Source: Anaerolineaceae bacterium
Lineage (GTDB): Bacteria > Chloroflexota > Anaerolineae > Anaerolineales > Anaerolineaceae
Direction: 5' to 3'
Assembly: GCA_002702705.1 (NCBI GenBank)
Contig: PABH01000073.1
Span: 1-64,000 of the forward strand
Length of the DNA: 64,000 nt
Below, piece by piece: positions 1 to 64,000 of the stretch (the first letter of the stretch is position 1; each line of letters opens with the position of its first letter). The notes beneath the pieces were generated by a model. The model was not told the DNA's origin. It made no database searches and was given only the letters and a program-made list of their open reading frames with translations. The translations under genes were made by a program, and so were the position numbers.

Positions 1-253
1 ACATCAAAAAAATTCACCTGCCTTAAATTAGAAAAACTTTGTAACAATCGAATGTTTAAATGGGCTAACCAGAGGAAACCACCCCGATGAGGTGGGTTGT
101 TTGCAGTTAAATACCATTCAGGAAGAATTTTCCACAATCGGTTCCATTATTCTCCAAACCAACCAACCCTACCCTATTCTTAATTGAGGTTCACTTTAGA
201 ACGGGTTTTGAAAAGGCCTGGTGAGGGGGTAAACACGATTAACACCTTAAAAA
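1..253. other. Intergenic leader region, no gene seen
   Basis: I see no convincing coding region at the left edge up to the palindrome at 253. A weak C-rich/G-rich complementarity around 78-100, followed by T-rich sequence, could be the tail of a terminator for a gene outside the window. It is too imperfect to call. Confidence 0.4.
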
Positions 254-268
254 GACACTTAAGTGTCT
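253..268. promoter_or_regulatory. 16-bp perfect palindrome, candidate operator
   Basis: The sequence AGACACTTAAGTGTCT is a perfect inverted repeat with no spacer. It lies about 85 nt upstream of the first gene of a small operon (354-1366). Such dyads are typical binding sites for dimeric regulators, but no regulator gene is adjacent, so the assignment is inference from symmetry and position only. Confidence 0.35.
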
Positions 269-353
269 ATCCGTTAATACCACTTTGTCGATAAACTATC
301 TCCATATTGAGTGAGGGACGCGGAACCGCAGATCTCACAGAAAGTCAGGAGAG

Positions 354-593
354 ATGTCAGACAAACACCAAACAGCCAGCCAGCCAGACCAACCAACCAT
401 TTACCAAATCCGGGTCAAAGGCCATCTGGACGCCCAATGGACCGATTGGTTTGGGGATGTATCCATTGAACAACAAGAAAACGGCGATACGCTCATCACC
501 TGCCCGGTAATAGACCAGGCTGCGTTATTCGGATTGCTCAAACGCATCCGTGACCTTGGCATCTCATTAATCTCAATTAATCAATTAAGATAA
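354..593 (+). CDS. Small conserved protein of unknown function (79 aa)
   Basis: This 79-residue soluble protein has a short disordered N-terminus rich in Q and P, then a compact core beginning YQIRVKGHLDAQWTDWF and ending in a two-helix segment (LFGLLKRIRDLGISLISINQ). The core resembles a small family that I recall mainly from Chloroflexota and Actinobacteria and that has no assigned function. It starts at ATG 354 with AGGAG only 2 nt upstream, which is closer than usual. It is followed after 14 nt by the DUF4386 gene, so the two are probably co-transcribed. An overlapping frame beginning at 307 is a shadow. Confidence 0.75.
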   Translation: MSDKHQTASQPDQPTIYQIRVKGHLDAQWTDWFGDVSIEQQENGDTLITCPVIDQAALFGLLKRIRDLGISLISINQLR

Positions 594-607
594 GAAAGGA
601 AAGTATC

Positions 608-1366
608 ATGTCTCAAGAAGTATTAAACCAAACAAATAAAGGTAATTCAGTCCAAAAAACCGCAAGACTTGCGGGTGTCCTCTATCTAATCATCACAGTA
701 GCCGCTACCATCGCTCATTTTGTAGTGCCCTCCAACTTCATAATCCCCGGCGATGCCGCAGCTACTGCCAGTAACATCATTGGTAACGAGAGTATGTTCC
801 GGCTTGGTGCAATCGGCGGTGAATTGATAGTCTTGTTGAGTGAAATCATACTCGCTGTAGTTTTATATGTTTTACTCAAACCGATCAATAAAACATTGTC
901 CTTAATCGCCGCAGTTTCCAGATTGGCGATGACCACCATTCACGGACTCAATTTGATTAACTATTTCTTTGTCTTGCTGCTTTTGGGTGGTAGTTATACG
1001 ACTGTTTTCGCACCTGACCAGGTAGATGCGCTGGTGACATTGTTCCTTGATGCACACAGTTATGGTTTTACGATCGGAATTGCATTTTTGACCATTCATG
1101 TTTTTGTCCTCGCTTACTTAATCTTCAAGTCCGGTTACTTCCCGAAGATATTGGGCATCTTGTTTTTTGCCGCTGGTGTGGGTTACCTGGTCGATAGTTT
1201 CGCACTCCTGCTGTTCCCAAGCTACACGACAACCCCGGCTTTTCTGTCACTGCCGATTGCGATTGCGGAAATCGCATTCCCGATCTGGTTGTTGATCAAA
1301 GGTGTGAATAAAAAAGGATATCAAAAACGCGTTTTACCTTCTAACAAAACAGTTGTCGCCGGGTAA
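608..1366 (+). CDS. DUF4386 domain-containing membrane protein
   Basis: A 252-residue integral membrane protein with about six or seven hydrophobic segments. After a polar N-terminus comes the family opening KTARLAGVLYLIITV, and later segments include ALVTLFLDAHSYGFTIGIAF and FPKILGILFFAAGVGYL, which match the DUF4386 pattern. The function of the family is not known. The start ATG 608 has AAAGGAAAG upstream. It sits 14 nt after the small 79-aa gene and 44 nt before a lipoprotein hydrolase, suggesting a three-gene transcription unit. Confidence 0.85.
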   Translation: MSQEVLNQTNKGNSVQKTARLAGVLYLIITVAATIAHFVVPSNFIIPGDAAATASNIIGNESMFRLGAIGGELIVLLSEIILAVVLYVLLKPINKTLSLIAAVSRLAMTTIHGLNLINYFFVLLLLGGSYTTVFAPDQVDALVTLFLDAHSYGFTIGIAFLTIHVFVLAYLIFKSGYFPKILGILFFAAGVGYLVDSFALLLFPSYTTTPAFLSLPIAIAEIAFPIWLLIKGVNKKGYQKRVLPSNKTVVAG

Positions 1367-1410
1367 TTTTCAAAATTTTATACTGACTAAAAGAGAAAGA
1401 TAAAACCGAA

Positions 1411-2553
1411 ATGAAACAAATGATCATAAGCTTAACCGTAATCATGATATTGATGACAAGCTGTGCCACGATCCAACAAGAAAACCAACAGACCTTCCCG
1501 CCGGATGTTACGGCGGGAATACAAACAACAATGGACAGCCTGACCGCAGTCGATACACCCACTGGTATGGTGGTGTGGATTGACACACCAGGCTACCGGT
1601 TTGAAGGAGCAAGTGGTTCCGCCGATCTCAAGGCAGACATCCCGATAGCACCTACCGGAGCCTTCCGGATTGGCAGCATCACCAAGATGTTCACTGCAAC
1701 CGTCATTTTACAGCTAGCTGAGGATGAGGTATTGAACCTGGATGATCCGCTTGCGCGCTGGCTGCCAGCGGTAACGGAACAACTACCGAATGGTGATCAA
1801 ATCACCCTACGCCATTTGCTAACACATACCTCCGGACTGTTTAACATCGTCGAAAATGAATCATATTATGCTGATCTCTTCGCAGCGGTCACGATGAATG
1901 AGGATACGGGAGCGGCAGAGTTGGCCTGTGTCCAACGGGATCCGCATGACACCCTCACCCATTACGTCTATGGCAAAGAAGCTCTGTTTGAACCGGGAAC
2001 ACAGTGGAGTTACAGTAACACCAACTACACCCTGCTCGGGATGGTAATCGAAACTGCGACAGAAAAACCGCTGGCAGATGTCTATCGCACCTTTATTTAT
2101 GAACCGCTGGGAATGACATCAACCTTCCTGGATTGTTACGAGGAAGCAAAAGTGGATGTAGTACACGGTTATATGGGATTAGGAGACACCAAAACAGATG
2201 TCACCGATTTACATGAATCCATCGGGTGGTCGGCCGGCGGGCTGGTATCCACCGCACCAGACCTGATCACCTTCGCTCGCGGTTTGTTTGGTGGAGCATT
2301 GTTTGACGATCCGGAGTCATTAACTGCCATGACAACACCTGCCCCCGGTAGTTCCTATGGGTTGGGTATCTCAGTCCGGGAAGAAATGATGGGGCATGCC
2401 GGTGGAATTGCCGGTTTTCGGTCAGTGCTTAATTATGTACCTGCCTTTGATACCGTGATTGTAATGCTCTACAATAACGATGCAGCCGATCCCGAACAAA
2501 ATCTGGCGGAAGTACTCAAGCCGGCTTTTTCGCTGCTGCAAGAAACGGAGTAA
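1411..2553 (+). CDS. Serine hydrolase lipoprotein, beta-lactamase/PBP fold
   Basis: A 380-residue class C beta-lactamase-type (Pfam Beta-lactamase) hydrolase. The N-terminus is a lipoprotein signal with lipobox LMTSC (Cys18), so the mature protein should be membrane-anchored outside the cytoplasm. The three catalytic motifs are complete: S89-I-T-K92, Y201-S-N203 and H329-A-G-G. Family members include D-aminopeptidases, esterases and carboxypeptidases, and the substrate cannot be told from sequence. A second paralogue follows at 2772. The ribosome binding site before ATG 1411 is weak. Full-length, with no visible defect. Confidence 0.9.
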   Translation: MKQMIISLTVIMILMTSCATIQQENQQTFPPDVTAGIQTTMDSLTAVDTPTGMVVWIDTPGYRFEGASGSADLKADIPIAPTGAFRIGSITKMFTATVILQLAEDEVLNLDDPLARWLPAVTEQLPNGDQITLRHLLTHTSGLFNIVENESYYADLFAAVTMNEDTGAAELACVQRDPHDTLTHYVYGKEALFEPGTQWSYSNTNYTLLGMVIETATEKPLADVYRTFIYEPLGMTSTFLDCYEEAKVDVVHGYMGLGDTKTDVTDLHESIGWSAGGLVSTAPDLITFARGLFGGALFDDPESLTAMTTPAPGSSYGLGISVREEMMGHAGGIAGFRSVLNYVPAFDTVIVMLYNNDAADPEQNLAEVLKPAFSLLQETE

Positions 2554-2620
2554 GAAACCGGATATCCCTACCGCTAAGAGAAGAACTCCGAACAGAGAAT
2601 AATGTACTGTTCGACAAATA

Positions 2621-2706
2621 GGGACACTGAACCAGCCCAGCCAACCCGCAAAGGGGGGACCGCCGACCATACTCAAAAGCATCTCAGTGTCCCAATTATC
2701 TTTTTT
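2621..2706 (+). terminator. Long-range inverted repeat followed by T-run
   Basis: GGGACACTGA (2621-2630) and TCAGTGTCCC (2684-2693) are perfect complements separated by 53 nt that also contain C-rich and G-rich blocks. A run of six T begins at 2701. It lies between two serine hydrolase genes, so it may be an elaborated terminator or a structured leader of the second gene. Confidence 0.45.
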
Positions 2707-2771
2707 CTCCAGCATTGGTGACCAATGAAACAAATGATCTCAAGTCAGTTAATGTAAGGATTATAAAAATC

Positions 2772-3839
2772 ATGAAAAATCTTAATAAAAGTCTTCCCAT
2801 TCGCATCCTAAGAATCGTCATGCCGATTGTGGGATTAATCACTGCCATCATCATTCCTCCCTTAGACCTGGTACCGCCCATGTTAGCACCCTTACCGGAT
2901 ACGGTGCAGGAGCAGGCCGATCGTGCGATTGACCTCGGGCTGGATGGGATCATCGTGTATGTAGATCAAGGCAGCCAGGAACCAGCTTTTTATGCCGCTG
3001 GCTGGAAAAACAAATTAACTCAAGAGCCAGCCGATCCGCACGCTTACTTTAAAATCGGTAGTATTCACAAGCTCTATATCGCCACGGCGGTCGCCCAATT
3101 GGTCGATGAGGGAAAACTTTCGCTGGAAGATACGATTGCTGATTACTTTCCTGAATTGGTTGGAAGAATTGAATATGCAGATCAGATTACCCTGAAAATG
3201 TTAGTACAGCACCGCAGCGGAATACCGAATTTCACGGATGATGAGGATTTTGACTGGTTCACGCCGCAGACTGGCGATACCGATATGCTGGAATTGGTAC
3301 TCGATCAACCAGCAGACTTTAAGCCGGATACTCGCTACAGTTATTCCAACACAAATTATCTATTGATCGGACGAATCCTTGACAAAGTGTTGGGATACAG
3401 CCACCACCAATACGTCTATGATGAAATTCTGGCTCCTCTCGGGTTAACACACACCTATTTTTCAATCGACGAGGTGGAATTTGATGATGTTATCAGTGGT
3501 TACTGGTATGGATATAACGATGATCTCAGGTATCTTGGTGGTTCAATGATCGCGACCGCACAGGATGTGGGTATCTTTTTGAGGGCATTAAATGACGGTT
3601 CATTGTTGAATGACAATGCACAGCTTATCTACTCCTCTATTTACGAATATGAACATACCGGCTGGGTGCCAGGCTACTACAGCATCGCACGTTATCACGA
3701 GGATATTGATACAGTTGTCATTCAGTTCGTAAATACAACTGGCGGAGAAACATGGGGTTTAGCGAATGTAATCGGCGGAAAAACTACAGGGTTATCAAAT
3801 ATCGTATATAACCGGATTGTCAAAATTCTGCGCAGGTAA
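2772..3839 (+). CDS. Serine hydrolase, beta-lactamase/PBP fold, membrane-anchored
   Basis: A 355-residue paralogue of the preceding hydrolase. ATG 2772 is preferred over upstream in-frame starts because TAAGGA precedes it and the protein then opens with a normal export/anchor segment (RILRIVMPIVGLITAIII). Catalytic motifs are S97-I-H-K100, Y191-S-N193 and H295-T-G. The C-terminal part is short: the usual YGLG segment before the HTG motif is missing, and HTG follows almost directly after the domain core. Probably a cell-surface hydrolase of unknown substrate. A strong terminator follows at 3884. Confidence 0.88.
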   Translation: MKNLNKSLPIRILRIVMPIVGLITAIIIPPLDLVPPMLAPLPDTVQEQADRAIDLGLDGIIVYVDQGSQEPAFYAAGWKNKLTQEPADPHAYFKIGSIHKLYIATAVAQLVDEGKLSLEDTIADYFPELVGRIEYADQITLKMLVQHRSGIPNFTDDEDFDWFTPQTGDTDMLELVLDQPADFKPDTRYSYSNTNYLLIGRILDKVLGYSHHQYVYDEILAPLGLTHTYFSIDEVEFDDVISGYWYGYNDDLRYLGGSMIATAQDVGIFLRALNDGSLLNDNAQLIYSSIYEYEHTGWVPGYYSIARYHEDIDTVVIQFVNTTGGETWGLANVIGGKTTGLSNIVYNRIVKILRR

Positions 3840-3883
3840 AAAATTCCAACTCCTCCTAATGGTAGGATGATATTGATAAAAAG

Positions 3884-3914
3884 AAACGCTCTCCAATATT
3901 GGAGGCGTTTTTTG
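3884..3914 (+). terminator. Rho-independent terminator
   Basis: The stem AAACGC / GCGTTT encloses a 14-bp perfect palindrome, CTCCAATATTGGAG, with one bulged T, and ends in TTTTTT. It closes the serine hydrolase transcription unit. Its inner core is nearly identical to that of the katG terminator at 6907. Confidence 0.85.
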
Positions 3915-4101
3915 ATGACACCTTAATTAACAACTGTTAATCCAGTTTGCTAAACATCCACCATTACCCGTATTTTAAGAAACAATAACGAATCCCTTGT
4001 GGTGTTTCAGGCTGTTTAACTATTGGAGTCTGTTTCTCTTTTTTTTGAGGAGCTTTTGCGGTAATTGTATAAAGTTAACTTTTTTAAATTGCGACATTCT
4101 C

Positions 4102-4146
4102 GGGTAATATAATCAATAATGATTATCAATAAAGATTATTTATCGA
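4102..4146 (+). promoter_or_regulatory. AT-rich Fur/PerR-type operator region upstream of perR
   Basis: The 45 nt before the regulator carry repeated ATAATC / GATTAT elements in dyad arrangement (AATGATTATCAATAAAGATT and flanks), typical of Fur-superfamily boxes. The site ends 11 nt before the start codon, so it would cover the promoter or initial transcribed region and allow autoregulation. Inference from composition and position. Confidence 0.5.
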
Positions 4147-4156
4147 AAGTTAATCA

Positions 4157-4594
4157 ATGAGCGTGCCAGATTCCCGTTTTGATCAACTAATAAGTGCATT
4201 AAAGGAACACAATTTCCGGCTTACCCCGCAGCGGGTTGAGTTGGTTCGTTTGATTGCGGTCAGTGAAGGCCATCCCAGTGCAAGCCAGCTGCATGCAAAA
4301 ATCAAACGCAAATTTCCTACCATGAGTCATGCCACCGTTTACAAAACACTCAGCTTGTTAAAAGAGATTAACCAGGTGTTGGAGATTGACCTGCGTGATG
4401 ACAGCCATTATGACGGCAACCGTCCCGATCCGCACCCTCACCTGATTTGCGTTAATTGTAATAAGATCATCGATGGGGAATTATTAATCGATCAGCAATC
4501 AATCCAAAGGATGGAACAGGAATCGGGTTACAAGATCCTTCGTCCTCAAATTTCATTTTATGGACTTTGTCCGGATTGTAAAGAGGAAAATTAA
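4157..4594 (+). CDS. perR: Fur-family transcriptional repressor, PerR-like
   Basis: A 145-residue Fur-superfamily regulator with an N-terminal winged helix (LTPQRVELVRLI, then MSHATVYKTLSLLKE) and a C-terminal metal-binding dimerisation domain. The structural zinc site is intact: C98-x2-C101 and C138-x2-C141. Regulatory-site ligands match PerR rather than Fur: H39, H93 and H95, plus Asp106 at the position where PerR has Asp and Fur has Glu. In PerR proteins, peroxide oxidises a ligand histidine and releases DNA. It stands 80 nt upstream of katG on the same strand, which strongly supports peroxide-responsive control. Length is normal for the family. Confidence 0.85.
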   Translation: MSVPDSRFDQLISALKEHNFRLTPQRVELVRLIAVSEGHPSASQLHAKIKRKFPTMSHATVYKTLSLLKEINQVLEIDLRDDSHYDGNRPDPHPHLICVNCNKIIDGELLIDQQSIQRMEQESGYKILRPQISFYGLCPDCKEEN

Positions 4595-4653
4595 ACGGCT
4601 TTTTACAAGATTTTGCAGGAAAAATATTTATTTCAAAAATTTTACATAAGTAA

Positions 4654-6876
<2,223 letters not shown>

Positions 6877-6906
6877 CATAAAAATTTTTCTATAAGGAAG
6901 ATAATA

Positions 6907-6942
6907 AAAAGCACCCTCCAAAATTGGAGAGTGCTTTTTCCT
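6907..6942 (+). terminator. Rho-independent terminator of katG
   Basis: AAAAGCAC-C-CTCC AAAATT GGAG-A-GTGCTTTTT forms a 12-bp stem with a small internal mismatch and a T-run. It lies 30 nt after the katG stop. The core CTCCAAAATTGGAG resembles the terminator at 3884. Confidence 0.85.
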
Positions 6943-7189
6943 TGTTCAATAGCGCTAAAAATACCCATACCGATTTGACAAAAATGGACATAAAGACAAA
7001 CAAAAACGGTTATCTTGACTGCTCAATTTTTTGATGGCAGGATAGTTTAATCTGGCTATTTGACCAGGATATAACCCGCCTGGAAACGGGGAAATTTTTG
7101 CTTAATTAATACTACGATCTGATTATTGATTATTAGATCACCAACGTGTTTAATAAAATTGATGACACAAATAAAAGGGAAATGAAATT
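6943..7189. other. Intergenic, no gene seen
   Basis: The region between the katG terminator and the CPBP gene is AT-rich and shows no ORF with a ribosome binding site and no strong dyad. It presumably holds the promoter of the next gene. Confidence 0.4.
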
Positions 7190-7936
7190 ATGAAGAACTT
7201 ACGCTTTAGCGAAAAACACCCATTCCTGTTCAGTTTTTTGATGTTATTACTACTCATTATCGTACAAGCAGCCGGGGTTGTTATCGCCCAGCTAATGGAT
7301 TTGCCTTTGACCAGTTTTAGCGGATATACTGAGGCAGTCCTCGTTATTATTCTGGTGATTATTGTTTCCAAACTAGGTTGGTGGCAAGAAATTGGTTTCC
7401 GAAAACCTGAACGCCCAACAAACCTGCTGCTTTTTCTTCCAGCCCTGGCACTCACCATCGGTAATTTAACTTTTGGCATTGCAATTACTCAGGGAACGGC
7501 GCTGTTAATATTTGCTTTTTTAGCCGTTACTTCTGGTTTTGTAGAAGAAGTGATTTTTCGAGGACTTATGTTGAGAGCATTCTTACCAAAAGGTGAATGG
7601 AAAGCTGTATTAATCACAACGGCAGCCTTTGGACTTACGCACTTAGTAAACGTCATGGCTGGTTATGATCCCGTTTATGCTGTCATTCAGGTTTGTTATG
7701 CCCTATCCATTGGTTTCGGATTCGGAGTAATGGTCATCAAAGGACGCGCTATCTGGCCCTTAATCATAGCTCACGCTTTGGGTAATTTCTTTGCTTTTAT
7801 AAACAACGGTCAAATTGGAATGCAATTGTATGTTGTCTCCCTGACATATATTGTCTTATTTACTGGATACGGGCTTTATCTTATGCTTCACAAAAACAAT
7901 ACGGCAAGACCAGCAATTCTTACAAATGAAATTTAA
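7190..7936 (+). CDS. CPBP (Abi/CAAX-type) intramembrane metalloprotease
   Basis: A 248-residue polytopic membrane protein of the CPBP family (Rce1-related). Family motifs are complete: E119-E120-xxx-R124 in VEEVIFRG, His151 in FGLTHLV, and H195-xxx-N199 in HALGN. These place the glutamate and histidine ligands in the membrane. Bacterial members act in peptide maturation, bacteriocin self-protection or surface-protein processing. The role here is unknown because no peptide substrate gene is adjacent. The start ATG 7190 has GGGAAATGAAATT upstream, a weak site. It is one of five CPBP-type genes in the window. Confidence 0.88.
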   Translation: MKNLRFSEKHPFLFSFLMLLLLIIVQAAGVVIAQLMDLPLTSFSGYTEAVLVIILVIIVSKLGWWQEIGFRKPERPTNLLLFLPALALTIGNLTFGIAITQGTALLIFAFLAVTSGFVEEVIFRGLMLRAFLPKGEWKAVLITTAAFGLTHLVNVMAGYDPVYAVIQVCYALSIGFGFGVMVIKGRAIWPLIIAHALGNFFAFINNGQIGMQLYVVSLTYIVLFTGYGLYLMLHKNNTARPAILTNEI

Positions 7937-8055
7937 ATAATCTGATGTATGATTAATGTAAATTATCTTTGAATAAGATACCCTTATTCATTAATCGTCG
8001 GTTGCACGTCAACCCATTTCACCAATATTAATCCATTGATGAAGGAGAGTTAACC

Positions 8056-8601
8056 ATGATTAAAGGATCACGCGTAGTATTACGTCCTATTCAAGATAAG
8101 GACTGGCCAATCGTAGAAGAATGGGGGCAAAGTCGAGAAGCACTTTGGGGACCATTCCAACGTTTTCAAATGGACAATGTGCCTTTATTAAGACAAGCTT
8201 ATCAACATTCAGGTCTTTTAAAACGAGAATCAGGCTTATTACTCATTGAGACGATCAACGAAAAGCAGGTTGTTGGATTCGTTCGGTACACATTGATCCC
8301 ATATCCTGATGGCGATATTCCCCATCCCGAAATTGGTTTTGGATTACCCGCGGCTAGCGCACGTGGTAAAGGCTATGCGAAAGAAGCAATCAAATTATTA
8401 GTGAATTATCTTTTTGAAGGTTATTCTACAGAGCGCATAGGAGCTTTTACAGATGATGAAAATATTCCTGCCCAACGATTAATGGAAGGTATTGGATTCC
8501 AGCGGGAAGGCACATTAAGAAAGGCAATATTTCGTGACGGAGAGTGGTGTGACGTTGCGATTTATGGCATCCTGCGGCAAGAATGGAAATTTAGAAAATA
8601 A
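8056..8601 (+). CDS. GNAT N-acetyltransferase, RimJ/RimL type
   Basis: A 181-residue acetyl-CoA-dependent acetyltransferase. It starts with the RimL-type opening GSRVVLRPIQDKDWPIVEEW. The acetyl-CoA loop is ARGKGYAKEAIKLLVNYLF, followed by ERIGAFTDDENIPAQRLMEGIGF, the usual motif B region. Relatives acetylate N-termini, ribosomal proteins or small amines such as antibiotics. GAAGGAGAG precedes ATG 8056. It stands alone on the + strand, 120 nt after the CPBP gene. Confidence 0.88.
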   Translation: MIKGSRVVLRPIQDKDWPIVEEWGQSREALWGPFQRFQMDNVPLLRQAYQHSGLLKRESGLLLIETINEKQVVGFVRYTLIPYPDGDIPHPEIGFGLPAASARGKGYAKEAIKLLVNYLFEGYSTERIGAFTDDENIPAQRLMEGIGFQREGTLRKAIFRDGEWCDVAIYGILRQEWKFRK

Positions 8602-8928
8602 TCTAAATAACAGTTTTTCATCGATTTTTATTTTATCCGGATGATCTTGGGCTTTATAGGCAGATCAGACCAGTAAAGTTTACAAAAAATTACTGTTTGA
8701 AATTGATTGGTTGCTGAATCCCACCGAGAAGATTTTTGGTTTGGGGATTAATTTACTTTTCTTAAGCCGATTGGTAACAAAAGGGTAATCTGTATAATAT
8801 TTTTTGATTGGGATACTGTGGATTATTTGATATAACCAATTATAAAAATAATCTATTGGTTTGGTTATTCAGAGTCTATATCATTAATAATTGGGCACTT
8901 GAAGTACTACACTTACAAAAAGGAATTT
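8602..8928. other. Intergenic with a candidate promoter
   Basis: There is no coding region. TTGGTA (8771-8776) and TATAAT (8793-8798), separated by 16 nt, form a sigma70-like promoter about 130 nt upstream of the membrane-protein gene at 8929. The rest is AT-rich without strong dyads. Confidence 0.4.
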
Positions 8929-9756
8929 ATGAAAAAAAACCATCTTGATAATCATATTTTATTGGAAACACGCCTGGTTGCGGCATTCGTTATTCCCTTT
9001 CTTGTAGTTGCTTTTATTATATTATTCATATTTCCCCATAAAACTGAAACTTTGTTTGCTTGGAAAATCCAACCGCAAATGTCCGCAATGATGTTAGGTT
9101 CCGCTTACGCAGGCGGAATATACTTTTTTACGGGAGTATTAAGAAGTAAACAATGGCATAAAATCAAGGTGGGGTTTTTACCGGTAATAATTTTTGCCTC
9201 TTTATTAGGTATCGCAACCATTCTACATTGGGACAAGTTTAACCATAATCATATTTCATTTTTTGCATGGGCTGGTTTGTATTTCACCGCACCTTTTCTT
9301 ATCTTCTTTGTTTGGCTTCGTAATCGAAATCAGGATACTGGGGAATTGAGTGATAAAGATAATATAATCCCATCCACAGCTCGTATGATAATGGGAACAT
9401 TTGGTGCAATCACATTAATCATTAGTTTATTTCTTTTTTTACAGCCAAATATGATAATTAATCTCTGGCCCTGGACATTAACACCATTAACCGCTCGGAT
9501 AATGGGAGCCATGTTTACCCTTCCTGGAATTGTTGGACTCGGAATAGCGTTTGATAAACGATGGAGTGCCGTTATTCTTATTTTACAATCTCAAGGTTTT
9601 TCAATATTACTGATATTAATTGCTTCTATTTTTTCTTTGCAGGATTTTGATTGGACAAAATGGGGAAGTTGGATGTTTGTTGGTGGTTTAGGCTTGATGT
9701 TAATCAGTATTATGATGCTTATTTTAATAATGAAAAATCGAAACCGGATTCAATAA
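8929..9756 (+). CDS. Polytopic membrane protein, unknown function
   Basis: A 275-residue protein with about seven or eight transmembrane helices organised as two similar halves: the segments FPHKTETLFAWKIQPQMSAMMLGSAY and FLQPNMIINLWPWTLTPLTARIMGAMF look like an internal repeat of the same motif (lost-W-x-I/L-x-P-x-M/T-x-RIMG). No catalytic motif is recognised. The start is set at ATG 8929 because AAAAGGA lies 5-6 nt upstream; an in-frame TTG at 8901 lacks a site. No operon partner is evident. Confidence 0.75.
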   Translation: MKKNHLDNHILLETRLVAAFVIPFLVVAFIILFIFPHKTETLFAWKIQPQMSAMMLGSAYAGGIYFFTGVLRSKQWHKIKVGFLPVIIFASLLGIATILHWDKFNHNHISFFAWAGLYFTAPFLIFFVWLRNRNQDTGELSDKDNIIPSTARMIMGTFGAITLIISLFLFLQPNMIINLWPWTLTPLTARIMGAMFTLPGIVGLGIAFDKRWSAVILILQSQGFSILLILIASIFSLQDFDWTKWGSWMFVGGLGLMLISIMMLILIMKNRNRIQ

Positions 9757-9910
9757 AGGTTGCATTATCTATTTGATTCGAAACAATTTTTCACGTATTG
9801 TTCTAACTTCTAATTTTTTCTACTTATAAACCGAGTCTCTGTTCAAACCAGCGTCATACTTTGCAAAACAAAGCCACCAATCAACCGATGGGTGGTAAAA
9901 AATTTAGCTA

Positions 9911-9954
9911 TTGACACCCAGGTACCAGTTATTCAATAATATTGAATAACTGGT
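9911..9954 (+). promoter_or_regulatory. Promoter with embedded 31-nt perfect palindrome
   Basis: TTGACA (9911-9916) is followed 7 nt later by a perfect inverted repeat with arms ACCAGTTATTCAATA (9924-9938) and its complement (9940-9954) around one central base. The palindrome covers the expected -10 region, so a bound dimer would block transcription of the small ORF and kinase downstream. No regulator gene is adjacent. The ATTCAATA/TATTGAAT halves recall the operator at 24357. Confidence 0.55.
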
Positions 9955-9981
9955 TATTGTTCAGCGAATAGGTGTGCGAAC

Positions 9982-10131
9982 ATGAATCCAAAAATGCTAA
10001 TTGTTTCATTCTTATTCGTTTCCTTACTTCTTACTACTGCACGGCAGCAAAATCCCAGCCCGGTGAGCAGCATCGCGAATGCAAACTGTTATAACGATCC
10101 TAAATTGAGTGCATGTTTCAAAAGGGATTAA
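9982..10131 (+). CDS. Small exported peptide ORF (49 aa), unannotated
   Basis: ATG 9982 opens a 49-codon frame ending TAA at 10131. The product begins MNPKMLIVSFLFVSLLLTTA, a good signal-peptide-like hydrophobic core, followed by a short polar tail with two cysteines (NANCYNDPKLSACFKRD). AGGTG lies about 7 nt before the start. Its stop is 2 nt before the ATG of the kinase gene at 10134, an arrangement that allows translational coupling. The strong promoter/operator at 9911 lies just upstream. No homologue is recognised, and it could be a leader peptide rather than a functional protein. Confidence 0.5.
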   Translation: MNPKMLIVSFLFVSLLLTTARQQNPSPVSSIANANCYNDPKLSACFKRD

Positions 10132-10133
10132 AA

Positions 10134-10715
10134 ATGAAAAACGGAACACTCATAATACTTAATGGAACTTCCAGTTCAGGAAAGACCAGTATTGTACAGG
10201 CATTACAGAATAGATTAGAAACACCCTATTTAGAAGCGGGGTTAGATAAGTTTCTCTGGATGCTGCCAAAGCGGTATTTCGAACGCCCTTTGTGGGATGA
10301 TGTTTTGGGATTAGCCACAAAAGCAGGTAAAACAGGAAACACATTAGTATTAGGGATGCATCAAGCGATTGAAGGTTTGGTCCGTAGTGGAAATTCGGTA
10401 ATTGCGGACCATGTTTTGGTAGAAGCATCTTGGTGGCAGGATTGTATTGAAAGATTTAGCGATTTACCTGCCTATTTGGTCGGTGTGCGTTGTGACTTAG
10501 ACGTGCTGGAGGAACGTGAAAAAACACGCCGTGACCGGACATTGGGGCAGGCACGCGCTCAATTCGCTCTAGTTCATGGTTTTGGGATATATGATATTGA
10601 AGTAGACACGGCACGATATACGGCAGATGAATGTGCTTTACAGATCATAAAACGTCTATCCATGAAAGAACCTCCATTTGCTTTAAGAGAAATGAAACAT
10701 CGCAAATTGGGCTAA
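10134..10715 (+). CDS. Chloramphenicol phosphotransferase-like (CPT) kinase
   Basis: A 193-residue P-loop kinase of the CPT family, whose founder phosphorylates the 3-OH of chloramphenicol. The Walker A is NGTSSSGKTS near the N-terminus. The AGLDKFLWMLP segment carries the candidate catalytic Asp, and HVLVEASWWQ and CDLDVLEEREKTRRDR match the family core and lid. ATG 10134 is chosen over ATG 10113 because AAAAGGG precedes it and the kinase then begins directly with its beta strand. Many CPT homologues do not confer resistance, so the real substrate is open. It is likely co-transcribed with the 49-aa ORF. Confidence 0.85.
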   Translation: MKNGTLIILNGTSSSGKTSIVQALQNRLETPYLEAGLDKFLWMLPKRYFERPLWDDVLGLATKAGKTGNTLVLGMHQAIEGLVRSGNSVIADHVLVEASWWQDCIERFSDLPAYLVGVRCDLDVLEEREKTRRDRTLGQARAQFALVHGFGIYDIEVDTARYTADECALQIIKRLSMKEPPFALREMKHRKLG

Positions 10716-10731
10716 AAGATCGTTCTCTGAC

Positions 10732-10775
10732 ACAGAATACTTCGCGCATGGAGTGAAGTATTCTGTAGTCTTTTA
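10732..10775 (+). terminator. Hairpin terminator after the CPT-like kinase
   Basis: ACAGAATACTTC (10732-10743) pairs perfectly with GAAGTATTCTGT (10755-10766) around an 11-nt loop, followed by T-rich AGTCTTTTATT. It begins 16 nt after the kinase stop. Confidence 0.7.
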
Positions 10776-10790
10776 TTAAGAACACAGCGA

Positions 10791-10916
10791 TTTGCAAAAT
10801 AGATTGGCAAGAATTGATACACATGGCGTATAGAGAAAATTGGGGTGTCAAAAATCGGTTTCACCGATTTTTGACACCCCAAATCTTTTTTCAGTGCTAC
10901 TTTGCGAACAGCCCTG
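10791..10916. repeat. Dispersed hairpin repeat, copy A
   Basis: This 126-nt element has a central perfect 18-bp hairpin: arm 10842-10859, loop TTC, arm 10863-10880. The arms read GGGGTGTCAAAAATCGGT and its complement. Conserved flanks (GGCAAGAATTGATAC before, AAATCTTTTTTCAGTGCT after) recur around the hairpin at 12489, giving roughly three quarters identity by eye. The T-run 5 nt after the stem could give terminator activity, but the long conserved flanks argue for a dispersed repeat. Confidence 0.75.
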
Positions 10917-11010
10917 TTAAAAAAATCACTAATTGAATAAATGTGGAATTGTGTCATAATTTTAAAAGGGAAAAGAATTAGTCAATATAAAAGTTCAATA
11001 GGAGGATTAA

Positions 11011-11427
11011 ATGCCGGACGAGATAGAACGGATGGAGGTCGAACAGTGTATCCGCGATTCAATTGGTTGGGCTTTAAATAAAGATATTGATCGTCTTTTT
11101 TCAATCATGGCGCAAGATGAAAATTTTTTTATTTTTCACCCTGATTCTCGCAGCACCATTGTTGGGTTTTCTGCCTTTCAGGAACTGGGACAGCGTTCTT
11201 GGATGAATGAAGCTTTTAAAGCCACTGATTTCGCAATCAGAGATTTACGAGTAAATTATGCTTTGTTGGGTAACGCGGCCTGGTTTTCATGTATGCTGGA
11301 TGACCATGCCGAGTGGAATGGAGAACCCATCGGATGGGATAACTGCCGCTGGACAGGGGTTTTGGAAAAACGGGATAACCGCTGGGTTATCGTTCAGATG
11401 CATTTTTCATTTGCAAAAGATAATTGA
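11011..11427 (+). CDS. SnoaL-like / nuclear transport factor 2 family protein
   Basis: A 138-residue single-domain protein of the NTF2-like superfamily (SnoaL_3 type): N-terminal helices (VEQCIRDSIGWALNKDIDRLFSIM), a strand with DENFFIFHPDS, then GFSAFQELGQRSW and the long C-terminal sheet ending GVLEKRDNRWVIVQMHFSFA. Such proteins are small-molecule-binding folds, often of unknown substrate. AGGAGG precedes ATG 11011. It is the first gene between the two copies of the hairpin repeat and is followed by the dihydrofolate-reductase stub. Confidence 0.88.
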   Translation: MPDEIERMEVEQCIRDSIGWALNKDIDRLFSIMAQDENFFIFHPDSRSTIVGFSAFQELGQRSWMNEAFKATDFAIRDLRVNYALLGNAAWFSCMLDDHAEWNGEPIGWDNCRWTGVLEKRDNRWVIVQMHFSFAKDN

Positions 11428-11463
11428 GGCACTCAAAATGGATGTATCGTGAAAGGAGATGTC

Positions 11464-11550
11464 ATGTTGCCTTATGTGATATTGCATATGGGAATAAGCC
11501 TTGATGGCAGAATGGATTGGGGAGGGCACAATGCTACCCGATGTCGCTGA
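11464..11550 (+). pseudogene. N-terminal stub of a RibD/DHFR-family gene
   Basis: ATG 11464 with an ideal AAAGGAGATGTC site encodes MLPYVILHMGISLDGRMDWG, which matches the first beta strand and SLDG substrate/NADPH-contact motif of the RibD_C/dihydrofolate reductase fold. After that motif the frame runs only 8 further codons to TGA 11550 and overlaps the methyltransferase start in another frame. The other ~180 residues of the fold are absent. This is most simply a deletion junction joining the start of a DHFR-type gene to the next gene. A complete family member lies at 15625 but differs in sequence. Confidence 0.65.
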
Positions 11551-12373
11551 AACTGGGTTATTGACATTTTATTGTCATGTTATCGAGAGTAAAAATCCTG
11601 ACCCTATCCTATTGGATCAAAAAGCGGTAGAAATATCTCGTCAACTTAACCCTATCCTTGAAAATTCACCCAAAAGTTTTTTGCGAAATTTAGCAAAAGG
11701 TAAAGTCAAAAAAGATCTAGTAGTTCATATCAATTTACGTGCCAAAAAGTATGATGAATACGCCAATTTGTTTTTGACGAAAAACCCCAAAGGAATCATC
11801 GTAAATATCGGATGCGGGATGGATTCGCGCTTTCACCGAATTGATAATGGCAAGGTAACATTTTTTGATCTTGATTTGCCGGAAGTGATCCAATTCAAAA
11901 AAAATTATTACGAGGAAACGGATCGTTATCATTTTATCGCAGCTTCGGTATTTGATTATGGCTGGATGGATCAGGTAAAAAAGGTCGAAAATCAACCTGT
12001 CTTATTTTTAGCAGAAGGTGTCTTTATGTATCTGGACGGGGAAAAAGTTAAGGACCTCATTCTGAAATTACAATCGCGCTTTCCAAACGCAGAATTGGTG
12101 TGTGAAGTAGTCACTGAAATCTTTACCCGAAAGCCATGGAACAAGATCGTCGCTTTAAAAATGAATAAAGAGCTGGGCGTCGGCAAAGGAGCCGCTTTTA
12201 TCTTTGGTATTCGGAACAGCCACGAATTAGAAACATGGCATTCAGACATCGAATTTCTGGATGAATGGTCCTATTTTGAAAGTGAACATCCCCGCCTGGG
12301 GTGGGTAGGTATCCTCGGAAAATTAAATTTTATGCAGAAAGTGCAGTATACAGTCCATTATCGTCTAAATTAG
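11531..12373 (+). CDS. O-methyltransferase, leucine carboxyl methyltransferase (LCM/TcmP) family
   Basis: A 280-residue class I SAM-dependent methyltransferase. The LCM-type start (TFYCHVIESKNPDPILLDQKAVEI) is followed by the SAM-binding loop IIVNIGCGMDSRF, the acidic strand FFDLDLPEVIQFKK and the LFLAEGVFMYLDGEKV motif. Bacterial members include polyketide O-methyltransferases such as TcmP; the substrate here is unknown. ATG 11531 is preferred because GGGGAGG lies 5 nt upstream; TTG 11501 or ATG 11504 are in frame but lie within the DHFR stub. The ribosome binding site itself lies inside that stub. Confidence 0.85.
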   Translation: MLPDVAETGLLTFYCHVIESKNPDPILLDQKAVEISRQLNPILENSPKSFLRNLAKGKVKKDLVVHINLRAKKYDEYANLFLTKNPKGIIVNIGCGMDSRFHRIDNGKVTFFDLDLPEVIQFKKNYYEETDRYHFIAASVFDYGWMDQVKKVENQPVLFLAEGVFMYLDGEKVKDLILKLQSRFPNAELVCEVVTEIFTRKPWNKIVALKMNKELGVGKGAAFIFGIRNSHELETWHSDIEFLDEWSYFESEHPRLGWVGILGKLNFMQKVQYTVHYRLN

Positions 12374-12437
12374 AATCTGGACAAAAAAGCAAATCCTACC
12401 AAAAGAGTTATTTTGGAGCGGTTCGATCCCCACGGTA

Positions 12438-12564
12438 TTCGCAAAGTAGGTTAACAAGAATTAATTTACATAACGCAAAGAGAAAATCAGGGGGTCAAAA
12501 ATCGATTTCACTGATTTTTGACCCCCTAAATCTTTTTTTCAATGCTCCTTTACGCATAGCCCTG
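12438..12564. repeat. Dispersed hairpin repeat, copy B
   Basis: Second copy of the element at 10791. The hairpin arms are 12489-12506 and 12510-12527 around the same TTC loop, reading AGGGGGTCAAAAATC and its complement with a G-T and an A-C near the loop. Relative to copy A, one T is missing from the left arm and the paired A from the right arm, so the stem is preserved by a matched deletion. Upstream CAAGAATTAATTTACATAAC and downstream AATGCTCCTTTACGCATAGC flanks align with copy A. Confidence 0.75.
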
Positions 12565-12694
12565 GTTCGACCCTTCTTAATTGATTTGTTGTCAAAATGT
12601 GATTGTGCAATAATAATTTATGAGGAAAAGAAAAAACTTAAGGGCTGATTTACAAAATTTCATAAATGGATGACATCCAAAAAGGAGTTAAATG

Positions 12695-13579
12695 ATGAAT
12701 ATTGGATTACAAATTCCCTCTTTCAAATACCCCGGTGGTACGGCTGCAATTCGACCGACATTAAAAAAGATCGTCACGACTGCAGAAGATGCTGGCTTTT
12801 ACAGCCTTTGGGTTATGGATCATTATTATCAAATCAAGGGTTTGTTTGGTGAAGCCTACACGGATCCAATGATGGAAAGTTATACCACACTCGGCTATTT
12901 TGCTGGGTTAACGGAGAAAGTCCATCTTGGGGTTCTGGTAACTGGTGTCATTTACCGCCATCCTTCCGTGCTGATGAAAATGGTCAACACCCTGGATATT
13001 CTCTCGGGTGGGCGGGCCTATCTCGGCATTGGTGCGGCCTGGTATGAAGAAGAAGCCAAAGGGTTGGGTATTCCGTATCCTTCAACTGCCGAACGTTTTG
13101 AGTATCTGGAAGATAATCTTCAACTTGCAAAGGCACTCTGGAAAAGTGATGAGACCTCCTTTAAAGGAAAACATTTTTCTGCTCCCGCAATTACCAATAA
13201 TCCTCGCCCACTCTCTACCCCCCACCCTCGCATCCTGATTGGTGGAACAGGACCGAAAAAGACCCTCCGGATGGTAGCACAATACGCCGATGCCTGTAAT
13301 ATCTTTGAAAGGGCTGGTAAGGAAAACATGCAGAAAACCCTCAATACACTAAAAGGGCATTGTGAAAATTTGGGACGCGATTACAACACCATCGAAAAAA
13401 CATCACTCGGCACCGTGCATCTTTCCGGAAACGATACGGTTGATGATGTCATCAGGCGTATCAAAGACCTTTCTGAGTTGGGCTTCACGCATGCAATTTT
13501 CAACATGCCGGATGTTTATGAAATCACCCCACTCGAAATTTTTGCAAAAGAGATTATTCCAGCCGTTGCAGAACTTTAA
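12695..13579 (+). CDS. LLM-class F420-dependent oxidoreductase
   Basis: A 294-residue luciferase-like TIM-barrel oxidoreductase of the F420-dependent group. Features: the first strand MNIGLQIPSF, SLWVMDHYYQ, the TEKVHLGVLVTGVIYRHP segment with the conserved RHP, and SGGRAYLGIGAAWYEEE, the cofactor-phosphate loop. The C-terminal part has ILIGGTGPKKTLRMVAQYADACN. Such enzymes use reduced deazaflavin or FMN for hydride transfer. The substrate is unknown. ATG 12695 rather than the adjacent ATG 12692 gives the better 7-nt spacing from AAGGAG. The second hairpin repeat lies just upstream. Confidence 0.88.
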   Translation: MNIGLQIPSFKYPGGTAAIRPTLKKIVTTAEDAGFYSLWVMDHYYQIKGLFGEAYTDPMMESYTTLGYFAGLTEKVHLGVLVTGVIYRHPSVLMKMVNTLDILSGGRAYLGIGAAWYEEEAKGLGIPYPSTAERFEYLEDNLQLAKALWKSDETSFKGKHFSAPAITNNPRPLSTPHPRILIGGTGPKKTLRMVAQYADACNIFERAGKENMQKTLNTLKGHCENLGRDYNTIEKTSLGTVHLSGNDTVDDVIRRIKDLSELGFTHAIFNMPDVYEITPLEIFAKEIIPAVAEL

Positions 13580-13679
13580 ACTGAAAAATGTAAGCATCAC
13601 CACCTTCAGTTCCTGGCTGAGTAATACCTTTTTGATTTTTTCGCAGCCGAAAAACTTACCCTAAAAACTCAAGGTATCG

Positions 13680-14045
13680 ATGAAAAATTCAAACACACAA
13701 AATCAACGTATTGCAAAAATGACCTTCGCTACCGTCTATCCGCTGTATCTCGCAAAGATAGAAAAGAAAGGCAGAAGCAAGAATGAATTAGATCAGGTCA
13801 TAACGTGGTTAACGGGTTTCGATGATAACAAGCTGCAGGAACTCATCAACGAAAATGTGACATTTGAAACTTTCTTCCACCAAGCTACATTAAACCCAAA
13901 TGCATACCTCATTACAGGCGTCATTTGTGGGATCCGTGTCGAGGAAATTGAAGAACCTTTAACACAGCAGATTCGCTATTTGGATAAACTGGTGGATGAG
14001 TTAGCAAAAGGCAAAAAAATGGAGAAGATCCTGCGCGGTTCGTAA
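13680..14045 (+). CDS. DUF2200 family protein
   Basis: A 121-residue soluble protein matching the DUF2200 family along its full length: [21 protein letters not shown] at the N-terminus, the [14 protein letters not shown] helix pair, [30 protein letters not shown] in the middle, and [21 protein letters not shown] at the end. The family is widespread and uncharacterised, with a fold annotated by some as related to iron-chaperone-like small proteins (uncertain). It is alone on the + strand, followed by an insertion-sequence remnant. Confidence 0.88.
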
Positions 14046-14206
14046 GGCAAAGCATGATATACAATCGATTTTTGGATTCAATTGAAGTGAGAAGTATCGT
14101 GCGTACATTATCCCACTGCTTCGGTGTGTAATGTGCTGAAAGATTTCCGATAATCGTTTTTGCAAGGATGTTAGTTAACGTGAGCTTGCTCTTGCCTGTA
14201 TAATAA

Positions 14207-14602
14207 AATTTACTCGAATATACAAGAGAATTTCTTGCCATGAAAGTGGCTCGACGACTAAGCCACACTGATGATCTGGAGGTGCTGAACCAATTAGTTC
14301 TCACAAGGGGTTTACCATAATACACTTCGGTTCAGATAATGGTTCTGAATTCGCCGCAAAAAAAAGTGAAATAAAAGTTGGCTACATTGGAAATAAACCA
14401 GTTGTATATTGAACCCGGAAGTCCATGGAAAAATGCCTACAGTGAATCCTTCAATGGGAAGATGAGAAATGAATTGTTGAATACTGAAATATTTTACTCA
14501 ATCAAGGAGGCTCAAAAAATTATTAAATTGTGGCGTGTTCATTACAATACCATCAGACCACATAGTGCACTTGGGTACAGACCACCTGCACCTGAAACCT
14601 AA
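14207..14602 (+). pseudogene. IS3-family transposase (OrfB) remnant
   Basis: This is the decayed C-terminal half of an IS3-type integrase-fold transposase. The first block, in the frame of 14219, reads YTREFLAMKVARRL then DLEVLNQLVLTRGLP and hits a stop at 14318. The second block (from about 14331) shows SDNGSEF, containing the second catalytic Asp, in another frame. The third block (14378-14602) carries the catalytic Glu in NAYSESFNGKMRNELL and ends HYNTIRPHSALGYRPPAPET. At least two frame changes and loss of the N-terminal half and OrfA make it inactive. No terminal repeats were found. Confidence 0.85.
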
Positions 14603-14781
14603 TTATTAAACCTATCCATTTTTCACAGATCGGACTATCCTAAAGTATGGTACATAAATTAGAGGCAGATCATTATTTGTTATTCCAAAAACGGGTTTTG
14701 AATTTGCCCAAATAACTGGTGAAAGAGTTCATAACCATTTAGATATGCCCAGGTGTGCAACCATTGAGAGAGAAAAGAAAG

Positions 14782-15300
14782 ATGATACTATTTTCACAAT
14801 TTGGTTACGCAGCGCGTCACAGTATAACTTACAACCCAAAGTCCAAACCAGGTCATCTCCAACTCTGGTCTTCTTATAATGGGTCCTTGATTAGCACTGA
14901 TCCATTAATAAATGGCGATAGTGTTTTAACAGAATTTTTGTCTCATCAATTTAAAAACAGTTCGATTTTCGGTGCAAATATTTATTTGTACATTGCTATT
15001 GGAAATGACGATGATGTTTTTTCTATTTTATCTGCGATTCTGATGATAAAAGCTGGAAAGGATTTTTCTTTCAAGAATTTTGCAGGTAGAATGATTACAT
15101 TTTCTCTGACAAAATCAAGTAGTAAAGCTAATGATGTAATTCTTGTAAGGATGCGCCATAATACAGAAATAGGAATCCTGATGTTGAAAGAATTAAATGA
15201 GTTTGAAATTATCACAAGAGATATTCTTGCAAACATTGGTTATTCAAAACAAGAAATTACGGATAGGGTTGAGCGAATAATGACCCAAAACTCATCTTGA
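14782..15300 (+). CDS. Hypothetical protein (172 aa)
   Basis: I do not recognise this protein. It begins MILFSQFGYAARHSITY at ATG 14782, preceded by a purine-rich AGAGAAAAGAAAG. It has a central hydrophobic strand (NIYLYIAIG) next to a GNDDD turn, an SAILMIKAGKDFSFKNF segment, and a C-terminal charged helix. No signal peptide or membrane helix is evident. It directly follows the IS3 remnant and has an AT-rich composition, consistent with recently acquired or relic DNA. A longer reading from 14755 adds nine residues without a site. Confidence 0.5.
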   Translation: MILFSQFGYAARHSITYNPKSKPGHLQLWSSYNGSLISTDPLINGDSVLTEFLSHQFKNSSIFGANIYLYIAIGNDDDVFSILSAILMIKAGKDFSFKNFAGRMITFSLTKSSSKANDVILVRMRHNTEIGILMLKELNEFEIITRDILANIGYSKQEITDRVERIMTQNSS

Positions 15301-15624
15301 TAGGTTTGATATCTACGCGCAAATTGAATTAGTATGCCTTAAGTTATAATAGATTCTCCAACCAGCATTCCACAAGCTGCAACACTCAAGCTGAAATTGC
15401 TTAATAATATGATCACTCGTGGTCAAAATTTTAAATGCCAACACACAAAGAGAATGTATTGAATGAGAAGTTCATCAACACTAATTTCAATTGCTGCTGG
15501 TTTTAGCTTAGTTTTCAACCAGAATATCCTTCAATAGATAAATTGGGGAACCACCTGGTACGGGAAAGCAGCTCGCTTCAAAAAGGCAATGAAAAACATG
15601 AATAACCGGTAATGGAAATTTTAT
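15301..15624. other. Intergenic, no gene seen
   Basis: I see no ORF with a plausible start and no strong hairpin. A TATAAT at 15345 with a TTGAAT 15 nt upstream is a weak promoter candidate, about 270 nt from the next gene. Confidence 0.35.
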
Positions 15625-16224
15625 ATGAAAAAAATTATTGTACTTGAACATATCTCCCTGGATGGTGTGATACAGGCGCCGGGCGGACCAGACGAAGACC
15701 CAAGCGGCGGTTTTGCCCATGGCGGATGGATCGCACCATATTCCAATCCGGTTCTTGGAACAGCCTTGAAAAGGCAGATGAACCAATCATTTGACCTGTT
15801 GTTAGGACGCAAAACCTATGAGATTTGGGTGCCATACTGGCCGAAGCATGGGGATGTTTGGCCACGGGCTAACGCGGCAACCAAGTACGTCGTTTCAAAT
15901 ACTCTATCATCCGGCGAATGGTTGCCATCCGTGTTTATCAACGGAGATGTGACGGAAAAAATCAGGCAAATCAAAAAGCTTCCCGGACCGGATTTGCACG
16001 TTTGGGGCAGTGCTCATCTCATCCAGACTCTGATCAAGTTTAATTTGGTCGATGTCTTCTGGTTAATGATCTATCCGATCACCTTAGGTTCTGGCAAACG
16101 TTTGTTTGCCAGCGGCACCATCCCAATGGCATTTAAAGTGACGGAAAGCAAGGTTACCCCAAACGGGGTTATTATCGTCAATTATGAACGTCTAGGCGAA
16201 ACTAATCGTGAAAATCCACAATAG
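15625..16224 (+). CDS. Dihydrofolate reductase family protein (RibD_C fold)
   Basis: A 199-residue member of the RibD C-terminal/DHFR-like fold. The N-terminus MKKIIVLEHISLDGVIQAPGG has the first strand and SLDG motif. Then come DLLLGRKTYEIWVPYW (NADPH-contact helix), YVVSNTL, LHVWGSAHLIQTLIKFNLVDVFWLMIYPITLGSGKRLF, the classical late-domain signature, and a C-terminal strand pair. It probably reduces a small NADPH-dependent substrate; true folate reduction is not implied. Full length. It contrasts with the truncated family member at 11464. Confidence 0.9.
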   Translation: MKKIIVLEHISLDGVIQAPGGPDEDPSGGFAHGGWIAPYSNPVLGTALKRQMNQSFDLLLGRKTYEIWVPYWPKHGDVWPRANAATKYVVSNTLSSGEWLPSVFINGDVTEKIRQIKKLPGPDLHVWGSAHLIQTLIKFNLVDVFWLMIYPITLGSGKRLFASGTIPMAFKVTESKVTPNGVIIVNYERLGETNRENPQ

Positions 16225-16271
16225 ATTTACAAAAAAGAACCAAATCTTTTCCAGAGATCCTGAAAGGTAAA

Positions 16272-16616
16272 ATGGAAACTTTTGAACAAACCAGGCCCAA
16301 TCAGAGACAGGCTGTTTTGGCTACAACCAGTTTCATATCCGGGTTATTTAGTTTACTCTTTCCGGTAACTGCTGTTATTTTTCTGTTCACAAAAAATGGC
16401 GGCCCCGGGTACCTGCAAAGTCTAATCTGTGGATTTCCTTTCGCTCTAACCAGTTTAATCACCGGGACAGTCTCTTTGGTGCAAAAAAATAAAAACGATC
16501 AACCAGGCAGTTGGATGGCTATATCGGGAATTGTGTCTGGTTTCCTGTTTTTTATTTCCGCTTTGATTTTGGTGATTATCCTGTTGTTCCCTTTTTTATC
16601 AGGAACTTCATCCTGA
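16272..16616 (+). CDS. Small membrane protein, DUF4190-like
   Basis: A 114-residue protein with a short polar N-terminus and three hydrophobic segments. The order (TTSFISGLFSLLFPVTAV, then SLITGTVSLVQKNK, then SWMAISGIVSGFLFFISALIL) resembles DUF4190, where a repeated small-residue helix ends in AISGIVLG. The function is unknown. TGAAAGG precedes ATG 16272. It lies 47 nt after the DHFR-like gene and may be co-transcribed with it. Confidence 0.65.
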   Translation: METFEQTRPNQRQAVLATTSFISGLFSLLFPVTAVIFLFTKNGGPGYLQSLICGFPFALTSLITGTVSLVQKNKNDQPGSWMAISGIVSGFLFFISALILVIILLFPFLSGTSS

Positions 16617-16789
16617 ATTGTTTTTTGCAAAAATAAAAACGCGGCTTTGCAGCGTTTATCATTAGTTTCCCAAGAAAAGAATGTATCTTGTAACGACAAT
16701 CTTTCCCTGCCTATACAAAATAGGGCATGAGGGTTAAGGCTGCCTATAATTAATAACTGATCAAGACCATTATTAAAAAGTGGATCGTA

Positions 16790-17335
16790 ATGAGCATTTC
16801 AACAACAGGACCAAAACTGAACTTCGCTAAACCAAAACAACGGATTATTGCCTTCGTTTTTGATTTTCTACTTATCGCTGGTTATATTTTAATCCTGTTA
16901 ATTATTGGTATCAGTTTGACCGCGTTTCCAGGCATAACATCTTTATTAAATTCGCCTTTGGCCACAAACATATTATCCTTTATGGTTCTTGTACTGCCTG
17001 TAATCCTTTATTTTGCATTACAAGAATATTCGACTAAGCAGGCTACATGGGGGAAACGACGTGCCAAAATCAAAGTGGTGACGAAGAATGGATCGAGAAT
17101 GAGTTTTTCGCAATCCCTACTCCGTTCTGCCGTTAAGTTTTTTCCCTGGCAGCTGGCTCACATATGTATCATCGCCCTGTGGTATGGAAATCAATCGACG
17201 ATCTATCTGGTTGGCGCAATAACGGCGCAAGCTTTCGTAGTTGTCTATTTTGTTTCTTTATGGTTCAACAAAAAACATCAAACAATGTATGATTGGGTGG
17301 CAGGAAACTATGTCATCAGGAAGGATGAGAATTAA
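16790..17335 (+). CDS. RDD family membrane protein
   Basis: A 181-residue protein with the RDD fold: KQRIIAFVFDFLLIAGYIL carries the conserved R, D and D of the first helix, followed by two more helices and WGKRRAKIKVVTKNG, the cytoplasmic loop typical of the family. Several RDD proteins have been linked to ion exchange or stress tolerance, but most are uncharacterised. The last helix ends HQTMYDWVAGNYVI, again typical. Its stop is 3 nt before the DUF1330 gene, so the two are co-transcribed. Confidence 0.88.
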   Translation: MSISTTGPKLNFAKPKQRIIAFVFDFLLIAGYILILLIIGISLTAFPGITSLLNSPLATNILSFMVLVLPVILYFALQEYSTKQATWGKRRAKIKVVTKNGSRMSFSQSLLRSAVKFFPWQLAHICIIALWYGNQSTIYLVGAITAQAFVVVYFVSLWFNKKHQTMYDWVAGNYVIRKDEN

Positions 17336-17338
17336 ATT

Positions 17339-17788
17339 ATGGAAAAAAATAAAAACGAAACCTATCTGGAAGTAACCCAAGAATCCGGTAGAGCGTTTAT
17401 GATGCGGGGTATATCAGGACCAGTTGTTATGTTAAATTTACTCCGCTTCCGAGATATTGCAGATTATTCTGCGACTCCACATCTAACCCCAATGGAACCG
17501 ATTAGCGGAGAAGAAGCCTATCAGCTGTATATTGAGCAGACATTACCTCATTTGAAAAAGTCAGGCGGTGAACTTATTTTTTTGGGAAAGGGCGGTAATT
17601 TCTTAATTGGTCCAACCAGCGAGCGATGGGACGCAGTCATGCTTGTTCGCCAAAACAGCGTCAATGATTTTATGGCATTTACATCAAATCCGGAATATAT
17701 GGAAAGTATGGCGCATAGAACCGCAGCACTGGAAGATTCAAGATTACTTCCCATCATCGAAGAAAAAAAGCATACCGGATCTGCTTAA
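17339..17788 (+). CDS. DUF1330 domain-containing protein
   Basis: A 149-residue ferredoxin-like alpha/beta-barrel protein of the DUF1330 group. The GPVVMLNLLRFRD strand, EAYQLYIEQTLPHLKKSGGEL helix and ERWDAVMLVRQNSVNDFMAFTSNPEYMES segment are characteristic, with HRTAALEDSRLLPI closing the domain. Function unknown; related dimeric barrels bind small hydrophobic ligands. Its ribosome binding site (AAGGATGAG) lies within the end of the RDD gene, indicating tight coupling. Confidence 0.85.
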   Translation: MEKNKNETYLEVTQESGRAFMMRGISGPVVMLNLLRFRDIADYSATPHLTPMEPISGEEAYQLYIEQTLPHLKKSGGELIFLGKGGNFLIGPTSERWDAVMLVRQNSVNDFMAFTSNPEYMESMAHRTAALEDSRLLPIIEEKKHTGSA

Positions 17789-17967
17789 CCAATTTTCAGG
17801 AACAAATTATTTCCTACCAGTTCTAATTCGGCGCCTTTGACACCGTTTTATATAGCGCTTTTTCTGAATAAATGGTTTTCCATTATAATATCGTTATTAA
17901 AACCCCATCTTTTAACAGTCATTTCTGTAATTAAATGTTAAAAGATTTCGTATTGGAATAAATCAAA

Positions 17968-18618
17968 ATGCCCAAAGTTTTGTTTTTACCCGGTTATGCC
18001 TGCACGTCTCAGATCTGGCAATCGATTCGTGAAAATATTGATTCGATTTGTTCTGCAACCTATATCGATTGGCCCACCCACATCACCCCCAATTTTCACC
18101 AAGCGGATGATTTTGCAAATTGGTTAAACAGCTCGATTGATCCGGAACAATATGATTTTATCATCGGGCACAGCATGGGCGGGGTGGTAACACTCCGTTT
18201 AACCGAGATCGTGGAAAAATTCAAACCGACCATTATTCTGATGGAATCTTTTTTAACCTCCCCATCCCCCTTTTTTCAGAATCTAATCCTCAACCAGGCA
18301 GCCTCAGCACCATCCCTAGCCATTCCCGAAATGTTAGCACAAAATAAGATTCATTATTCATCCAAATTAGGGGAAAGTCTTCGTAAACTCGATCTCAGCC
18401 AAACAGTGATCCATCAGAAAAAGAAGATGGTTGCTTTTTATGGAGATCGAGGCAGCGGGTCTCCTGAACGCGTTCAAAAAGAATTACAATGGCCTGATGC
18501 CTTATTTTCCTGCGTCGACGTCACGGTCGTTCCAAACGCCTGTCATTTTCCAATGGTTGAAAATCCGGCTGCAACAATGAATGGCCTGAAAAACATCCTG
18601 GAGTCGGAATTCAAATAA
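17968..18618 (+). CDS. Alpha/beta hydrolase
   Basis: A 216-residue alpha/beta-hydrolase. The oxyanion region is LPGYACTSQIW, the nucleophile elbow is GHSMGG (Ser in the centre), and the likely catalytic His is in NACHFPMVENP near the C-terminus. No signal peptide, so it is probably cytoplasmic. Substrate unknown. It lies in an isolated position on the + strand between the RDD/DUF1330 pair and a GNAT gene, with AT-rich spacers on both sides. Confidence 0.85.
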   Translation: MPKVLFLPGYACTSQIWQSIRENIDSICSATYIDWPTHITPNFHQADDFANWLNSSIDPEQYDFIIGHSMGGVVTLRLTEIVEKFKPTIILMESFLTSPSPFFQNLILNQAASAPSLAIPEMLAQNKIHYSSKLGESLRKLDLSQTVIHQKKKMVAFYGDRGSGSPERVQKELQWPDALFSCVDVTVVPNACHFPMVENPAATMNGLKNILESEFK

Positions 18619-18692
18619 CCAGAATAATCAATCAAGAACATTCGACTTTTTTATTAAAAATAATCATGCTGTAAATAAGGAGAACTGAATTC

Positions 18693-19127
18693 ATGATACG
18701 AGAAATTCATCCGGATGATTTGGACGCCTGTGTAAAAATATTAATTGCCGCCTACAACCCACCCCCATGGAATGATTATTGGACACAAGAAACCGGAAAA
18801 AAGTATTTATCGGAATTCATGGCCAATCCTAATTTTATGGGTTACGTCGTCATTGAAAACGATGAAATCGTTGGCGCAATGTTTGCTCGCCAAAAAACAT
18901 GGTGGATCAATGATGAAATATTTATTGATGAGTTATTCATCCGGCCGGATCGGCAGCAGCATGGTTATGGAAAAATGCTGATAGATCAAGCTGAAAAACG
19001 CTCAAAAGAATTAGGGCTTGGTGGGGTAACGTTACTCACCAACAAACATCACCCGGCAAAATTGTTTTATGAGAAAAATGGCTATACAGTTGCTGACCAT
19101 GTTATTTTTATGTACAAGGAATTATAG
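18693..19127 (+). CDS. GNAT N-acetyltransferase
   Basis: A 144-residue single GNAT domain. The acetyl-CoA loop is DRQQHGYGKMLIDQAEKRSKELG (R/Q-x-x-G-x-G/K pattern), preceded by the IFIDELFIRPD strand and followed by VTLLTNKHHPAKLFYEKNGY, a typical C-terminal strand and helix. The acceptor substrate is unknown. AAGGAG lies 8-9 nt before ATG 18693. Confidence 0.88.
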   Translation: MIREIHPDDLDACVKILIAAYNPPPWNDYWTQETGKKYLSEFMANPNFMGYVVIENDEIVGAMFARQKTWWINDEIFIDELFIRPDRQQHGYGKMLIDQAEKRSKELGLGGVTLLTNKHHPAKLFYEKNGYTVADHVIFMYKEL

Positions 19128-19228
19128 GGATTAAGCAATCCTTGCCTATCAAATTCACCCTTTCTTTCAAGACTTCACCAGTGTTGTTTTTTTGTGAATG
19201 ATATTTTGAATCCTTAGGAGATTTGTTT

Positions 19229-19564
19229 GTGATTGATATTATCGAAGACTATATAGAAACCTTTGGTGAACAAACCAAACAAAGGTTTGGAATTTTATAT
19301 CATCTGATTCTTGAAAGCACGGATGAACCCATTGAGGAGAAACTTTGGGCAAGAATTCCCTCTTTTTATTGTGGTAAAAGCTTTATCCGGTTTATTCCAT
19401 TTAAAGATCACATCAACATTGAAGCAAAAGCAATAATGGTACATAAAGAAAAATGCCATGGCTATAAAATTACACCAAAAGGAATGCTGAAGTTAGACCA
19501 TAAACAAGAAATACCTGTAGAATTGTTAAAAATGATTTTCAAAGAAAGTTTGGAAACAAAATAA
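19229..19564 (+). CDS. DUF1801 domain protein, divergent
   Basis: A 111-residue protein related to DUF1801 (YdhG-like). The frame opens at GTG 19229, 8 nt after TTAGGAG, and reads IDIIEDYIETF then RFGILYHLILEST, a WARIPSFYCGKSFIRFIPFKDHI core where typical members read YGMPTFYLGGNLVHFAAFKKHIGF, and ends in a helix. It is more divergent than the second DUF1801 gene at 57350. In-frame TTG 19223 is too close to the site. The domain is annotated by analogy with iron-chaperone-type proteins, but function is not established. Confidence 0.7.
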   Translation: MIDIIEDYIETFGEQTKQRFGILYHLILESTDEPIEEKLWARIPSFYCGKSFIRFIPFKDHINIEAKAIMVHKEKCHGYKITPKGMLKLDHKQEIPVELLKMIFKESLETK

Positions 19565-19565
19565 G

Positions 19566-19604
19566 GCCCCTACTTTTGATCTTGGAGGACAAAACCGTAG
19601 GGGC
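19566..19604. terminator. Bidirectional hairpin between convergent genes
   Basis: GCCCCTAC (19566-19573) pairs with GTAGGGGC (19597-19604), with an inner TTTTG/CAAAA extension. It lies between the convergent DUF1801 gene and the serine hydrolase at 19653 and probably terminates transcription from both sides. There is no long T-run. Confidence 0.6.
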
Positions 19605-19652
19605 AACATTATACTCAATGATAAGGCAGGCCTACCGTGCAACCGAGTATGT

Positions 19653-21098
19653 TTACCCCTTACGCCATAAAAATAGTTTGATAATACCCTGAGTATAGTC
19701 TGGCACAGACCCAACCAGCATGAGGATAAACACATCTGGCAGAGCGTAGGGCAAGTAGGCCATCATCGTCAACAGGTTAAATCGATTACCATAAAAACCA
19801 CTGATCTGCCAAAAAACAACAATCAGAATAGCAGTGGGGATAAGAAAACTGATAGCTACATCCATAACCCGTTTGAACGTAGGCAGGCTGCGGGTTCGAT
19901 CTCTCCAATTACGTAGAGTTAGAAAATTGCGGGTTTGGAGAATAGCCAGAACGAGGACAAGAAGCCCTATCCCCCAGCCAAACCAGCGTACCGACCAACC
20001 TTCTGAAACGGGTGGTGGGGTCTTGTCCAGAATAATTGTTTCAACACTGTCCCTTAACTGCGCTGCTGAAATAAAGTGATCGACCTGATATCCCTCGTTT
20101 GTCAGCAGAACAAAAGCACGATTACGGAATGGGTAGAGATTGACATCGGTGCGGAAGGTGTGGTTCGCACCACCATGAATAATCTTTGCGCCGCCATCAA
20201 AGATCATCCAACCCATGCCATAAGACCCCTGACCTGGTGTAAGGATACGTTTCATCATTTCTGGTGATACCAAACCAGCGCCATCATCCATAACAGCAAT
20301 GGCATACTGTGCTAAATCCTCGGCGGTTGAAACGATATAACCAGCCCCCACACCATAAACCGGAATATCTTCATGCATGGGAAGGGGAAACCCAAACAGA
20401 CGGCTGTACCCTTGGGCAAGGTCATTGACTGTGAAAGGGTCAGCTGTAGAGTTGTTCATGCTTAAAGGGGTCAAAATATGTGTTTGGATATAATCGGCAT
20501 AGGTTTGTCCACTGACAATTTCGATAATGTATGAAAGCACACTGTATCCCATGTTGAAGTATTGGTGTTTCGATCCAACCGGGGCGGTTAATTGTGCCTC
20601 TGCCAGCGCGCGAACAGCTTGCTCCAGGGAGGTATCAGGCGGTAGAACTACACCAAAGCCGGAATCGGAAAGGCCACTGGTGTGATGCAGCAAGTGATTG
20701 ATCGTGATACGGGCTGAGGCGGTTTCATCGGCTACACGGAACCATGGTATATAGGTTTGCACCGGTGCAGCGAGGTCGAGTTTACCTTGTTCGGCCAGTT
20801 GGGCAATTGCCAAGGCGGTAAAAGATTTACTCTGCGAGCCAATCGTCATCTGCGTTTGAGCACTCATTGAACGATTTTTTCCGGCAGATCCATAACCTTT
20901 ACTGTAGACGATCTGACCGTCTTCAACAACAGCCAACGCCACCCCCGGCAGCCCATGTTTATCCATCTGGGCTGTGATGGCATCATCCAGCATTTCGAAG
21001 TTAATTTCACTGGCCGAAGTCGATGCCGCAGCATCAGGGATCAGGATCAGAGCAAATAATACAAAAATAACAAAAACTGCATGGAAGGCTTTTTTCAT
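19653..21098 (-). CDS. Serine hydrolase with C-terminal membrane helices
   Basis: A 481-residue beta-lactamase-fold hydrolase. ATG 21098 gives a clean signal peptide (AFHAVFVIFVLFALILIPDAAAS). Motifs: S-Q-S-K in TIGSQSKSFTAL, Y-F-N in QYFNMGY, and HGG in IHGGANHTF. After the catalytic domain the last ~130 residues carry at least three hydrophobic segments (WFGWGIGLLVLVLAIL and others), so the enzyme is anchored by C-terminal helices with the catalytic domain outside, like several bacterial Pbp4*/EstB-type proteins. The substrate is unknown. A longer frame from 21227 has no site or signal. Confidence 0.88.
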   Translation of the reverse strand: MKKAFHAVFVIFVLFALILIPDAAASTSASEINFEMLDDAITAQMDKHGLPGVALAVVEDGQIVYSKGYGSAGKNRSMSAQTQMTIGSQSKSFTALAIAQLAEQGKLDLAAPVQTYIPWFRVADETASARITINHLLHHTSGLSDSGFGVVLPPDTSLEQAVRALAEAQLTAPVGSKHQYFNMGYSVLSYIIEIVSGQTYADYIQTHILTPLSMNNSTADPFTVNDLAQGYSRLFGFPLPMHEDIPVYGVGAGYIVSTAEDLAQYAIAVMDDGAGLVSPEMMKRILTPGQGSYGMGWMIFDGGAKIIHGGANHTFRTDVNLYPFRNRAFVLLTNEGYQVDHFISAAQLRDSVETIILDKTPPPVSEGWSVRWFGWGIGLLVLVLAILQTRNFLTLRNWRDRTRSLPTFKRVMDVAISFLIPTAILIVVFWQISGFYGNRFNLLTMMAYLPYALPDVFILMLVGSVPDYTQGIIKLFLWRKG

Positions 21099-21500
21099 AT
21101 CTGTTTCTCTTTTAATATTTATTTTTCTTTTTTGGGGAACAGCACCTATCTTAAAATCAGAACAAAAACATATTGGTGGCAGAAGATTCAAATATGAGGT
21201 TGATGTATAAACTATTAAGCACAACATCCGATTGGATAAATATATCGAATGTTTTGCAGCATAGTAAAAATTAATCTGACCACGAATACAGTTTGCCTTT
21301 TATTTTAATGCGGGCTGTGGAGAATGAGCAAGAGATTTGTAGTCTGAATTATGGTGCAATAATACGCGAGGTGGTGACTATTTAAACTTAATCGTAATGT
21401 GAAATCTTACTCATATTCTTGCATAAGAATTATAATTTATGTGTAGCACTCCCCTATTAATAATAATTGGGCTGTTTTTTTGCACAATATAGGTTCATAT
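21099..21500. other. Divergent intergenic region
   Basis: This 400-nt region between divergent genes has no ORF with a usable start. TATAAT at 21431-21436 with TTACTC 18 nt upstream is a weak promoter candidate for the EAL-CZB gene. I found no strong dyad. Confidence 0.35.
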
Positions 21501-22664
21501 ATGAAAATCTCTAAGATTGCAAAAGCGTTGGTCAATGATGAGTTTATTTTTTACTACCAACCGATTATTTCTTTATTTTCAGGAAAAATCTGCGGTGCAG
21601 AAAGTCTCATTCGTTGGAAAAAATCTGACGGGACAATAATTTACCCAAAAGATTTTATCCCGGCAGCGGAAGAAAAAGGGTTCATCACTGAAATTACCCA
21701 TCACATGCTTCCAAAAGTAGTAAAAGGACTGGAAACCCTTAATCAAATCGATGATTCCTTATTTGTCTCCTTAAATGTCTCACCGCAAGATTTTTCCGAT
21801 AAAGAGTTTTTGGATACCCTCCAAAACACCATATCTGGAAAATTGCAAAAACGAGAAAATTTATTTATTGAGATTACAGAAACTTCTTTTTTACCTTCGG
21901 ACCCGCACACTCAAAAAGTTCTGCATGAAATTACCGAACAAGGATTATCAGTTGTTTTGAATGACTTTACGGCTGGGTATACAACTTTCTCCACGCTCAC
22001 ACAATTACCATTATCAGCTATTAAAATAGCAATGGAAGTAACTCAGCGAGCGCCATTATCCAGAATGGATTTCAGGCTATTTCGACATTTAGTAAGCATG
22101 GCGAATCAACTTCATCTTTCAATCATTGCTGAAGGTGTAGAAGATTATGAAACCCATTCACTCATAGCTGGCGTAGGTTGTTCACATGCGCAAGGTTATT
22201 ATTATGCTCGTCCAATGCCACTGGATAATTTAATTCAATTGGTGAACAAATCTCCTGATTGGCTAGAATACCCCTTTGGGTTGGAATATCTAGCTCAATT
22301 TGACCATATTGATTTTCGAAGAGATGTGATTAGAGCTTCGTTAATGATATACAAACAACAGGAAATGGAACTTAAAGAAAGAGCACTGGCTCGATTGCCA
22401 GAACTTAACCATGAAAAATGTCGCTTTTGGGTTTGGTATAAAAACATTGAACCCCTGAATAAAGGAAATCATTCATATCAACAACTTGGCGTTGAACATC
22501 AAGCGTTTCACGCTATAGCAAATTTACTTCTGGAAAAATCGTTGGCACATGCAAATTGGACGGAGATTGAGAGAATTATTGTTGAGTTTTCAAACAAGTC
22601 CAAAAGAATGATGAGTTTGATTCAAGATTTAGAAATAGAAAAATTAAAAAACTATTTTTCTTAA
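21501..22664 (+). CDS. EAL domain protein with C-terminal CZB zinc-sensor domain
   Basis: A 387-residue cytoplasmic signalling protein. Residues ~8-250 form an EAL (cyclic-di-GMP phosphodiesterase) domain: the signature is E34-S-L36, and N92, E124, K175, E214 and Q231 are kept. The metal-binding pair of the DDFGTGYSSL loop reads N154-D155 with an altered loop (DFTAGYTTF), and the usual KID is KIA, so catalysis may be weakened or lost. Residues ~265-380 form a CZB domain with all four zinc ligands: His269, Cys307, His333 and His337, spaced as in DgcZ. This suggests zinc-controlled cyclic-di-GMP binding or breakdown. Start ATG 21501. Confidence 0.85.
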   Translation: MKISKIAKALVNDEFIFYYQPIISLFSGKICGAESLIRWKKSDGTIIYPKDFIPAAEEKGFITEITHHMLPKVVKGLETLNQIDDSLFVSLNVSPQDFSDKEFLDTLQNTISGKLQKRENLFIEITETSFLPSDPHTQKVLHEITEQGLSVVLNDFTAGYTTFSTLTQLPLSAIKIAMEVTQRAPLSRMDFRLFRHLVSMANQLHLSIIAEGVEDYETHSLIAGVGCSHAQGYYYARPMPLDNLIQLVNKSPDWLEYPFGLEYLAQFDHIDFRRDVIRASLMIYKQQEMELKERALARLPELNHEKCRFWVWYKNIEPLNKGNHSYQQLGVEHQAFHAIANLLLEKSLAHANWTEIERIIVEFSNKSKRMMSLIQDLEIEKLKNYFS

Positions 22665-22770
22665 CCATAACAACCAACCATCAATGCGTCTTTCCATTCC
22701 TCACGGGAACTCATGTATATCACAGCAATCAAATTGTGTCATAATATGATTGAGGGGAAAGGAGATTGTT

Positions 22771-23181
22771 ATGGAAAAGAAAAGCAGCCTCTCAAAAGTT
22801 CTCGCAATTACCGGAACAGTATTGGTATGGATTCCAATCATCGCACCGTTTTTATTGGGTTTTGTTTCATTCATGATGGATGGCATTTATCGTTTTGACT
22901 ATCTTATGCCCGTAGAGATTGGTATCTTAGCAGCTGTCGGCGGCGTTTTGCTTCTCTGGGGAACAATCCGCACCAAATCACACCGGAAAATCATCGCTTG
23001 GGGACTCGGCATCATGGTTGGCGCAATCATCATCTTGTTTGCAGTCGGCGATGTAGAACCAGGCAGTTTAAGATGGGTATTTGCCATCGGACTATTAATA
23101 ACATATTCTCTGGCGATTATCGGAATTGGCCTCGGCGGTATCCTGTTATGGAAAGATTTGGTAAAGAAATCCACGATTTAA
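22771..23181 (+). CDS. Small membrane protein, unknown function
   Basis: A 136-residue protein with four predicted membrane helices (VLAITGTVLVWIPIIAPFLLGF, IGILAAVGGVLLLWG, WGLGIMVGAIIILFAVG and FAIGLLITYSLAIIGIGLGGILLW). No motif is recognised. ATG 22771 is chosen because AAAGGAG sits 7 nt upstream; the in-frame codon at 22750 has no site. A CATAAT element at 22739 may be its -10 region. Confidence 0.7.
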   Translation: MEKKSSLSKVLAITGTVLVWIPIIAPFLLGFVSFMMDGIYRFDYLMPVEIGILAAVGGVLLLWGTIRTKSHRKIIAWGLGIMVGAIIILFAVGDVEPGSLRWVFAIGLLITYSLAIIGIGLGGILLWKDLVKKSTI

Positions 23182-23377
23182 CAAATTGGTGATAGAAAAA
23201 TATAAAAAAGAACTGGTCTGCAAAAAACAAGATGAACTGTAATCCTTTTGGTAAAAAGGTTTATCTCTTTAGAAATTTGATCCAAATTTTACAGTTAAGA
23301 ATAAGCCCAGCAACAAAGATTATGAAAAATCTTTCCAAAGAGATAATTGTTTAAATCGTCTCGCAATGAACGTTGTA

Positions 23378-23806
23378 CTACAAGATAAATGGAATGATCA
23401 GCTTGGTTTTTTTCGAGAATTCCACATATTCCGGATAATATGCACGTAGATATTGTTCTTCAACCAAAATTCTGATAAAAACCATACCCGTAACAATTAG
23501 CCCAATAATCAAATTAAGTGATGAAAAATGCCCAAAAATGCCTGACCAGATCATTATCAGGGCAGATGTATACATCGGATGACGTATAAATTTATACGGC
23601 CCGGAAGTTATCATTTGCCCAGCTTTGGGTTCTGCATGGACATTAAATTGTCCCTGGTGAAAACTACGCCTGGCCCAGGGCATCAAAGTTAAGGCTAAAA
23701 CTTGTACGATAAAAAATATGTTAAAAGAGAACAGGTTGCCTGAAATCAATAGATACAGGGCAGCCAATATTAAAACGACCAGGGAGAACTTAGAAATAGA
23801 TTTCAT
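23378..23806 (-). CDS. Isoprenylcysteine carboxyl methyltransferase (ICMT/PEMT) family protein
   Basis: A 142-residue integral membrane methyltransferase-like protein. The family signature GPYKFIRHPMYTSALIMIWSG is present, followed by a late E-E-Q-Y-L...YPEYVEFSKKTK tail that carries the conserved E-E and Y residues. Bacterial ICMT-like proteins methylate lipids or small thiols/quinones; the specific substrate is unknown. AGGAG precedes ATG 23806. It is 64 nt downstream of the SnoaL-like gene on the same strand and probably forms an operon under the operator at 24357. Confidence 0.85.
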   Translation of the reverse strand: MKSISKFSLVVLILAALYLLISGNLFSFNIFFIVQVLALTLMPWARRSFHQGQFNVHAEPKAGQMITSGPYKFIRHPMYTSALIMIWSGIFGHFSSLNLIIGLIVTGMVFIRILVEEQYLRAYYPEYVEFSKKTKLIIPFIL

Positions 23807-23870
23807 CTTTTTGACTCCTATTGTAATGAACAGACAAACAATGGCAGTAAATATTCGGGTTTAAGTTTTG

Positions 23871-24287
23871 TTAAACCTGTTGATTTGGAAGCAAACCCAA
23901 TTGTGCCAAGATTGCAAATCTATCAGGTGATCCCCAGTGTTCAACAATTTTTCCATCTTCAAATCTGCACATATCAAAAACTGTGGCCTGGAAAGATTTA
24001 CCATTGGGTGGTCCCATAAAACCGCCCTGATTCGTCCCATAAGCCGTCATCCGGGCCCACACTTTATCTTCATCAGCAACCATGTCTTCAATTTGTATTA
24101 AAAAATCAGGGAAAACTTTGCGCAAAAATTGAATGTCCCCTATAAACCCTTCAATTGTTGGGTGAAGCCCAAATTGATGCTCAATGTAATCTGCACGAAA
24201 ATGTTCATATAATACATCGTAATTACCTTTGTTGAACGCCTCGATAATCACATGGTGGAACGTGTTTTTATTCTGTTCTTTAGACAT
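23871..24287 (-). CDS. SnoaL-like ester cyclase family protein
   Basis: A 138-residue NTF2-like protein of the SnoaL polyketide-cyclase type: IIEAFNKGNYDVLYEHFRADYIEHQFG, GFIGDIQFLRKVFPDFLIQIEDMVADEDKVWARMTAYGTNQGGFMG and a C-terminal FDMCRFEDGKIVEHWGSPDRFAILAQLG, which is the family hallmark. ATG 24287 is favoured by AAAAGGA upstream; the frame extends to 24317 without a site. Divergent from a TetR gene, with a 39-nt palindrome in between, so it is the likely target of that repressor. Confidence 0.88.
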   Translation of the reverse strand: MSKEQNKNTFHHVIIEAFNKGNYDVLYEHFRADYIEHQFGLHPTIEGFIGDIQFLRKVFPDFLIQIEDMVADEDKVWARMTAYGTNQGGFMGPPNGKSFQATVFDMCRFEDGKIVEHWGSPDRFAILAQLGLLPNQQV

Positions 24288-24356
24288 CTTGTATCCTTTT
24301 ACCCAAAACAAGCTCATTAAATTAATTTGGTTTCATGTATACTTATTAAAAAGTCG

Positions 24357-24400
24357 ATCTATATTCAATACAGTTTAACTGTATTGAATATAGATATAAT
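24357..24400. promoter_or_regulatory. 39-nt palindromic operator in a divergent promoter
   Basis: Arms 24357-24375 (ATCTATATTCAATACAGTT) and 24377-24395 are perfect complements around one central base. TATAAT at 24395-24400 lies at the right end and points to the TetR gene. The site sits between the SnoaL/ICMT operon (left) and the TetR gene (right). TetR-family repressors usually bind such sites and control both directions. Confidence 0.8.
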
Positions 24401-24433
24401 ATATCCAATTTATCCGATTGTCAAGAGGGAAAA

Positions 24434-25084
24434 ATGAAAACTCCCAAAAAAACCAAACGGCGATATAACTCAACAAGACGCCAAGCCCAGGCAAATGAAA
24501 CACGTAATCAAATTATGGAAGCTGCATTCAAATTGTTTTCTTTACAAGGTTATACCGGTGCAACGATTGATTCCATCGCGCAAGAAGCCGGGGTGTCTCC
24601 TGAAACGATCTATGCTGTATTTGGAAATAAACGAACGATCTTAACCAACCTGATTGATGTTGCAGTGGGAGGTGATCATCAACCGATCCCCTTACTTCAA
24701 CGAGATGGTCCGAAGGCTGTTCTTCAAGCGAAAGATCCAAAACACCTCTTAAACCTATTTGCTCAGGATATTTCGGAAATCTTGGAACGAATTGCACCAA
24801 TTTTCGAAATCACACGTTTTGCGGCAAAAACTGAACCAGATATTGCTGATTTGTTAAAGACCATGTTAGACCAAAGATTGCAAAATTTATCGGTGGTTAT
24901 TCAGCAATTAGAGGCTCTTGGTTCATTACGGGAAGGTTTAACTAACATTCAAGCTTCAGAAACCATTTGGGCAATCTCGAGCCCGGAAGTTTTCCGTTTG
25001 TTAATCAAGGACCGAGGCTGGGATAAAGACCAGTATGTTAATTGGTTGAGTGATACCCTGATTCGATTATTATTATCAAACTGA
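24434..25084 (+). CDS. TetR/AcrR family transcriptional regulator
   Basis: A 216-residue TetR-type repressor. The N-terminal HTH is clear: RNQIMEAAFKLFSLQGYTGATIDSIAQEAGVSPETIYAVFGNKRTILTNLID. The C-terminal ligand-binding domain (~res 75-215) is all-helical and variable, so the inducer is unknown. It is divergent from the SnoaL/ICMT pair and preceded by a perfect palindromic operator, so it probably represses those genes and itself. RBS GAGGG precedes ATG 24434. Confidence 0.92.
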   Translation: MKTPKKTKRRYNSTRRQAQANETRNQIMEAAFKLFSLQGYTGATIDSIAQEAGVSPETIYAVFGNKRTILTNLIDVAVGGDHQPIPLLQRDGPKAVLQAKDPKHLLNLFAQDISEILERIAPIFEITRFAAKTEPDIADLLKTMLDQRLQNLSVVIQQLEALGSLREGLTNIQASETIWAISSPEVFRLLIKDRGWDKDQYVNWLSDTLIRLLLSN

Positions 25085-25225
25085 GTCAACCAGCTAATAA
25101 AAAACAAACTATTGAGTAAATGGATCCCCATTCGACAAAATTACCAACTTTCTCTAAAAGTATTGGATTTTAAGGCCGGCATGTTACCATAAAGAAGATT
25201 AATTCCTCTTAAAAAATTGCAGATT

Positions 25226-25714
25226 ATGAATATAAATAACATCACTACATTGGTTAATTTCAACTTCTGGGCAAACAACCGCATTCTATCGATTTGCCAA
25301 AATCTCACAACAGAAGATTTTACCCGCCAGGTTTCACCAGATCCCGGTTGGGGCAGTTTGCGTGGGATTCTCGTCCACACTCTAGATACAGAGTACGGCT
25401 GGCGATTAATCCTGCAAGGAAAGGATGCAGATACTATATTAAAAGCATCCGATTTTGAAAATGTAGCTGTTTTACAAACCCGCTGGGAAATCGAAAAAAA
25501 CGCTTGGTTGGATTATATCAACAGCCTCAGCACAGAGAGTCTAAACCAAAGTTATGATGACAGCACTTTGAAAGACCCCAAGGTCTGGCAGACCATTCTG
25601 CATATCATCTTCCATGGAACACAGCACCGCAGTGAAGCAGCCGCCATATTAACCGGATATGGACATTCACCCGGCGATATGGATTTTGATGTCTTTCTCC
25701 AGGAGGAGAAATGA
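25226..25714 (+). CDS. DinB family protein
   Basis: A 162-residue four-helix-bundle protein of the DinB/YfiT superfamily. Three histidines expected to bind a metal are visible: His in LVHTLDTEYGWR, and two in HIIFHGTQHRSEAAAIL. The N-terminus, NNITTLVNFNFWANNRILSICQNLTTEDF, is typical. Such proteins may be thiol-dependent transferases (bacillithiol, mycothiol). ATG 25226 is used, as the earlier TTG lacks support. The stop overlaps the ACT-domain gene by ATGA, indicating coupling. Confidence 0.88.
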   Translation: MNINNITTLVNFNFWANNRILSICQNLTTEDFTRQVSPDPGWGSLRGILVHTLDTEYGWRLILQGKDADTILKASDFENVAVLQTRWEIEKNAWLDYINSLSTESLNQSYDDSTLKDPKVWQTILHIIFHGTQHRSEAAAILTGYGHSPGDMDFDVFLQEEK

Positions 25715-26118
25715 TGGTTGGCGAAACAGATTTAAAAATATTGTTACGTTATATGAAACCTGAACTCAACGAAGGCGTGTTTGTTTTCTGTACGTTTGAT
25801 AACAAAGATCATCCAACCCACCTTGATCCAATCGCCTGGTTTCACGAAAAAGAAGGAATAACGGTCATTGTATCCAAAGACCAGGCTGACAAATTTGGTC
25901 TGTCCTATTCGTTTGTGAGTGCCTGGATTACGTTAACGATCCATTCATCGCTAGAAGCCGTTGGTTTAACTGCCGCAGTATCTTCCGCGCTTGCCCAGGT
26001 TGGGATCAGCTGTAATATGGTTGCAGCGTATCACCATGACCATGTATTTGTTCCATTGGAAAGGACCAATCAGGCATTAAAAGTCCTGCAAAGTTTAACC
26101 TCTACCCCAGCATCGTGA
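25711..26118 (+). CDS. ACT domain-containing protein
   Basis: A 135-residue protein with an ACT-type tandem: the N-terminal half has LKILLRYMKPELNEGVFVFCTF, followed by an EGITVIVSKDQADKFGLSYSF segment; the C-terminal half, WITLTIHSSLEAVGLTAAVSSALAQVGISCNMVAAYHHDHVFVP, is a typical ACT domain ending in a histidine-rich turn. Related proteins bind amino acids, but the ligand is unknown. AGGAGGAG overlaps the DinB end, and start ATG 25711 (or 25714) overlaps the DinB stop, so both genes are one unit. Confidence 0.85.
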   Translation: MMVGETDLKILLRYMKPELNEGVFVFCTFDNKDHPTHLDPIAWFHEKEGITVIVSKDQADKFGLSYSFVSAWITLTIHSSLEAVGLTAAVSSALAQVGISCNMVAAYHHDHVFVPLERTNQALKVLQSLTSTPAS

Positions 26119-26252
26119 TAGAAAATCAATATTATATTTAATTCTACTAACAGTCAACTTCACATTATAATTGCAGCGATAAAAGTCAAAATCATTAATG
26201 AAAACAAATAACCTGTTAATTCTTATTTATAAAATGAGTGACTGAAATTTAC

Positions 26253-26717
26253 ATGGAAGATTATTTTGATACTTTAACGGATAATCAAAAAACATTATTC
26301 TTATCCATCGCTAACTTCGCTTTTAACCTGGGTTACAAGGTCAAAAAAGATAAAACAAGCGCTCTTGGGTATACCTTTACAAATAATAAAATCAAAAAGA
26401 CCATCCTCCGTTTTACCAGCCAACAGGGGAAACCGATTCTTAAGTTGAAGTTTTTTGCTTCTTCATCTTATTCGGTTTTTTTTCAAAATTTAATCCGATT
26501 CACAATAGAAGAATATGATTATAAGTATACGGGGTGTTATGGCTGCGGAAAGTGTGATGGCACCGAAGGTTATCAATACCAATATCTCGATGGCAGAGAA
26601 TATTTCCGCTGTGGATTAGAGTTGATTGAAATATTTGATGTTGAAAATGTGCCGCTAGAGGAATTTCTGCTTCTTTTTAAGAAACAACACGAGTATTATC
26701 TACCGGGTAATAAATAA
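26253..26717 (+). CDS. Hypothetical protein with CxxCxxC motif
   Basis: A 154-residue protein with no family name that I can assign. It begins MEDYFDTLTDNQKTLFLSIANFAF, has a basic mid-segment (NKIKKTILRFTSQQGKPILKLKFF) and a cysteine cluster C-Y-G-C-G-K-C, followed by a fourth Cys in EYFRCGLELIEIFD. The pattern suggests a metal- or zinc-binding fold. ATG 26253 is preferred to an in-frame GTG 26238. It is followed after 14 nt by the rhodanese gene, which may give an operon. Confidence 0.65.
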   Translation: MEDYFDTLTDNQKTLFLSIANFAFNLGYKVKKDKTSALGYTFTNNKIKKTILRFTSQQGKPILKLKFFASSSYSVFFQNLIRFTIEEYDYKYTGCYGCGKCDGTEGYQYQYLDGREYFRCGLELIEIFDVENVPLEEFLLLFKKQHEYYLPGNK

Positions 26718-26731
26718 TAAAAGGAGATTGA

Positions 26732-27553
26732 ATGATGAATAGAGAAAGCATTTTTATCGAAGTAGAAGAATTGGTAACAAAGATGAACAATGCTAATTTA
26801 CGAATATTCGATACAACAATTCTATTTTTCCGAAACGAAACAAACCCGGAAACTGCCTACGAAAAATATCTCCAGGCGCACATACCAGGCGCAGCCTTTT
26901 TTGACCATAATGATTTTTCAGATCCCAGTAGTAACTATGAGTACACAATCTTGTCAGGACCCGAAATTGTTAAACAAATAGGGCATATCGGGATTTCCCA
27001 TGATTCGGAAGTTATTCTGTACGCGTCTGGCGTGTTACCGTCCGCAACTCGTGCCTGGTGGATACTCCGATATGCAGGCCACAATAATGTCCGCATCCTC
27101 AATGGGGGGCTTGCCGCATGGGTGAAGGCAGGGGGGAGTTTGGAACAAGAAGCCCGCCAATATAAAAGCTCAAACTTTAAGGGCAGTATCAAATCCGACA
27201 TGTTTGCTAATAAAGAAGAGGTCATGAACGCGATGGAAAACAGCAGCATCCGTTTGGAGCATACATTACCTCTTGATATGTACGAAGGAGTTACCATTCC
27301 GGGCTCATTTTTCTTTTCTGTGATGGATTTGATGGAAGAGATGAATACGTTTGTACCGAACGATAAGTTTGTACCTGAACTTAAAACAGAAACAGAGTAC
27401 GAACGAATCATTACGTACTGCGGTGGTGGTATTGCTGCGACTGTTAATGCAATCGCACATTTAATCGCCGGGCATAAAAACGTTGCAGTGTATGACGGCT
27501 CATTGTTTGAATGGATGGGTGAAGGGTTGCCAATCACAAAAAAAGAAATTTAA
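26732..27553 (+). CDS. Two-domain rhodanese / sulfurtransferase
   Basis: A 273-residue tandem rhodanese protein of the thiosulfate/mercaptopyruvate sulfurtransferase type. The N-terminal domain (~res 10-125) has an LYASGVLPSATRAWWILRYAG segment without the catalytic Cys and is likely inactive. The C-terminal domain has the active loop YCGGGIAATVNA with Cys at the start. The loop CGGGIA differs from the usual CGSG or C-R-x-G-x-R, so the sulfur donor cannot be predicted. AAGGAG precedes ATG 26732 (26735 would also fit). Confidence 0.85.
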   Translation: MMNRESIFIEVEELVTKMNNANLRIFDTTILFFRNETNPETAYEKYLQAHIPGAAFFDHNDFSDPSSNYEYTILSGPEIVKQIGHIGISHDSEVILYASGVLPSATRAWWILRYAGHNNVRILNGGLAAWVKAGGSLEQEARQYKSSNFKGSIKSDMFANKEEVMNAMENSSIRLEHTLPLDMYEGVTIPGSFFFSVMDLMEEMNTFVPNDKFVPELKTETEYERIITYCGGGIAATVNAIAHLIAGHKNVAVYDGSLFEWMGEGLPITKKEI

Positions 27554-27672
27554 TAACAGTAAGGGATAAGGTGAAGTAAGGGCTGTAATCGCTGTCAAAT
27601 ACTCAAAAGAGGTATGATCCCAAATCGAATTAACCGAATATCTATTGTCTACATCAAGTGACTGAAACCCAA

Positions 27673-27706
27673 AGATCTAACACAAAAGTGTTAGGTCTTT
27701 TTTTTA
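27673..27706 (+). terminator. Rho-independent terminator
   Basis: GATCTAACAC AAAA GTGTTAGGTC forms a 10-bp stem (one G-T pair) with a 4-nt loop and a long T-run. It follows the rhodanese gene by about 120 nt. Confidence 0.8.
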
Positions 27707-27828
27707 ATAGATTCCCACCATGGTGTCTTCAAAAGTTAAATCATGAAATCTATACTAAAAAAGGTGAAAAGTCTTTTTTATTTTACATTTTAAAATGAAC
27801 TGGTCGGTATGGATAAAGGATTTATTTA

Positions 27829-28980
27829 ATGAAAACAGAAAATTTTTCAGTTAAGTTATTCGCACGAAAGGCAAAAAGCTTTATGTTAACAACTATTTTG
27901 ATCTTATTTGCTGGAGTATTTATTGTGGTAGCTTTATTGTTGGTTTGGAGCCCCGGAAAACCAGAACCTTTTTTTGATAAAAACGGAAATATCCTGGCAG
28001 GAAGCATTTCAGAAAAAATCCATGTAAACATCAACGGCATGGAACAAGGAATGTTTATTCAAAGCAAAGATACAAACAATCCCGTGTTACTTTTTCTGCA
28101 TGGGGGACCAGGTATGCCGATGTATTGGCTGACAAAGCAATATCCCACTGGGCTGGAAAATGAATTCACCGTTGTTTGGTGGGAACAGCGCGGCGCGGGA
28201 CTCTCTTACCACCCCGACATAAATCCAGAGACAATGACGGCGGAACAATTTGTGTCCGATACGGTGGCAGTAACCAATTACCTCCGTGAACGTTTTGGTA
28301 AAGAAAAAATATATCTGATGGGACATTCTTGGGGAAGTTATATTGGCATCCAGGCAGCTGCACAAAAGCCAGATTTGTACTATGCTTATATTGGCATCGG
28401 GCAGTTATCCTATCAGATCAAATCAGAACAAATGGCGTATGCTTATGCGCTTGAACAGTACGAACGCATTGGGAACAAAAAAATGGTAAAAAAATTGGAA
28501 GCAGCCCCACCCACAAATACAGTCCCCTTGCCGCGATCGTATGAAATACTACGGGATGAATATATGCACGGGATTGGTATCGGCACCACCCGTGATATGA
28601 AATCGGTTATTACTGGCCTCTTTTTTCCATCCTGGCAGTTCCGGGGTTACACCTTGGGAGAAAAAGTAAACCTATGGCGCGGGAAAATTTTCTCGCGATC
28701 CCCACAATTCGGCCTGTGGGATAAAATGCAAATGACTGATATGAGTCAAAAAGTACCTGAATTGGAAGTCCCAGTTTATTTCTTGCACGGCATTTATGAT
28801 TACACCTGCGCCTACCCATTGGCGCTGGACTATTTTGAAAAAATCAACGCACCATTAAAAGGTTTTTACACATTTGATCAGTCTGCTCACAGCCCGATTT
28901 TTGAAGAACCAGAAAAAACCTTAAAGATATTACAAGAAGATGTGCTGGCAGGAAAAATCAACCTGGCAGACACACCATAA
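27829..28980 (+). CDS. Alpha/beta hydrolase, HGGPG (prolyl iminopeptidase-like)
   Basis: A 383-residue hydrolase with an N-terminal membrane anchor (FMLTTILILFAGVFIVVALLLVW). The HGGPGMPMYW motif forms the oxyanion hole, GHSWGSY carries the nucleophile Ser, and the catalytic His is in FDQSAHSPIFEEPEK. This is the S33/prolyl aminopeptidase family pattern, where the HGGPG motif often marks N-terminal prolyl peptidases, though many bacterial relatives act on other substrates. AAAGGA lies before ATG 27829. A related truncated gene occurs at the right edge of the window. Confidence 0.9.
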   Translation: MKTENFSVKLFARKAKSFMLTTILILFAGVFIVVALLLVWSPGKPEPFFDKNGNILAGSISEKIHVNINGMEQGMFIQSKDTNNPVLLFLHGGPGMPMYWLTKQYPTGLENEFTVVWWEQRGAGLSYHPDINPETMTAEQFVSDTVAVTNYLRERFGKEKIYLMGHSWGSYIGIQAAAQKPDLYYAYIGIGQLSYQIKSEQMAYAYALEQYERIGNKKMVKKLEAAPPTNTVPLPRSYEILRDEYMHGIGIGTTRDMKSVITGLFFPSWQFRGYTLGEKVNLWRGKIFSRSPQFGLWDKMQMTDMSQKVPELEVPVYFLHGIYDYTCAYPLALDYFEKINAPLKGFYTFDQSAHSPIFEEPEKTLKILQEDVLAGKINLADTP

Positions 28981-29006
28981 GATTTTGAAGACAGTACTGT
29001 AAAACC

Positions 29007-29047
29007 AAACATGGAGAGTCATCAGCTATTGAAGGCTCTCCATGTTT
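29007..29047 (+). terminator. Hairpin after the HGGPG hydrolase
   Basis: AAACATGGAGAG (29007-29018) pairs perfectly with CTCTCCATGTTT (29036-29047) around a 17-nt loop, about 27 nt after the stop. It is a likely terminator, although the T-run is short. Confidence 0.6.
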
Positions 29048-29122
29048 CCATATTAAAGTCCAATTTCCTTAATTAAAAACCTAAAATATCGTTTATTGGC
29101 TAAAAAAGGTTTATTCAGGACT

Positions 29123-29172
29123 TGACAAATCATTATTAAACTAATATTATTAGTTTATACTAATACTATTAG
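29123..29172 (+). promoter_or_regulatory. Promoter with two overlapping TetR-type operators
   Basis: TTGACA (29123-29128) and TATTAT (29145-29150) are spaced by 16 nt. A 21-nt palindrome TAAACTAATATTATTAGTTTA (29137-29157) covers the -10, and a second related 13-mer CTAATACTATTAG (29160-29172) follows, ending 8 nt before the TetR start codon. Both carry the same CTAATxxTATTAG core, so the TetR probably represses its own operon. Confidence 0.75.
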
Positions 29173-29180
29173 GATAAACT

Positions 29181-29804
29181 ATGTCTACAAAAAACACACT
29201 TTCCCCCCGCCGCCAGCGTAACCGTGAACGAACCATCCAAACCATTTTAGATACAGCCCGGGATATCATGCGGGAAAATGGCGCAGCTGCCTTAACCATC
29301 CACGAACTGGCCCGGCGGTTAGAGATACGGCCGCCTTCACTCTACAATTACTTTTCCAGCCTGATGGAAATTTACGATGCCCTCTTTCAATTGGGATTTA
29401 CTTTATGGGATAAACATTTCGAAGAATATATTCAGAATGCACAGACCTGGCAAGATGAAATCCGACTTGCCATGGAAGCGTATATGGTTTTTGCCATTCA
29501 AAACCCCGAACTTTTCCAATTGTGTTTTGAGCGGCCCGTTCCTGGTTTTGTGCCCTCTGAGGAGAGTTTACAAATTAGTATTGGTAATTTGGAAAACCTA
29601 TACGCCAGAATATCAAAGGTACAAACTGACATCCAATCTGATTTAGAACCAAAACAGATGACGGATTTAATGATTGCCATTGCACACGGCCTAACGGCGC
29701 TGCATATGTCGAATGAACCCCAATTACCGTTAGGTCAAGGTCGTTTCGGATCATTAATCCCTGCTGCGCTGGACCTGCTTGATAAAGCCTGGTCAAAAAA
29801 ATAA
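29181..29804 (+). CDS. TetR/AcrR family regulator (WHG-type C-terminus)
   Basis: A 207-residue TetR-type repressor with an N-terminal HTH (RTIQTILDTARDIMRENGAAALTIHELARRLEIRPPSLYNYFSSLMEIYDAL) and a helical C-terminal domain containing an AIAHGLTALHM segment like the WHG-associated class. The ligand is unknown. It lies at the head of an operon of four genes (29181-32190), and its promoter carries two overlapping palindromic operators, so autoregulation of the operon is likely. Confidence 0.9.
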   Translation: MSTKNTLSPRRQRNRERTIQTILDTARDIMRENGAAALTIHELARRLEIRPPSLYNYFSSLMEIYDALFQLGFTLWDKHFEEYIQNAQTWQDEIRLAMEAYMVFAIQNPELFQLCFERPVPGFVPSEESLQISIGNLENLYARISKVQTDIQSDLEPKQMTDLMIAIAHGLTALHMSNEPQLPLGQGRFGSLIPAALDLLDKAWSKK

Positions 29805-29831
29805 ATGGTTATTGGTAAAGGAGTAAATAAA

Positions 29832-30656
29832 ATGATTTCAATTTCTTCACAATCCAAAATGTTTAACGCCGCAGACATCGCCCCAGTGACCGCTGATGAA
29901 GCTCACAGGTTGCTGCAAACTGCCTTGGATCGTTTCCTGGTATTAATGGAATCTTTAAACCCACAGGACTGGGATAAACCGACTGCCTGCGCAGAATGGT
30001 CAGTGCGGGATATTTTGGCACATCAAGCTGGCGGTTATGCCAGCGGAACATCCTATAAAGAAATACTCAGGCAGGCCAGCCATCTACCCAAACGTGGTCA
30101 ATTAATCGAAGATGCCATTAATGCTTTTCAACTAAAAGAGCGGGCTGGAAAATCTCCGTCAGAATTGATTAATGAGCTGAAACAGGTAGGTCCTATTGCG
30201 GCAAAAAAATGGGCATATCAATTTCAATTGGCTAAACTGATCTCTATCCCTCACCCTATCGCGGGAAGTTTATCATTTCGGTATTTGATGTGGATCATCC
30301 ACAGCCGTGATACCTGGATGCATCGCCTGGATATTTGTCGAGCAACCGGAAAAACCTTTGAACAAACCCGCGACCATGATGGACGTATCGCCGAATTGGT
30401 CATGCTGGATGTAGCCAATCTTCTGAAAAAGAAATATGATGGACCAGCCCTGATATTTGATCTAACAGGCATCGCTGGCGGCACATGGAAAATCGGTAAT
30501 GGAGAAGCTGCGGCCACGATTCGGATGGACATGTTGGAATTTAATATCTTCGCTTCAGGGCGATACACCTATGAGGAAGCTCGCCCACTGGCCACGATAA
30601 CGGGAGATGTTAGACCAGCCGAAGAAGCGCTCAAAAAAATCTTGGTTCTTTATTAA
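29832..30656 (+). CDS. DinB/maleylpyruvate isomerase-type (mycothiol-dependent) family protein
   Basis: A 274-residue protein with an N-terminal DinB/MDMPI-like helical bundle: LLQTALDRFLVLMESLNPQDWDKPTACAEWSVRDILAHQAGGYASG with conserved His, a long helix around KKWAYQFQLAKL, and IHSRDTWMHRLDICRATG, containing the other histidines. The C-terminal ~80 residues form a small mixed domain (PALIFDLTGIAGGTWKIG). Such proteins are often thiol-dependent isomerases or transferases; the cofactor here is unknown. ATG 29832 has AAAGGAG upstream, 27 nt after the TetR stop. Confidence 0.85.
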   Translation: MISISSQSKMFNAADIAPVTADEAHRLLQTALDRFLVLMESLNPQDWDKPTACAEWSVRDILAHQAGGYASGTSYKEILRQASHLPKRGQLIEDAINAFQLKERAGKSPSELINELKQVGPIAAKKWAYQFQLAKLISIPHPIAGSLSFRYLMWIIHSRDTWMHRLDICRATGKTFEQTRDHDGRIAELVMLDVANLLKKKYDGPALIFDLTGIAGGTWKIGNGEAAATIRMDMLEFNIFASGRYTYEEARPLATITGDVRPAEEALKKILVLY

Positions 30657-30689
30657 AACATACTTTAACTTTACATTGAGGAGGTATTC

Positions 30690-31148
30690 ATGAAATCAAA
30701 TACGAGCAGTACCCTCGATCACAAAATCATTAGATATGGGGTTTTATTATTTCTATTGGGATTAATCACTGGTTTTGTGATCCCCCTGATGCAAAATCCC
30801 CGTATGGGTCTTTCCAGCCATCTGGAAGGCGTACAGAATGGTATGCTTTTAATATTATTTGGCCTTATCTGGCCCAAGCTGGATTTATCCCAGCGGTCTC
30901 TTACCTGGGTTTATTTTCTTGCCTTATATGGCACCTATACCAATTGGTTTACTACCTTTTTGGCCGGGCTTTGGGGAGCGGGTTCAGAAATGATGCCGAT
31001 TGCCGGGTTTGGTTTCCAAGGGTTGAGTTGGCAAGAATTACTCATTAAATTTGGTCTATTCTCTTTGTCCGTCACCATGGTTCTTGTGTGTGCCATATTA
31101 CTTTTTGGACTTCGGGGAACGAGGTTTAAAAATCAAAAAACTGCTTAG
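30690..31148 (+). CDS. Hydroxylaminobenzene mutase-like integral membrane protein
   Basis: A 152-residue protein with four membrane helices. The segment GFVIPLMQNPRMGLSSHLEGVQNGMLLILFGLIWPKL and the later YGTYTNWFTTFLAGLWGAGSEMMPIAG resemble hydroxylaminobenzene mutase (HabA/HabB) and the related styrene-oxide isomerases, including the conserved His and N-x-W region. That would suggest rearrangement of an aryl-hydroxylamine or epoxide, but the assignment is by pattern memory. GAGGAGG precedes ATG 30690. It is the third gene of the TetR operon. Confidence 0.65.
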   Translation: MKSNTSSTLDHKIIRYGVLLFLLGLITGFVIPLMQNPRMGLSSHLEGVQNGMLLILFGLIWPKLDLSQRSLTWVYFLALYGTYTNWFTTFLAGLWGAGSEMMPIAGFGFQGLSWQELLIKFGLFSLSVTMVLVCAILLFGLRGTRFKNQKTA

Positions 31149-31182
31149 GTACTATTTGTCACACCCATCTATGGAGATCGAC

Positions 31183-32190
31183 ATGATTAACAAAATCCTG
31201 AAGGATACTGCTTCATACACACCCGGTGCGATTCTTCTGATTACGAATCAAAAGACAACCATCTTTGAATCGGTTGGTTTTTCTGATCGAAAAGCGAAAA
31301 CCAGAATGAACAAAAACGCTGTCTTGCGAATTGGGAGTGTAACCAAAACTTATGTAGCAACCCTCGTGATGATGGCAACCGAGGAAGACCTTTTAGACCT
31401 AAACAGCGGAATTGATAATTATCTGGATTCATCTGTGCTCAAAAAATTGCCAAAAAATCTCAACCCCACCATGCGTCAGCTTTTGAACCACACGTCTGGA
31501 ATTCCTGATTATTATGGGCCGCGCTTCTATTTACAAGATTGGAAGGACAGAGGACCACTTACCACAAGTCTTATACTCCAAACGATCAGAGGGAAAAAGC
31601 CCACGGGTAAACCCGGTGAGAAGTTCAACTATTCAAATACAAATTACCATCTTGCAGCTTTGATCCTCGAAAAATTGTATAAAAAATCGTTAGCTGACTT
31701 ATTTCAGGAAAAACTTTTTTCCCCACTTTCTCTTAAGGAGACATATTATGGAATATCTTCCCCTCCAGGTGATGACATTCACGGGTATGGCTCCCTAGGA
31801 CGACCCTGGCAGGATACGTATACCTGGCAGGAAAATACCGGTCCGGATGGCGGAATATTCGCGACTGCGGCAGATTTGAATAAATGGATGAGAGACTTGT
31901 TTTCTACTTACGGCTCTTATTATAAATATGCCCAAGAAATGATGGCAAACCCTGTTTACGAAACGGACCAGAAACAACAAGGGATGGGTGTAGAAATACT
32001 GACATCCAAAAGCGGTATCAAATTTGTGGGCCATACGGGTGGATTGGATGGTTACCTTACGGCGGCCTTTTATTTGCCCATTAAGGACACAGTAATCGTG
32101 CTGCATGTTAATCGTTCAAAGGAAAAACAGTTCGGTAAAACCCTTCGTTCGGTATTGGGATATGTCGCAACAAACAAAGAATTTGACTAA
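31183..32190 (+). CDS. Serine hydrolase, beta-lactamase fold
   Basis: A 335-residue class C beta-lactamase-type hydrolase. Catalytic motifs: S-V-T-K in RIGSVTKTYVATL, Y-S-N in FNYSNTNYH, and HTGG in VGHTGGLDG. ATG 31183 is supported by TGGAG 6-7 nt upstream; the frame extends upstream without a site and would overlap the previous gene. It has no evident signal peptide with this start, so it is probably cytoplasmic, unlike the 1411 and 19653 enzymes. It is the last gene of the TetR operon. Confidence 0.85.
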   Translation: MINKILKDTASYTPGAILLITNQKTTIFESVGFSDRKAKTRMNKNAVLRIGSVTKTYVATLVMMATEEDLLDLNSGIDNYLDSSVLKKLPKNLNPTMRQLLNHTSGIPDYYGPRFYLQDWKDRGPLTTSLILQTIRGKKPTGKPGEKFNYSNTNYHLAALILEKLYKKSLADLFQEKLFSPLSLKETYYGISSPPGDDIHGYGSLGRPWQDTYTWQENTGPDGGIFATAADLNKWMRDLFSTYGSYYKYAQEMMANPVYETDQKQQGMGVEILTSKSGIKFVGHTGGLDGYLTAAFYLPIKDTVIVLHVNRSKEKQFGKTLRSVLGYVATNKEFD

Positions 32191-32293
32191 CAGGTCTTTT
32201 TTCCTTGTAAACACATAAAAATATAGATTAACATCCGGCATGAATTAAATCGTCTTGAACACCACAGCCACTTTCACAAATGTTCCGTCTAAT

Positions 32294-33289
32294 TTATGCC
32301 ACCATGATGACCACATTTCCGACCATTTTCCCTGCTTCGATGTATCGATGAGCGTCGGCTGTTTGGTGAATTGGAAATTGTTTATCAATGATGGTCTTGA
32401 TTTTCCCAATTTCTACCATTTCTTTAATTTGCTCCAGGTCTGCCGAACTTTCCATCGACATGGCACAAACCACCTTTTTACCACCTCGCATCGACGTTTT
32501 TAACATTTGCCAAAGCTGGAGCATCTTAAAACTGGCTAAAAGATATATCCCATTTTCGGTGAGGGAATGTTGGCAGCGAGAAAATGAACTTTTGCCAAGT
32601 ATATCCAGGATTACATCATAGGTCTTACCATTCCGGGTAAAATCTTCCTTGGTGTAATCAATGGCATAATCTGCTCCTAATGATTTGACCATCTCCATTC
32701 TTGGTTTGCTGCATACGCCGGTTACCTCTACCCCATAGGTTTTGGCTAATTGAAGAGCAAACGAACCAATTCCACCAGATGCGCCATTAATCAGAATTTT
32801 TTGACCTGGTTTTAGGTTGGCTTTACGGAGAAGATTAAAGGCTGTCACTGCCCCATAAGGCACTGTTGCCGCCTCAGCGTGGCTCATATTGTCAGGTTTA
32901 ATGGTTACCAGCCCCTTTTCGGACATACACAGATAACTGGCATTAGCGCCAAACGCCGCTCCACGATAACCAAATACCAGGTCGCCTTTCTTAAAACGTG
33001 TGACGTTACTACCCACTGCTTCTACCTCACCAGAGAATTCTGCACCAAGGATTTTCTTTTTTGGTTTATTTACACCAAACTCCAGGCGGGTCAGCAGCCA
33101 AAGTAGAAATGGCATTGAAAATTGACTGGGAGAAATCGCTTTAAAATTTCGCGCCCAAATATCCCCGGTTTTAACCGTCGTTGCGTGGATTTTTATTAAG
33201 ATTTCATCGGCTTTTGGCGTAGGTTTTTCCATTTCTGCTAGCTTAAGAACTTCGGGTGAGCCGTAATCGGTATATATCACTGCTTTCAT
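32294..33289 (-). CDS. NAD(P)-dependent alcohol dehydrogenase, quinone-oxidoreductase type
   Basis: A 331-residue medium-chain dehydrogenase/reductase lacking catalytic-zinc cysteines. The N-terminal GroES-like domain (MKAVIYTDYGSPEVLKLAEMEKP) is followed by GAEFSGEVEAVGSNVTRFKKGDLVFGY, and the Rossmann part carries the nucleotide loop ILINGASGGIGSFALQLAK. It likely uses NADPH to reduce quinones or enones. It is a paralogue of the next gene (33360-34301), with similar C-termini (HRYIEAGKMVGNVVIMV / VQYISQGHARGKIVINV). Same strand, about 70 nt apart. Confidence 0.9.
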   Translation of the reverse strand: MKAVIYTDYGSPEVLKLAEMEKPTPKADEILIKIHATTVKTGDIWARNFKAISPSQFSMPFLLWLLTRLEFGVNKPKKKILGAEFSGEVEAVGSNVTRFKKGDLVFGYRGAAFGANASYLCMSEKGLVTIKPDNMSHAEAATVPYGAVTAFNLLRKANLKPGQKILINGASGGIGSFALQLAKTYGVEVTGVCSKPRMEMVKSLGADYAIDYTKEDFTRNGKTYDVILDILGKSSFSRCQHSLTENGIYLLASFKMLQLWQMLKTSMRGGKKVVCAMSMESSADLEQIKEMVEIGKIKTIIDKQFPIHQTADAHRYIEAGKMVGNVVIMVA

Positions 33290-33359
33290 CGATCAACTCC
33301 ATCTTTTTTCTGGTACTTTTTTTATATATTTCAAATTTTTTAAATTAATAATCTTGCCA

Positions 33360-34301
33360 TTACACATGAGGTACATTGATTACAATTTTTCCTCGCGCAT
33401 GTCCTTGACTAATATATTGAACTGCTTCAGCTGTTTTATCCAATGGAAAGGTTTTGTTGATAATGGGTTTAATCTTTCCTTCTTCCACAAGCTGTATGAT
33501 AAATTCCAAATCCTCGCCACTTGCTTTTGCAGCCAAAAGACGCATCTTTTTCCCGCCAAGAGAATGAAGCCAACCGAATAACATGATGTTAAAAATCTGA
33601 GAGAGCCCGCCACCCAACATGACAAGCTTCCCTTTCGGAGCCATAACACGGCGGTAAGTTGAAAGGGAGTTGTTGCCATTTACAACCAATACCAGATCAT
33701 ACAAAGGACCGCCAATGGAAAAATCTTCTTTTGAATAATCAATGACATAGTCCGCCCCGAGTGAGCGAATTAGATCAACATTATGCGGCCCACAAACAGC
33801 GGTCACTTCAGTCCCAAAATATTTGGCTAACTGAACGGCAAAGGTGCCCACACCCCCGCCCGCGCCATGGATCAACACTTTTTGACCCGGTTTGATTTTT
33901 CCAAGATTACGCAGCCCTTGTAAGGCGGTCAGGGCAGCCATGGGTACAGCTGCCGCTTCGGTAAAAGAGACACCGGCTGGTTTTAAAGCCAATAAATTTT
34001 CAGGGGCGGTGACATATTCAGCGAAACCACCAAATCCATAGGAGGAAAGATCACCAAAAACCTCATCACCAACTTTAAACTTTTGGATATTTTTTCCAAC
34101 AGCTTCCACCCGTCCCGCAATATCAGATCCAAAGATCTTTCTTTTCGGGATACTGCCCATACGCATGGAACGATAGTCGGCGGCATTGATCGATACCGTT
34201 ACAACCTTTACCAAAACTTCATCCGCATTGGGAACAGGTTTTTCTACTTCTCGATTTGCGAGGTGTTCTGGCAATTTTTTATCAAAAACAACTGCTTTCA
34301 T
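33360..34301 (-). CDS. NAD(P)-dependent alcohol dehydrogenase, quinone-oxidoreductase type
   Basis: A 313-residue medium-chain reductase, paralogous to the gene to its left on the map. Start MKAVVFDKKLPEHLANREVEKPVP; GSDIAGRVEAVGKNIQKFKVGDEVFGDL marks the catalytic domain, and KVLIHGAGGGVGTFAVQLAK is the nucleotide loop. There are no zinc ligands in the loop, so it is a zinc-independent quinone-oxidoreductase type. Both start with a GAAGG-like site and are likely one operon. The pair may be a tandem duplication, although divergence is substantial. Confidence 0.9.
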   Translation of the reverse strand: MKAVVFDKKLPEHLANREVEKPVPNADEVLVKVVTVSINAADYRSMRMGSIPKRKIFGSDIAGRVEAVGKNIQKFKVGDEVFGDLSSYGFGGFAEYVTAPENLLALKPAGVSFTEAAAVPMAALTALQGLRNLGKIKPGQKVLIHGAGGGVGTFAVQLAKYFGTEVTAVCGPHNVDLIRSLGADYVIDYSKEDFSIGGPLYDLVLVVNGNNSLSTYRRVMAPKGKLVMLGGGLSQIFNIMLFGWLHSLGGKKMRLLAAKASGEDLEFIIQLVEEGKIKPIINKTFPLDKTAEAVQYISQGHARGKIVINVPHV

Positions 34302-34358
34302 TGACCTTCTCCATTTATGAATAACTTTAATTAATGACCAAACCAGATTCAGGGTTTC

Positions 34359-34601
34359 TTATTTTCCCTTGTTGGTTTTTTCTTCCTTTACTTCATAGGT
34401 GAATACTTCACCAATTTCAACCCCAAAGACATCTGCAATGCGAAACGCAAGTTCTAAAGAAGGTGAATATTTGGCAGCTTCGATTGCTATAATTGTCTGT
34501 CGTGAAGCACCAGCCTTTTCCGCAAGTTCCTGTTGGGTCATTTCGTTCGCAAAAAATCGCAGCTTTCTTATATTATTAGATATGACAAACTTTTTAGCCA
34601 T
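34359..34601 (-). CDS. Small XRE-type HTH transcriptional regulator
   Basis: An 80-residue Cro/XRE regulator: [61 protein letters not shown] is a complete HTH_3 domain of the YozG/SdpR-like short class. ATG 34601 is chosen because AAAGG lies upstream; it overlaps the stop of the membrane gene by 8 nt (34594-34601), so translation is coupled. In similar gene pairs the HTH protein is controlled through its membrane partner. Confidence 0.88.
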
Positions 34602-35100
34602 GATAAATACCTTTACGGTAAAAATACAATTGCACAAAACCCTCAATCAACGAACCCACACTGAAAGAAATAAACAAAATATTGATCATGACAACAGGCG
34701 AATAATTAAGCACCAAAGAAATCAAAGCTGCCACAAACCCAATCCCGGCAAAGAAAAAACCAACCTGACTGGATTTCAAATCAATCAATTTATCCATTTC
34801 ATCTTCCACCATTTCCAAATTGATGGATTTTTCAATTTCCTCATCATCAATTGATTCATCCTGTATTTTTTTAACCACTGCAACGGAGATTGACAACAGA
34901 ATATGAAAGACAATTTGGATAACAATGGACGCTACGATACCAATCCCGATAAAGATCAAGATTGTACTGGCCCAAGGTTTCAGCTCACTTGTGGTAAGTA
35001 TTCCAGAATTGTAGCGATTAAGGGTATAAATGCAGTAAGCGGCTAAGATCACAAAGCCTGTAAAGATACTGACAATCGTTCTTTTTTCTTGGTAAGACAT
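34594..35100 (-). CDS. Membrane protein paired with XRE regulator, DUF2178-like
   Basis: A 168-residue protein with four membrane helices in two hairpins separated by an acidic cytoplasmic linker ([34 protein letters not shown]). It resembles the DUF2178/DUF3796 type found next to short HTH regulators. AAGGAG precedes ATG 35100 at good spacing; the frame to 35151 lacks a site. The 8-nt overlap with the XRE gene links their expression. Function is unknown, but membrane sequestration of the HTH is a plausible regulatory mechanism. Confidence 0.8.
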
Positions 35101-35141
35101 TTTAAGGTTTCTCCTTGCGATGTAATTATTTGTAGACATAT

Positions 35142-35180
35142 AGTAAAACATTAATAACTAAATGTCAATTGTGTTTTACT
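35142..35180. promoter_or_regulatory. Inverted repeat upstream of the XRE operon
   Basis: AGTAAAACA (35142-35150) and TGTTTTACT (35172-35180) are perfect complements spaced by 21 nt, 42 nt before the start of the membrane/XRE operon. This is a possible binding site for the encoded HTH protein or overlaps the divergent promoter of the 35300 gene. Confidence 0.45.
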
Positions 35181-35299
35181 TTGTGTTTAGTTTTTTTTAC
35201 CAAAACAATTTTTTTATTAAAGATATCTTTGATGGAGATGGTTTTAAGTTATATGAATCAAAAAAATGTATAATAATTTGGTGTGGAAAAAGGAGCCCG

Positions 35300-35995
35300 A
35301 TGACCTCAAATAAAAACATCAAGCCATTAACGCCATGGCAGCCAAAAAAACTGGATCTCGGTTTCGCAGCTTTTTTTGCAATATTACTCCCGGTTGTTGC
35401 CGGTGTCCTCTATGGATGGACGGGTGCTCTATTGCCTATGATTCTGTATTACGGGCTTGCCTGGGGGATTGTAAAATGGCGGCGCGGTTCAACCGGATAT
35501 TTTAATCCGTTCCCCAAACAAATCACCCCTTATTTTTATCTCAATGTAGGAGTGATACTGAGCAGCCTGGTTTGTGCTTACCTGGCTCGAAACACCTTTC
35601 CGGATAGTACTCCCATCGGCTTACTGATTACAGCCCTGGTCTGGGCACCACTGAATGCTGCCAGCGAGCAGCTTTTATGGATCTATATTTTTGAGGCCTG
35701 GGATTTATACCCCGCAAAACACCACCTTGCTTTTCGCGCAATTGGTTTGGTCTTCTTTGCAACTTTCGTTGGTATGATCCACACCATGTTCTGGGCAAAA
35801 TTTCTGGAGACGGTGAACCCCAACCAGTTTTTTGGAATCGCCTTCATTCTTTTGACGACGGTATCGGGCTTTCTTCATCTGGTGGTGTGGCGCAAATCCA
35901 ACCATATGATTCTGACCTTCATCCCCCACTTTATGCTTAACCTGATCCCAATTTTTTGGACAGGTTACGCCATCCTGCCGTATCTGATTCGATAA
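35300..35995 (+). CDS. CPBP-like membrane protein with degenerate motif 1
   Basis: A 231-residue polytopic membrane protein. The fold resembles CPBP proteases, but the first signature reads E123-Q124-xxx-I where active enzymes have E-E-xxx-R. The later histidines remain: His161 in VGMIHTMFW and H210-xxx-N214 in HFMLN. It may therefore be a non-proteolytic member. ATG 35300 is chosen because AAGGAG sits 5 nt upstream; the frame from 35162 adds 46 residues without a site. It is divergent from the XRE operon. Confidence 0.7.
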   Translation: MTSNKNIKPLTPWQPKKLDLGFAAFFAILLPVVAGVLYGWTGALLPMILYYGLAWGIVKWRRGSTGYFNPFPKQITPYFYLNVGVILSSLVCAYLARNTFPDSTPIGLLITALVWAPLNAASEQLLWIYIFEAWDLYPAKHHLAFRAIGLVFFATFVGMIHTMFWAKFLETVNPNQFFGIAFILLTTVSGFLHLVVWRKSNHMILTFIPHFMLNLIPIFWTGYAILPYLIR

Positions 35996-36091
35996 ATTTT
36001 GATTTAAACTTGATGGGTTCTGGGACTAAAGTATAGGTTTTCTGGATCAGCATGTTGATGCACTTTCCTACAAGGAAGGGTAATTTTCATG

Positions 36092-36119
36092 TTGAACTTT
36101 TTAAAAGTCACCCTATAAT
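36092..36119 (+). promoter_or_regulatory. Sigma70-type promoter of the dienelactone hydrolase gene
   Basis: TTGAAC (36092-36097) and TATAAT (36114-36119) are separated by 16 nt, and the start codon at 36172 is 53 nt downstream. It is one of the clearest promoters in the window. Confidence 0.65.
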
Positions 36120-36171
36120 AATAAATCAGACAATAAAAATCTAATTTGTGAACAAATGGGAAAATGGATCT

Positions 36172-36750
36172 ATGGCAGAAATTGTACTATTCCACCACGC
36201 ACGAGGGCGAACCCCAGGCGTTTTAGCGTTTGCTGAAACATTACGTCAGGCCGGACATACTGTCCACACCCCGGATCTTTTTGACGGTCATCTTTTTGAC
36301 ACGCTCGAAAAAGGAATGGAATTTGTGGAAGAACTCGGTTTTGGCGAGATAATGGAACGCGGCGAGCGTGCTGTAAAAGATCTGCCCTCCGAATTAGTTT
36401 ATGCCGGTTTTTCTCTTGGTGTGGTCCCCGCTCAAAAGCTGGCCCAAACCCGCCCGGAAGCGCGTGGTGCGCTTTTCTTTTATGCTTGTATACCTGTATC
36501 TGAATTTGGTCAAACCTGGCCAAAAGGGGTACCGATTCAAATACACGGAATGGATGCTGATCCGATCTTCGTTGGTGAGGGTGATATCGACGCTGCCCGC
36601 GCACTTGTTCGAGATGTGGAGAAAGCCGAGTTATTTCTTTATCCAGGCAACCAACACTATTTTGCGGACAGCTCGCTTCCTTCGTACGATGCGGAAGCAA
36701 CTGCCCTTCTTTTGGAAAGGGTTTTAGCCTTTCTTGCGGAATTAACATAA
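36172..36750 (+). CDS. Dienelactone hydrolase family protein
   Basis: A 192-residue hydrolase of the DLH type. The oxyanion segment is FHHARGRTPG, and HTPDLFDGHLFDT resembles the conserved DLH strand. The nucleophile elbow is YAGFSLGV with Ser instead of the classical Cys, and the catalytic His is in YPGNQHYFADSSLPSYD, the family's C-terminal hallmark. ATG 36172 is the natural start. No signal peptide. It is isolated, with a good promoter at 36092, and stands 59 nt before the VOC gene. Confidence 0.88.
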   Translation: MAEIVLFHHARGRTPGVLAFAETLRQAGHTVHTPDLFDGHLFDTLEKGMEFVEELGFGEIMERGERAVKDLPSELVYAGFSLGVVPAQKLAQTRPEARGALFFYACIPVSEFGQTWPKGVPIQIHGMDADPIFVGEGDIDAARALVRDVEKAELFLYPGNQHYFADSSLPSYDAEATALLLERVLAFLAELT

Positions 36751-36809
36751 TACACTTAGTTATCAAACAGGAAGCGATAATATGCTTGTTTGAATATAAG
36801 GAGAATCCA

Positions 36810-37220
36810 ATGTCTAAAATGATATTCATTAACTTACCGGTAACTGATCTCAAAAAGTCGATGGATTTTTACAAATCACTCGGGTTTGAGAACAATCCTC
36901 ATTTTACCGATGAAACCTCTGCCTGTATGGTATGGAGTGAGGCCATTAACGTCATGCTGCTCACGCATGATAAGTGGCGCACTTTCACCAACCGCCCTAT
37001 CCCTCCGGCAACTTCAAGTGAGGTGATGCTTGCATTAACCTGTGATAGTCGGAAAACAGTCGATGCTCTGAACGAAGCGGCTGCTACAAATGGCGGGACA
37101 GCTGACATCAACCCGACGCAAGATCTTGGCTTTATGTACAATCGCAACCTGGCAGACCCAGATGGACATGTGTGGGAAGCATTTTGGATGGACCCGAAGT
37201 CGATTCCACCACAAGAATAA
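36810..37220 (+). CDS. VOC family (glyoxalase/bleomycin resistance-like) protein
   Basis: A 136-residue single-domain VOC protein: MIFINLPVTDLKKSMDFYKSLGF at the N-terminus, TSACMVWSEAINVMLLTHDKW in the middle, and NLADPDGHVWEAFWMDP at the end, carrying the usual metal-binding E/H pattern of the C-terminal half. Such proteins bind metal or drug ligands, and relatives often occur as putative resistance or lactoylglutathione lyase-like enzymes. AAGGAG precedes ATG 36810. It starts an operon of three genes (VOC, MORN, LuxR-DUF805). Confidence 0.88.
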   Translation: MSKMIFINLPVTDLKKSMDFYKSLGFENNPHFTDETSACMVWSEAINVMLLTHDKWRTFTNRPIPPATSSEVMLALTCDSRKTVDALNEAAATNGGTADINPTQDLGFMYNRNLADPDGHVWEAFWMDPKSIPPQE

Positions 37221-37233
37221 TTTAAGAATAAAA

Positions 37234-37491
37234 ATGAGCAAAAAATCGGTACCCAATAAAAAAGAAGAAGTGATTGATGGCTTCACCATTAAATATCATG
37301 CTAATGGAAACACGCGATGGTCTAAAGGGAAGATCTTGAATGGAAAAGCACAAGGATATTGGGAATGGTATCGTTTGGATGGCACCTTAAAAAGGTCAGG
37401 ATATTTTAATAATGGCGAACCTGTTGGGGACTGGACGACTTATGACAAACAGGGAAATGTTTATAAAGTAGAAAGCAAAAAACCCAGGTGA
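37234..37491 (+). CDS. MORN-repeat small protein
   Basis: An 85-residue protein dominated by MORN-type repeats: DGFTIKYHANGNTRWSKGKILNGKAQGYWEWYRLDGTLKRSGYFNNGEPVGDWTTYDKQG, with three G-x-(Y/W)-x-W/E-x-Y-type strands. A short lysine-rich N-terminus precedes. It is 13 nt downstream of the VOC gene, and its stop overlaps the GTG of the next gene (GTGA at 37488-37491), so they are translated together. The function is unknown; MORN proteins are often protein- or membrane-binding modules. Confidence 0.8.
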   Translation: MSKKSVPNKKEEVIDGFTIKYHANGNTRWSKGKILNGKAQGYWEWYRLDGTLKRSGYFNNGEPVGDWTTYDKQGNVYKVESKKPR

Positions 37492-38198
37492 GCGCAAAAT
37501 TAAGCAAACGTGAGAAAGAAGTGATTAACCTGCTGCTGGAAGGCAACAGCAATAAATTAATTGCCCTGGCAATGGGTATATCTGACCGCACGGTTGAATT
37601 CCATTTGCGTAATATTTACACCAAATACAACGTCAGTTCCCGATTGGAGCTCGTTTTACAATTGGAAAACCCACCAGGTAAGGAAAATTCCAAAAACCCA
37701 GGGATTTCCACAGTTGACGACCCAGGAGAAAACTCCGAAAATGGGAACAGGCTCAATAGATGGAAAGATTGGGCTGTCTATTTTAAAGATACCGTAGTGA
37801 ATAACGGTAAGGAGTTCCTGATGGATAATTCAACAAGTGTGAACAAACTCGAAACAAAAAACCCACTGACCTTTTTTGAATCAATTCGTGTTTGTTTCAC
37901 AAAATATGCTGATTTTCAGGGGAATGCAAGTCGCTCAGAAATATGGTGGTTTTTGTTATTTGTTACCCTTGTAACCTCTGCCTTAATGTATCTAGGCGAA
38001 GTTGTAGCCAGTATTTTTTTGATCGCGGTATTGTTACCTCTCCTGGCTGTGGGGTCTCGGCGACTGCATGACGTGGGCAAGAGTGCCTGGTGGTTGTTAT
38101 TTCTGTTGGCACCCATCGGTGGTTTGGTCATACTAGGTTTTTTATGGAGCATGCCACCAACAATTCCTTTTGTAGACAAATCTCTCCAAGAAAGATAA
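37488..38198 (+). CDS. LuxR-type HTH fused to DUF805 membrane domain
   Basis: A 236-residue fusion. Residues 4-60 form a LuxR/GerE DNA-binding HTH (KLSKREKEVINLLLEGN, then SDRTVEFHLRNIYTKYNVSSRLELV). Residues 61-125 are a polar linker, and residues ~129-225 are a DUF805 membrane domain with 3-4 helices (RSEIWWFLLFVTLVTSALMY, then GSRRLHDVGKSAWWLLFLLAPIG). No receiver or sensor domain is present. Start GTG 37488 overlaps the MORN stop. An internal ATG at 37821 has a strong AAGGAG site and would yield the DUF805 part alone. Confidence 0.8.
   Translation: MSAKLSKREKEVINLLLEGNSNKLIALAMGISDRTVEFHLRNIYTKYNVSSRLELVLQLENPPGKENSKNPGISTVDDPGENSENGNRLNRWKDWAVYFKDTVVNNGKEFLMDNSTSVNKLETKNPLTFFESIRVCFTKYADFQGNASRSEIWWFLLFVTLVTSALMYLGEVVASIFLIAVLLPLLAVGSRRLHDVGKSAWWLLFLLAPIGGLVILGFLWSMPPTIPFVDKSLQER
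37808..37823 (+). promoter_or_regulatory. Internal ribosome binding site and start codon in the LuxR-DUF805 gene
   Basis: TAAGGAG (37808-37814) is placed 6 nt before ATG 37821, in the same frame as the fusion. Translation from here would give a 125-residue DUF805 protein starting MDNSTSVNKLETKNPLTFF, a typical stand-alone DUF805 N-terminus. Confidence 0.6.
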
Positions 38199-38520
38199 AA
38201 ACTGGTAAAAATTAATTCATTTATACCAATATTAACTTGGCAATAACCTAACTTAACCTCAGTTTTGGTTTAGCTCTTTTATGTCATCAATTAGATCGTT
38301 ATCCAAAATTCAGGTTAATTTATTGATGGTGGATATTAAATAAAAGAATTAACCGCAATTTACAGGAAAAATTTCCGACAAAGACAGAACTGTAGAATAT
38401 TTTTAGCCTTATACTGCAATTCTTTTTACAATATTTTTCTCTCTATACTGAAATTAGCGACTTCCGATTTCAGATAAACCGGATAAAAAATTGTAACCAA
38501 GATGATTTAGGATCAATACT
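38199..38520. other. Intergenic, no gene seen
   Basis: This AT-rich stretch carries no ORF with a ribosome binding site. A 7-bp hairpin (CTGAAAT 38448-38454 / ATTTCAG 38467-38473) lies in the leader of the next gene and is too weak to classify. Confidence 0.4.
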
Positions 38521-39159
38521 ATGAAGGATACTCAGCCAAATAACAAAAACCCTCATTGGTGGTTTTATCCAGGGTGGGTTGTGTTGAATAATATAATCAT
38601 CGTATTGGCATGGTACATCACTTGGGCAATAATGAACCAACTGGTTGCCTTTATTGGGGGGCGAATTGAAATTGCCGGTCATTCCCGAATAACGGAAGAT
38701 TTTCTGTTTATTTTTTTATTCCTGCCCGTCACCGGTTTATTAGCAGGTTTTGTCCAATATATACTACTGCGTCCATATTTACCCAGAATGGGTTGGTGGG
38801 TAGCCACAACATTTTTGAGCTGGATCATGCCCATAATTACCGGTTCATTAATCGCTAACCTGCTTAATGCCAGCAACAACATCCTTTTGATTATGCTCGG
38901 TATGTCGCTGATTGGGGTTTCGATTGCGCTACCCCAATGGTGGATGCTTCGCCAGCGGGTTCAGCATGCCTTTTTGTGGATTCTTGCTTACGGATTGGGC
39001 TGGGGAGTGAATGGTCTTTTAGCTTTGGTTACGACGGAACCATTACCATTTTTATTGGCGATGGCTTTGATTCCTAATATAACCACTGTTTTTGTTTTAT
39101 GGCTGCTATTAGATGGCATACCCAGACTTGAAACAAATAACATGATATCAAATCATTAA
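38521..39159 (+). CDS. Polytopic membrane protein, unknown function
   Basis: A 212-residue protein with about six membrane helices. Segments include PGWVVLNNIIIVLAWYITWAIMNQL, FLFIFLFLPVTGLLAGFVQYILLR and GWWVATTFLSWIMPIITGSLIANLL, then ISLIGVSIALPQWWMLRQRVQHAFLWILAYGLGWG. The repeated G-F/W-x-Q-x-x-x-L-R pattern suggests two similar halves, as in small two-repeat membrane families. No function is assigned. It is convergent with the SDR gene and separated from it by a bidirectional terminator. Confidence 0.7.
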   Translation: MKDTQPNNKNPHWWFYPGWVVLNNIIIVLAWYITWAIMNQLVAFIGGRIEIAGHSRITEDFLFIFLFLPVTGLLAGFVQYILLRPYLPRMGWWVATTFLSWIMPIITGSLIANLLNASNNILLIMLGMSLIGVSIALPQWWMLRQRVQHAFLWILAYGLGWGVNGLLALVTTEPLPFLLAMALIPNITTVFVLWLLLDGIPRLETNNMISNH

Positions 39160-39176
39160 AAAGAACATCGAAAAGA

Positions 39177-39204
39177 TGTCAGAGGAGAAAATTCTCCTCT
39201 GACA
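39177..39204. terminator. Bidirectional hairpin terminator
   Basis: TGTCAGAGGAGAA and TTCTCCTCTGACA form a perfect 13-bp stem with a 2-nt centre between the convergent genes 38521 and 39236. Confidence 0.8.
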
Positions 39205-39235
39205 AATGAGATGATAAATCCTGCTATTATTGTGA

Positions 39236-40039
39236 TCAGTTCGAAACTATGGATTGCATTTGTTTGTAAATGAGCTTGGCCGCCTGTTTCGGGTTCAAAC
39301 GGCTCAAAAAGTCCATCATTTTGGCATCCGAACCAATCAAAACCCGGTAGCTGTTTTTCTCCATACCATCAACAATGGTTTGCGCTGCTACAGACGGGAA
39401 CGTCATTTTAATCGGAGAATCTTTTGCTTCACCCATATCTCTTCCCACACCGGAGTTAGCGGCAATATTGGTTCCAATCGCACCAGGAAAAACAACGGTT
39501 ACACGCACATTGGTATCCAAAAGTTCTGAGTTCAACCCTTCGGTAAACAATTTAACAGCCGCTTTGGATGCCCCGTATAGGGTTTGTCCGGGCACGGGCA
39601 AAAAGCCGCCCATGCTGGAAATATTAACAATATGCCCTTCCGGTCGTTGAAGCAAATGGGGTAAAAATGCTTTGGTCATAAATATCACCCCGTACAAATT
39701 AATATTAATGACCCGCTCAATTTCCTTATATTCCAATTCATTTACATGGACAAATTTCTGAATAATTCCTGCGTTATTAATCAAACCGTCAACAGTTCCG
39801 TGGGCTGCAATCACTTTGTCCGGGAGTGCTTCTACTTCTTCTCTATTGGCGATATTAACAATATGGGTAGATAAATTAATCTGTTTGTCACCTGCCAATT
39901 TAACTGTTTCCAATAAAGCCGCTTCATTGATATCCACAGCAGCAACCTTGGCCCCCTTCTTTAAGAGAAGCAGTACCAATTCACGCCCAATCCCATTTCC
40001 CCCACCTGTTACAACAATTACTTTGTTATCGACTTTCAT
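39236..40039 (-). CDS. SDR family NAD(P)-dependent oxidoreductase
   Basis: A 267-residue classical short-chain dehydrogenase. The cofactor loop is TGGGNGIGRELV, the DGLINNAGIIQKF segment has the NNAG motif, and the catalytic triad is Ser in NISSMGGF with Y-xxx-K in LYGASKAAVK. The substrate is unknown; the C-terminal substrate-binding region is short. The ribosome binding site AAAGGAG lies in the end of the TetR gene 4 nt upstream, so this is the second gene of a TetR-SDR operon. Confidence 0.92.
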   Translation of the reverse strand: MKVDNKVIVVTGGGNGIGRELVLLLLKKGAKVAAVDINEAALLETVKLAGDKQINLSTHIVNIANREEVEALPDKVIAAHGTVDGLINNAGIIQKFVHVNELEYKEIERVININLYGVIFMTKAFLPHLLQRPEGHIVNISSMGGFLPVPGQTLYGASKAAVKLFTEGLNSELLDTNVRVTVVFPGAIGTNIAANSGVGRDMGEAKDSPIKMTFPSVAAQTIVDGMEKNSYRVLIGSDAKMMDFLSRLNPKQAAKLIYKQMQSIVSN

Positions 40040-40043
40040 TCCA

Positions 40044-40652
40044 TCACTCCTTTACGTTTTTTTGACTAAGTAAACTTAAATAATCCGGTAAAACATCACA
40101 AACAATTTGCTCAGATATTTGTTTAACTGAAACTGGTTTCCTTTTTTCTAACCACCACACAATAACACCAACAAAACCGGAACAGGTAAATCTTAATCCC
40201 ATCTCGGTTTGCCAATCAATTTCCTGCTGGTTTTTACTTTCCACAATAGGTTCAAAAATTAATTCGGAGAGCAGCGCTTGAAATAATGATTTAAATTCGG
40301 GATTTCCTTGTTTGCCTAAGATGGTGCGGTAAAAATCCTCATACTGTTCCAGATGGTAAAACACACTGCTGACAAATGGTTCAAGCACAGTTATATCCGA
40401 TTGGAAATCAAATAATTCATTGCCGTAAATATCAGCTCGCATTTGGTTAAATAATGTTCTAGTGCAATCATCCAGCAGTTCATTAATTCCAGAATAGTGC
40501 AAATAAAACGTTGTCCGGTTCAGTCCGGCCTGTTTGGTAATATCTTGGACTGTCAAATTGGTAAATTTCTTTTCAGCCGTTAGATTGATCATCGCTTCTC
40601 TTAAAAGCGTGCAGGTACGAATGGACCGAGGATCAGATTGGGATACTTTCAT
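40044..40652 (-). CDS. TetR/AcrR family transcriptional regulator
   Basis: A 202-residue TetR-type regulator. The HTH spans MINLTAEKKFTNLTVQDITKQAGLNRTTFYLHYSGINELLDD, and the C-terminal domain contains a WLEKRKPVSVKQISEQI segment common in the DhaS/TetR_C_7-like class. ATG 40652 is supported by GAGGA upstream. It stands first in an operon with the SDR gene (4 nt gap) and is divergent from an LLM oxidoreductase gene at 40888, which it may also control. I see no strong palindrome in the intergenic space. Confidence 0.9.
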   Translation of the reverse strand: MKVSQSDPRSIRTCTLLREAMINLTAEKKFTNLTVQDITKQAGLNRTTFYLHYSGINELLDDCTRTLFNQMRADIYGNELFDFQSDITVLEPFVSSVFYHLEQYEDFYRTILGKQGNPEFKSLFQALLSELIFEPIVESKNQQEIDWQTEMGLRFTCSGFVGVIVWWLEKRKPVSVKQISEQIVCDVLPDYLSLLSQKNVKE

Positions 40653-40887
40653 AAAATAATTCCTCAAAATTGCTGCAAAACTCTAAATTGTACTATTTTG
40701 ATAATTTATACCTATATTGCATATCAGTGTAATAGATAATCAACAGCTTGTCTATTAGTTGGTATAAACTTATTTCTATTGTTAACCAATCTAGTCCCAA
40801 AACATGTACCAAACAGGGTAAAGCCCACCGTAAAATGCTTATAATCGATAAAAAAGCGAATCATTTTTAAGTATAAAGGAATACAAA

Positions 40888-41913
40888 GTGGAAATAGGTA
40901 TTGATAGTTTTGCGGCAAACAAGTTAGATAACGAGTCCGTTGATCCAAGGTTAAGCAAGAATATTTTGGCGGAACTGCTCGAAAGAATGGTCTATGCGGA
41001 CGAGGTTGGGCTGGATATATTTGGGATAGGAGAACACTACCGCAAAGAATTTCTTGATTCTGCCCCAGCCATTATCCTTACGGCCGCAGCAGCACGTACC
41101 AAACGCATTCGCCTGACGAGTGCCGTTACCGTGCTGAGTGCCGCCGACCCAGTTCGGGTATTTCAAAACTTCGCCACGTTGGATTTAATTTCTCAGGGTA
41201 GAGCGGAAATGGTGGTTGGACGTGGTTCGTTTACGGAATCCTTCCCATTGTTTGGTTTGAATCTCCATGATTATGATGAATTATTTTCCGAAAAATTGGA
41301 GCTCTTACTAAAAATACGTCAAAATGAAATCATTACCTGGTCCGGTAAATTCCGTCCCCCACTCAACAATCAGGCTATTTACCCAAGGCCCTTGCAAAAT
41401 CCCTTCCCGATTTGGTTAGGCGTAGGTGGAACCCCAGCGTCATTCGTTCGTGCTGGTACGCTAGGGCTGCCTCTCATGGTTGCCGTCATCGGAGGGGAAA
41501 CACACCGCTTTCGACCGTTAATTGACCTTTACAGAGAAGCGGGTCAACAGGCAGGGTTCAAACCGGAACAACTAAAAGTGGGGTTACATTCACTTGGTTA
41601 TGTAGCAAACAGCAGCCAAGAAGCAGTAGATGATTACTTCCCCGGTTATGCCGAAACCTTCACACGTATTGGTAAAGAGCGCGGATGGCCGCCAGTAACC
41701 CGTGCCAGATTTGATGCACAAACCGGCCCTACCGGTGCCTTGGTCATTGGCAGCCCGGAAGAAGTCGCCCAAAAGATACTTCGCCATAGTGAGGCACTCG
41801 GCGGGATTTCACGTTTTACCTTTCAAATGGATAACGCAGGTTTATCACACGAAAAGTTAATGAAATCTATTGAGCTTATCGGAACAAAAGTAGCGCCATT
41901 GGTGAATAAATAG
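40888..41913 (+). CDS. LLM-class flavin-dependent oxidoreductase
   Basis: A 341-residue luciferase-like oxidoreductase. The N-terminus MEIGIDSFAANKLDNE is the first barrel strand, GLDIFGIGEHYRKEFLDSAPAIILTAAAARTKRIRLTSAVTVLSAADPVRVFQNFATLDL is the core, and GRAEMVVGRGSFTESFPLFG is the flavin-phosphate loop, with IWLGVGGTPASFVRAGTLGLPLMVA at the C-terminal half. It starts at GTG 40888 with AAAGGAATACAAA upstream. Substrate unknown. Divergent from the TetR-SDR operon. Confidence 0.9.
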   Translation: MEIGIDSFAANKLDNESVDPRLSKNILAELLERMVYADEVGLDIFGIGEHYRKEFLDSAPAIILTAAAARTKRIRLTSAVTVLSAADPVRVFQNFATLDLISQGRAEMVVGRGSFTESFPLFGLNLHDYDELFSEKLELLLKIRQNEIITWSGKFRPPLNNQAIYPRPLQNPFPIWLGVGGTPASFVRAGTLGLPLMVAVIGGETHRFRPLIDLYREAGQQAGFKPEQLKVGLHSLGYVANSSQEAVDDYFPGYAETFTRIGKERGWPPVTRARFDAQTGPTGALVIGSPEEVAQKILRHSEALGGISRFTFQMDNAGLSHEKLMKSIELIGTKVAPLVNK

Positions 41914-41972
41914 GCCTTAATTTGAAAAAGTTGAATTTGTAATCAAACGCCGTAATTTGTTCGAACTTTGCG

Positions 41973-41999
41973 AAAAAAGCTGAAATTTTAGCGTTTTTA
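41973..41999 (+). terminator. Weak terminator-like hairpin
   Basis: AAAAAAGCTGAAATTTTAGC pairs imperfectly (one G-T) with a short loop and is followed by G-TTTTT, about 60 nt after the LLM gene. Confidence 0.4.
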
Positions 42000-42130
42000 T
42001 TATAGCTTCTCTAATTACACGGGGGTATACTAAACGAATATCTCAAGGGATTATTCTTTCCTTGGAATGTATTTTCCTTTCCATAGACACAACTCATCTG
42101 CTGCGAACACAAATCATTTTTGTTAACCCA

Positions 42131-42157
42131 CCCCTATTGCCTATCTTTGGATAGGGG
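42131..42157 (+). promoter_or_regulatory. Hairpin in the leader of the NylB-like hydrolase
   Basis: CCCCTAT (42131-42137) pairs with ATAGGGG (42151-42157) around a 13-nt loop and is followed by ATTTTCC. It lies 80-110 nt before the preferred start codon and could be a leader structure or attenuator. No ligand class is recognised. Confidence 0.35.
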
Positions 42158-42239
42158 ATTTTCCATACGAAAAGGGATACACTTGAGAAAGATAAAAAAA
42201 TTCACTTCCTTTTCTTTTACCAAGATTTATGGAGCAAAA

Positions 42240-43346
42240 ATGTTATCAAAAAAACAAATTGAATCTTCCTACCTTGCCCGATATTTTTTACTAAACACAG
42301 TGGATATCTCTGATTACACCTTGTTTCCTTCTCGTCCAATTGAAAATTCACCAGAGGACATCTTTAATTTTTCTAATCCAGAAAATCAGGACGAAGTATT
42401 ATCCATGTTTAATCAGACTGCCCTTTCCTTTCCAAAACACTCTCCATTGGAGACTCTTGATCAATTTCTCGAACGCAACGGAACCACTGCGTTTCTCATC
42501 ATTCGTGATGACAAATTACTATTAGAACGTTATTACAATGGTTATCAACATAACTCCACTTGCACTTCATTCTCTGTTGCAAAATCATTTGTGTCCGCTT
42601 TAATAGGAATCGCTTTAAGCGAAGGTTACATTCAGAACATTGATGACTCGATCACAATATATTTACCGGAATTAACTGCACCTCACTGGAAAACAATCAC
42701 TATTCGTCATCTTATCAGCATGAGTTCCGGGCTGAGATACGATGAAAAAGGATTTTTACCTTGGAACGATGAACCTCGTGTGTACTATTCAGTGGATTTG
42801 CGCCAATTGGCCCGGCAAGCCAAGTATTTGGAACCACCAGGAGTTCATTTTCACTATAATAATTTTAATTTAATTTTACTGGGAATGATTTTAGAACGTG
42901 TTACCTCTGGCACTGTATCAGAATACATGCAAGAAAAACTTTGGAAACCCCTCGGTATGGAGATGCCAGCTTCATGGAGCCTTGATAGTCAACGAAGCGG
43001 TATGGAAAAGATGGAAAGCGGTTTAAATGCCTGTGCTATAGATTATGCCAAATTTGGTCGGCTTTACTTACGAAAAGGCGACTGGAACGGAAAACAAATC
43101 ATTCCAGAAAACTGGGTGGTCGAATCAACTACAATCCATTCCGATGCCAAATGGTCAAATTATAAATACCTCTGGTGGATCTCTCGAACCGGCAAAGGAA
43201 GGTATACTGCAGTGGGCAACCTTGGTCAATTTATTTATATTGCCCCGGATAAAAACTGTATTATTGTGCGCTTCGGCAAGGGAAAACCAAACAATTGGAA
43301 AATGGTATATCCCCAATTGTTTGGTTCAATTGTTGATACGTTATGA
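42240..43346 (+). CDS. Serine hydrolase, 6-aminohexanoate-dimer hydrolase (NylB)-like
   Basis: A 368-residue beta-lactamase-fold hydrolase. Motifs: S-V-A-K in CTSFSVAKSFVSALIG, Y-N-N in FHYNNFNLILLG, and a C-terminal GNLGQFIYIAPDK in place of the usual H-x-G-G, which is the pattern of the NylB/esterase VIII subgroup. The segment GTTAFLIIRDDKLLLERYYNGYQ is typical. ATG 42240 is chosen for GGAGCAAAA upstream; the frame extends to 42120 without a site. No signal peptide with this start. The substrate is unknown. Confidence 0.85.
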   Translation: MLSKKQIESSYLARYFLLNTVDISDYTLFPSRPIENSPEDIFNFSNPENQDEVLSMFNQTALSFPKHSPLETLDQFLERNGTTAFLIIRDDKLLLERYYNGYQHNSTCTSFSVAKSFVSALIGIALSEGYIQNIDDSITIYLPELTAPHWKTITIRHLISMSSGLRYDEKGFLPWNDEPRVYYSVDLRQLARQAKYLEPPGVHFHYNNFNLILLGMILERVTSGTVSEYMQEKLWKPLGMEMPASWSLDSQRSGMEKMESGLNACAIDYAKFGRLYLRKGDWNGKQIIPENWVVESTTIHSDAKWSNYKYLWWISRTGKGRYTAVGNLGQFIYIAPDKNCIIVRFGKGKPNNWKMVYPQLFGSIVDTL

Positions 43347-43519
43347 GATGGAGATACTTATTTGTTTTTCGTTAGCCGTTGATTCCCCATCAAGTATTGG
43401 GGTTTCTCAATACCAAAGACATTTATAACAGAACTATTACCGATGTTGTGGAAACATCTTAGAAAGAATATAATTCCAATAATTATTACTTAATCTCATT
43501 CCAAGAACGGAATTTTTTC

Positions 43520-44416
43520 ATGGAAACGTCAACAAAACATAATCAATCCTCCTTGACATCAACAAACCTGCGAGCAAAAATGCAGCGATACCCTCTGTTC
43601 TTTTTCTTCCTGATTGCTTATTTAAGCTCATGGATATTATCTGTTCCTTTTATCCTCTCAGAATGGGGTGTTTTACATGGAGACTTCACAATTATCTTCG
43701 CCATTAAATCCTTTGGCCCTTTCCTGGCTGCTTACGTTATCATCAGAATCACGGAAGGGAAAGAAGGGTTACATCGCTTAAGACAACGTATTAAACAAAA
43801 ACAAGCCAGTTTGGTGTGGTATTTATTGATCCTATTGGGGATTCCCACTATATTGATGGTTGGGATCATCATCCAACCAGGCGCATTGGCGAACTTCCAG
43901 GGCTTGAACGCTACATTATTATTAAGGTATCCATTAACCTTTATCGTCGTTATATTTGGGGGAGGCCCCCTAGGTGAAGAGCCTGGCTGGCGCGGTTTTG
44001 CTTTACCCCGCATGCAGTTTCGTTATGGACCGTTGGTGGGCACCTTATTACTCGGTGTTTTGTGGACAGGCTGGCATCTGCCGGACTTTCTAACATCAGC
44101 CCAGGGCGGCGGACCAGGCACCGGTTTTTCCACCTTTCTTATAAATTTTCCGATCTTTTTCTTATTGGTGATGGCACTTGCCATTATTTTTACCTGGATC
44201 TTTAACCATACCAAAGGCAGCATCTTTATCGCGGTGTTGGCACATGCCAGTGTAAATACACCCCAGGTTGTTTTGGTACCGTTATTTCCTTCTCTAAACA
44301 CAACCACTTTAAATCTTGCCGCTATGATCGGTTTTGGTATCCCAGCGTTATTAATTTTATTATTCACGCGCGGCACGCTGGGATATCCATCCTATCAAGA
44401 TCAGAAAGTTAACTGA
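43520..44416 (+). CDS. CPBP family intramembrane metalloprotease
   Basis: A 298-residue membrane protein with eight or so helices. Motif 1 is E153-E154-PGW-R158 in GEEPGWRGFALPRMQ, motif 2 His186 lies in WTGWHLPDF, and the last motif is HASVN near residue 245. All catalytic positions are present. Relatives with the EEPGWRG motif process or protect against peptides, but no peptide gene is adjacent. ATG 43520 is preceded by a weak purine tract. A strong terminator-like hairpin follows at 44494. Confidence 0.88.
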   Translation: METSTKHNQSSLTSTNLRAKMQRYPLFFFFLIAYLSSWILSVPFILSEWGVLHGDFTIIFAIKSFGPFLAAYVIIRITEGKEGLHRLRQRIKQKQASLVWYLLILLGIPTILMVGIIIQPGALANFQGLNATLLLRYPLTFIVVIFGGGPLGEEPGWRGFALPRMQFRYGPLVGTLLLGVLWTGWHLPDFLTSAQGGGPGTGFSTFLINFPIFFLLVMALAIIFTWIFNHTKGSIFIAVLAHASVNTPQVVLVPLFPSLNTTTLNLAAMIGFGIPALLILLFTRGTLGYPSYQDQKVN

Positions 44417-44493
44417 TATTCCAAAAAAAGCTTTTCGACAACTCAATTAAATAATAATTATCTTCACTGTATAGCACTTATAGTTTGGACAAG

Positions 44494-44543
44494 ACCTCCA
44501 TCACCAACCATCAAAATTGGTATGATGGAGGTAAGGTTTTTAC
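44494..44543 (+). terminator. Hairpin terminator between CPBP and mechanosensitive-channel genes
   Basis: ACCTCCATCA (44494-44503) pairs with TGATGGAGGT (44523-44532), with an inner CCAA/TTGG pairing, followed by AAGGTTTTTAC. It lies before the AGGAGG of the next gene, supporting ATG 44578 as its start. Confidence 0.7.
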
Positions 44544-44577
44544 AATTAATAATCGCTGCACAATACAGGAGGAATGG

Positions 44578-46077
44578 ATGAATTTATTGCAGACAAAGCC
44601 TGCATTAAAAAGAAAAAGAACCAAGCAAAAAATAAAACAAAGTCAAAGAAGCTTCATATTGATCTGCTTATTAATTATTTTTGTTAGCTTTTTTTTCATC
44701 CAATCTCCAGTTCTTGCACAAAGTGGCACAAACCCTACCCCCACCCCATCTGGCGATAGTGGTCCTTCCGAAGTCCCAGATGAAATTGACATTCAACCAA
44801 CAGCACGAGATTATGAAATCAGTGCACGCCTCAAAAGAATTATGGTAGCAACCGGTTGGTTTATCAACCCTGATGTGAAGGTAAATGAAGGTGTTGTCTT
44901 TCTCAGTGGACAAGCAAAAACAGGTGATTACCGTAAGTGGGCTGGTGATTTAGCTCGCAATACACAAGATGTAGTTGCCGTCGTTAATCAAATGGAACTG
45001 ACTCAACCATCACTATGGGATTTAAAACCAGCCTTTGTTGAATTACGCAGTCTATGGAGCAGCTTCATTCGCTCTTTGCCGCTACTGGGGTTCAGTCTTG
45101 TAGTATTACTGGTAACAGTGATTCTTACGCGACTTTCCTCTCGTTTGGTGCGAAGAACCTTGCATAAAAGATTACCAAACACGCTGCTGCTCAACGTCGC
45201 CGGATATACTGCCGGGGTGATTACTTTTCTAGTGGGGTTATATATCCTCTTACAAATTGCAGGGCTTACCAATGTTGCCGCAACCGTGATTGGTGGTACA
45301 GGTTTATTAGGTTTAGTACTTGGTATTGCCTTTCGTGATATAACGGAAAACTTTTTAGCCAGTATTTTCTTAAGTGTGCAAAACCCCTTCCGTTCTGGCG
45401 ATTTGGTTGAAATATCCGGCATCCGAGGTTTTGTGGAAGCATTGAATACACGAGTAACGGTTCTGATGACTTTAGATGGGAACCATGTCCAGATCCCTAA
45501 TGCCACGGTTTACAAGAGCAATATTTATAATTTCACCAGCAATCCGAACCGCCGCGCTGATTTTATAATCGGAATAGGTTATGAAGATTCCATATCCAAT
45601 GCACAAGAAGTCGCATTAAAGGTGCTGGAAAACCATCCTGCAGTGCTGAATGATCCCGAGCCGATGGCTCTGGTGGACAGCCTTGGGGCAGCCACTGTGA
45701 ATCTAAAGATCTATTATTGGATCAACGGTAAAGAGTATAGTTGGTTTAAGGTCAAATCTGCTGTAATTCGGCTAATTAAACTTGCATTTGAGGATGCAGG
45801 TATATCTATGCCGGATGAAGCACGTGAATTGATCTTCCCACAGGGCATACCCGTTGAAATTATAGGACAATTGGAAACCGGACAATTACACACAAAATCA
45901 ACTTTATCCACTAAAACCAAACCAACGCCCGAATCATCATCCGATTCAACAAAAGCTGAAGCAGGACTCTCCAGTGAAGCCAAGGAACTTAAGCAGCAAT
46001 CCCAAAACGCCTGGAAACCCGGAGATGGGGAAAATCTACTTAAAGAAGATGCGGAACCAAACAATCCCTCTATATAA
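44578..46077 (+). CDS. MscS-type mechanosensitive channel with N-terminal BON domain
   Basis: A 499-residue protein. Residues 15-45 form a signal/anchor helix (SFILICLLIIFVSFFFIQSPVL), followed by a P/S-rich linker and a BON domain (DYEISARLKRIMVATGWFINPDVKVNEGVVFLSGQAKTG). Then come transmembrane helices and the MscS channel core: the pore-lining helix (NVAATVIGGTGLLGLVLGIAFRDITENFLASIF), the beta domain with FRSGDLVEISGIRGFVEALNTRVT, and the C-terminal portal. It likely gates on hypo-osmotic stress, with the BON domain extracytoplasmic. The tail is charged and low-complexity. AGGAGG lies 5 nt before ATG 44578. Confidence 0.9.
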   Translation: MNLLQTKPALKRKRTKQKIKQSQRSFILICLLIIFVSFFFIQSPVLAQSGTNPTPTPSGDSGPSEVPDEIDIQPTARDYEISARLKRIMVATGWFINPDVKVNEGVVFLSGQAKTGDYRKWAGDLARNTQDVVAVVNQMELTQPSLWDLKPAFVELRSLWSSFIRSLPLLGFSLVVLLVTVILTRLSSRLVRRTLHKRLPNTLLLNVAGYTAGVITFLVGLYILLQIAGLTNVAATVIGGTGLLGLVLGIAFRDITENFLASIFLSVQNPFRSGDLVEISGIRGFVEALNTRVTVLMTLDGNHVQIPNATVYKSNIYNFTSNPNRRADFIIGIGYEDSISNAQEVALKVLENHPAVLNDPEPMALVDSLGAATVNLKIYYWINGKEYSWFKVKSAVIRLIKLAFEDAGISMPDEARELIFPQGIPVEIIGQLETGQLHTKSTLSTKTKPTPESSSDSTKAEAGLSSEAKELKQQSQNAWKPGDGENLLKEDAEPNNPSI

Positions 46078-46348
46078 CCCTTTGTTGGTTGAATCAAAAT
46101 AAACTATTAATAATCACCTGGATACAACAAAAACGAATTCAGCTTTATGAATACAACAACTAGCGAGGCTTGGCCTACGTCAAATGGGTGACGGGGTACG
46201 CAGTATGGAAAAGTGGCAAATCAAACAACATGTACCTTTACGGCTTTTTAAAGGATAAAAAAGGCGAATTGTAAAGACGGGAGAATATCGCACCCCTGTT
46301 TTTTGTATTTAAATGCTATAATCCAATTTTGTTAAAAAAGGATAATCA
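46078..46348. other. Intergenic with AT-rich promoter region
   Basis: There is no gene. TATAAT at 46317-46322 lies 27 nt before the start codon at 46349 and is a candidate -10. I see no matching -35 or strong dyad. Confidence 0.35.
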
Positions 46349-47524
46349 ATGCGGATACTCTTCACCTTTGCGGGTGGTAATGGGCATTTTCAACCATTAG
46401 TTCCAATAGCAAAGATTGCCCAGCAAAAGGGACATCACGTGCTTTTCGCGGGACAAAAAGCAATGAAGTCTATGATCACCGCTGCTGGTTTTTTAGCAAG
46501 CGTGACAAGCGGTGAGACGCTTAGCACTTCGCCAAAACGACGACCACTGCTCCCACTCGATTCAGAGCGGGAAGACCGGGATCTCCGGGATGGGTTTGCT
46601 ACCCGGCTCACTCGACAACGCGCTTCTGCTCTTATTTCATTATGTAATGATTGGAAACCGGATGTAGTTGTATGTGATGAGGTGGATTTCGGTGCAATGA
46701 TTGCTGCTGATTATTTAAATATACCCTATGCAAGCGTATTGGTAATTGCTTCAGGTTCCTTTATCAGAACAGAAGTAGTTGGCGATGCATTAAACAAAAT
46801 ACGTGCTGAATTTGGATTGTCACCTGATCCGGATCTACAAATGCTGCATCGTAATCTTGTTTTATCCCCGTTTCCACCTAGTTTTCGTCATCCTGATTTT
46901 CCCCTGCCTTTCACAGCCCATTCCTTTAATAATCAGGATCATTCTCACATCGAATCAGAATTTTTCCAATGGCGAACTGACAGAGATCTACCAATCGTAT
47001 ATTTCACCCTTGGTACCATCTTTAATCTCGAATCAGGCGATCTGTTTGAAAAGGTCCTGCTCGGTTTAAAAGATTTGCCCATCAACGTAATAGCCACTGT
47101 GGGGAATGAGATTGACCGAAATGAGTTTGGACAGTTGCCACAAAACATCCAAGTCGAGCAATATATTCCTCAGGAATTAATTCTCCCCAATTGTACCTTG
47201 GTCATATCGCATGGCGGTTCAGGAAGTGTGCTGGGAGCGATAAGCTACGGAAAACCGATGGTATTGATTCCAATGGGCGCGGATCAACCGCATAACGCAA
47301 GCCGTAGTGAAGCCTTGGAGATTGCAAAAGTGCTTGACCCAATAAAATCCGAGCCAAATGATATTAAGTCTGCGGTAATGGAAGTTTTAACGACCACGCA
47401 GTACCGGATAAATGCCGAGTCACTGCAAGACGAGATTATGAACTTACCTGATACAAAATCCGCACTTCAATTAATCGAACAACTGGCAACAAAAAATAAT
47501 AAAATTTCTCATCTACCAGCTTAG
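46349..47524 (+). CDS. Glycosyltransferase, UGT/MGT (GT1) family
   Basis: A 391-residue GT-B fold glycosyltransferase of the macrolide/UDP-glycosyl class. The N-terminal acceptor domain begins MRILFTFAGGNGHFQPLVPIAKIAQQKGHHVLFAGQ with the His-containing GHFQP motif. The donor-binding motif is VISHGGSGSVLGAISYGKPMVLIPMGADQPHNASR. Such enzymes glucosylate macrolides, flavonoids, sterols or similar aglycones; the acceptor is unknown. It stands alone, with AAAAGGA before ATG 46349. Confidence 0.88.
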   Translation: MRILFTFAGGNGHFQPLVPIAKIAQQKGHHVLFAGQKAMKSMITAAGFLASVTSGETLSTSPKRRPLLPLDSEREDRDLRDGFATRLTRQRASALISLCNDWKPDVVVCDEVDFGAMIAADYLNIPYASVLVIASGSFIRTEVVGDALNKIRAEFGLSPDPDLQMLHRNLVLSPFPPSFRHPDFPLPFTAHSFNNQDHSHIESEFFQWRTDRDLPIVYFTLGTIFNLESGDLFEKVLLGLKDLPINVIATVGNEIDRNEFGQLPQNIQVEQYIPQELILPNCTLVISHGGSGSVLGAISYGKPMVLIPMGADQPHNASRSEALEIAKVLDPIKSEPNDIKSAVMEVLTTTQYRINAESLQDEIMNLPDTKSALQLIEQLATKNNKISHLPA

Positions 47525-47743
47525 ACAACCACTCTGGCATTTTTTCATTAACCGTAAAAAGGACAAGCGTTGTTGTGATAGACCTAGATGGAAACCCGAT
47601 TCTTTTTGACCAACATCGCTAAAATTTCGATTTTAGAAGGATTATATTCTCAATCATAAACCTGATTTGATTAAGAGTTCCTTTTTACTAAATGGTTAAA
47701 ATCATATTCCATTAACTCTCATCACTGATATACTTGCAGCATT

Positions 47744-49642
47744 ATGTTTTCCCCTGCTGAACCTTACTTTGACCGCCTGATTCGCCTGCTTGATTTAGAA
47801 GCTGAAGCTGAAAAACAAGAAGCACTCTTGGATATGCAGCGTTTTTCCTCCACCGAAGCGGAGGCATCTGGTACAACCCTCACCAATCTTGTGATCCGAG
47901 ATGAGGATACCGGATTTGGCGGGCGAATCCTGCTCACATTCGGTAAACGAAACCAGAACGTATCCCTGCCCTGGACCCGTTTAGGAAGTGGTACACCCGT
48001 TCTCCTTTCCGAAGATGGCACCAGCGGCTGGCGCGGGATCGTAACACAGCTGCATAAAAATGAAATTCAGGTCGCTTTTGAAACCTGGCCGGAAAGTGAA
48101 AGTGACCAGCCCATCTTCCGGTTGGATCGTTCAAACGATGAAATTTCTCGCAAACGCCAGCGCCAGGGATTGGAAAACGCCAGGCGAGCCTCAAATTCTC
48201 GTTTTGCGGATTTACGTGATGTGTTATTGGGAAAGTGTACACCCTGCTTTAATCCAATCAAAGCCATTACTCCTTTTAATTCAACTCTGAACGCCTCACA
48301 ATGGGAAGCTGTACGTTTTGCCTTCTCGGCAGAAGATATTGCCATTATCCATGGCCCACCCGGAACAGGAAAAACCACCACAGTCGTTGAATTAATTCAA
48401 CAGCTTATCCACTCCGGCCAAAGGGTACTGGCGGTTGCACCCAGCAACCTTGGCGTGGACAACGTACTTGAGAAGTTAATCGCAGCGGGTGAAGAACCAA
48501 TTCGTCTCGGCCACCCCGCACGGGTGCTGCCCGAACTGAGAGACCACACCCTAGACCTGATGGTGGAAGAGCATGATGATGGCCGCCTGGCACGTAAACT
48601 TCGCAAGGAAGCATACAGTTTGAGGGAAAAAGCCGAAAAATATACCCGAGCCAAACCCTTACCCGGTGAACGGCGCGAAAAACGCCAGGAAGCCAAACAA
48701 ATGCTGGCTGAAGCGCGCCAAATTGAAGACCAATTGGTAAGTCGTATATTGAGTTCTGCCAGGGTTGTTTGTGCTACCTTAACCGGACTTGACCAAACCC
48801 TTATGGCAGAGCAGCATTTTGATTGGTGTATTGTGGATGAGTCCAGCCAAAGTACAGAGGCCGCAGCCTGGGCGGCCATCCAATTTGCTGACCGGTTGGT
48901 ATTGGCGGGAGATCATTTCCAGCTTCCACCAACCGTGATCTCTCCACAAGCAGCTGCAGAAGGATTCAATATCAGTCTGATGGAACAATTGCTCACGCAG
49001 GTCGGACCAAACATTTCTCACCGGCTATCTGTTCAGTACCGCATGCACCAAAACATCATGAAATTCTCCTCCTTAGAATTTTATGAAGACAGCCTGGTAT
49101 CCGATCCAATTGTTGGAAAAAATTTGTTAAAAGATTTGCCTGATGTTACAACAAATGAATTAACCGAAACCCCGATCCACTTTATCGATACAGCAGGTGC
49201 AAGTTACGACGAAAGCCTCGAACCGGATGGTGACAGCCGTTTTAACCAACAGGAAGCCGAATTAGTCGTCAAAAAGGTTCAGGCTTTACTTGATGCAGGA
49301 CTTTTGCCCACCGACATTGCCATCATATCACCATATTCTGCCCAGGTACGATTGCTTCGAGAACTGCTCAGCCTTCCCGAAATAGAAATTGACAGCGTAG
49401 ATGGGTTTCAAGGCCGGGAAAAAGAAACGGTAATCGTTTCAATGGTGCGCTCCAATTTTGATAATGAGATTGGTTTTTTGGCAGATGTACGCCGCATGAA
49501 TGTCGCCCTGACCCGCGCCCGGCGCAAATTAATTGTGATCGGCGACAGCGCCACCATTGCCGTCCACCCCTTCTATCAGCGCTTGATCAGCTATTTTGAG
49601 TCGGTAGACGCATATCACTCCATCTGGGAATATGCAGTCTAG
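47744..49642 (+). CDS. SF1B DNA/RNA helicase, IGHMBP2-like
   Basis: A 632-residue superfamily 1B helicase (UPF1/IGHMBP2 type, AAA_11/AAA_12). After a ~180-residue beta-rich N-terminal part comes the Q/Walker A region with GPPGTGKT at residues 204-211, DESS-like Walker B (VDESSQSTEAA), motif III (LVLAGDHFQLPPT), motif IV (RLSVQYRMHQNIM), and motifs V-VI (DSVDGFQGREKETVIVSMVRSN; ALTRARRKLIVIGD). No nuclease or zinc domain is visible. Likely an ATP-dependent 5'-3' helicase acting on nucleic acid. It stands alone, with a good spacing to its neighbours. Confidence 0.92.
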   Translation: MFSPAEPYFDRLIRLLDLEAEAEKQEALLDMQRFSSTEAEASGTTLTNLVIRDEDTGFGGRILLTFGKRNQNVSLPWTRLGSGTPVLLSEDGTSGWRGIVTQLHKNEIQVAFETWPESESDQPIFRLDRSNDEISRKRQRQGLENARRASNSRFADLRDVLLGKCTPCFNPIKAITPFNSTLNASQWEAVRFAFSAEDIAIIHGPPGTGKTTTVVELIQQLIHSGQRVLAVAPSNLGVDNVLEKLIAAGEEPIRLGHPARVLPELRDHTLDLMVEEHDDGRLARKLRKEAYSLREKAEKYTRAKPLPGERREKRQEAKQMLAEARQIEDQLVSRILSSARVVCATLTGLDQTLMAEQHFDWCIVDESSQSTEAAAWAAIQFADRLVLAGDHFQLPPTVISPQAAAEGFNISLMEQLLTQVGPNISHRLSVQYRMHQNIMKFSSLEFYEDSLVSDPIVGKNLLKDLPDVTTNELTETPIHFIDTAGASYDESLEPDGDSRFNQQEAELVVKKVQALLDAGLLPTDIAIISPYSAQVRLLRELLSLPEIEIDSVDGFQGREKETVIVSMVRSNFDNEIGFLADVRRMNVALTRARRKLIVIGDSATIAVHPFYQRLISYFESVDAYHSIWEYAV

Positions 49643-49743
49643 ATTTTTAATAATAAAATTCAATAATCACCCAAATGTTCGTTTGTTTTAACAACCGAAT
49701 AAGTTGGTATACCCAAAAATCACATCGTCAGGAGTAAATACAC

Positions 49744-50163
49744 ATGAAACAATCGATTACGCATATTGCTCTCGTAGTACGTGATTACGACGAAGCGCTC
49801 GACTTTTACATCAATAAACTCCATTTTGAACTCATTGAAGATACCTACCAACCCGAACAAGATAAACGTTGGGTAGTCATTTCACCGCCCGGTTCCAGTG
49901 GAACCAATCTCTTGCTCGCCAGAGCTTCAAAACCAGAACAAGAACCCTTCATTGGTAACCAGACTGGAGGGAGAGTATTTCTATTTCTTAACACGGATGA
50001 TTTTTGGAGAGATTACAACCAAATGGTTTCCAAGGGAATTCAATTTATCAGGGAACCGAAACAGGCTGAATATGGAACAGTCGCTGTTTTCGAAGACTTG
50101 TATGGAAACCTTTGGGATTTGATTCAATTAAATGAAGATCATCCACTTTACAATCGAACTTAA
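49744..50163 (+). CDS. VOC family (glyoxalase-like) protein
   Basis: A 139-residue VOC-superfamily protein: SITHIALVVRDYDEALDFYINKLHFELIEDTYQPEQDKRWVVISPPGSSGTNLLLARA, then TGGRVFLFLNTDDFWRDYNQMVSKGIQF and FEDLYGNLWDLIQLN, with His and Glu positions typical of a metal-binding VOC pair. GAGTAAATAC lies upstream. It follows the helicase gene by about 100 nt. Substrate unknown; close relatives are glyoxalases or antibiotic-binding proteins. Confidence 0.9.
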   Translation: MKQSITHIALVVRDYDEALDFYINKLHFELIEDTYQPEQDKRWVVISPPGSSGTNLLLARASKPEQEPFIGNQTGGRVFLFLNTDDFWRDYNQMVSKGIQFIREPKQAEYGTVAVFEDLYGNLWDLIQLNEDHPLYNRT

Positions 50164-50405
50164 ATCCATTTTGATCCCTACATCTTCTTTCAGTTCAACT
50201 TTACGAAAAAGTCTTACAAATCAATATGGTAAAACCAAGCACAAAAGGGAATAATCAGTATAATGATAGGATAAAGTCTTGTATTGGTGCAATCAAATTC
50301 AACAATTTAATCAGGTGTTTGAAAAAATTTCAGCGGATTAATAACAACACTAATCTACGCGCAGGTGGGTGAAACAAGCAATAATTTAATAAAGGAAAAG
50401 ATGCA

Positions 50406-51251
50406 ATGAAACCTCATCTCAAAAACAGAAATCCCTGGAAATACTTCTTACTTACTTTTGTTTATTCATGGGTAATATGGATACCATCAGTTTTAGACGG
50501 CATCGGTGTTAATATCCCCTTTAATATAGCCGGATACTCAATGGTAGTTGTTATCATTGGCGCCTTCGCCCCCATGTTGGCATCAATCACTCTTGTTTTC
50601 CGTACAGAAGGTTGGCAGGGTGTTAAAGCGTTTTTGGGAAAGGTGCTGGATTTTCGTTTCAAACCAGTCTATTTGGTTATAGCCTTGGTATTGCCGTTAT
50701 TAATCCATGCCATTTCACATTATTTAGCGCCAATTTTTGGTTTGGATGTTGCCCAAACACTTTTTCCAGCCGAAGTTCCTGTACCTCCTATCGTTCTGGC
50801 AGTTCCCTATTTTATTCTGATGTTAGTATTGGGCGGCGGTCAGGAAGAATTTGGTTGGCGGGGTTATGCTCAAGAACCTTTACAGGATAAAATAGGTGTA
50901 CTTCCGGCAAGCTTGGTTATCGGTATTATTTGGGGATTTTGGCATTTACCGCTTTGGTTTATGGAAGGTGATTTACATAGCGCTTACTCGTTTTTGGCTT
51001 TTGTTATCATGACGACAAGTATATCGGTAGTTTATGCCTGGTTGTATAATTCAAGCGGCAAGAAATTGATCCTCGTTTTATTTTTTCATGCCATGAGCAA
51101 TACCGCTGCGCCCTTGTTGCCCTTTTTACATGGGAAAGTAGGGGAACCGGAAAATGCATACTGGCTGTACGCTGCTGTTAATGTAATTGTTGGGATAATC
51201 TTTGCTTATCTTCTTATAAAAGAAAAAACACAAAGGAATAATGTAGTGTAA
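50406..51251 (+). CDS. CPBP family intramembrane metalloprotease
   Basis: A 281-residue polytopic membrane protein. E147-E148-FGW-R152 in GGQEEFGWRGYAQEP, His180 in GFWHLPLWFM and HAMSN in the last helices make the complete CPBP motif set. It is closest in pattern to the gene at 43520 (both use EE-x-GWRG). ATG 50406 is preceded by AAAGGAAAAG. A 240-nt AT-rich spacer precedes it, with a TATAAT at 50257 as a distant promoter candidate. The peptide or protein substrate is unknown. Confidence 0.88.
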   Translation: MKPHLKNRNPWKYFLLTFVYSWVIWIPSVLDGIGVNIPFNIAGYSMVVVIIGAFAPMLASITLVFRTEGWQGVKAFLGKVLDFRFKPVYLVIALVLPLLIHAISHYLAPIFGLDVAQTLFPAEVPVPPIVLAVPYFILMLVLGGGQEEFGWRGYAQEPLQDKIGVLPASLVIGIIWGFWHLPLWFMEGDLHSAYSFLAFVIMTTSISVVYAWLYNSSGKKLILVLFFHAMSNTAAPLLPFLHGKVGEPENAYWLYAAVNVIVGIIFAYLLIKEKTQRNNVV

Positions 51252-51426
51252 CGGATTTAAATCCCACATGGTGGATATTAACATTCGCAAAAATGATTCT
51301 TTATATTTGCTGAATGCAATTTAGTATACAAAACAAAGATTGTCGTTTAATATATCTCTGCGAATCAAAATAATTTGTGTTTTTTAAACACCATTAGTAT
51401 TCCCCTTATAAGTAAGGATACTTTGT

Positions 51427-52233
51427 ATGAGTAATTTAATGAAAAACGAAACCTTAAATGATGTTGATATTCTTAAAATCTTTGATAAAGAAGTTCGACG
51501 AGAATGTGAATGGACTCGAATGCGGCGTGAAACATTCCCCCACTTGGTTCGTTATACATTAACGGATGTAGGCAATGGCGGAGGGATGATCAGTTGGTCT
51601 GACCTGACCGCAGAAACAGTGGATGAAACTATAAAATCTCAGATTGCATATTTCAAAGGACTTACCACGGATTTTGAGTGGAAATATTACAGCTATGACC
51701 AGCCAGCCGACCTGCCGCAGCGATTGTTGGCACATGGCTTTACTGCCGATGAACCGGAAGCATTGATGATTGCAGATATCAATGAGCTACCATCAGAATT
51801 TTGGACGATGGATGTGTCAGCCGTTTTACCTGTTACAAAACCGGAAGAGGTAGATGAGATTGTCCGTATGGAAAGTGAAGTTTGGGAAGATGATATTTCC
51901 GGTTTTGCAAAGGGGATGAAATATGATTTGGAAAACAACCCAAACCATATCAGCGTTTTTGCAGTTTGGAAAGATGGTCGCATCGTCAGTGCCGCATGGA
52001 CACATTATCTGCTCTCAACCTCGTTTGCTACCCTCTGGGGTGGATCGACCCTTAAAGAATACCGCAAACACGGATTCTATACTTCTTTATTAGCTGTGCG
52101 TGCAAGAGAAGCCCGCCAACGAGGTTTTCGTTTTTTGCAGGTTGATGCAAGCCCGAACAGCCAACCCATCCTAGCAAAGTATGGGTTCCGTTGTTTGGCT
52201 TATTCAACCCCCTATGAATGGACACCAAAATAA
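51427..52233 (+). CDS. GNAT N-acetyltransferase (268 aa)
   Basis: A two-part 268-residue acetyltransferase. The N-terminal ~130 residues (KIFDKEVRRECEWTRMRRETFPHLVRYT onwards) are a divergent half, and the C-terminal half is a GNAT domain: AVWKDGRIVSAAWTHYLL strand, the STLKEYRKHGFYTSLLAVRAREARQRGFRFLQVDASPNSQPILAKYGF segment, which holds the acetyl-CoA loop and final helix. Function unknown. AAGGA precedes ATG 51427. It is convergent with pepT and separated by a hairpin at 52241. Confidence 0.85.
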   Translation: MSNLMKNETLNDVDILKIFDKEVRRECEWTRMRRETFPHLVRYTLTDVGNGGGMISWSDLTAETVDETIKSQIAYFKGLTTDFEWKYYSYDQPADLPQRLLAHGFTADEPEALMIADINELPSEFWTMDVSAVLPVTKPEEVDEIVRMESEVWEDDISGFAKGMKYDLENNPNHISVFAVWKDGRIVSAAWTHYLLSTSFATLWGGSTLKEYRKHGFYTSLLAVRAREARQRGFRFLQVDASPNSQPILAKYGFRCLAYSTPYEWTPK

Positions 52234-52240
52234 TCAAATT

Positions 52241-52286
52241 AACAGGCACAACATTTTGAGTCGATTTTCAAGTGGTTGTGCCTGTT
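52241..52286. terminator. Bidirectional hairpin between convergent genes
   Basis: AACAGGCACAAC (52241-52252) pairs perfectly with GTTGTGCCTGTT (52275-52286), sitting between the GNAT gene and the pepT gene, which converge. Confidence 0.75.
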
Positions 52287-52297
52287 ACTGATTGATC

Positions 52298-53527
52298 CTA
52301 ATTTTTTGTGGAATACAAATCGATGATTTTTAAAATTACTTCAACCGCTTTCTCCATCGAATTGGTAGGGATAAATTCAAACCGGCCGTGTGCATTATGC
52401 CCACCGGTAAAAAGATTGGGACAAGGCAATCCTTTGTAGGATAACATAGCACCATCCGTTCCGCCGCGGACTGGAATGATCTTAGGTTCTATGCCACAAT
52501 CTTCAAGCGCTTCTTTCGCTGTATCAACAACGTGCATCACCGGAAGAATTTTTTCTTTCATATTGTAGTACTGGTCTTTTAATTCCAACGATACTAAACC
52601 ATCGCCATATTTAAAATTGGCATAATCTACCGCTTTTTGTATTAAAGATTTTTGCCAATTAAACACTTCATGATCGTGTTCGCGAATAATGTAGAACAGG
52701 GTTGCGTTTTCAATTGACCCATCAAATTTTGCTAGATGAAAGAATCCTTCTCTTTTATCTGTGTGTTCCGGGCGCTGTTGCGGGGGAAGCATACCGGCAA
52801 TATCCATAGCAATATTAATGGCGTTAATCATTTTATTTTTCGCGGTGCCCGGATGCACGCTGCGCCCCTTAACAACAATCCTGGCACCGGCTGCATTAAA
52901 ATTCTCGTATTCCAATTCGCCAATCTCACCCCCATCCACCGTGTATGCAAAATCTGCACCAAATTTTTCCACATCAAAAAGATCTGCTCCGCGCCCAATC
53001 TCTTCATCCGGCGTAAAACCAATTTTTATCGTACCATGTTTAATTTCTGGATGGTTGACCAAATATTCAACTGCTGCCATAATCTCAGCAATTCCGGCTT
53101 TGTCATCCGCACCTAACAAACTTTTCCCATCCGTAGTGATTAGGGTTTGACCTATGTATTTTTTGAGGTCAGGAAAATCATGAGGACTTAAAATAATATT
53201 ATCTTCTTGATTTAAGAGAATATCTCCTCCATCATAATTTTCAACAAACTGTGGGTTTACATTCGCACCGCTCATATCCGGGCTGGTATCCATGTGAGCC
53301 ACCCACCCAATCACAGGGATATTTTGATCGGTATTGGCTGGCAGTGTAGCCATCACATATCCATTTTTATCCAAGCTAACTTCGGATAATCCCAGATTTA
53401 TTAATTCTTGTTTCAAAAGTCTGGCTAAATCCAATTGTTTGGCTGTACTGGGACAGCTGGTAGAATCTGGATCAGACTCCGTATCGATTTTTATATAGCG
53501 GATAAAATTTTCAACAACTCGATTCAT
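52298..53527 (-). CDS. pepT: Peptidase T (tripeptide aminopeptidase)
   Basis: A 409-residue M20 metallopeptidase, PepT type, which removes N-terminal residues from tripeptides in the cytoplasm. Zinc-site motifs: GWVAHMDTSPDMSG with His and Asp, LLGADDKAGIAEIMAAVEYL with Asp-Asp, GFTPDEEIGRGADLF with catalytic Glu-Glu, YTVDGGEIGELEYENFNAA, and the final HNAHGRFEFIPTNSM with His. Length is close to that of E. coli PepT. GAGAGATC precedes the start at 53527. Likely monocistronic, flanked by the hairpin at 52241. Confidence 0.95.
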   Translation of the reverse strand: MNRVVENFIRYIKIDTESDPDSTSCPSTAKQLDLARLLKQELINLGLSEVSLDKNGYVMATLPANTDQNIPVIGWVAHMDTSPDMSGANVNPQFVENYDGGDILLNQEDNIILSPHDFPDLKKYIGQTLITTDGKSLLGADDKAGIAEIMAAVEYLVNHPEIKHGTIKIGFTPDEEIGRGADLFDVEKFGADFAYTVDGGEIGELEYENFNAAGARIVVKGRSVHPGTAKNKMINAINIAMDIAGMLPPQQRPEHTDKREGFFHLAKFDGSIENATLFYIIREHDHEVFNWQKSLIQKAVDYANFKYGDGLVSLELKDQYYNMKEKILPVMHVVDTAKEALEDCGIEPKIIPVRGGTDGAMLSYKGLPCPNLFTGGHNAHGRFEFIPTNSMEKAVEVILKIIDLYSTKN

Positions 53528-53618
53528 GATCTCTCTCCGGTGGTTAGAATAATTGATTATGCTCTCAATTTCTTAAAAAATAAAGTAATACATTTCATAA
53601 TCTGATACGATATTTATC

Positions 53619-54359
53619 TTACATCAAATACGATGCAACAATCGTTAAACTAAGGGCCACAGAATTATTGATAATATGCAAAACAATTGGGGCTGTCAGG
53701 GAATGGCTTTTTTCATACAACCAGGCTGTCATCACACCCATTGGAAAAACCAAAAGAGCCTGTAAGGGGATGAGATGGAACGCACTAAAAATAAACGCAC
53801 TGATCAAGATGGCGGGCCACATTGCAAGCCGATTTCTTAACCAATTATGCAAAAAACCCCGAAAAAATAACTCTTCACCAATTGGAATGATCACGCCACC
53901 GAGCAGCAAAGTTGAGAGCTGAGAGAGCAAATTGGTATTATTGGTGATAAAGGCTTCTTGTAAAATTTCGGTACCCTCCAGTAAAGATGGAAAAATCAAC
54001 AAGATTAACCCTGCTAATAACGCTCGCAGTATCATCAGCCCAACCCCCACAGATAAGGCGATTAAAATCCAAACCATAGAGGTTTTCCGGAAACCAATTT
54101 GAAACAAACTATGATTCTTAAAAAACAAATTAACTACCAATATACTACCAAAACAAGCCAGCGCATTGCTGATCAACGCACTAAAAGTTATCCAAGAAGG
54201 ATCTACATTTTCATTTAATAAAAATCCAGCCCCCAAACTAAGTCCAAAATACAAAATAATAAAAACGAATAAGGATACCCAACCATTCAAGCCACTCCAC
54301 AATCGGGGTGGAAAATCCGCTTGGTTCATTTTTTGTTCTACTGGATAAATTGTTTCCAT
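53619..54359 (-). CDS. CPBP family intramembrane metalloprotease
   Basis: A 246-residue membrane protein with eight or so helices. E162-E163-LFF-R167 in GEELFFRGFLHNWL is motif 1, His195 is in FSAFHL and His228-xxx-N232 in HIINN is motif 3, so it is complete. The ribosome binding site AGGAC precedes ATG 54359. It lies 91 nt downstream of pepT on the same strand. No peptide substrate gene is adjacent. Confidence 0.88.
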   Translation of the reverse strand: METIYPVEQKMNQADFPPRLWSGLNGWVSLFVFIILYFGLSLGAGFLLNENVDPSWITFSALISNALACFGSILVVNLFFKNHSLFQIGFRKTSMVWILIALSVGVGLMILRALLAGLILLIFPSLLEGTEILQEAFITNNTNLLSQLSTLLLGGVIIPIGEELFFRGFLHNWLRNRLAMWPAILISAFIFSAFHLIPLQALLVFPMGVMTAWLYEKSHSLTAPIVLHIINNSVALSLTIVASYLM

Positions 54360-54415
54360 AAAAAAGTCCTTTATTGTGGTTCAGTTTTTCTTTGAATACA
54401 AATAAGTATAATCCA

Positions 54416-55324
54416 CTATTTTTGGGCTAGGATCAAAATATGCTCATCCGGGAATGTATATTCTGGAGTAAGAATTTCCACCACATCATGCCATTTCCCC
54501 TCATTCATTGTGAGTTTACGAAACTCCTTAATTTTCAATTCTTGTAACGAAAAAAGTTTGTCAAATTCTTCTTCTGTAAAATATTGATAACTTTCTAACT
54601 GTTCTGTTTTCCAAAGCTGTTTTCCGAGAAAAATTGATTTGGTAATATAACGAGTAAAATCGCGCTGTGACAGCGTTACCACAAATGGGTCTGAAGTTTT
54701 ACCATAAGTGATTTTGAATGGATGATATTGCTGCACAAAACTATTAAAGTTCAAAAATCCCCGTTCATCATAAAAACGAACGGAAACATTACGATTGGGA
54801 TCCCCACTAGGTTCGAGACCGTCAAATAAAACCACCCATCCACCCGGGGATATACAATTCACAGCCCTGGCAAATGCCGTTTCAACATTTTGTTTTGCAA
54901 CCGGTACATCCACTTCACCCAATTCGGGGGAAAAACTATCCGAAAACACTTCGTGTAAGGCATTAACCAAAATTACCAAATCAAATTTTCCAAGGGAATT
55001 TAATAATTCCGCCTTGGTGAAATCACCCTGAACACAAGTCATACCGGGAAAATCCCTGCGGCAGTTTGTTATGGAAACCGGGTTGTAATCCACACCTACC
55101 GATTCTCGGATTGAACATACCTGACTATGCGCGTCGAGTAAGGTGCCAATGACTTGCCCCTCACCGCAGCCCAATTCCAACAAACGCAGTGGATGAGGTT
55201 TCTGTTCGGATAAGCTGCGAATTAAACGAGAAGCAGATAGAATCGCTGCCCGTTTACCTAGATTCTCCATCGGTTGCAGCCGTGTTTCCCAGTAAAAATC
55301 CCAGAAACTGTTGTTTTTTAGCAT
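54416..55324 (-). CDS. SAM-dependent methyltransferase
   Basis: A 302-residue class I methyltransferase. The SAM-binding motif LRLLELGCGEGQVIGTLLDA is at about residues 45-65, followed by the ESVGVDYNPVSITNC acidic loop and LGKFDLVILVNALHEVFSD, characteristic of motif II/post-motif regions. The C-terminal ~120 residues are a variable substrate domain. The acceptor is unknown. A 56-nt spacer precedes the CPBP gene on the same strand, so both may be one transcript. Confidence 0.85.
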   Translation of the reverse strand: MLKNNSFWDFYWETRLQPMENLGKRAAILSASRLIRSLSEQKPHPLRLLELGCGEGQVIGTLLDAHSQVCSIRESVGVDYNPVSITNCRRDFPGMTCVQGDFTKAELLNSLGKFDLVILVNALHEVFSDSFSPELGEVDVPVAKQNVETAFARAVNCISPGGWVVLFDGLEPSGDPNRNVSVRFYDERGFLNFNSFVQQYHPFKITYGKTSDPFVVTLSQRDFTRYITKSIFLGKQLWKTEQLESYQYFTEEEFDKLFSLQELKIKEFRKLTMNEGKWHDVVEILTPEYTFPDEHILILAQK

Positions 55325-55437
55325 CTGAATAATTGAATACCTTTATCTTCCTGATCCAATTTTATTTCAAACACTGCTTGTTTTTCTGAAACCGTATAGG
55401 AAGTAAATGGGATATGGTGAATATAAAGACATTTTGA

Positions 55438-56526
55438 TTAAATTCCTCTTAAAGGATCAGCTAGATCATGAGTTGGTTTAAATTTGTTTTTTAATTTTAA
55501 TATAGGCTTTTCAAGAAAATAATATGAACTACTGGCTGCAATAAAAGTAAGTATTAATTTAATGAATGTCATTACAGTGGGAGACCATCCCATAGTAGAT
55601 TGATCAATGATAACTCCAATCGGTGCATGCCAGAGGTATAAACCGTAAGAAATTACACCAATCTTGACAAGAGGAGGAAAAGAAAATATCTTTGTCAAAA
55701 TTAAAGATTGGTTGTTAACTAAACTACTGATGAGAATAATTGTACCCAATGATACGGCAAGAATTCCAAAAGTTGGGACAGATGAAGCTGTGAGCACACT
55801 TTCAAACAACAGCCACACACCAAAAAGAACTGTGATAAATGTTACAAGTGAAAAAAACAATTTATGTTTTGAATAATCCGGTAAATAGCCATACACTGTC
55901 ATAAGTCCAAATGCGGAACCGAGCAATAAACCATCTGCGCGTAAATCCGTTCCCATATACACCCGAAACCAATCATTTGTTGTGGTCCAAACAATAAAAC
56001 GCATCAATGCAGATGCCAATCCAAAAAATAATGGAATAGAAATGATAAGTTTTTTAGGAAGTTTAATTTTTAGTAAAATGAGAAGGACAAACGGCCACAA
56101 AAAATAATATTGTTCCTCAACAGATAAAGACCAAGTATGATCCACAAACAAACTATCCGGTTGTAAATGCAAAGCCTTTACCCAGTTCGTGAAATAAAAA
56201 AGTGTGGAAATAAAATATTGTTGCGGAATACTTTTTAAAAAAAACAACAAAACCAAAAGCAACGCCGGATAGAGCCTTAAAATACGGCGCATATAAAAGT
56301 TCTTCAAATGAATCGTTTCAGAACGATTCCATTCTTCTAACAATAATACTGTTATCAAAAAACCGCTTAGCGTAAAGAAGATATCCACACCAAACAAACC
56401 ATCTCGACCAAACGGCAATTCATAGTGAAAAGCAATTACCCAGAGAACGGCAAAACCCCGTAATCCGTCCAAAGTGGAATGGTAACCGAGATGAAAAGCT
56501 GGCTGTGTCGTTAAGTTCGATTTCAT
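55438..56526 (-). CDS. Acyltransferase family protein (OafA/YrhL type)
   Basis: A 362-residue integral membrane O-acyltransferase of the Acyl_transf_3 type: the N-terminal STLDGLRGFAVLWVIAFHY carries the catalytic H, then FGVDIFFTLSGFLITVLLLEEW, MRRILRLYPALLL, and HTWSLSVEEQYYFLWPFVLL, the classic family segments. It likely adds acetyl or succinyl groups to polysaccharides or lipids at the membrane. About ten helices. A start at 56526 is preferred by the ORF end; the ribosome binding site is poor. It is on the - strand with AT-rich spacers. Confidence 0.9.
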   Translation of the reverse strand: MKSNLTTQPAFHLGYHSTLDGLRGFAVLWVIAFHYELPFGRDGLFGVDIFFTLSGFLITVLLLEEWNRSETIHLKNFYMRRILRLYPALLLVLLFFLKSIPQQYFISTLFYFTNWVKALHLQPDSLFVDHTWSLSVEEQYYFLWPFVLLILLKIKLPKKLIISIPLFFGLASALMRFIVWTTTNDWFRVYMGTDLRADGLLLGSAFGLMTVYGYLPDYSKHKLFFSLVTFITVLFGVWLLFESVLTASSVPTFGILAVSLGTIILISSLVNNQSLILTKIFSFPPLVKIGVISYGLYLWHAPIGVIIDQSTMGWSPTVMTFIKLILTFIAASSSYYFLEKPILKLKNKFKPTHDLADPLRGI

Positions 56527-56664
56527 TTATATGGAAAAATTATATTGGAGATGGTATTAATTTTTTTAATACCTAACATAATTGTATTTTATTATAAAAA
56601 TAACAAAATACTTGATCCCTTTAATAGCGTGTAATTTGATTTATTTATCTTCCAACAAATAATT

Positions 56665-57357
56665 TCACACCACCGTTCCAAAAAGCGCACCAATCAACGC
56701 CGTAGCCGCCATCGCCAATGCGCCCCAGAACGTTACCCGGATTACCCCTTTCCATACATCAGCCCCGCCCACCCTGGCAGAAACTGCGCCTAACAAAGCA
56801 AGTGACACAAGCGAACTGCCTGCAACCAATGGAATAATAACCTTTTCAGGGCTGATCAATGTAAACAGCAGCGGTAAAGCAGCGCCAGCCGCAAAAGTAG
56901 CAGCTGAAGCAAGGGCGGCCTGAATCGGCCTGGCGGTATGGATTTCATTTAAACCCAGCTCATCACGAGCATGTGCTGCCAGAGCATCATGTTCCATAAA
57001 CTGTTCTGCAACTTGCCGTGCAAGATCCGGTTCAAGTCCTCGGTTGATGTATATATCAGCTAACTCCTGGCTTTCAAACTCACGGTCCGTTTCTAATTCC
57101 AGCGATTCCCGTGCTAAATCTGCTTTTTCAGTATCAGCCTGGGAACTAACCGAAACATATTCGCCAGCAGCCATCGACATGGCACCGGCTACCAGACCAG
57201 CCAGTCCGGCAGTTAATACATCACCGCGTGCTACATTAGCAGCCGCCACCCCAACCACCAAACTTGCCGTCGAAACAATACCATCGTTTGCACCTAATAC
57301 GGCAGCACGCAGCCAACCAATCCGTTCTGCATAATGACGTTCCAAATGTTTACTCAT
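56665..57357 (-). CDS. VIT1/CCC1 family iron/manganese transporter
   Basis: A 230-residue transporter of the VIT1/CCC1 type, which moves Fe2+ or Mn2+ across membranes. It begins HYAERIGWLRAAVLGANDGIVSTASLVVGVAAA (helix 1 with the conserved DG motif), followed by GLAGLVAGAMSMAAGEYVSVSSQADTEKADL, a cytoplasmic metal-binding linker rich in E/D (REFESQELADIYINRGLEPDLARQVAEQFMEHDAL), and three more helices. Its start ATG overlaps the stop of the DUF1801 gene by 8 nt, so they are translated together. Confidence 0.93.
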   Translation of the reverse strand: MSKHLERHYAERIGWLRAAVLGANDGIVSTASLVVGVAAANVARGDVLTAGLAGLVAGAMSMAAGEYVSVSSQADTEKADLARESLELETDREFESQELADIYINRGLEPDLARQVAEQFMEHDALAAHARDELGLNEIHTARPIQAALASAATFAAGAALPLLFTLISPEKVIIPLVAGSSLVSLALLGAVSARVGGADVWKGVIRVTFWGALAMAATALIGALFGTVV

Positions 57358-57739
57358 TTTTCGTCCGTTTCGTTTTTTTCTTGTTTAAATTTTCCTGTAC
57401 GCGGAATAATACTACATCACGAATTAAGTCAAATGGGATCGGTTGGTCAAGGGGAAATCGAATTGTACCCTTGCCACTTTGATAAATCGATAAGGCTTCC
57501 TTAAATTCCTCAATCCCACTAGGAGCAGGGTAAAACCCAATATGATCTTTATAGGCACCAAAATGAACCAGATTCCCAGCCATAGTAAACGTGGGAATAC
57601 CATACTTTATTGTTTCTTGAGCATCCGGCGCAGCTTGTTTAATCACTTCACGCACTTTTTGCAAAATTTTTTGAACATCTTCTGGATAATCTTGAATATA
57701 AACATCAATTACATTTTGTTCATTTTGATCAGTTTCCAT
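57350..57739 (-). CDS. DUF1801 (YdhG-like) domain protein
   Basis: A 129-residue DUF1801 protein with the family core VIDVYIQDYPEDVQKILQKVREVIKQAAPDAQETIKYGIPTFTMAGNLVHFGAYKDHIGFYPAPSGIEEFKEAL and a lysine-rich tail (NLNKKKTKRTKNE). The fold has been discussed in connection with iron delivery, and here the stop overlaps the start of an iron/manganese transporter gene by 8 nt, which makes an iron link attractive but unproven. AAGGAG lies before ATG 57739. Confidence 0.9.
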   Translation of the reverse strand: METDQNEQNVIDVYIQDYPEDVQKILQKVREVIKQAAPDAQETIKYGIPTFTMAGNLVHFGAYKDHIGFYPAPSGIEEFKEALSIYQSGKGTIRFPLDQPIPFDLIRDVVLFRVQENLNKKKTKRTKNE

Positions 57740-57874
57740 AATACTCCTTTTTCTCGATGGAAAAAGATTTTTCTGCTTAACATTCAGAGATCCTTATCAA
57801 AAAAATTACCAAATGGAAAACATGTTGGATATTTAGGTCTTTTTGGAATAATACAGCTGGATCCGGCAATTTTT

Positions 57875-58537
57875 TTAAATTAATAACTTTACTGTCTCCA
57901 ATGAAAACTCAGTTAACGAACTTAAAACGACATCAGCCAAAGACAAAACCTCAGCTGGAGGCGGTGCATATCGCGCATCCGGAACAGCAATCACTTTCAT
58001 GCCAGCAGCTTTTCCTGAACGAATTCCATTGGATGAATCTTCAAGGCAAACACAATCGCTGGGGTTAACCCCCATACGGCGAGCGGTTTCTAAGTACACA
58101 TCCGGTGCTGGTTTTCCTGCTGCAACTTCATCTGCACTCACCGTTACCTGAAAACACCCTTGGAAATAGGGTTCGTTGGTTACCATATCAATCAACTGCC
58201 TGGGTGATCCCGAAGCCAAACCTGTTGGATAATTAGAACTGGCAATTTGTACTGCCTCCACAGCACCCGGAAAAAACGGGAAGGACTTACGATAACGAGC
58301 AGCCATACGATGAATAACCATCGTTTCTAATTCATCGGGGGCTACTTTTCCATCCAAACGTTTGCTCATATAATGTACCCACTCGCGGGTATTAACACCC
58401 ATCACCGCTTTATGATCTTCACTGCCCCAGGGTTCACCTGCTTCGAGAAAGATCTGTTTGCGCGTTTCATTCCAACTACCTTCTGAATCGATCAGCAGTC
58501 CGTCCATGTCAAATATTATTGCTTTTATCATATACAT
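57875..58537 (-). CDS. HAD family sugar-phosphatase-like hydrolase
   Basis: A 220-residue HAD hydrolase of the beta-phosphoglucomutase/hexitol phosphatase type. Motif I is IIFDMDGLLIDSE, with catalytic Asp, motif II is in TGLASGSPRQLID, motif III includes the Lys in EVAAGKPAPDVYLETARRMGV and motif IV is CLEDSSNGIRSGKAAGMKVIAV. The cap domain is alpha-helical (residues ~15-80). It probably dephosphorylates or isomerises sugar phosphates. Starts at 58537 or the in-frame ATG at 58531; the ribosome binding site is weak. Confidence 0.9.
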   Translation of the reverse strand: MYMIKAIIFDMDGLLIDSEGSWNETRKQIFLEAGEPWGSEDHKAVMGVNTREWVHYMSKRLDGKVAPDELETMVIHRMAARYRKSFPFFPGAVEAVQIASSNYPTGLASGSPRQLIDMVTNEPYFQGCFQVTVSADEVAAGKPAPDVYLETARRMGVNPSDCVCLEDSSNGIRSGKAAGMKVIAVPDARYAPPPAEVLSLADVVLSSLTEFSLETVKLLI

Positions 58538-58667
58538 AATTATACCGTTGTACGATACAAACCAAGGCTGTTAGTGGACAAATTTTATATACTTTAATAA
58601 GCGGGAACTAATTTAGTTGAAATTTCGTCCGTTTATCAAAATTGATTAACGATTAATGGAGTAACTG

Positions 58668-59912
58668 ATGAACCGATTAATTACTAGTTTAATGGTAGTA
58701 TTTCTTCTAACTTCTTGTGCCAAGACTGTTGAGCCTTCAGCCCAGCCGGTAAACACCATACAGGTTCCTCAAAACACGATAGAAAATCTCCCTGAACCAA
58801 CGAACACGATTGAGAAGGAAATACCAACACAGGAAGAAACACAAAAACCCGAAGAAAATCTCACAACACCTGAAACCCAGAATTCTTCTTGGGTTGCTTA
58901 TGTCAGCTTTGATGGAAATATCAGACTGTTGGATGTTAAGACAGGGGATCAAAAAGATATCACGCTGGACGCAAGTACTGGAACAAATATTGCTGTGGGT
59001 GAAAGCCGGGTACAGTACAATGATCCAAAATGGTCAAGTGATGGAAATTTCCTGGCGTTTACGATGGAGAAAATGACCCAATTGGCAGACCGTGCTGATT
59101 TTCAAGATGGCATTATGTTATATGATGCTGATTCCGGAGAATTAAAAATTCTTTTAGAAAACCAACAGTTGGCAGGGTTTCGTTGGCAGCCGGAAAAACC
59201 AGTATTAAGTTATGCTTTAATCACGGAACCTGCTTACTTTACGGGCAGAGGTGAGGTAGACTCCACACTCGCACATGGAATCTTTGCAATAAATGTGTTA
59301 ACCAATGAAAAATACGAACTCGTGAAACCGCAAGTTTATTCTTTGGTATCACCGCGTTGGTCTGCAGATGGTACGATTGTTTCCTTTAATGAAGTTTATT
59401 TAATGGAAGGAAGCGGTCAATTTGCTTATTTTAATTTGGAGACCCAAGAATATGTTTCATGGGAAAAACCGATTGGCAATTATGATTTATCGTCTTCCGG
59501 GGAGAAGATAACCTATGACAACCTCACTTATGTTCCCGGTGGTGATGAACGCATTTACATGAATAATCTTTCCGGAGAAAATGAAGAACTTTTTTCAGCT
59601 CCGCTATCAGAAAATGAGTACGCTTTTGCCCCCATATTTTCGCCTGATGACAGCGATCTGGTTTATCAAGTTGCCTCGTTGGGTACAGAACCTGTTTTGT
59701 CCAGATTGTTTGTAAAACCAATGGATGGTGGTGAACCGCGTTTCTTAATTGAAGGAGAAATTATTGGTGAAGTCATCTGGTCCCCGGATGGAACGAGCCT
59801 ATTGCTTTCCGTAGGCCCTTACCAGGAATCTCAACTGGTGTTGGTCAATTATAAGGATGGAACAAGTAAAATTCTAACTGAAGGCTGGATGGCAGCCTGG
59901 CAGCCGAATTAA
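58668..59912 (+). CDS. Lipoprotein with TolB-like (PD40) beta-propeller
   Basis: A 414-residue lipoprotein. The signal ends in lipobox VVFLLTSC, so it is membrane-anchored. After a low-complexity T/P/E-rich linker (res ~25-70) come repeated PD40/TolB-like blades: ARGDSV-type units such as NDPKWSSDGNFLAFTM, SPRWSADGTIVSFNEV, APIFSPDDSDLVYQVA and VIWSPDGTSLLLSV, all carrying the W-S-P/A-D-G pattern. It is probably a surface beta-propeller, possibly a peptidase-like or binding protein. It stands alone and is closed by a perfect terminator at 59927. Confidence 0.9.
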   Translation: MNRLITSLMVVFLLTSCAKTVEPSAQPVNTIQVPQNTIENLPEPTNTIEKEIPTQEETQKPEENLTTPETQNSSWVAYVSFDGNIRLLDVKTGDQKDITLDASTGTNIAVGESRVQYNDPKWSSDGNFLAFTMEKMTQLADRADFQDGIMLYDADSGELKILLENQQLAGFRWQPEKPVLSYALITEPAYFTGRGEVDSTLAHGIFAINVLTNEKYELVKPQVYSLVSPRWSADGTIVSFNEVYLMEGSGQFAYFNLETQEYVSWEKPIGNYDLSSSGEKITYDNLTYVPGGDERIYMNNLSGENEELFSAPLSENEYAFAPIFSPDDSDLVYQVASLGTEPVLSRLFVKPMDGGEPRFLIEGEIIGEVIWSPDGTSLLLSVGPYQESQLVLVNYKDGTSKILTEGWMAAWQPN

Positions 59913-59926
59913 GAAATAATTATTGT

Positions 59927-59968
59927 AATAAGAAACAGGCTGTCTCTAAGTCCAGCCTGTTTCTTATT
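59927..59968 (+). terminator. Rho-independent terminator of the PD40 lipoprotein gene
   Basis: AATAAGAAACAGGCTG (59927-59942) pairs perfectly with CAGCCTGTTTCTTATT (59953-59968) around a 10-nt loop, 14 nt after the stop. Confidence 0.85.
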
Positions 59969-60147
59969 TAATAAATTAATGGGCAAAAAAAGATCAAAAA
60001 GAATTTTGACTATCGAGTTTGTTCTATACCAATTCCGAGATTTTGAAGATCTACCTTGCCCTTTTTATTTTATTTTTAACAACCGATCGAAACTATAAAA
60101 CGAACGAAGGTTAATTCAGTTTTGTATTTTGGTGGAATGGCTGAAGG

Positions 60148-60276
60148 TTAACCGATCAAAATCAGCAGAGCGCCCCCTAAAAACAGGGCAAGGACACTTA
60201 ATACCAAAATTCCAAAAATAAGACGGTTGCCTTTTTTCTCCCCAAAACGGCGGCGTATAAAAAAGATGTTGTGCAT
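60148..60276 (-). CDS. Small single-helix membrane protein (42 aa), unannotated
   Basis: Read on the minus strand, ATG at 60276 follows a strong AAGGAG at about 6-7 nt spacing and opens a 42-codon frame ending at 60148. The product starts MHNIFFIRRRFGEKKGNRL and continues into one clear transmembrane helix (FGILVLSVLALFLGGALLILIG). The positive-inside rule predicts a cytoplasmic N-terminus. It follows the LuxR-type gene by about 100 nt and is probably the last gene of that operon. No homologue is recognised. Confidence 0.7.
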   Translation of the reverse strand: MHNIFFIRRRFGEKKGNRLIFGILVLSVLALFLGGALLILIG

Positions 60277-60375
60277 GGTGTTTCTCCTTTTTTTGTTTTA
60301 TTCACCTTCTTATGTATTAACGATACAGTGCTGGAGAATCTGAAACCATATACGAAAGTATGGAAAATGGGTGGT

Positions 60376-60855
60376 TTAAAGAATGTCCAATTCTCTGGCT
60401 CGGGCTACAGCTTCTGTTCGACGGTTAACATTGAGTTTGCTGTACACCTGAGAGGTATACATTTTGATGGTGTTAACAGAAAGAGAAAGTTGGACAGCGA
60501 TTTGTCGGTTGGTTAAACCTGATGCGAGGAGTTGGAGCACTTCTAATTCTCGTGTAGTAAGCGGTTCGACTAAAGATGGTGGCGAAACTTGAATATTTTT
60601 CATCGTCTCCAATTCGATTGCACCCAAAAACTGGTGACCGTGGTAGGTAAAATAGATACGATAGTTTTTCCCCGATTTGATTAATCGCTGTTGGATTTTG
60701 GTAATACGGAAGGAATGGTTTTTTACTTGAATGGAATAATGAATTGAACGAAGTAACCCAAATCCGAAATCGATGTTCATTTCTATCGTTCCTTCTATGA
60801 ATTTTACAGTCCCTTCGAATAGATCAAAATTAGCCAACCGCCAGCGGCGAGGCAT
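60376..60855 (-). CDS. LuxR-type HTH regulator with unknown N-terminal domain
   Basis: A 159-residue protein. Residues ~95-155 form a LuxR/GerE HTH (PLTTRELEVLQLLASGLTNRQIAVQLSLSVNTIKMYTSQVYSKLNVNRRTEAVARA). The N-terminal ~90 residues (VKFIEGTIEMNIDFGFGLLRSIHYSIQVKNHSFRITKIQQ) are a beta-rich domain without a known receiver motif, so it is not a two-component regulator. It is 12 nt downstream of a 78-aa membrane protein and 100 nt upstream of the 42-aa one, so all three probably form a small operon. Confidence 0.85.
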   Translation of the reverse strand: MPRRWRLANFDLFEGTVKFIEGTIEMNIDFGFGLLRSIHYSIQVKNHSFRITKIQQRLIKSGKNYRIYFTYHGHQFLGAIELETMKNIQVSPPSLVEPLTTRELEVLQLLASGLTNRQIAVQLSLSVNTIKMYTSQVYSKLNVNRRTEAVARARELDIL

Positions 60856-60867
60856 GTCTCTTAAAAT

Positions 60868-61104
60868 TCACAGCCAAAATAACATCACAGGAATGAAAAT
60901 GAATAACTCTCCCCGGCTGGCAAAATCGGGGTTTTTGAACTTGATTAACAAAATGAAAATTAATCCGAATACCACCCCTACAAAACCAACTGTGCCTGCA
61001 ATCCAAACCAATCGCTGTGATTGTACCATTTGACGCTGCCTGTCACTAAGCAAGCCCAACCGGTTGGCTTTTATATCATCATCTGTTAAGTAGATATTGG
61101 TCAT
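60868..61104 (-). CDS. Small membrane protein (78 aa)
   Basis: A 78-residue protein. A soluble N-terminus (MTNIYLTDDDIKANRLGLLSDRQRQMVQSQ) resembles the N-termini of small conserved proteins seen near LuxR genes. Two hydrophobic segments (LVWIAGTVGFVGVVFGLIFILLI and GELFIFIPVMLFWL) form a membrane hairpin. It is 12 nt upstream of the LuxR-type gene on the same strand, and probably forms an operon with that regulator and the 42-residue protein. Confidence 0.75.
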   Translation of the reverse strand: MTNIYLTDDDIKANRLGLLSDRQRQMVQSQRLVWIAGTVGFVGVVFGLIFILLIKFKNPDFASRGELFIFIPVMLFWL

Positions 61105-61136
61105 ATTTTAATTGTAACCGACAAATATGAGCAAAA

Positions 61137-62711
61137 TTATTGGTTGGGTAGTCGTTCTTTTTCCGGAATACCAGACATTATATATTCAGAGACAGCGGTG
61201 ATGGTAAGTGCAGGATTGGCGTTTAAGTTTGATGGGATGACTGAACCATCCGCCACATATAAACCTGGATAACCAAATATCTTCCCCTGTTTATCGACCA
61301 CACCTTGCTGCGGTGTCTCGCCCATAACACATCCGCCTAAAATATGGGCAGTGGACGGTGCGTCTAATAGCACCTCAAACCAGCTTCCTTTGGGGAAACC
61401 CTGCATTTTTTCTGCCATTTTCCGGGTGACCTGGTTTGCAATGGGAATATATGATGGGATTCTTTTTCCATCAGGAGGTAATTCAGAAATTAACCCAAAA
61501 CGTGTTTTTCGCAGCCGCAAATAGTTTTCCGTAGACTGCATTACCAAAATCACGGTTGTGCGTGCACTCTGGCCAGGAATCCATAAAGCGCGTAAAAACT
61601 GGTAGGGATGCCGAATAATGTTCCCCAAAAACCGCAAGAAACGAGGGATTTTTCCACCACCTTCTGTTAACACAGTCGCAATGGCATACAAAAGATCGGA
61701 ACCTTTGTTATACCGAACAACCTCGATATGCGTATTGGCATCCGGATATATCCCTGAAGTAATGGCGATATGATCATTCCAATTTTGGCTTCGATCACGC
61801 GAATCCACCCCCAAAATAGCCTCCGAATTCGTACGGGTAAAATCTCCCAACCGATCAGAAAGGTTGGGCAGCATTCCATTTTGTTTACAGTTCAGCAACA
61901 AATTAACCGTACCCATCACCCCGCCGCTGAACACCACATTTTTTGCTCTAAAATAACTGGTTTTCCTGAAAATACCATGAGATTTTCGAGTAATCACCTC
62001 GTAACCCCCTTGGTCGGATGGTCGTACACCCGTGACTTCCGTTTCAGGGAAAATAACAGCCCCTAGTTTTTCTGCAAAATAAAGATAATTCAAATCAAGT
62101 GTGTTTTTTGCCCCAATCGGACAGCCAATCATACATGCGCCACATTTTATACATCCGGTTCGATCGGGTCCTTCTCCGTTAAAGTATGGATCGGGAACCG
62201 TTTTTTCAGGCTCACCAAAAAATACACCCACTGGGTTAACGTGAAAAGTATCTTCACCACGTAATTCAATACCGACTTCCCGCAAGATACGATCCGCATT
62301 GCCCACATCCGGGCTTTTTACCGCACCAAGCATCCTTTTGGCTTCTGCGAAAAATGGTTTTAATATTTCTTTCCAATTACCTGTACCCCATTCCATTTTA
62401 TCAAAAATCGAATCATCGGGGACGATTAACTGGTTGGCATACACCAGGCTGCCACCGCCAACACCCACCCCGTGTAACACCAAAACATGGCGCAGTAAGG
62501 TCATTGCCTGAATACCCAACAGTCCAAACTGCGGCATCCAAACTGATTTTCGTAAATGCCAATTGGTCTTTGGAAAGTCTTTTGATTGGTAACGAAGCCC
62601 TTTTTCTAAAACAGCTACCCGGTATCCTTTTTGTGCTAGACGATAAGCTGAAACGGAACCACCAAATCCGGAGCCAATAATAATAAAATCAAAATCTTTT
62701 TCTTTATTCAT
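61137..62711 (-). CDS. GMC family oxidoreductase with cysteine cluster
   Basis: A 524-residue flavoprotein oxidoreductase of the glucose-methanol-choline type, related to bacterial cholesterol oxidases. FAD-binding N-terminal loop FDFIIIGSGFGGSVSAYRLAQKGYRVAVLEKG, GVGGGSLVYANQL and the C-terminal HILGGCVMGETPQQGVVDKQGKIFGYPGLYVADGSVIPSNLNANPALTITA. A Cys cluster C187-x2-C190-x2-C193-x3-C197-P is of ferredoxin 4Fe-4S type and is common in this subgroup. Its substrate may be a sterol or other alcohol, not established. AAAGGG precedes ATG 62711; divergent from the OsmC gene. Confidence 0.9.
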   Translation of the reverse strand: MNKEKDFDFIIIGSGFGGSVSAYRLAQKGYRVAVLEKGLRYQSKDFPKTNWHLRKSVWMPQFGLLGIQAMTLLRHVLVLHGVGVGGGSLVYANQLIVPDDSIFDKMEWGTGNWKEILKPFFAEAKRMLGAVKSPDVGNADRILREVGIELRGEDTFHVNPVGVFFGEPEKTVPDPYFNGEGPDRTGCIKCGACMIGCPIGAKNTLDLNYLYFAEKLGAVIFPETEVTGVRPSDQGGYEVITRKSHGIFRKTSYFRAKNVVFSGGVMGTVNLLLNCKQNGMLPNLSDRLGDFTRTNSEAILGVDSRDRSQNWNDHIAITSGIYPDANTHIEVVRYNKGSDLLYAIATVLTEGGGKIPRFLRFLGNIIRHPYQFLRALWIPGQSARTTVILVMQSTENYLRLRKTRFGLISELPPDGKRIPSYIPIANQVTRKMAEKMQGFPKGSWFEVLLDAPSTAHILGGCVMGETPQQGVVDKQGKIFGYPGLYVADGSVIPSNLNANPALTITAVSEYIMSGIPEKERLPNQ

Positions 62712-62802
62712 ATTATCCCTTTAGCTGAAATAAAGCCGCTGTGTAAATATGTTTGAATCAACACAAGACAATTGTACTGGTTACGGGGAGTTATAACAAA
62801 AA

Positions 62803-62831
62803 TTGACTCGTCCTATTTGGAATGCTACACT
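62803..62831 (+). promoter_or_regulatory. Sigma70-type promoter of the OsmC gene
   Basis: TTGACT (62803-62808) and TACACT (62826-62831) are separated by 17 nt and lie 40 nt before ATG 62871. Confidence 0.5.
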
Positions 62832-62870
62832 GGATTCATTGACAATATTTATATTTAAAGGAGGAAATCA

Positions 62871-63287
62871 ATGGCAATTCGAGAATCTAGTGCTGTTTGG
62901 AAAGGCAGTTTGGTCGAAGGTAAAGGAACGATGCGAGTTGGTTCTGGTGTTTTTGAAGGAGAATACACCCGCGCATCCCGCTTTGAAGAAGGTCCAGGTA
63001 CAAATCCGGAGGAATTGATCGGTGCAGCCCATGCTGGTTGTTTTTCGATGTTTCTTTCAGCACTTTTATCCAAGGAGGGGCATGTCCCCACACGTATCGA
63101 AACTTTCGCCAAAGTCCATCTTGGCGATGGACCTAAAATCACATTAATTGAACTTACTACCAAGGGGGAAGTATCAGGTATTGATGAAAAAACCTTTGTT
63201 GAATTTGCAGAAAAAGCAAAAACAGGTTGCCCGGTCTCACAAGCCTTATCTGCGGTGGAAATGAAATTAAATGCTAGCTTAGTTTAA
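62871..63287 (+). CDS. OsmC family peroxiredoxin
   Basis: A 138-residue OsmC/Ohr-type thiol peroxidase that reduces organic hydroperoxides or hydrogen peroxide. Two conserved cysteines are seen in HAGCFSMF and GCPVSQAL; the Arg in SRFEEGPGTNPEELIGAAHAG and a catalytic Glu fit the OsmC pattern. Length is standard. AAAGGAGG lies 8 nt before ATG 62871. It is divergent from the GMC oxidoreductase and, together with perR/katG, indicates investment in peroxide defence. Terminator at 63313. Confidence 0.92.
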   Translation: MAIRESSAVWKGSLVEGKGTMRVGSGVFEGEYTRASRFEEGPGTNPEELIGAAHAGCFSMFLSALLSKEGHVPTRIETFAKVHLGDGPKITLIELTTKGEVSGIDEKTFVEFAEKAKTGCPVSQALSAVEMKLNASLV

Positions 63288-63312
63288 TTAATTTTTAATC
63301 ATAGTAAAAAAC

Positions 63313-63349
63313 AACAAAAGGTTTTCATTTGTGCTGAAAACCTTTTGTT
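63313..63349. terminator. Bidirectional hairpin terminator
   Basis: AACAAAAGGTTTTCA (63313-63327) and TGAAAACCTTTTGTT (63335-63349) form a perfect 15-bp stem with a 7-nt loop, between the convergent OsmC and HGGPG hydrolase genes. Confidence 0.85.
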
Positions 63350-63375
63350 AATTTAACGACATATTAATATCAGAA

Positions 63376-64000
63376 TTAATGTTGATAAGTTTCCGGTAGA
63401 ATGGTATTGATCATCAAGTCATGGAATAAATCTGCTTCTTCCCAGATCATACCGTGCCCGGACTCTTCAAAGAAATACAACTGCTTCTGGGGTGCATCAA
63501 TCATCTCAAAGTATTCCTCAGGAATTTGATAAGGGTTATTCATATCGTTTCTCCCAAGCATCATATAAACTGGCACTTCAAAATTTATCCCATCCATGCG
63601 AAAATCCCTCGCTTGCAGTTGAGGATACACAATATTAAATGTATTCATCAGTCCCAACAAATAATAAACGCGATCCAACCATCCATACTCAGGCTGTTTG
63701 AGCATCAGCAGCAAAATATCGCCATCTTTTCGGTAGGCTTCATTTTTTATGTTTGGATATTCAAAGACACTATATTCGCGGCCAAAAAGGGTGGAATAGG
63801 GTTTGATGGGGCTTTTTCCAAAATAAGGCGGCTCACCCATTCTTTCAAGTGTTCGAACAAATTGGGTATCGCCTGTCTGGCGGGCATGTTCCATTACCAA
63901 GTCGTAAATTTTCTGGTCAGTTTCCTGTACATCCACCATCTGCGCGGTACCAATATAAGCGTGGAATAAATCAGGGCGCTGTTGAACGGTGTTTACACCA
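63376..64000 (-). CDS. HGGPG-type alpha/beta hydrolase, 5' part outside window (partial)
   Basis: The C-terminal 208 or so codons of an alpha/beta hydrolase; the frame stays open to the window edge at 64000, with NTVQQRPDLFHAYIGTAQMVDVQETDQ just before. This matches the region after the nucleophile elbow of the HGGPG/prolyl-aminopeptidase family and resembles the gene at 27829 (QKPDLYYAYIGIGQL). A catalytic Asp region (VYMMLGRNDMNNP) and His in FFEESGHGMIWEE are visible. The start, HGGPG motif and Ser lie outside the window, so completeness is unknown. Confidence 0.85.
   Translation of the reverse strand, partial: GVNTVQQRPDLFHAYIGTAQMVDVQETDQKIYDLVMEHARQTGDTQFVRTLERMGEPPYFGKSPIKPYSTLFGREYSVFEYPNIKNEAYRKDGDILLLMLKQPEYGWLDRVYYLLGLMNTFNIVYPQLQARDFRMDGINFEVPVYMMLGRNDMNNPYQIPEEYFEMIDAPQKQLYFFEESGHGMIWEEADLFHDLMINTILPETYQH

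Follow-up and report, generated by a model that had tools for sequence, protein, structure and literature searches.

In DgcZ (YdeH) of Escherichia coli, a 3His/1Cys CZB lies N-terminal to an active GGDEF domain, and His22 and C52 are among its zinc ligands (PMC8262984). Through this protein, c-di-GMP signalling responds to both zinc and hypochlorous acid (PMC8262984): zinc inhibits DgcZ and oxidation of the cysteine by hypochlorite relieves the inhibition (PMC8262984, PMC8846402). A 2026 preprint makes the case that free zinc acts as a messenger by which CZBs sense the redox state (PMC13370339). The CZB is also found with EAL domains. EAL-CZB proteins are a named subgroup, reported in the available text of a 2021 survey from proteobacterial classes only (PMC8262984), and GGDEF-EAL-CZB proteins occur, for example, in Acidithiobacillus (PMC6416229). 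A fixed-term search of the openly licensed literature returned the EAL-CZB in the accessible texts only as an architecture class, with no assay of such a protein, and likewise no earlier report of a CZB in Chloroflexi. Separately, FimX and LapD are receptors with a degenerate, non-hydrolysing EAL fold: the DDFGTG motif is missing from FimX, which shows no activity (PMC5301497), and LapD has KVL in place of EAL (PMC3032553).

The window analysed here is a stretch of 64,000 nucleotides from an Anaerolineaceae bacterium (Chloroflexota), and the protein under study is encoded at 21501..22664 on the forward strand, as are all of its features given below. The gene has an ATG start and encodes 387 residues, the stop being included in the coordinates, and an in-frame TTG at 21480 is also possible as a start. 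Residues 6–238 (21516..22214) belong to the EAL family (Pfam PF00563, E 7e-57), scoring 192.9 bits against a cut-off of 31.3 and covering positions 4–236 of the 236 in the profile. The AF2 model resembles known EAL structures, such as that of BifA (8arv; Z 33.5, rmsd 2.2, 254 aligned). A linker follows at residues 246–263 (22236..22289), with the model confidence lowest at 253–261, and residues 264–387 (22290..22661) make up a CZB-like zinc-binding domain that is predicted to be all-helical; the bounds of both were set by us. The protein is a standalone EAL-CZB protein of an Anaerolineaceae lineage and is probably soluble. Two further assemblies carry the gene, with 87% identity in Anaerolineales bacterium MAG8 (L021) and 70% in an Ornatilinea sp. 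record (L037, the same gene as L011 and L019 in G011), and it is therefore not an artefact of one assembly.

An earlier note on this DNA had implied that a CZB on an EAL domain was novel. As EAL-CZB is already a published subgroup (PMC8262984), the domain pairing is not new, and a new domain fusion was rejected as an explanation, GGDEF-EAL-CZB having been published too (PMC6416229). What is new is the phylum, Chloroflexota, and a clade-specific loss of two metal ligands. A search for EAL plus CZB architectures, as the note had proposed, did find such proteins: seven standalone EAL-CZBs (L256, L257, L258, L267–L270) in 6 of the 48 genomes of one Pseudomonadota order, which profiles A3 and A6 retrieved, and, at other loci, ten different GGDEF-EAL-CZBs (L097, L099, L109, L111, L115, L140, L227, L235, L239 and L242). 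One of the latter, L115 (G898, the genome of Sulfurimonadaceae record L023), lies in Campylobacterota, outside the classes named in the available text of PMC8262984.

The window protein shares with the Pseudomonadota standalones its domain order, the absence of a GGDEF domain, the linker and the spacing of the zinc site. On a tree of EAL domains only (42 rows), which is unrooted, with a bootstrap not fully settled and some unrelated rows long, the three Anaerolineaceae and seven Pseudomonadota standalones form one clade (bootstrap 100, SH-aLRT 97), and the ten GGDEF-EAL-CZBs form a separate one (96/100). The stem leading to the Anaerolineaceae EAL-CZBs is long, at 1.61 changes per column. Meanwhile, the distances between successive zinc ligands (His-Cys/Cys-His/His-His) are 38/26/4 in all three Anaerolineaceae proteins and 37–40/26/4 in all seven standalones, whereas the ten GGDEF-EAL-CZBs have 25–30/27/4 throughout. 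Thus, the EAL-tree clade and the agreeing spacing place the window protein in the standalone EAL-CZB line, to which it belongs by its EAL domain, its C-terminal CZB-like domain, its lack of a GGDEF domain and its common descent. The spacing had been described as like that of DgcZ, which does not hold: the His-Cys distance in DgcZ is 30, and its Cys-His distance is 27 as counted on a profile alignment described below. DgcZ is similar in having a 3His/1Cys CZB, but there it is N-terminal and attached to an active cyclase domain. The GGDEF-EAL-CZBs also have the EAL followed by a C-terminal CZB with four matching ligands, yet differ from the window protein in their GGDEF domain and in retaining D-D and K-[IL]-D in the EAL domain, besides spacing and clade. 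Even within the shared clade there are differences. The Pseudomonadota standalones have D-D, K-L-D and a tryptophan three residues after the first histidine (7 of 7), whereas the Anaerolineaceae proteins have N-D, K-[IV]-A, a phenylalanine three after the first histidine and CZB scores below the cut-off. As a separate observation, the standalones and the GGDEF-EAL-CZBs lie apart on the EAL tree and have unlike spacing, as if the CZB had joined the EAL domain twice.

The zinc sensor of the window protein appears less intact than the earlier note had stated. Its four ligands are present as claimed: His269 (22305..22307), Cys307 (22419..22430 for the stretch to Trp310) and the HxxxH pair His333 and His337 (22497..22511) fall on the 3His/1Cys positions when aligned with 17 EAL-CZB-type proteins from outside Anaerolineaceae (a sample and not a census), and all are predicted to bind zinc, with Cys307 also predicted as the redox cysteine. 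Cys307, His333 and His337 are kept in all three Anaerolineaceae proteins, and His269 in two, being leucine in L037. It is the word 'intact' that goes too far. Against Pfam PF13682, the domain scores 24.1 bits (E 4.8e-5), below the cut-off of 29.4, and the match spans profile positions 20–61 of 64 and so leaves out His269. The orthologs score 28.7 and 25.3, placing all three proteins under the cut-off, which both of the scanned Pseudomonadota standalones exceed (L256, 37.8; L258, 39.6). In addition, the window protein has Trp310 at position 4 of the Cys motif, three residues after the cysteine, where glycine is near-universal; both orthologs have this glycine, as do 14 of the 17 other proteins, the remaining three lacking it. 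A profile of six EAL-CZB C termini, three of them from Anaerolineaceae, matches DgcZ (3t9o; E 7.7e-4), and when the three orthologs are compared with 64 CZBs by hhalign, the probability is 96.5 over 42 columns. Taken with the sub-threshold Pfam score, the profile match to CZB that the note had called for is a borderline one. The CZB half is modelled as a helical bundle (AF2 pLDDT 84.0), and the structural matches listed by Foldseek and VIA-align are assorted helical bundles that do not include DgcZ, the search being unspecific.

Further changes are found in the EAL active site. In PA3825, metal site 1 is formed by Glu39, Asn98, Asp130 (as printed) and Asp160, and site 2 by Asp161 and Asp183; loop 6 of EAL domains has a role in both dimerisation and metal binding (PMC5301497). 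By motif place and a numbering offset of 5–6, these ligands correspond to E34, N92, E124, N154, D155 and A177 of the window protein. Loop 6 (residues 154–162; 21960..21986) reads NDFTAGYTT instead of the usual DDFGTGYSS, with Asn154 in the place of the metal-1 ligand aspartate, and the K-I-A at residues 175–177 (22023..22031) has Ala177 in the place of the metal-2 ligand aspartate of KID. The residues listed in the earlier note (E34, N92, E124, K175, E214, Q231, N154-D155, the altered loop NDFTAGYTTF and KIA) were all found as described.

To judge how unusual these changes are, we can consider 42 other distinct EAL domains, gathered by similarity and by HMM (E under 1e-20), a collection in which strongly degenerate EALs are under-represented. 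Asn154 occurs in none of the 42 and in all three Anaerolineaceae EAL-CZBs (the window protein, L021 and L037). Position 177 is aspartate in 39 of the 42, just under the 93% cut, and alanine in the remaining three: L040 (a paralog in the same genome), L024 (a Sulfuricaulis record) and L028 (an Oceanobacillus record). With near-invariant defined as at least 93% identity across the 42 domains, there are 21 such positions, of which three (154, 157 and 162, all in loop 6) are changed in every Anaerolineaceae EAL-CZB. Q20, E34, L36, R38, N92, E124, D155, K175, E211, E214 and Q231 are unchanged in all three, and all three share N-D and K-[IV]-A. The full metal-ligand set of an active EAL phosphodiesterase, that is, D-D in loop 6 and the aspartate of KID, is thus incomplete in all three Anaerolineaceae proteins. 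By comparison, Asp154, Asp155 and Asp177 are all present in the 17 other EAL-CZB and GGDEF-EAL-CZB proteins, which keep D-D and K-[IL]-D without exception. As judged from these alignments, the predicted metal-1 ligand is altered and one predicted metal-2 ligand is gone, a pattern in which the loss centres on metal binding and the remaining near-invariant positions are kept.

These changes bear directly on catalysis. Asn154 would weaken metal site 1, and with Ala177, metal site 2 would keep just one protein ligand out of two; hydrolysis by the two-metal mechanism is therefore predicted to be lost or very slow. If it were slow rather than lost, the protein could be a phosphodiesterase, slow or using an unusual metal, that the CZB switches on and off. 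E34, N92, E124, D155, K175 and E214 are still there, Ala177 is shared with the three other EAL domains, and the product complex of PA3825 has metal site 1 occupied and site 2 empty (PMC5301497). However, the Anaerolineaceae proteins have changes in both metal sites at once and no longer have Gly157 in the loop, and the three aspartates are kept throughout the other EAL-CZB-type proteins. As both sites are hit, we regard a residual enzyme as improbable. One further candidate was discarded at this point: MorA 4rnh had been considered as proof that an EAL with a D-to-N loop binds c-di-GMP, but the chain sequences and entry titles reveal that the 4rnh complex carries the wild-type D-D, whereas 4rnf, with N-N, is a mutant in the apo form. 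MorA consequently provides no support for c-di-GMP binding by such a loop.

Binding of the dinucleotide is a separate matter from its hydrolysis. In LapD, R450 sits at the centre of the c-di-GMP site (PMC3032553). The counterpart in the window protein is R38, the arginine after the EAL motif. The other kept near-invariant residues are, we presume, also part of the c-di-GMP pocket, and since the pocket is otherwise intact, the EAL domain most likely still binds c-di-GMP. EAL domains can also act as protein-binding modules, as in YdiV and CsrD. The window protein could be of this kind, no longer binding c-di-GMP and having its partner contact tuned by zinc at the CZB or by the redox state of that domain, and the change of loop 6 in all three orthologs and the long stem on the EAL tree would fit such a shift. 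Against this, Q20, E34, L36, R38, N92, E124, K175, E211, E214 and Q231 would be dispensable in a non-binding EAL, yet they are conserved in all three proteins, and we therefore consider the loss of binding unlikely. FimX and LapD offer a comparison for a non-hydrolysing EAL fold, a property predicted for the window protein. Unlike the window protein, both also possess GGDEF domains, and a CZB is described for neither in the available texts (PMC5301497, PMC3032553). LapD also lacks the glutamate of the EAL motif, which the window protein keeps as E34.

The gene is under purifying selection. Between the window protein and L021, dN/dS (Nei-Gojobori) is 0.091 for the EAL half, 0.059 for the CZB half and 0.079 overall; these values are far below 1, indicating that the protein is maintained, and a pseudogene or drift was rejected on the overall value. 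The lower ratio of the CZB half follows from its higher dS (1.44 as against 0.71 for the EAL half). At the amino-acid level, the CZB half changes no more slowly than the EAL half: its dN is 0.085 against 0.065 in the comparison with L021, and 0.264 against 0.181 with L037, where synonymous sites are mostly saturated. This faster change, together with Trp310 in the window protein, the leucine at the first ligand position of L037 and the sub-threshold scores of all three, would suit a C-terminal domain that has become blind to zinc and serves as a dimerisation or linker helix bundle, leaving a plain c-di-GMP receptor. The conservation of Cys307, His333 and His337 in all three proteins and the dN/dS of just 0.059 speak against it, and we give this reading little weight.

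Our preferred reading, on which we are evenly divided, is a pseudo-phosphodiesterase particular to this lineage that probably serves as a c-di-GMP receptor under the influence of zinc or redox. The protein derives from common stock with the Pseudomonadota EAL-CZBs, the EAL domain having probably turned into a pseudoenzyme in Anaerolineaceae. By analogy with DgcZ, the CZB would bind zinc through His269, Cys307, His333 and His337, and loss of zinc or oxidation of the cysteine may shift the state of the EAL domain, through either the dimer or the EAL pocket. The c-di-GMP-bound EAL would then signal through its conformation or through contact with a partner, so that the output would be a c-di-GMP-dependent partner contact, with hydrolysis probably gone. 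In its most specific form, which we put forward only tentatively, an EAL-CZB phosphodiesterase became a two-input receptor in Anaerolineaceae through changes that removed two metal ligands and remodelled loop 6: c-di-GMP would be held uncut, and zinc at the CZB (or redox acting via zinc) would gate the bound form, with no cyclase domain in the protein. The zinc-gated c-di-GMP receptor suggested by the earlier note is favoured by the fixation of the ligand losses in all three proteins and the retention of the other near-invariant EAL residues and of the protein itself, though its description of the sensor was overstated. A c-di-GMP pool is plausible, given the 41 GGDEF matches and five EAL domains in the genome.

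The Anaerolineaceae EAL-CZB gene is rare and sporadic, as seen in a survey that is a sample and whose counts are lower bounds among the matches listed. A C-terminal query matched in 3 of 147 Anaerolineaceae genomes, namely the genome of the window, G011 and one weak case (an 865-aa frame, E 9.2e-4), and a two-row C-terminal profile in 1 of 396 sampled genomes of the class, again that of the window. Of 400 genomes sampled from the phylum, 14 had a Pfam CZB match, and among the loci of these matches EAL and CZB occur in one frame only at the window locus; seven same-genus genomes gave no CZB match. Elsewhere, 80 CZB places that we picked in Pseudomonadota for their high scores yielded no EAL-CZB, and a Pseudomonadota EAL-CZB C terminus used as a query against plasmids returned eight records, five of them annotated chemoreceptors and three without a listed gene. 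The Pseudomonadota order with the standalones (for example G913, G917 and G921) is itself rich in such domains, since all 48 genomes have CZB-type matches (E 1e-5) and a single genome can have as many as 15 scored Pfam CZB matches. The EAL-CZB architecture is now present in a phylum outside the range of the 2021 survey, and the two groups form a natural pair, Pseudomonadota with a complete active site versus a Chloroflexota branch with a fixed, focused ligand loss. With this pair, it becomes testable whether control by a CZB extends from enzymes to c-di-GMP receptors.

The surroundings of the gene are little shared. No conserved operon partner was found among frames of at least 70 aa when the whole window was compared with the two ortholog loci (8 kb flanks); besides the EAL-CZB gene, one gene is shared with the L021 locus (window 13665–14042, ~7.5 kb away) and none with that of L037. 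Promoter-like sites show no excess (5 against a shuffle mean of 6.6), and two terminator-like sites lie on the opposite strand inside the EAL-CZB gene. The assembly comprises 5.9 Mb in 74 contigs. It holds a second CZB, scoring 53.7 bits, in a frame that looks chemoreceptor-like by eye. Two other EALs of this genome also look degenerate, L040 (G000:C36:10834-11541, reverse strand), with DDYG, KIA and AGIEN, and L042 (G000:C58:67654-68370, forward strand), with LDNVRKN and KID; together with the window EAL, this leaves two of the five (L039 and L041) canonical-looking, as against 41 GGDEF matches. Within the window, a PF00144 scan identifies a serine beta-lactamase-family hydrolase at 19653–21227, and four more frames (1411–2553, 2715–3839, 31051–32190 and 42120–43346) were judged by eye from their translations to belong to the same family.
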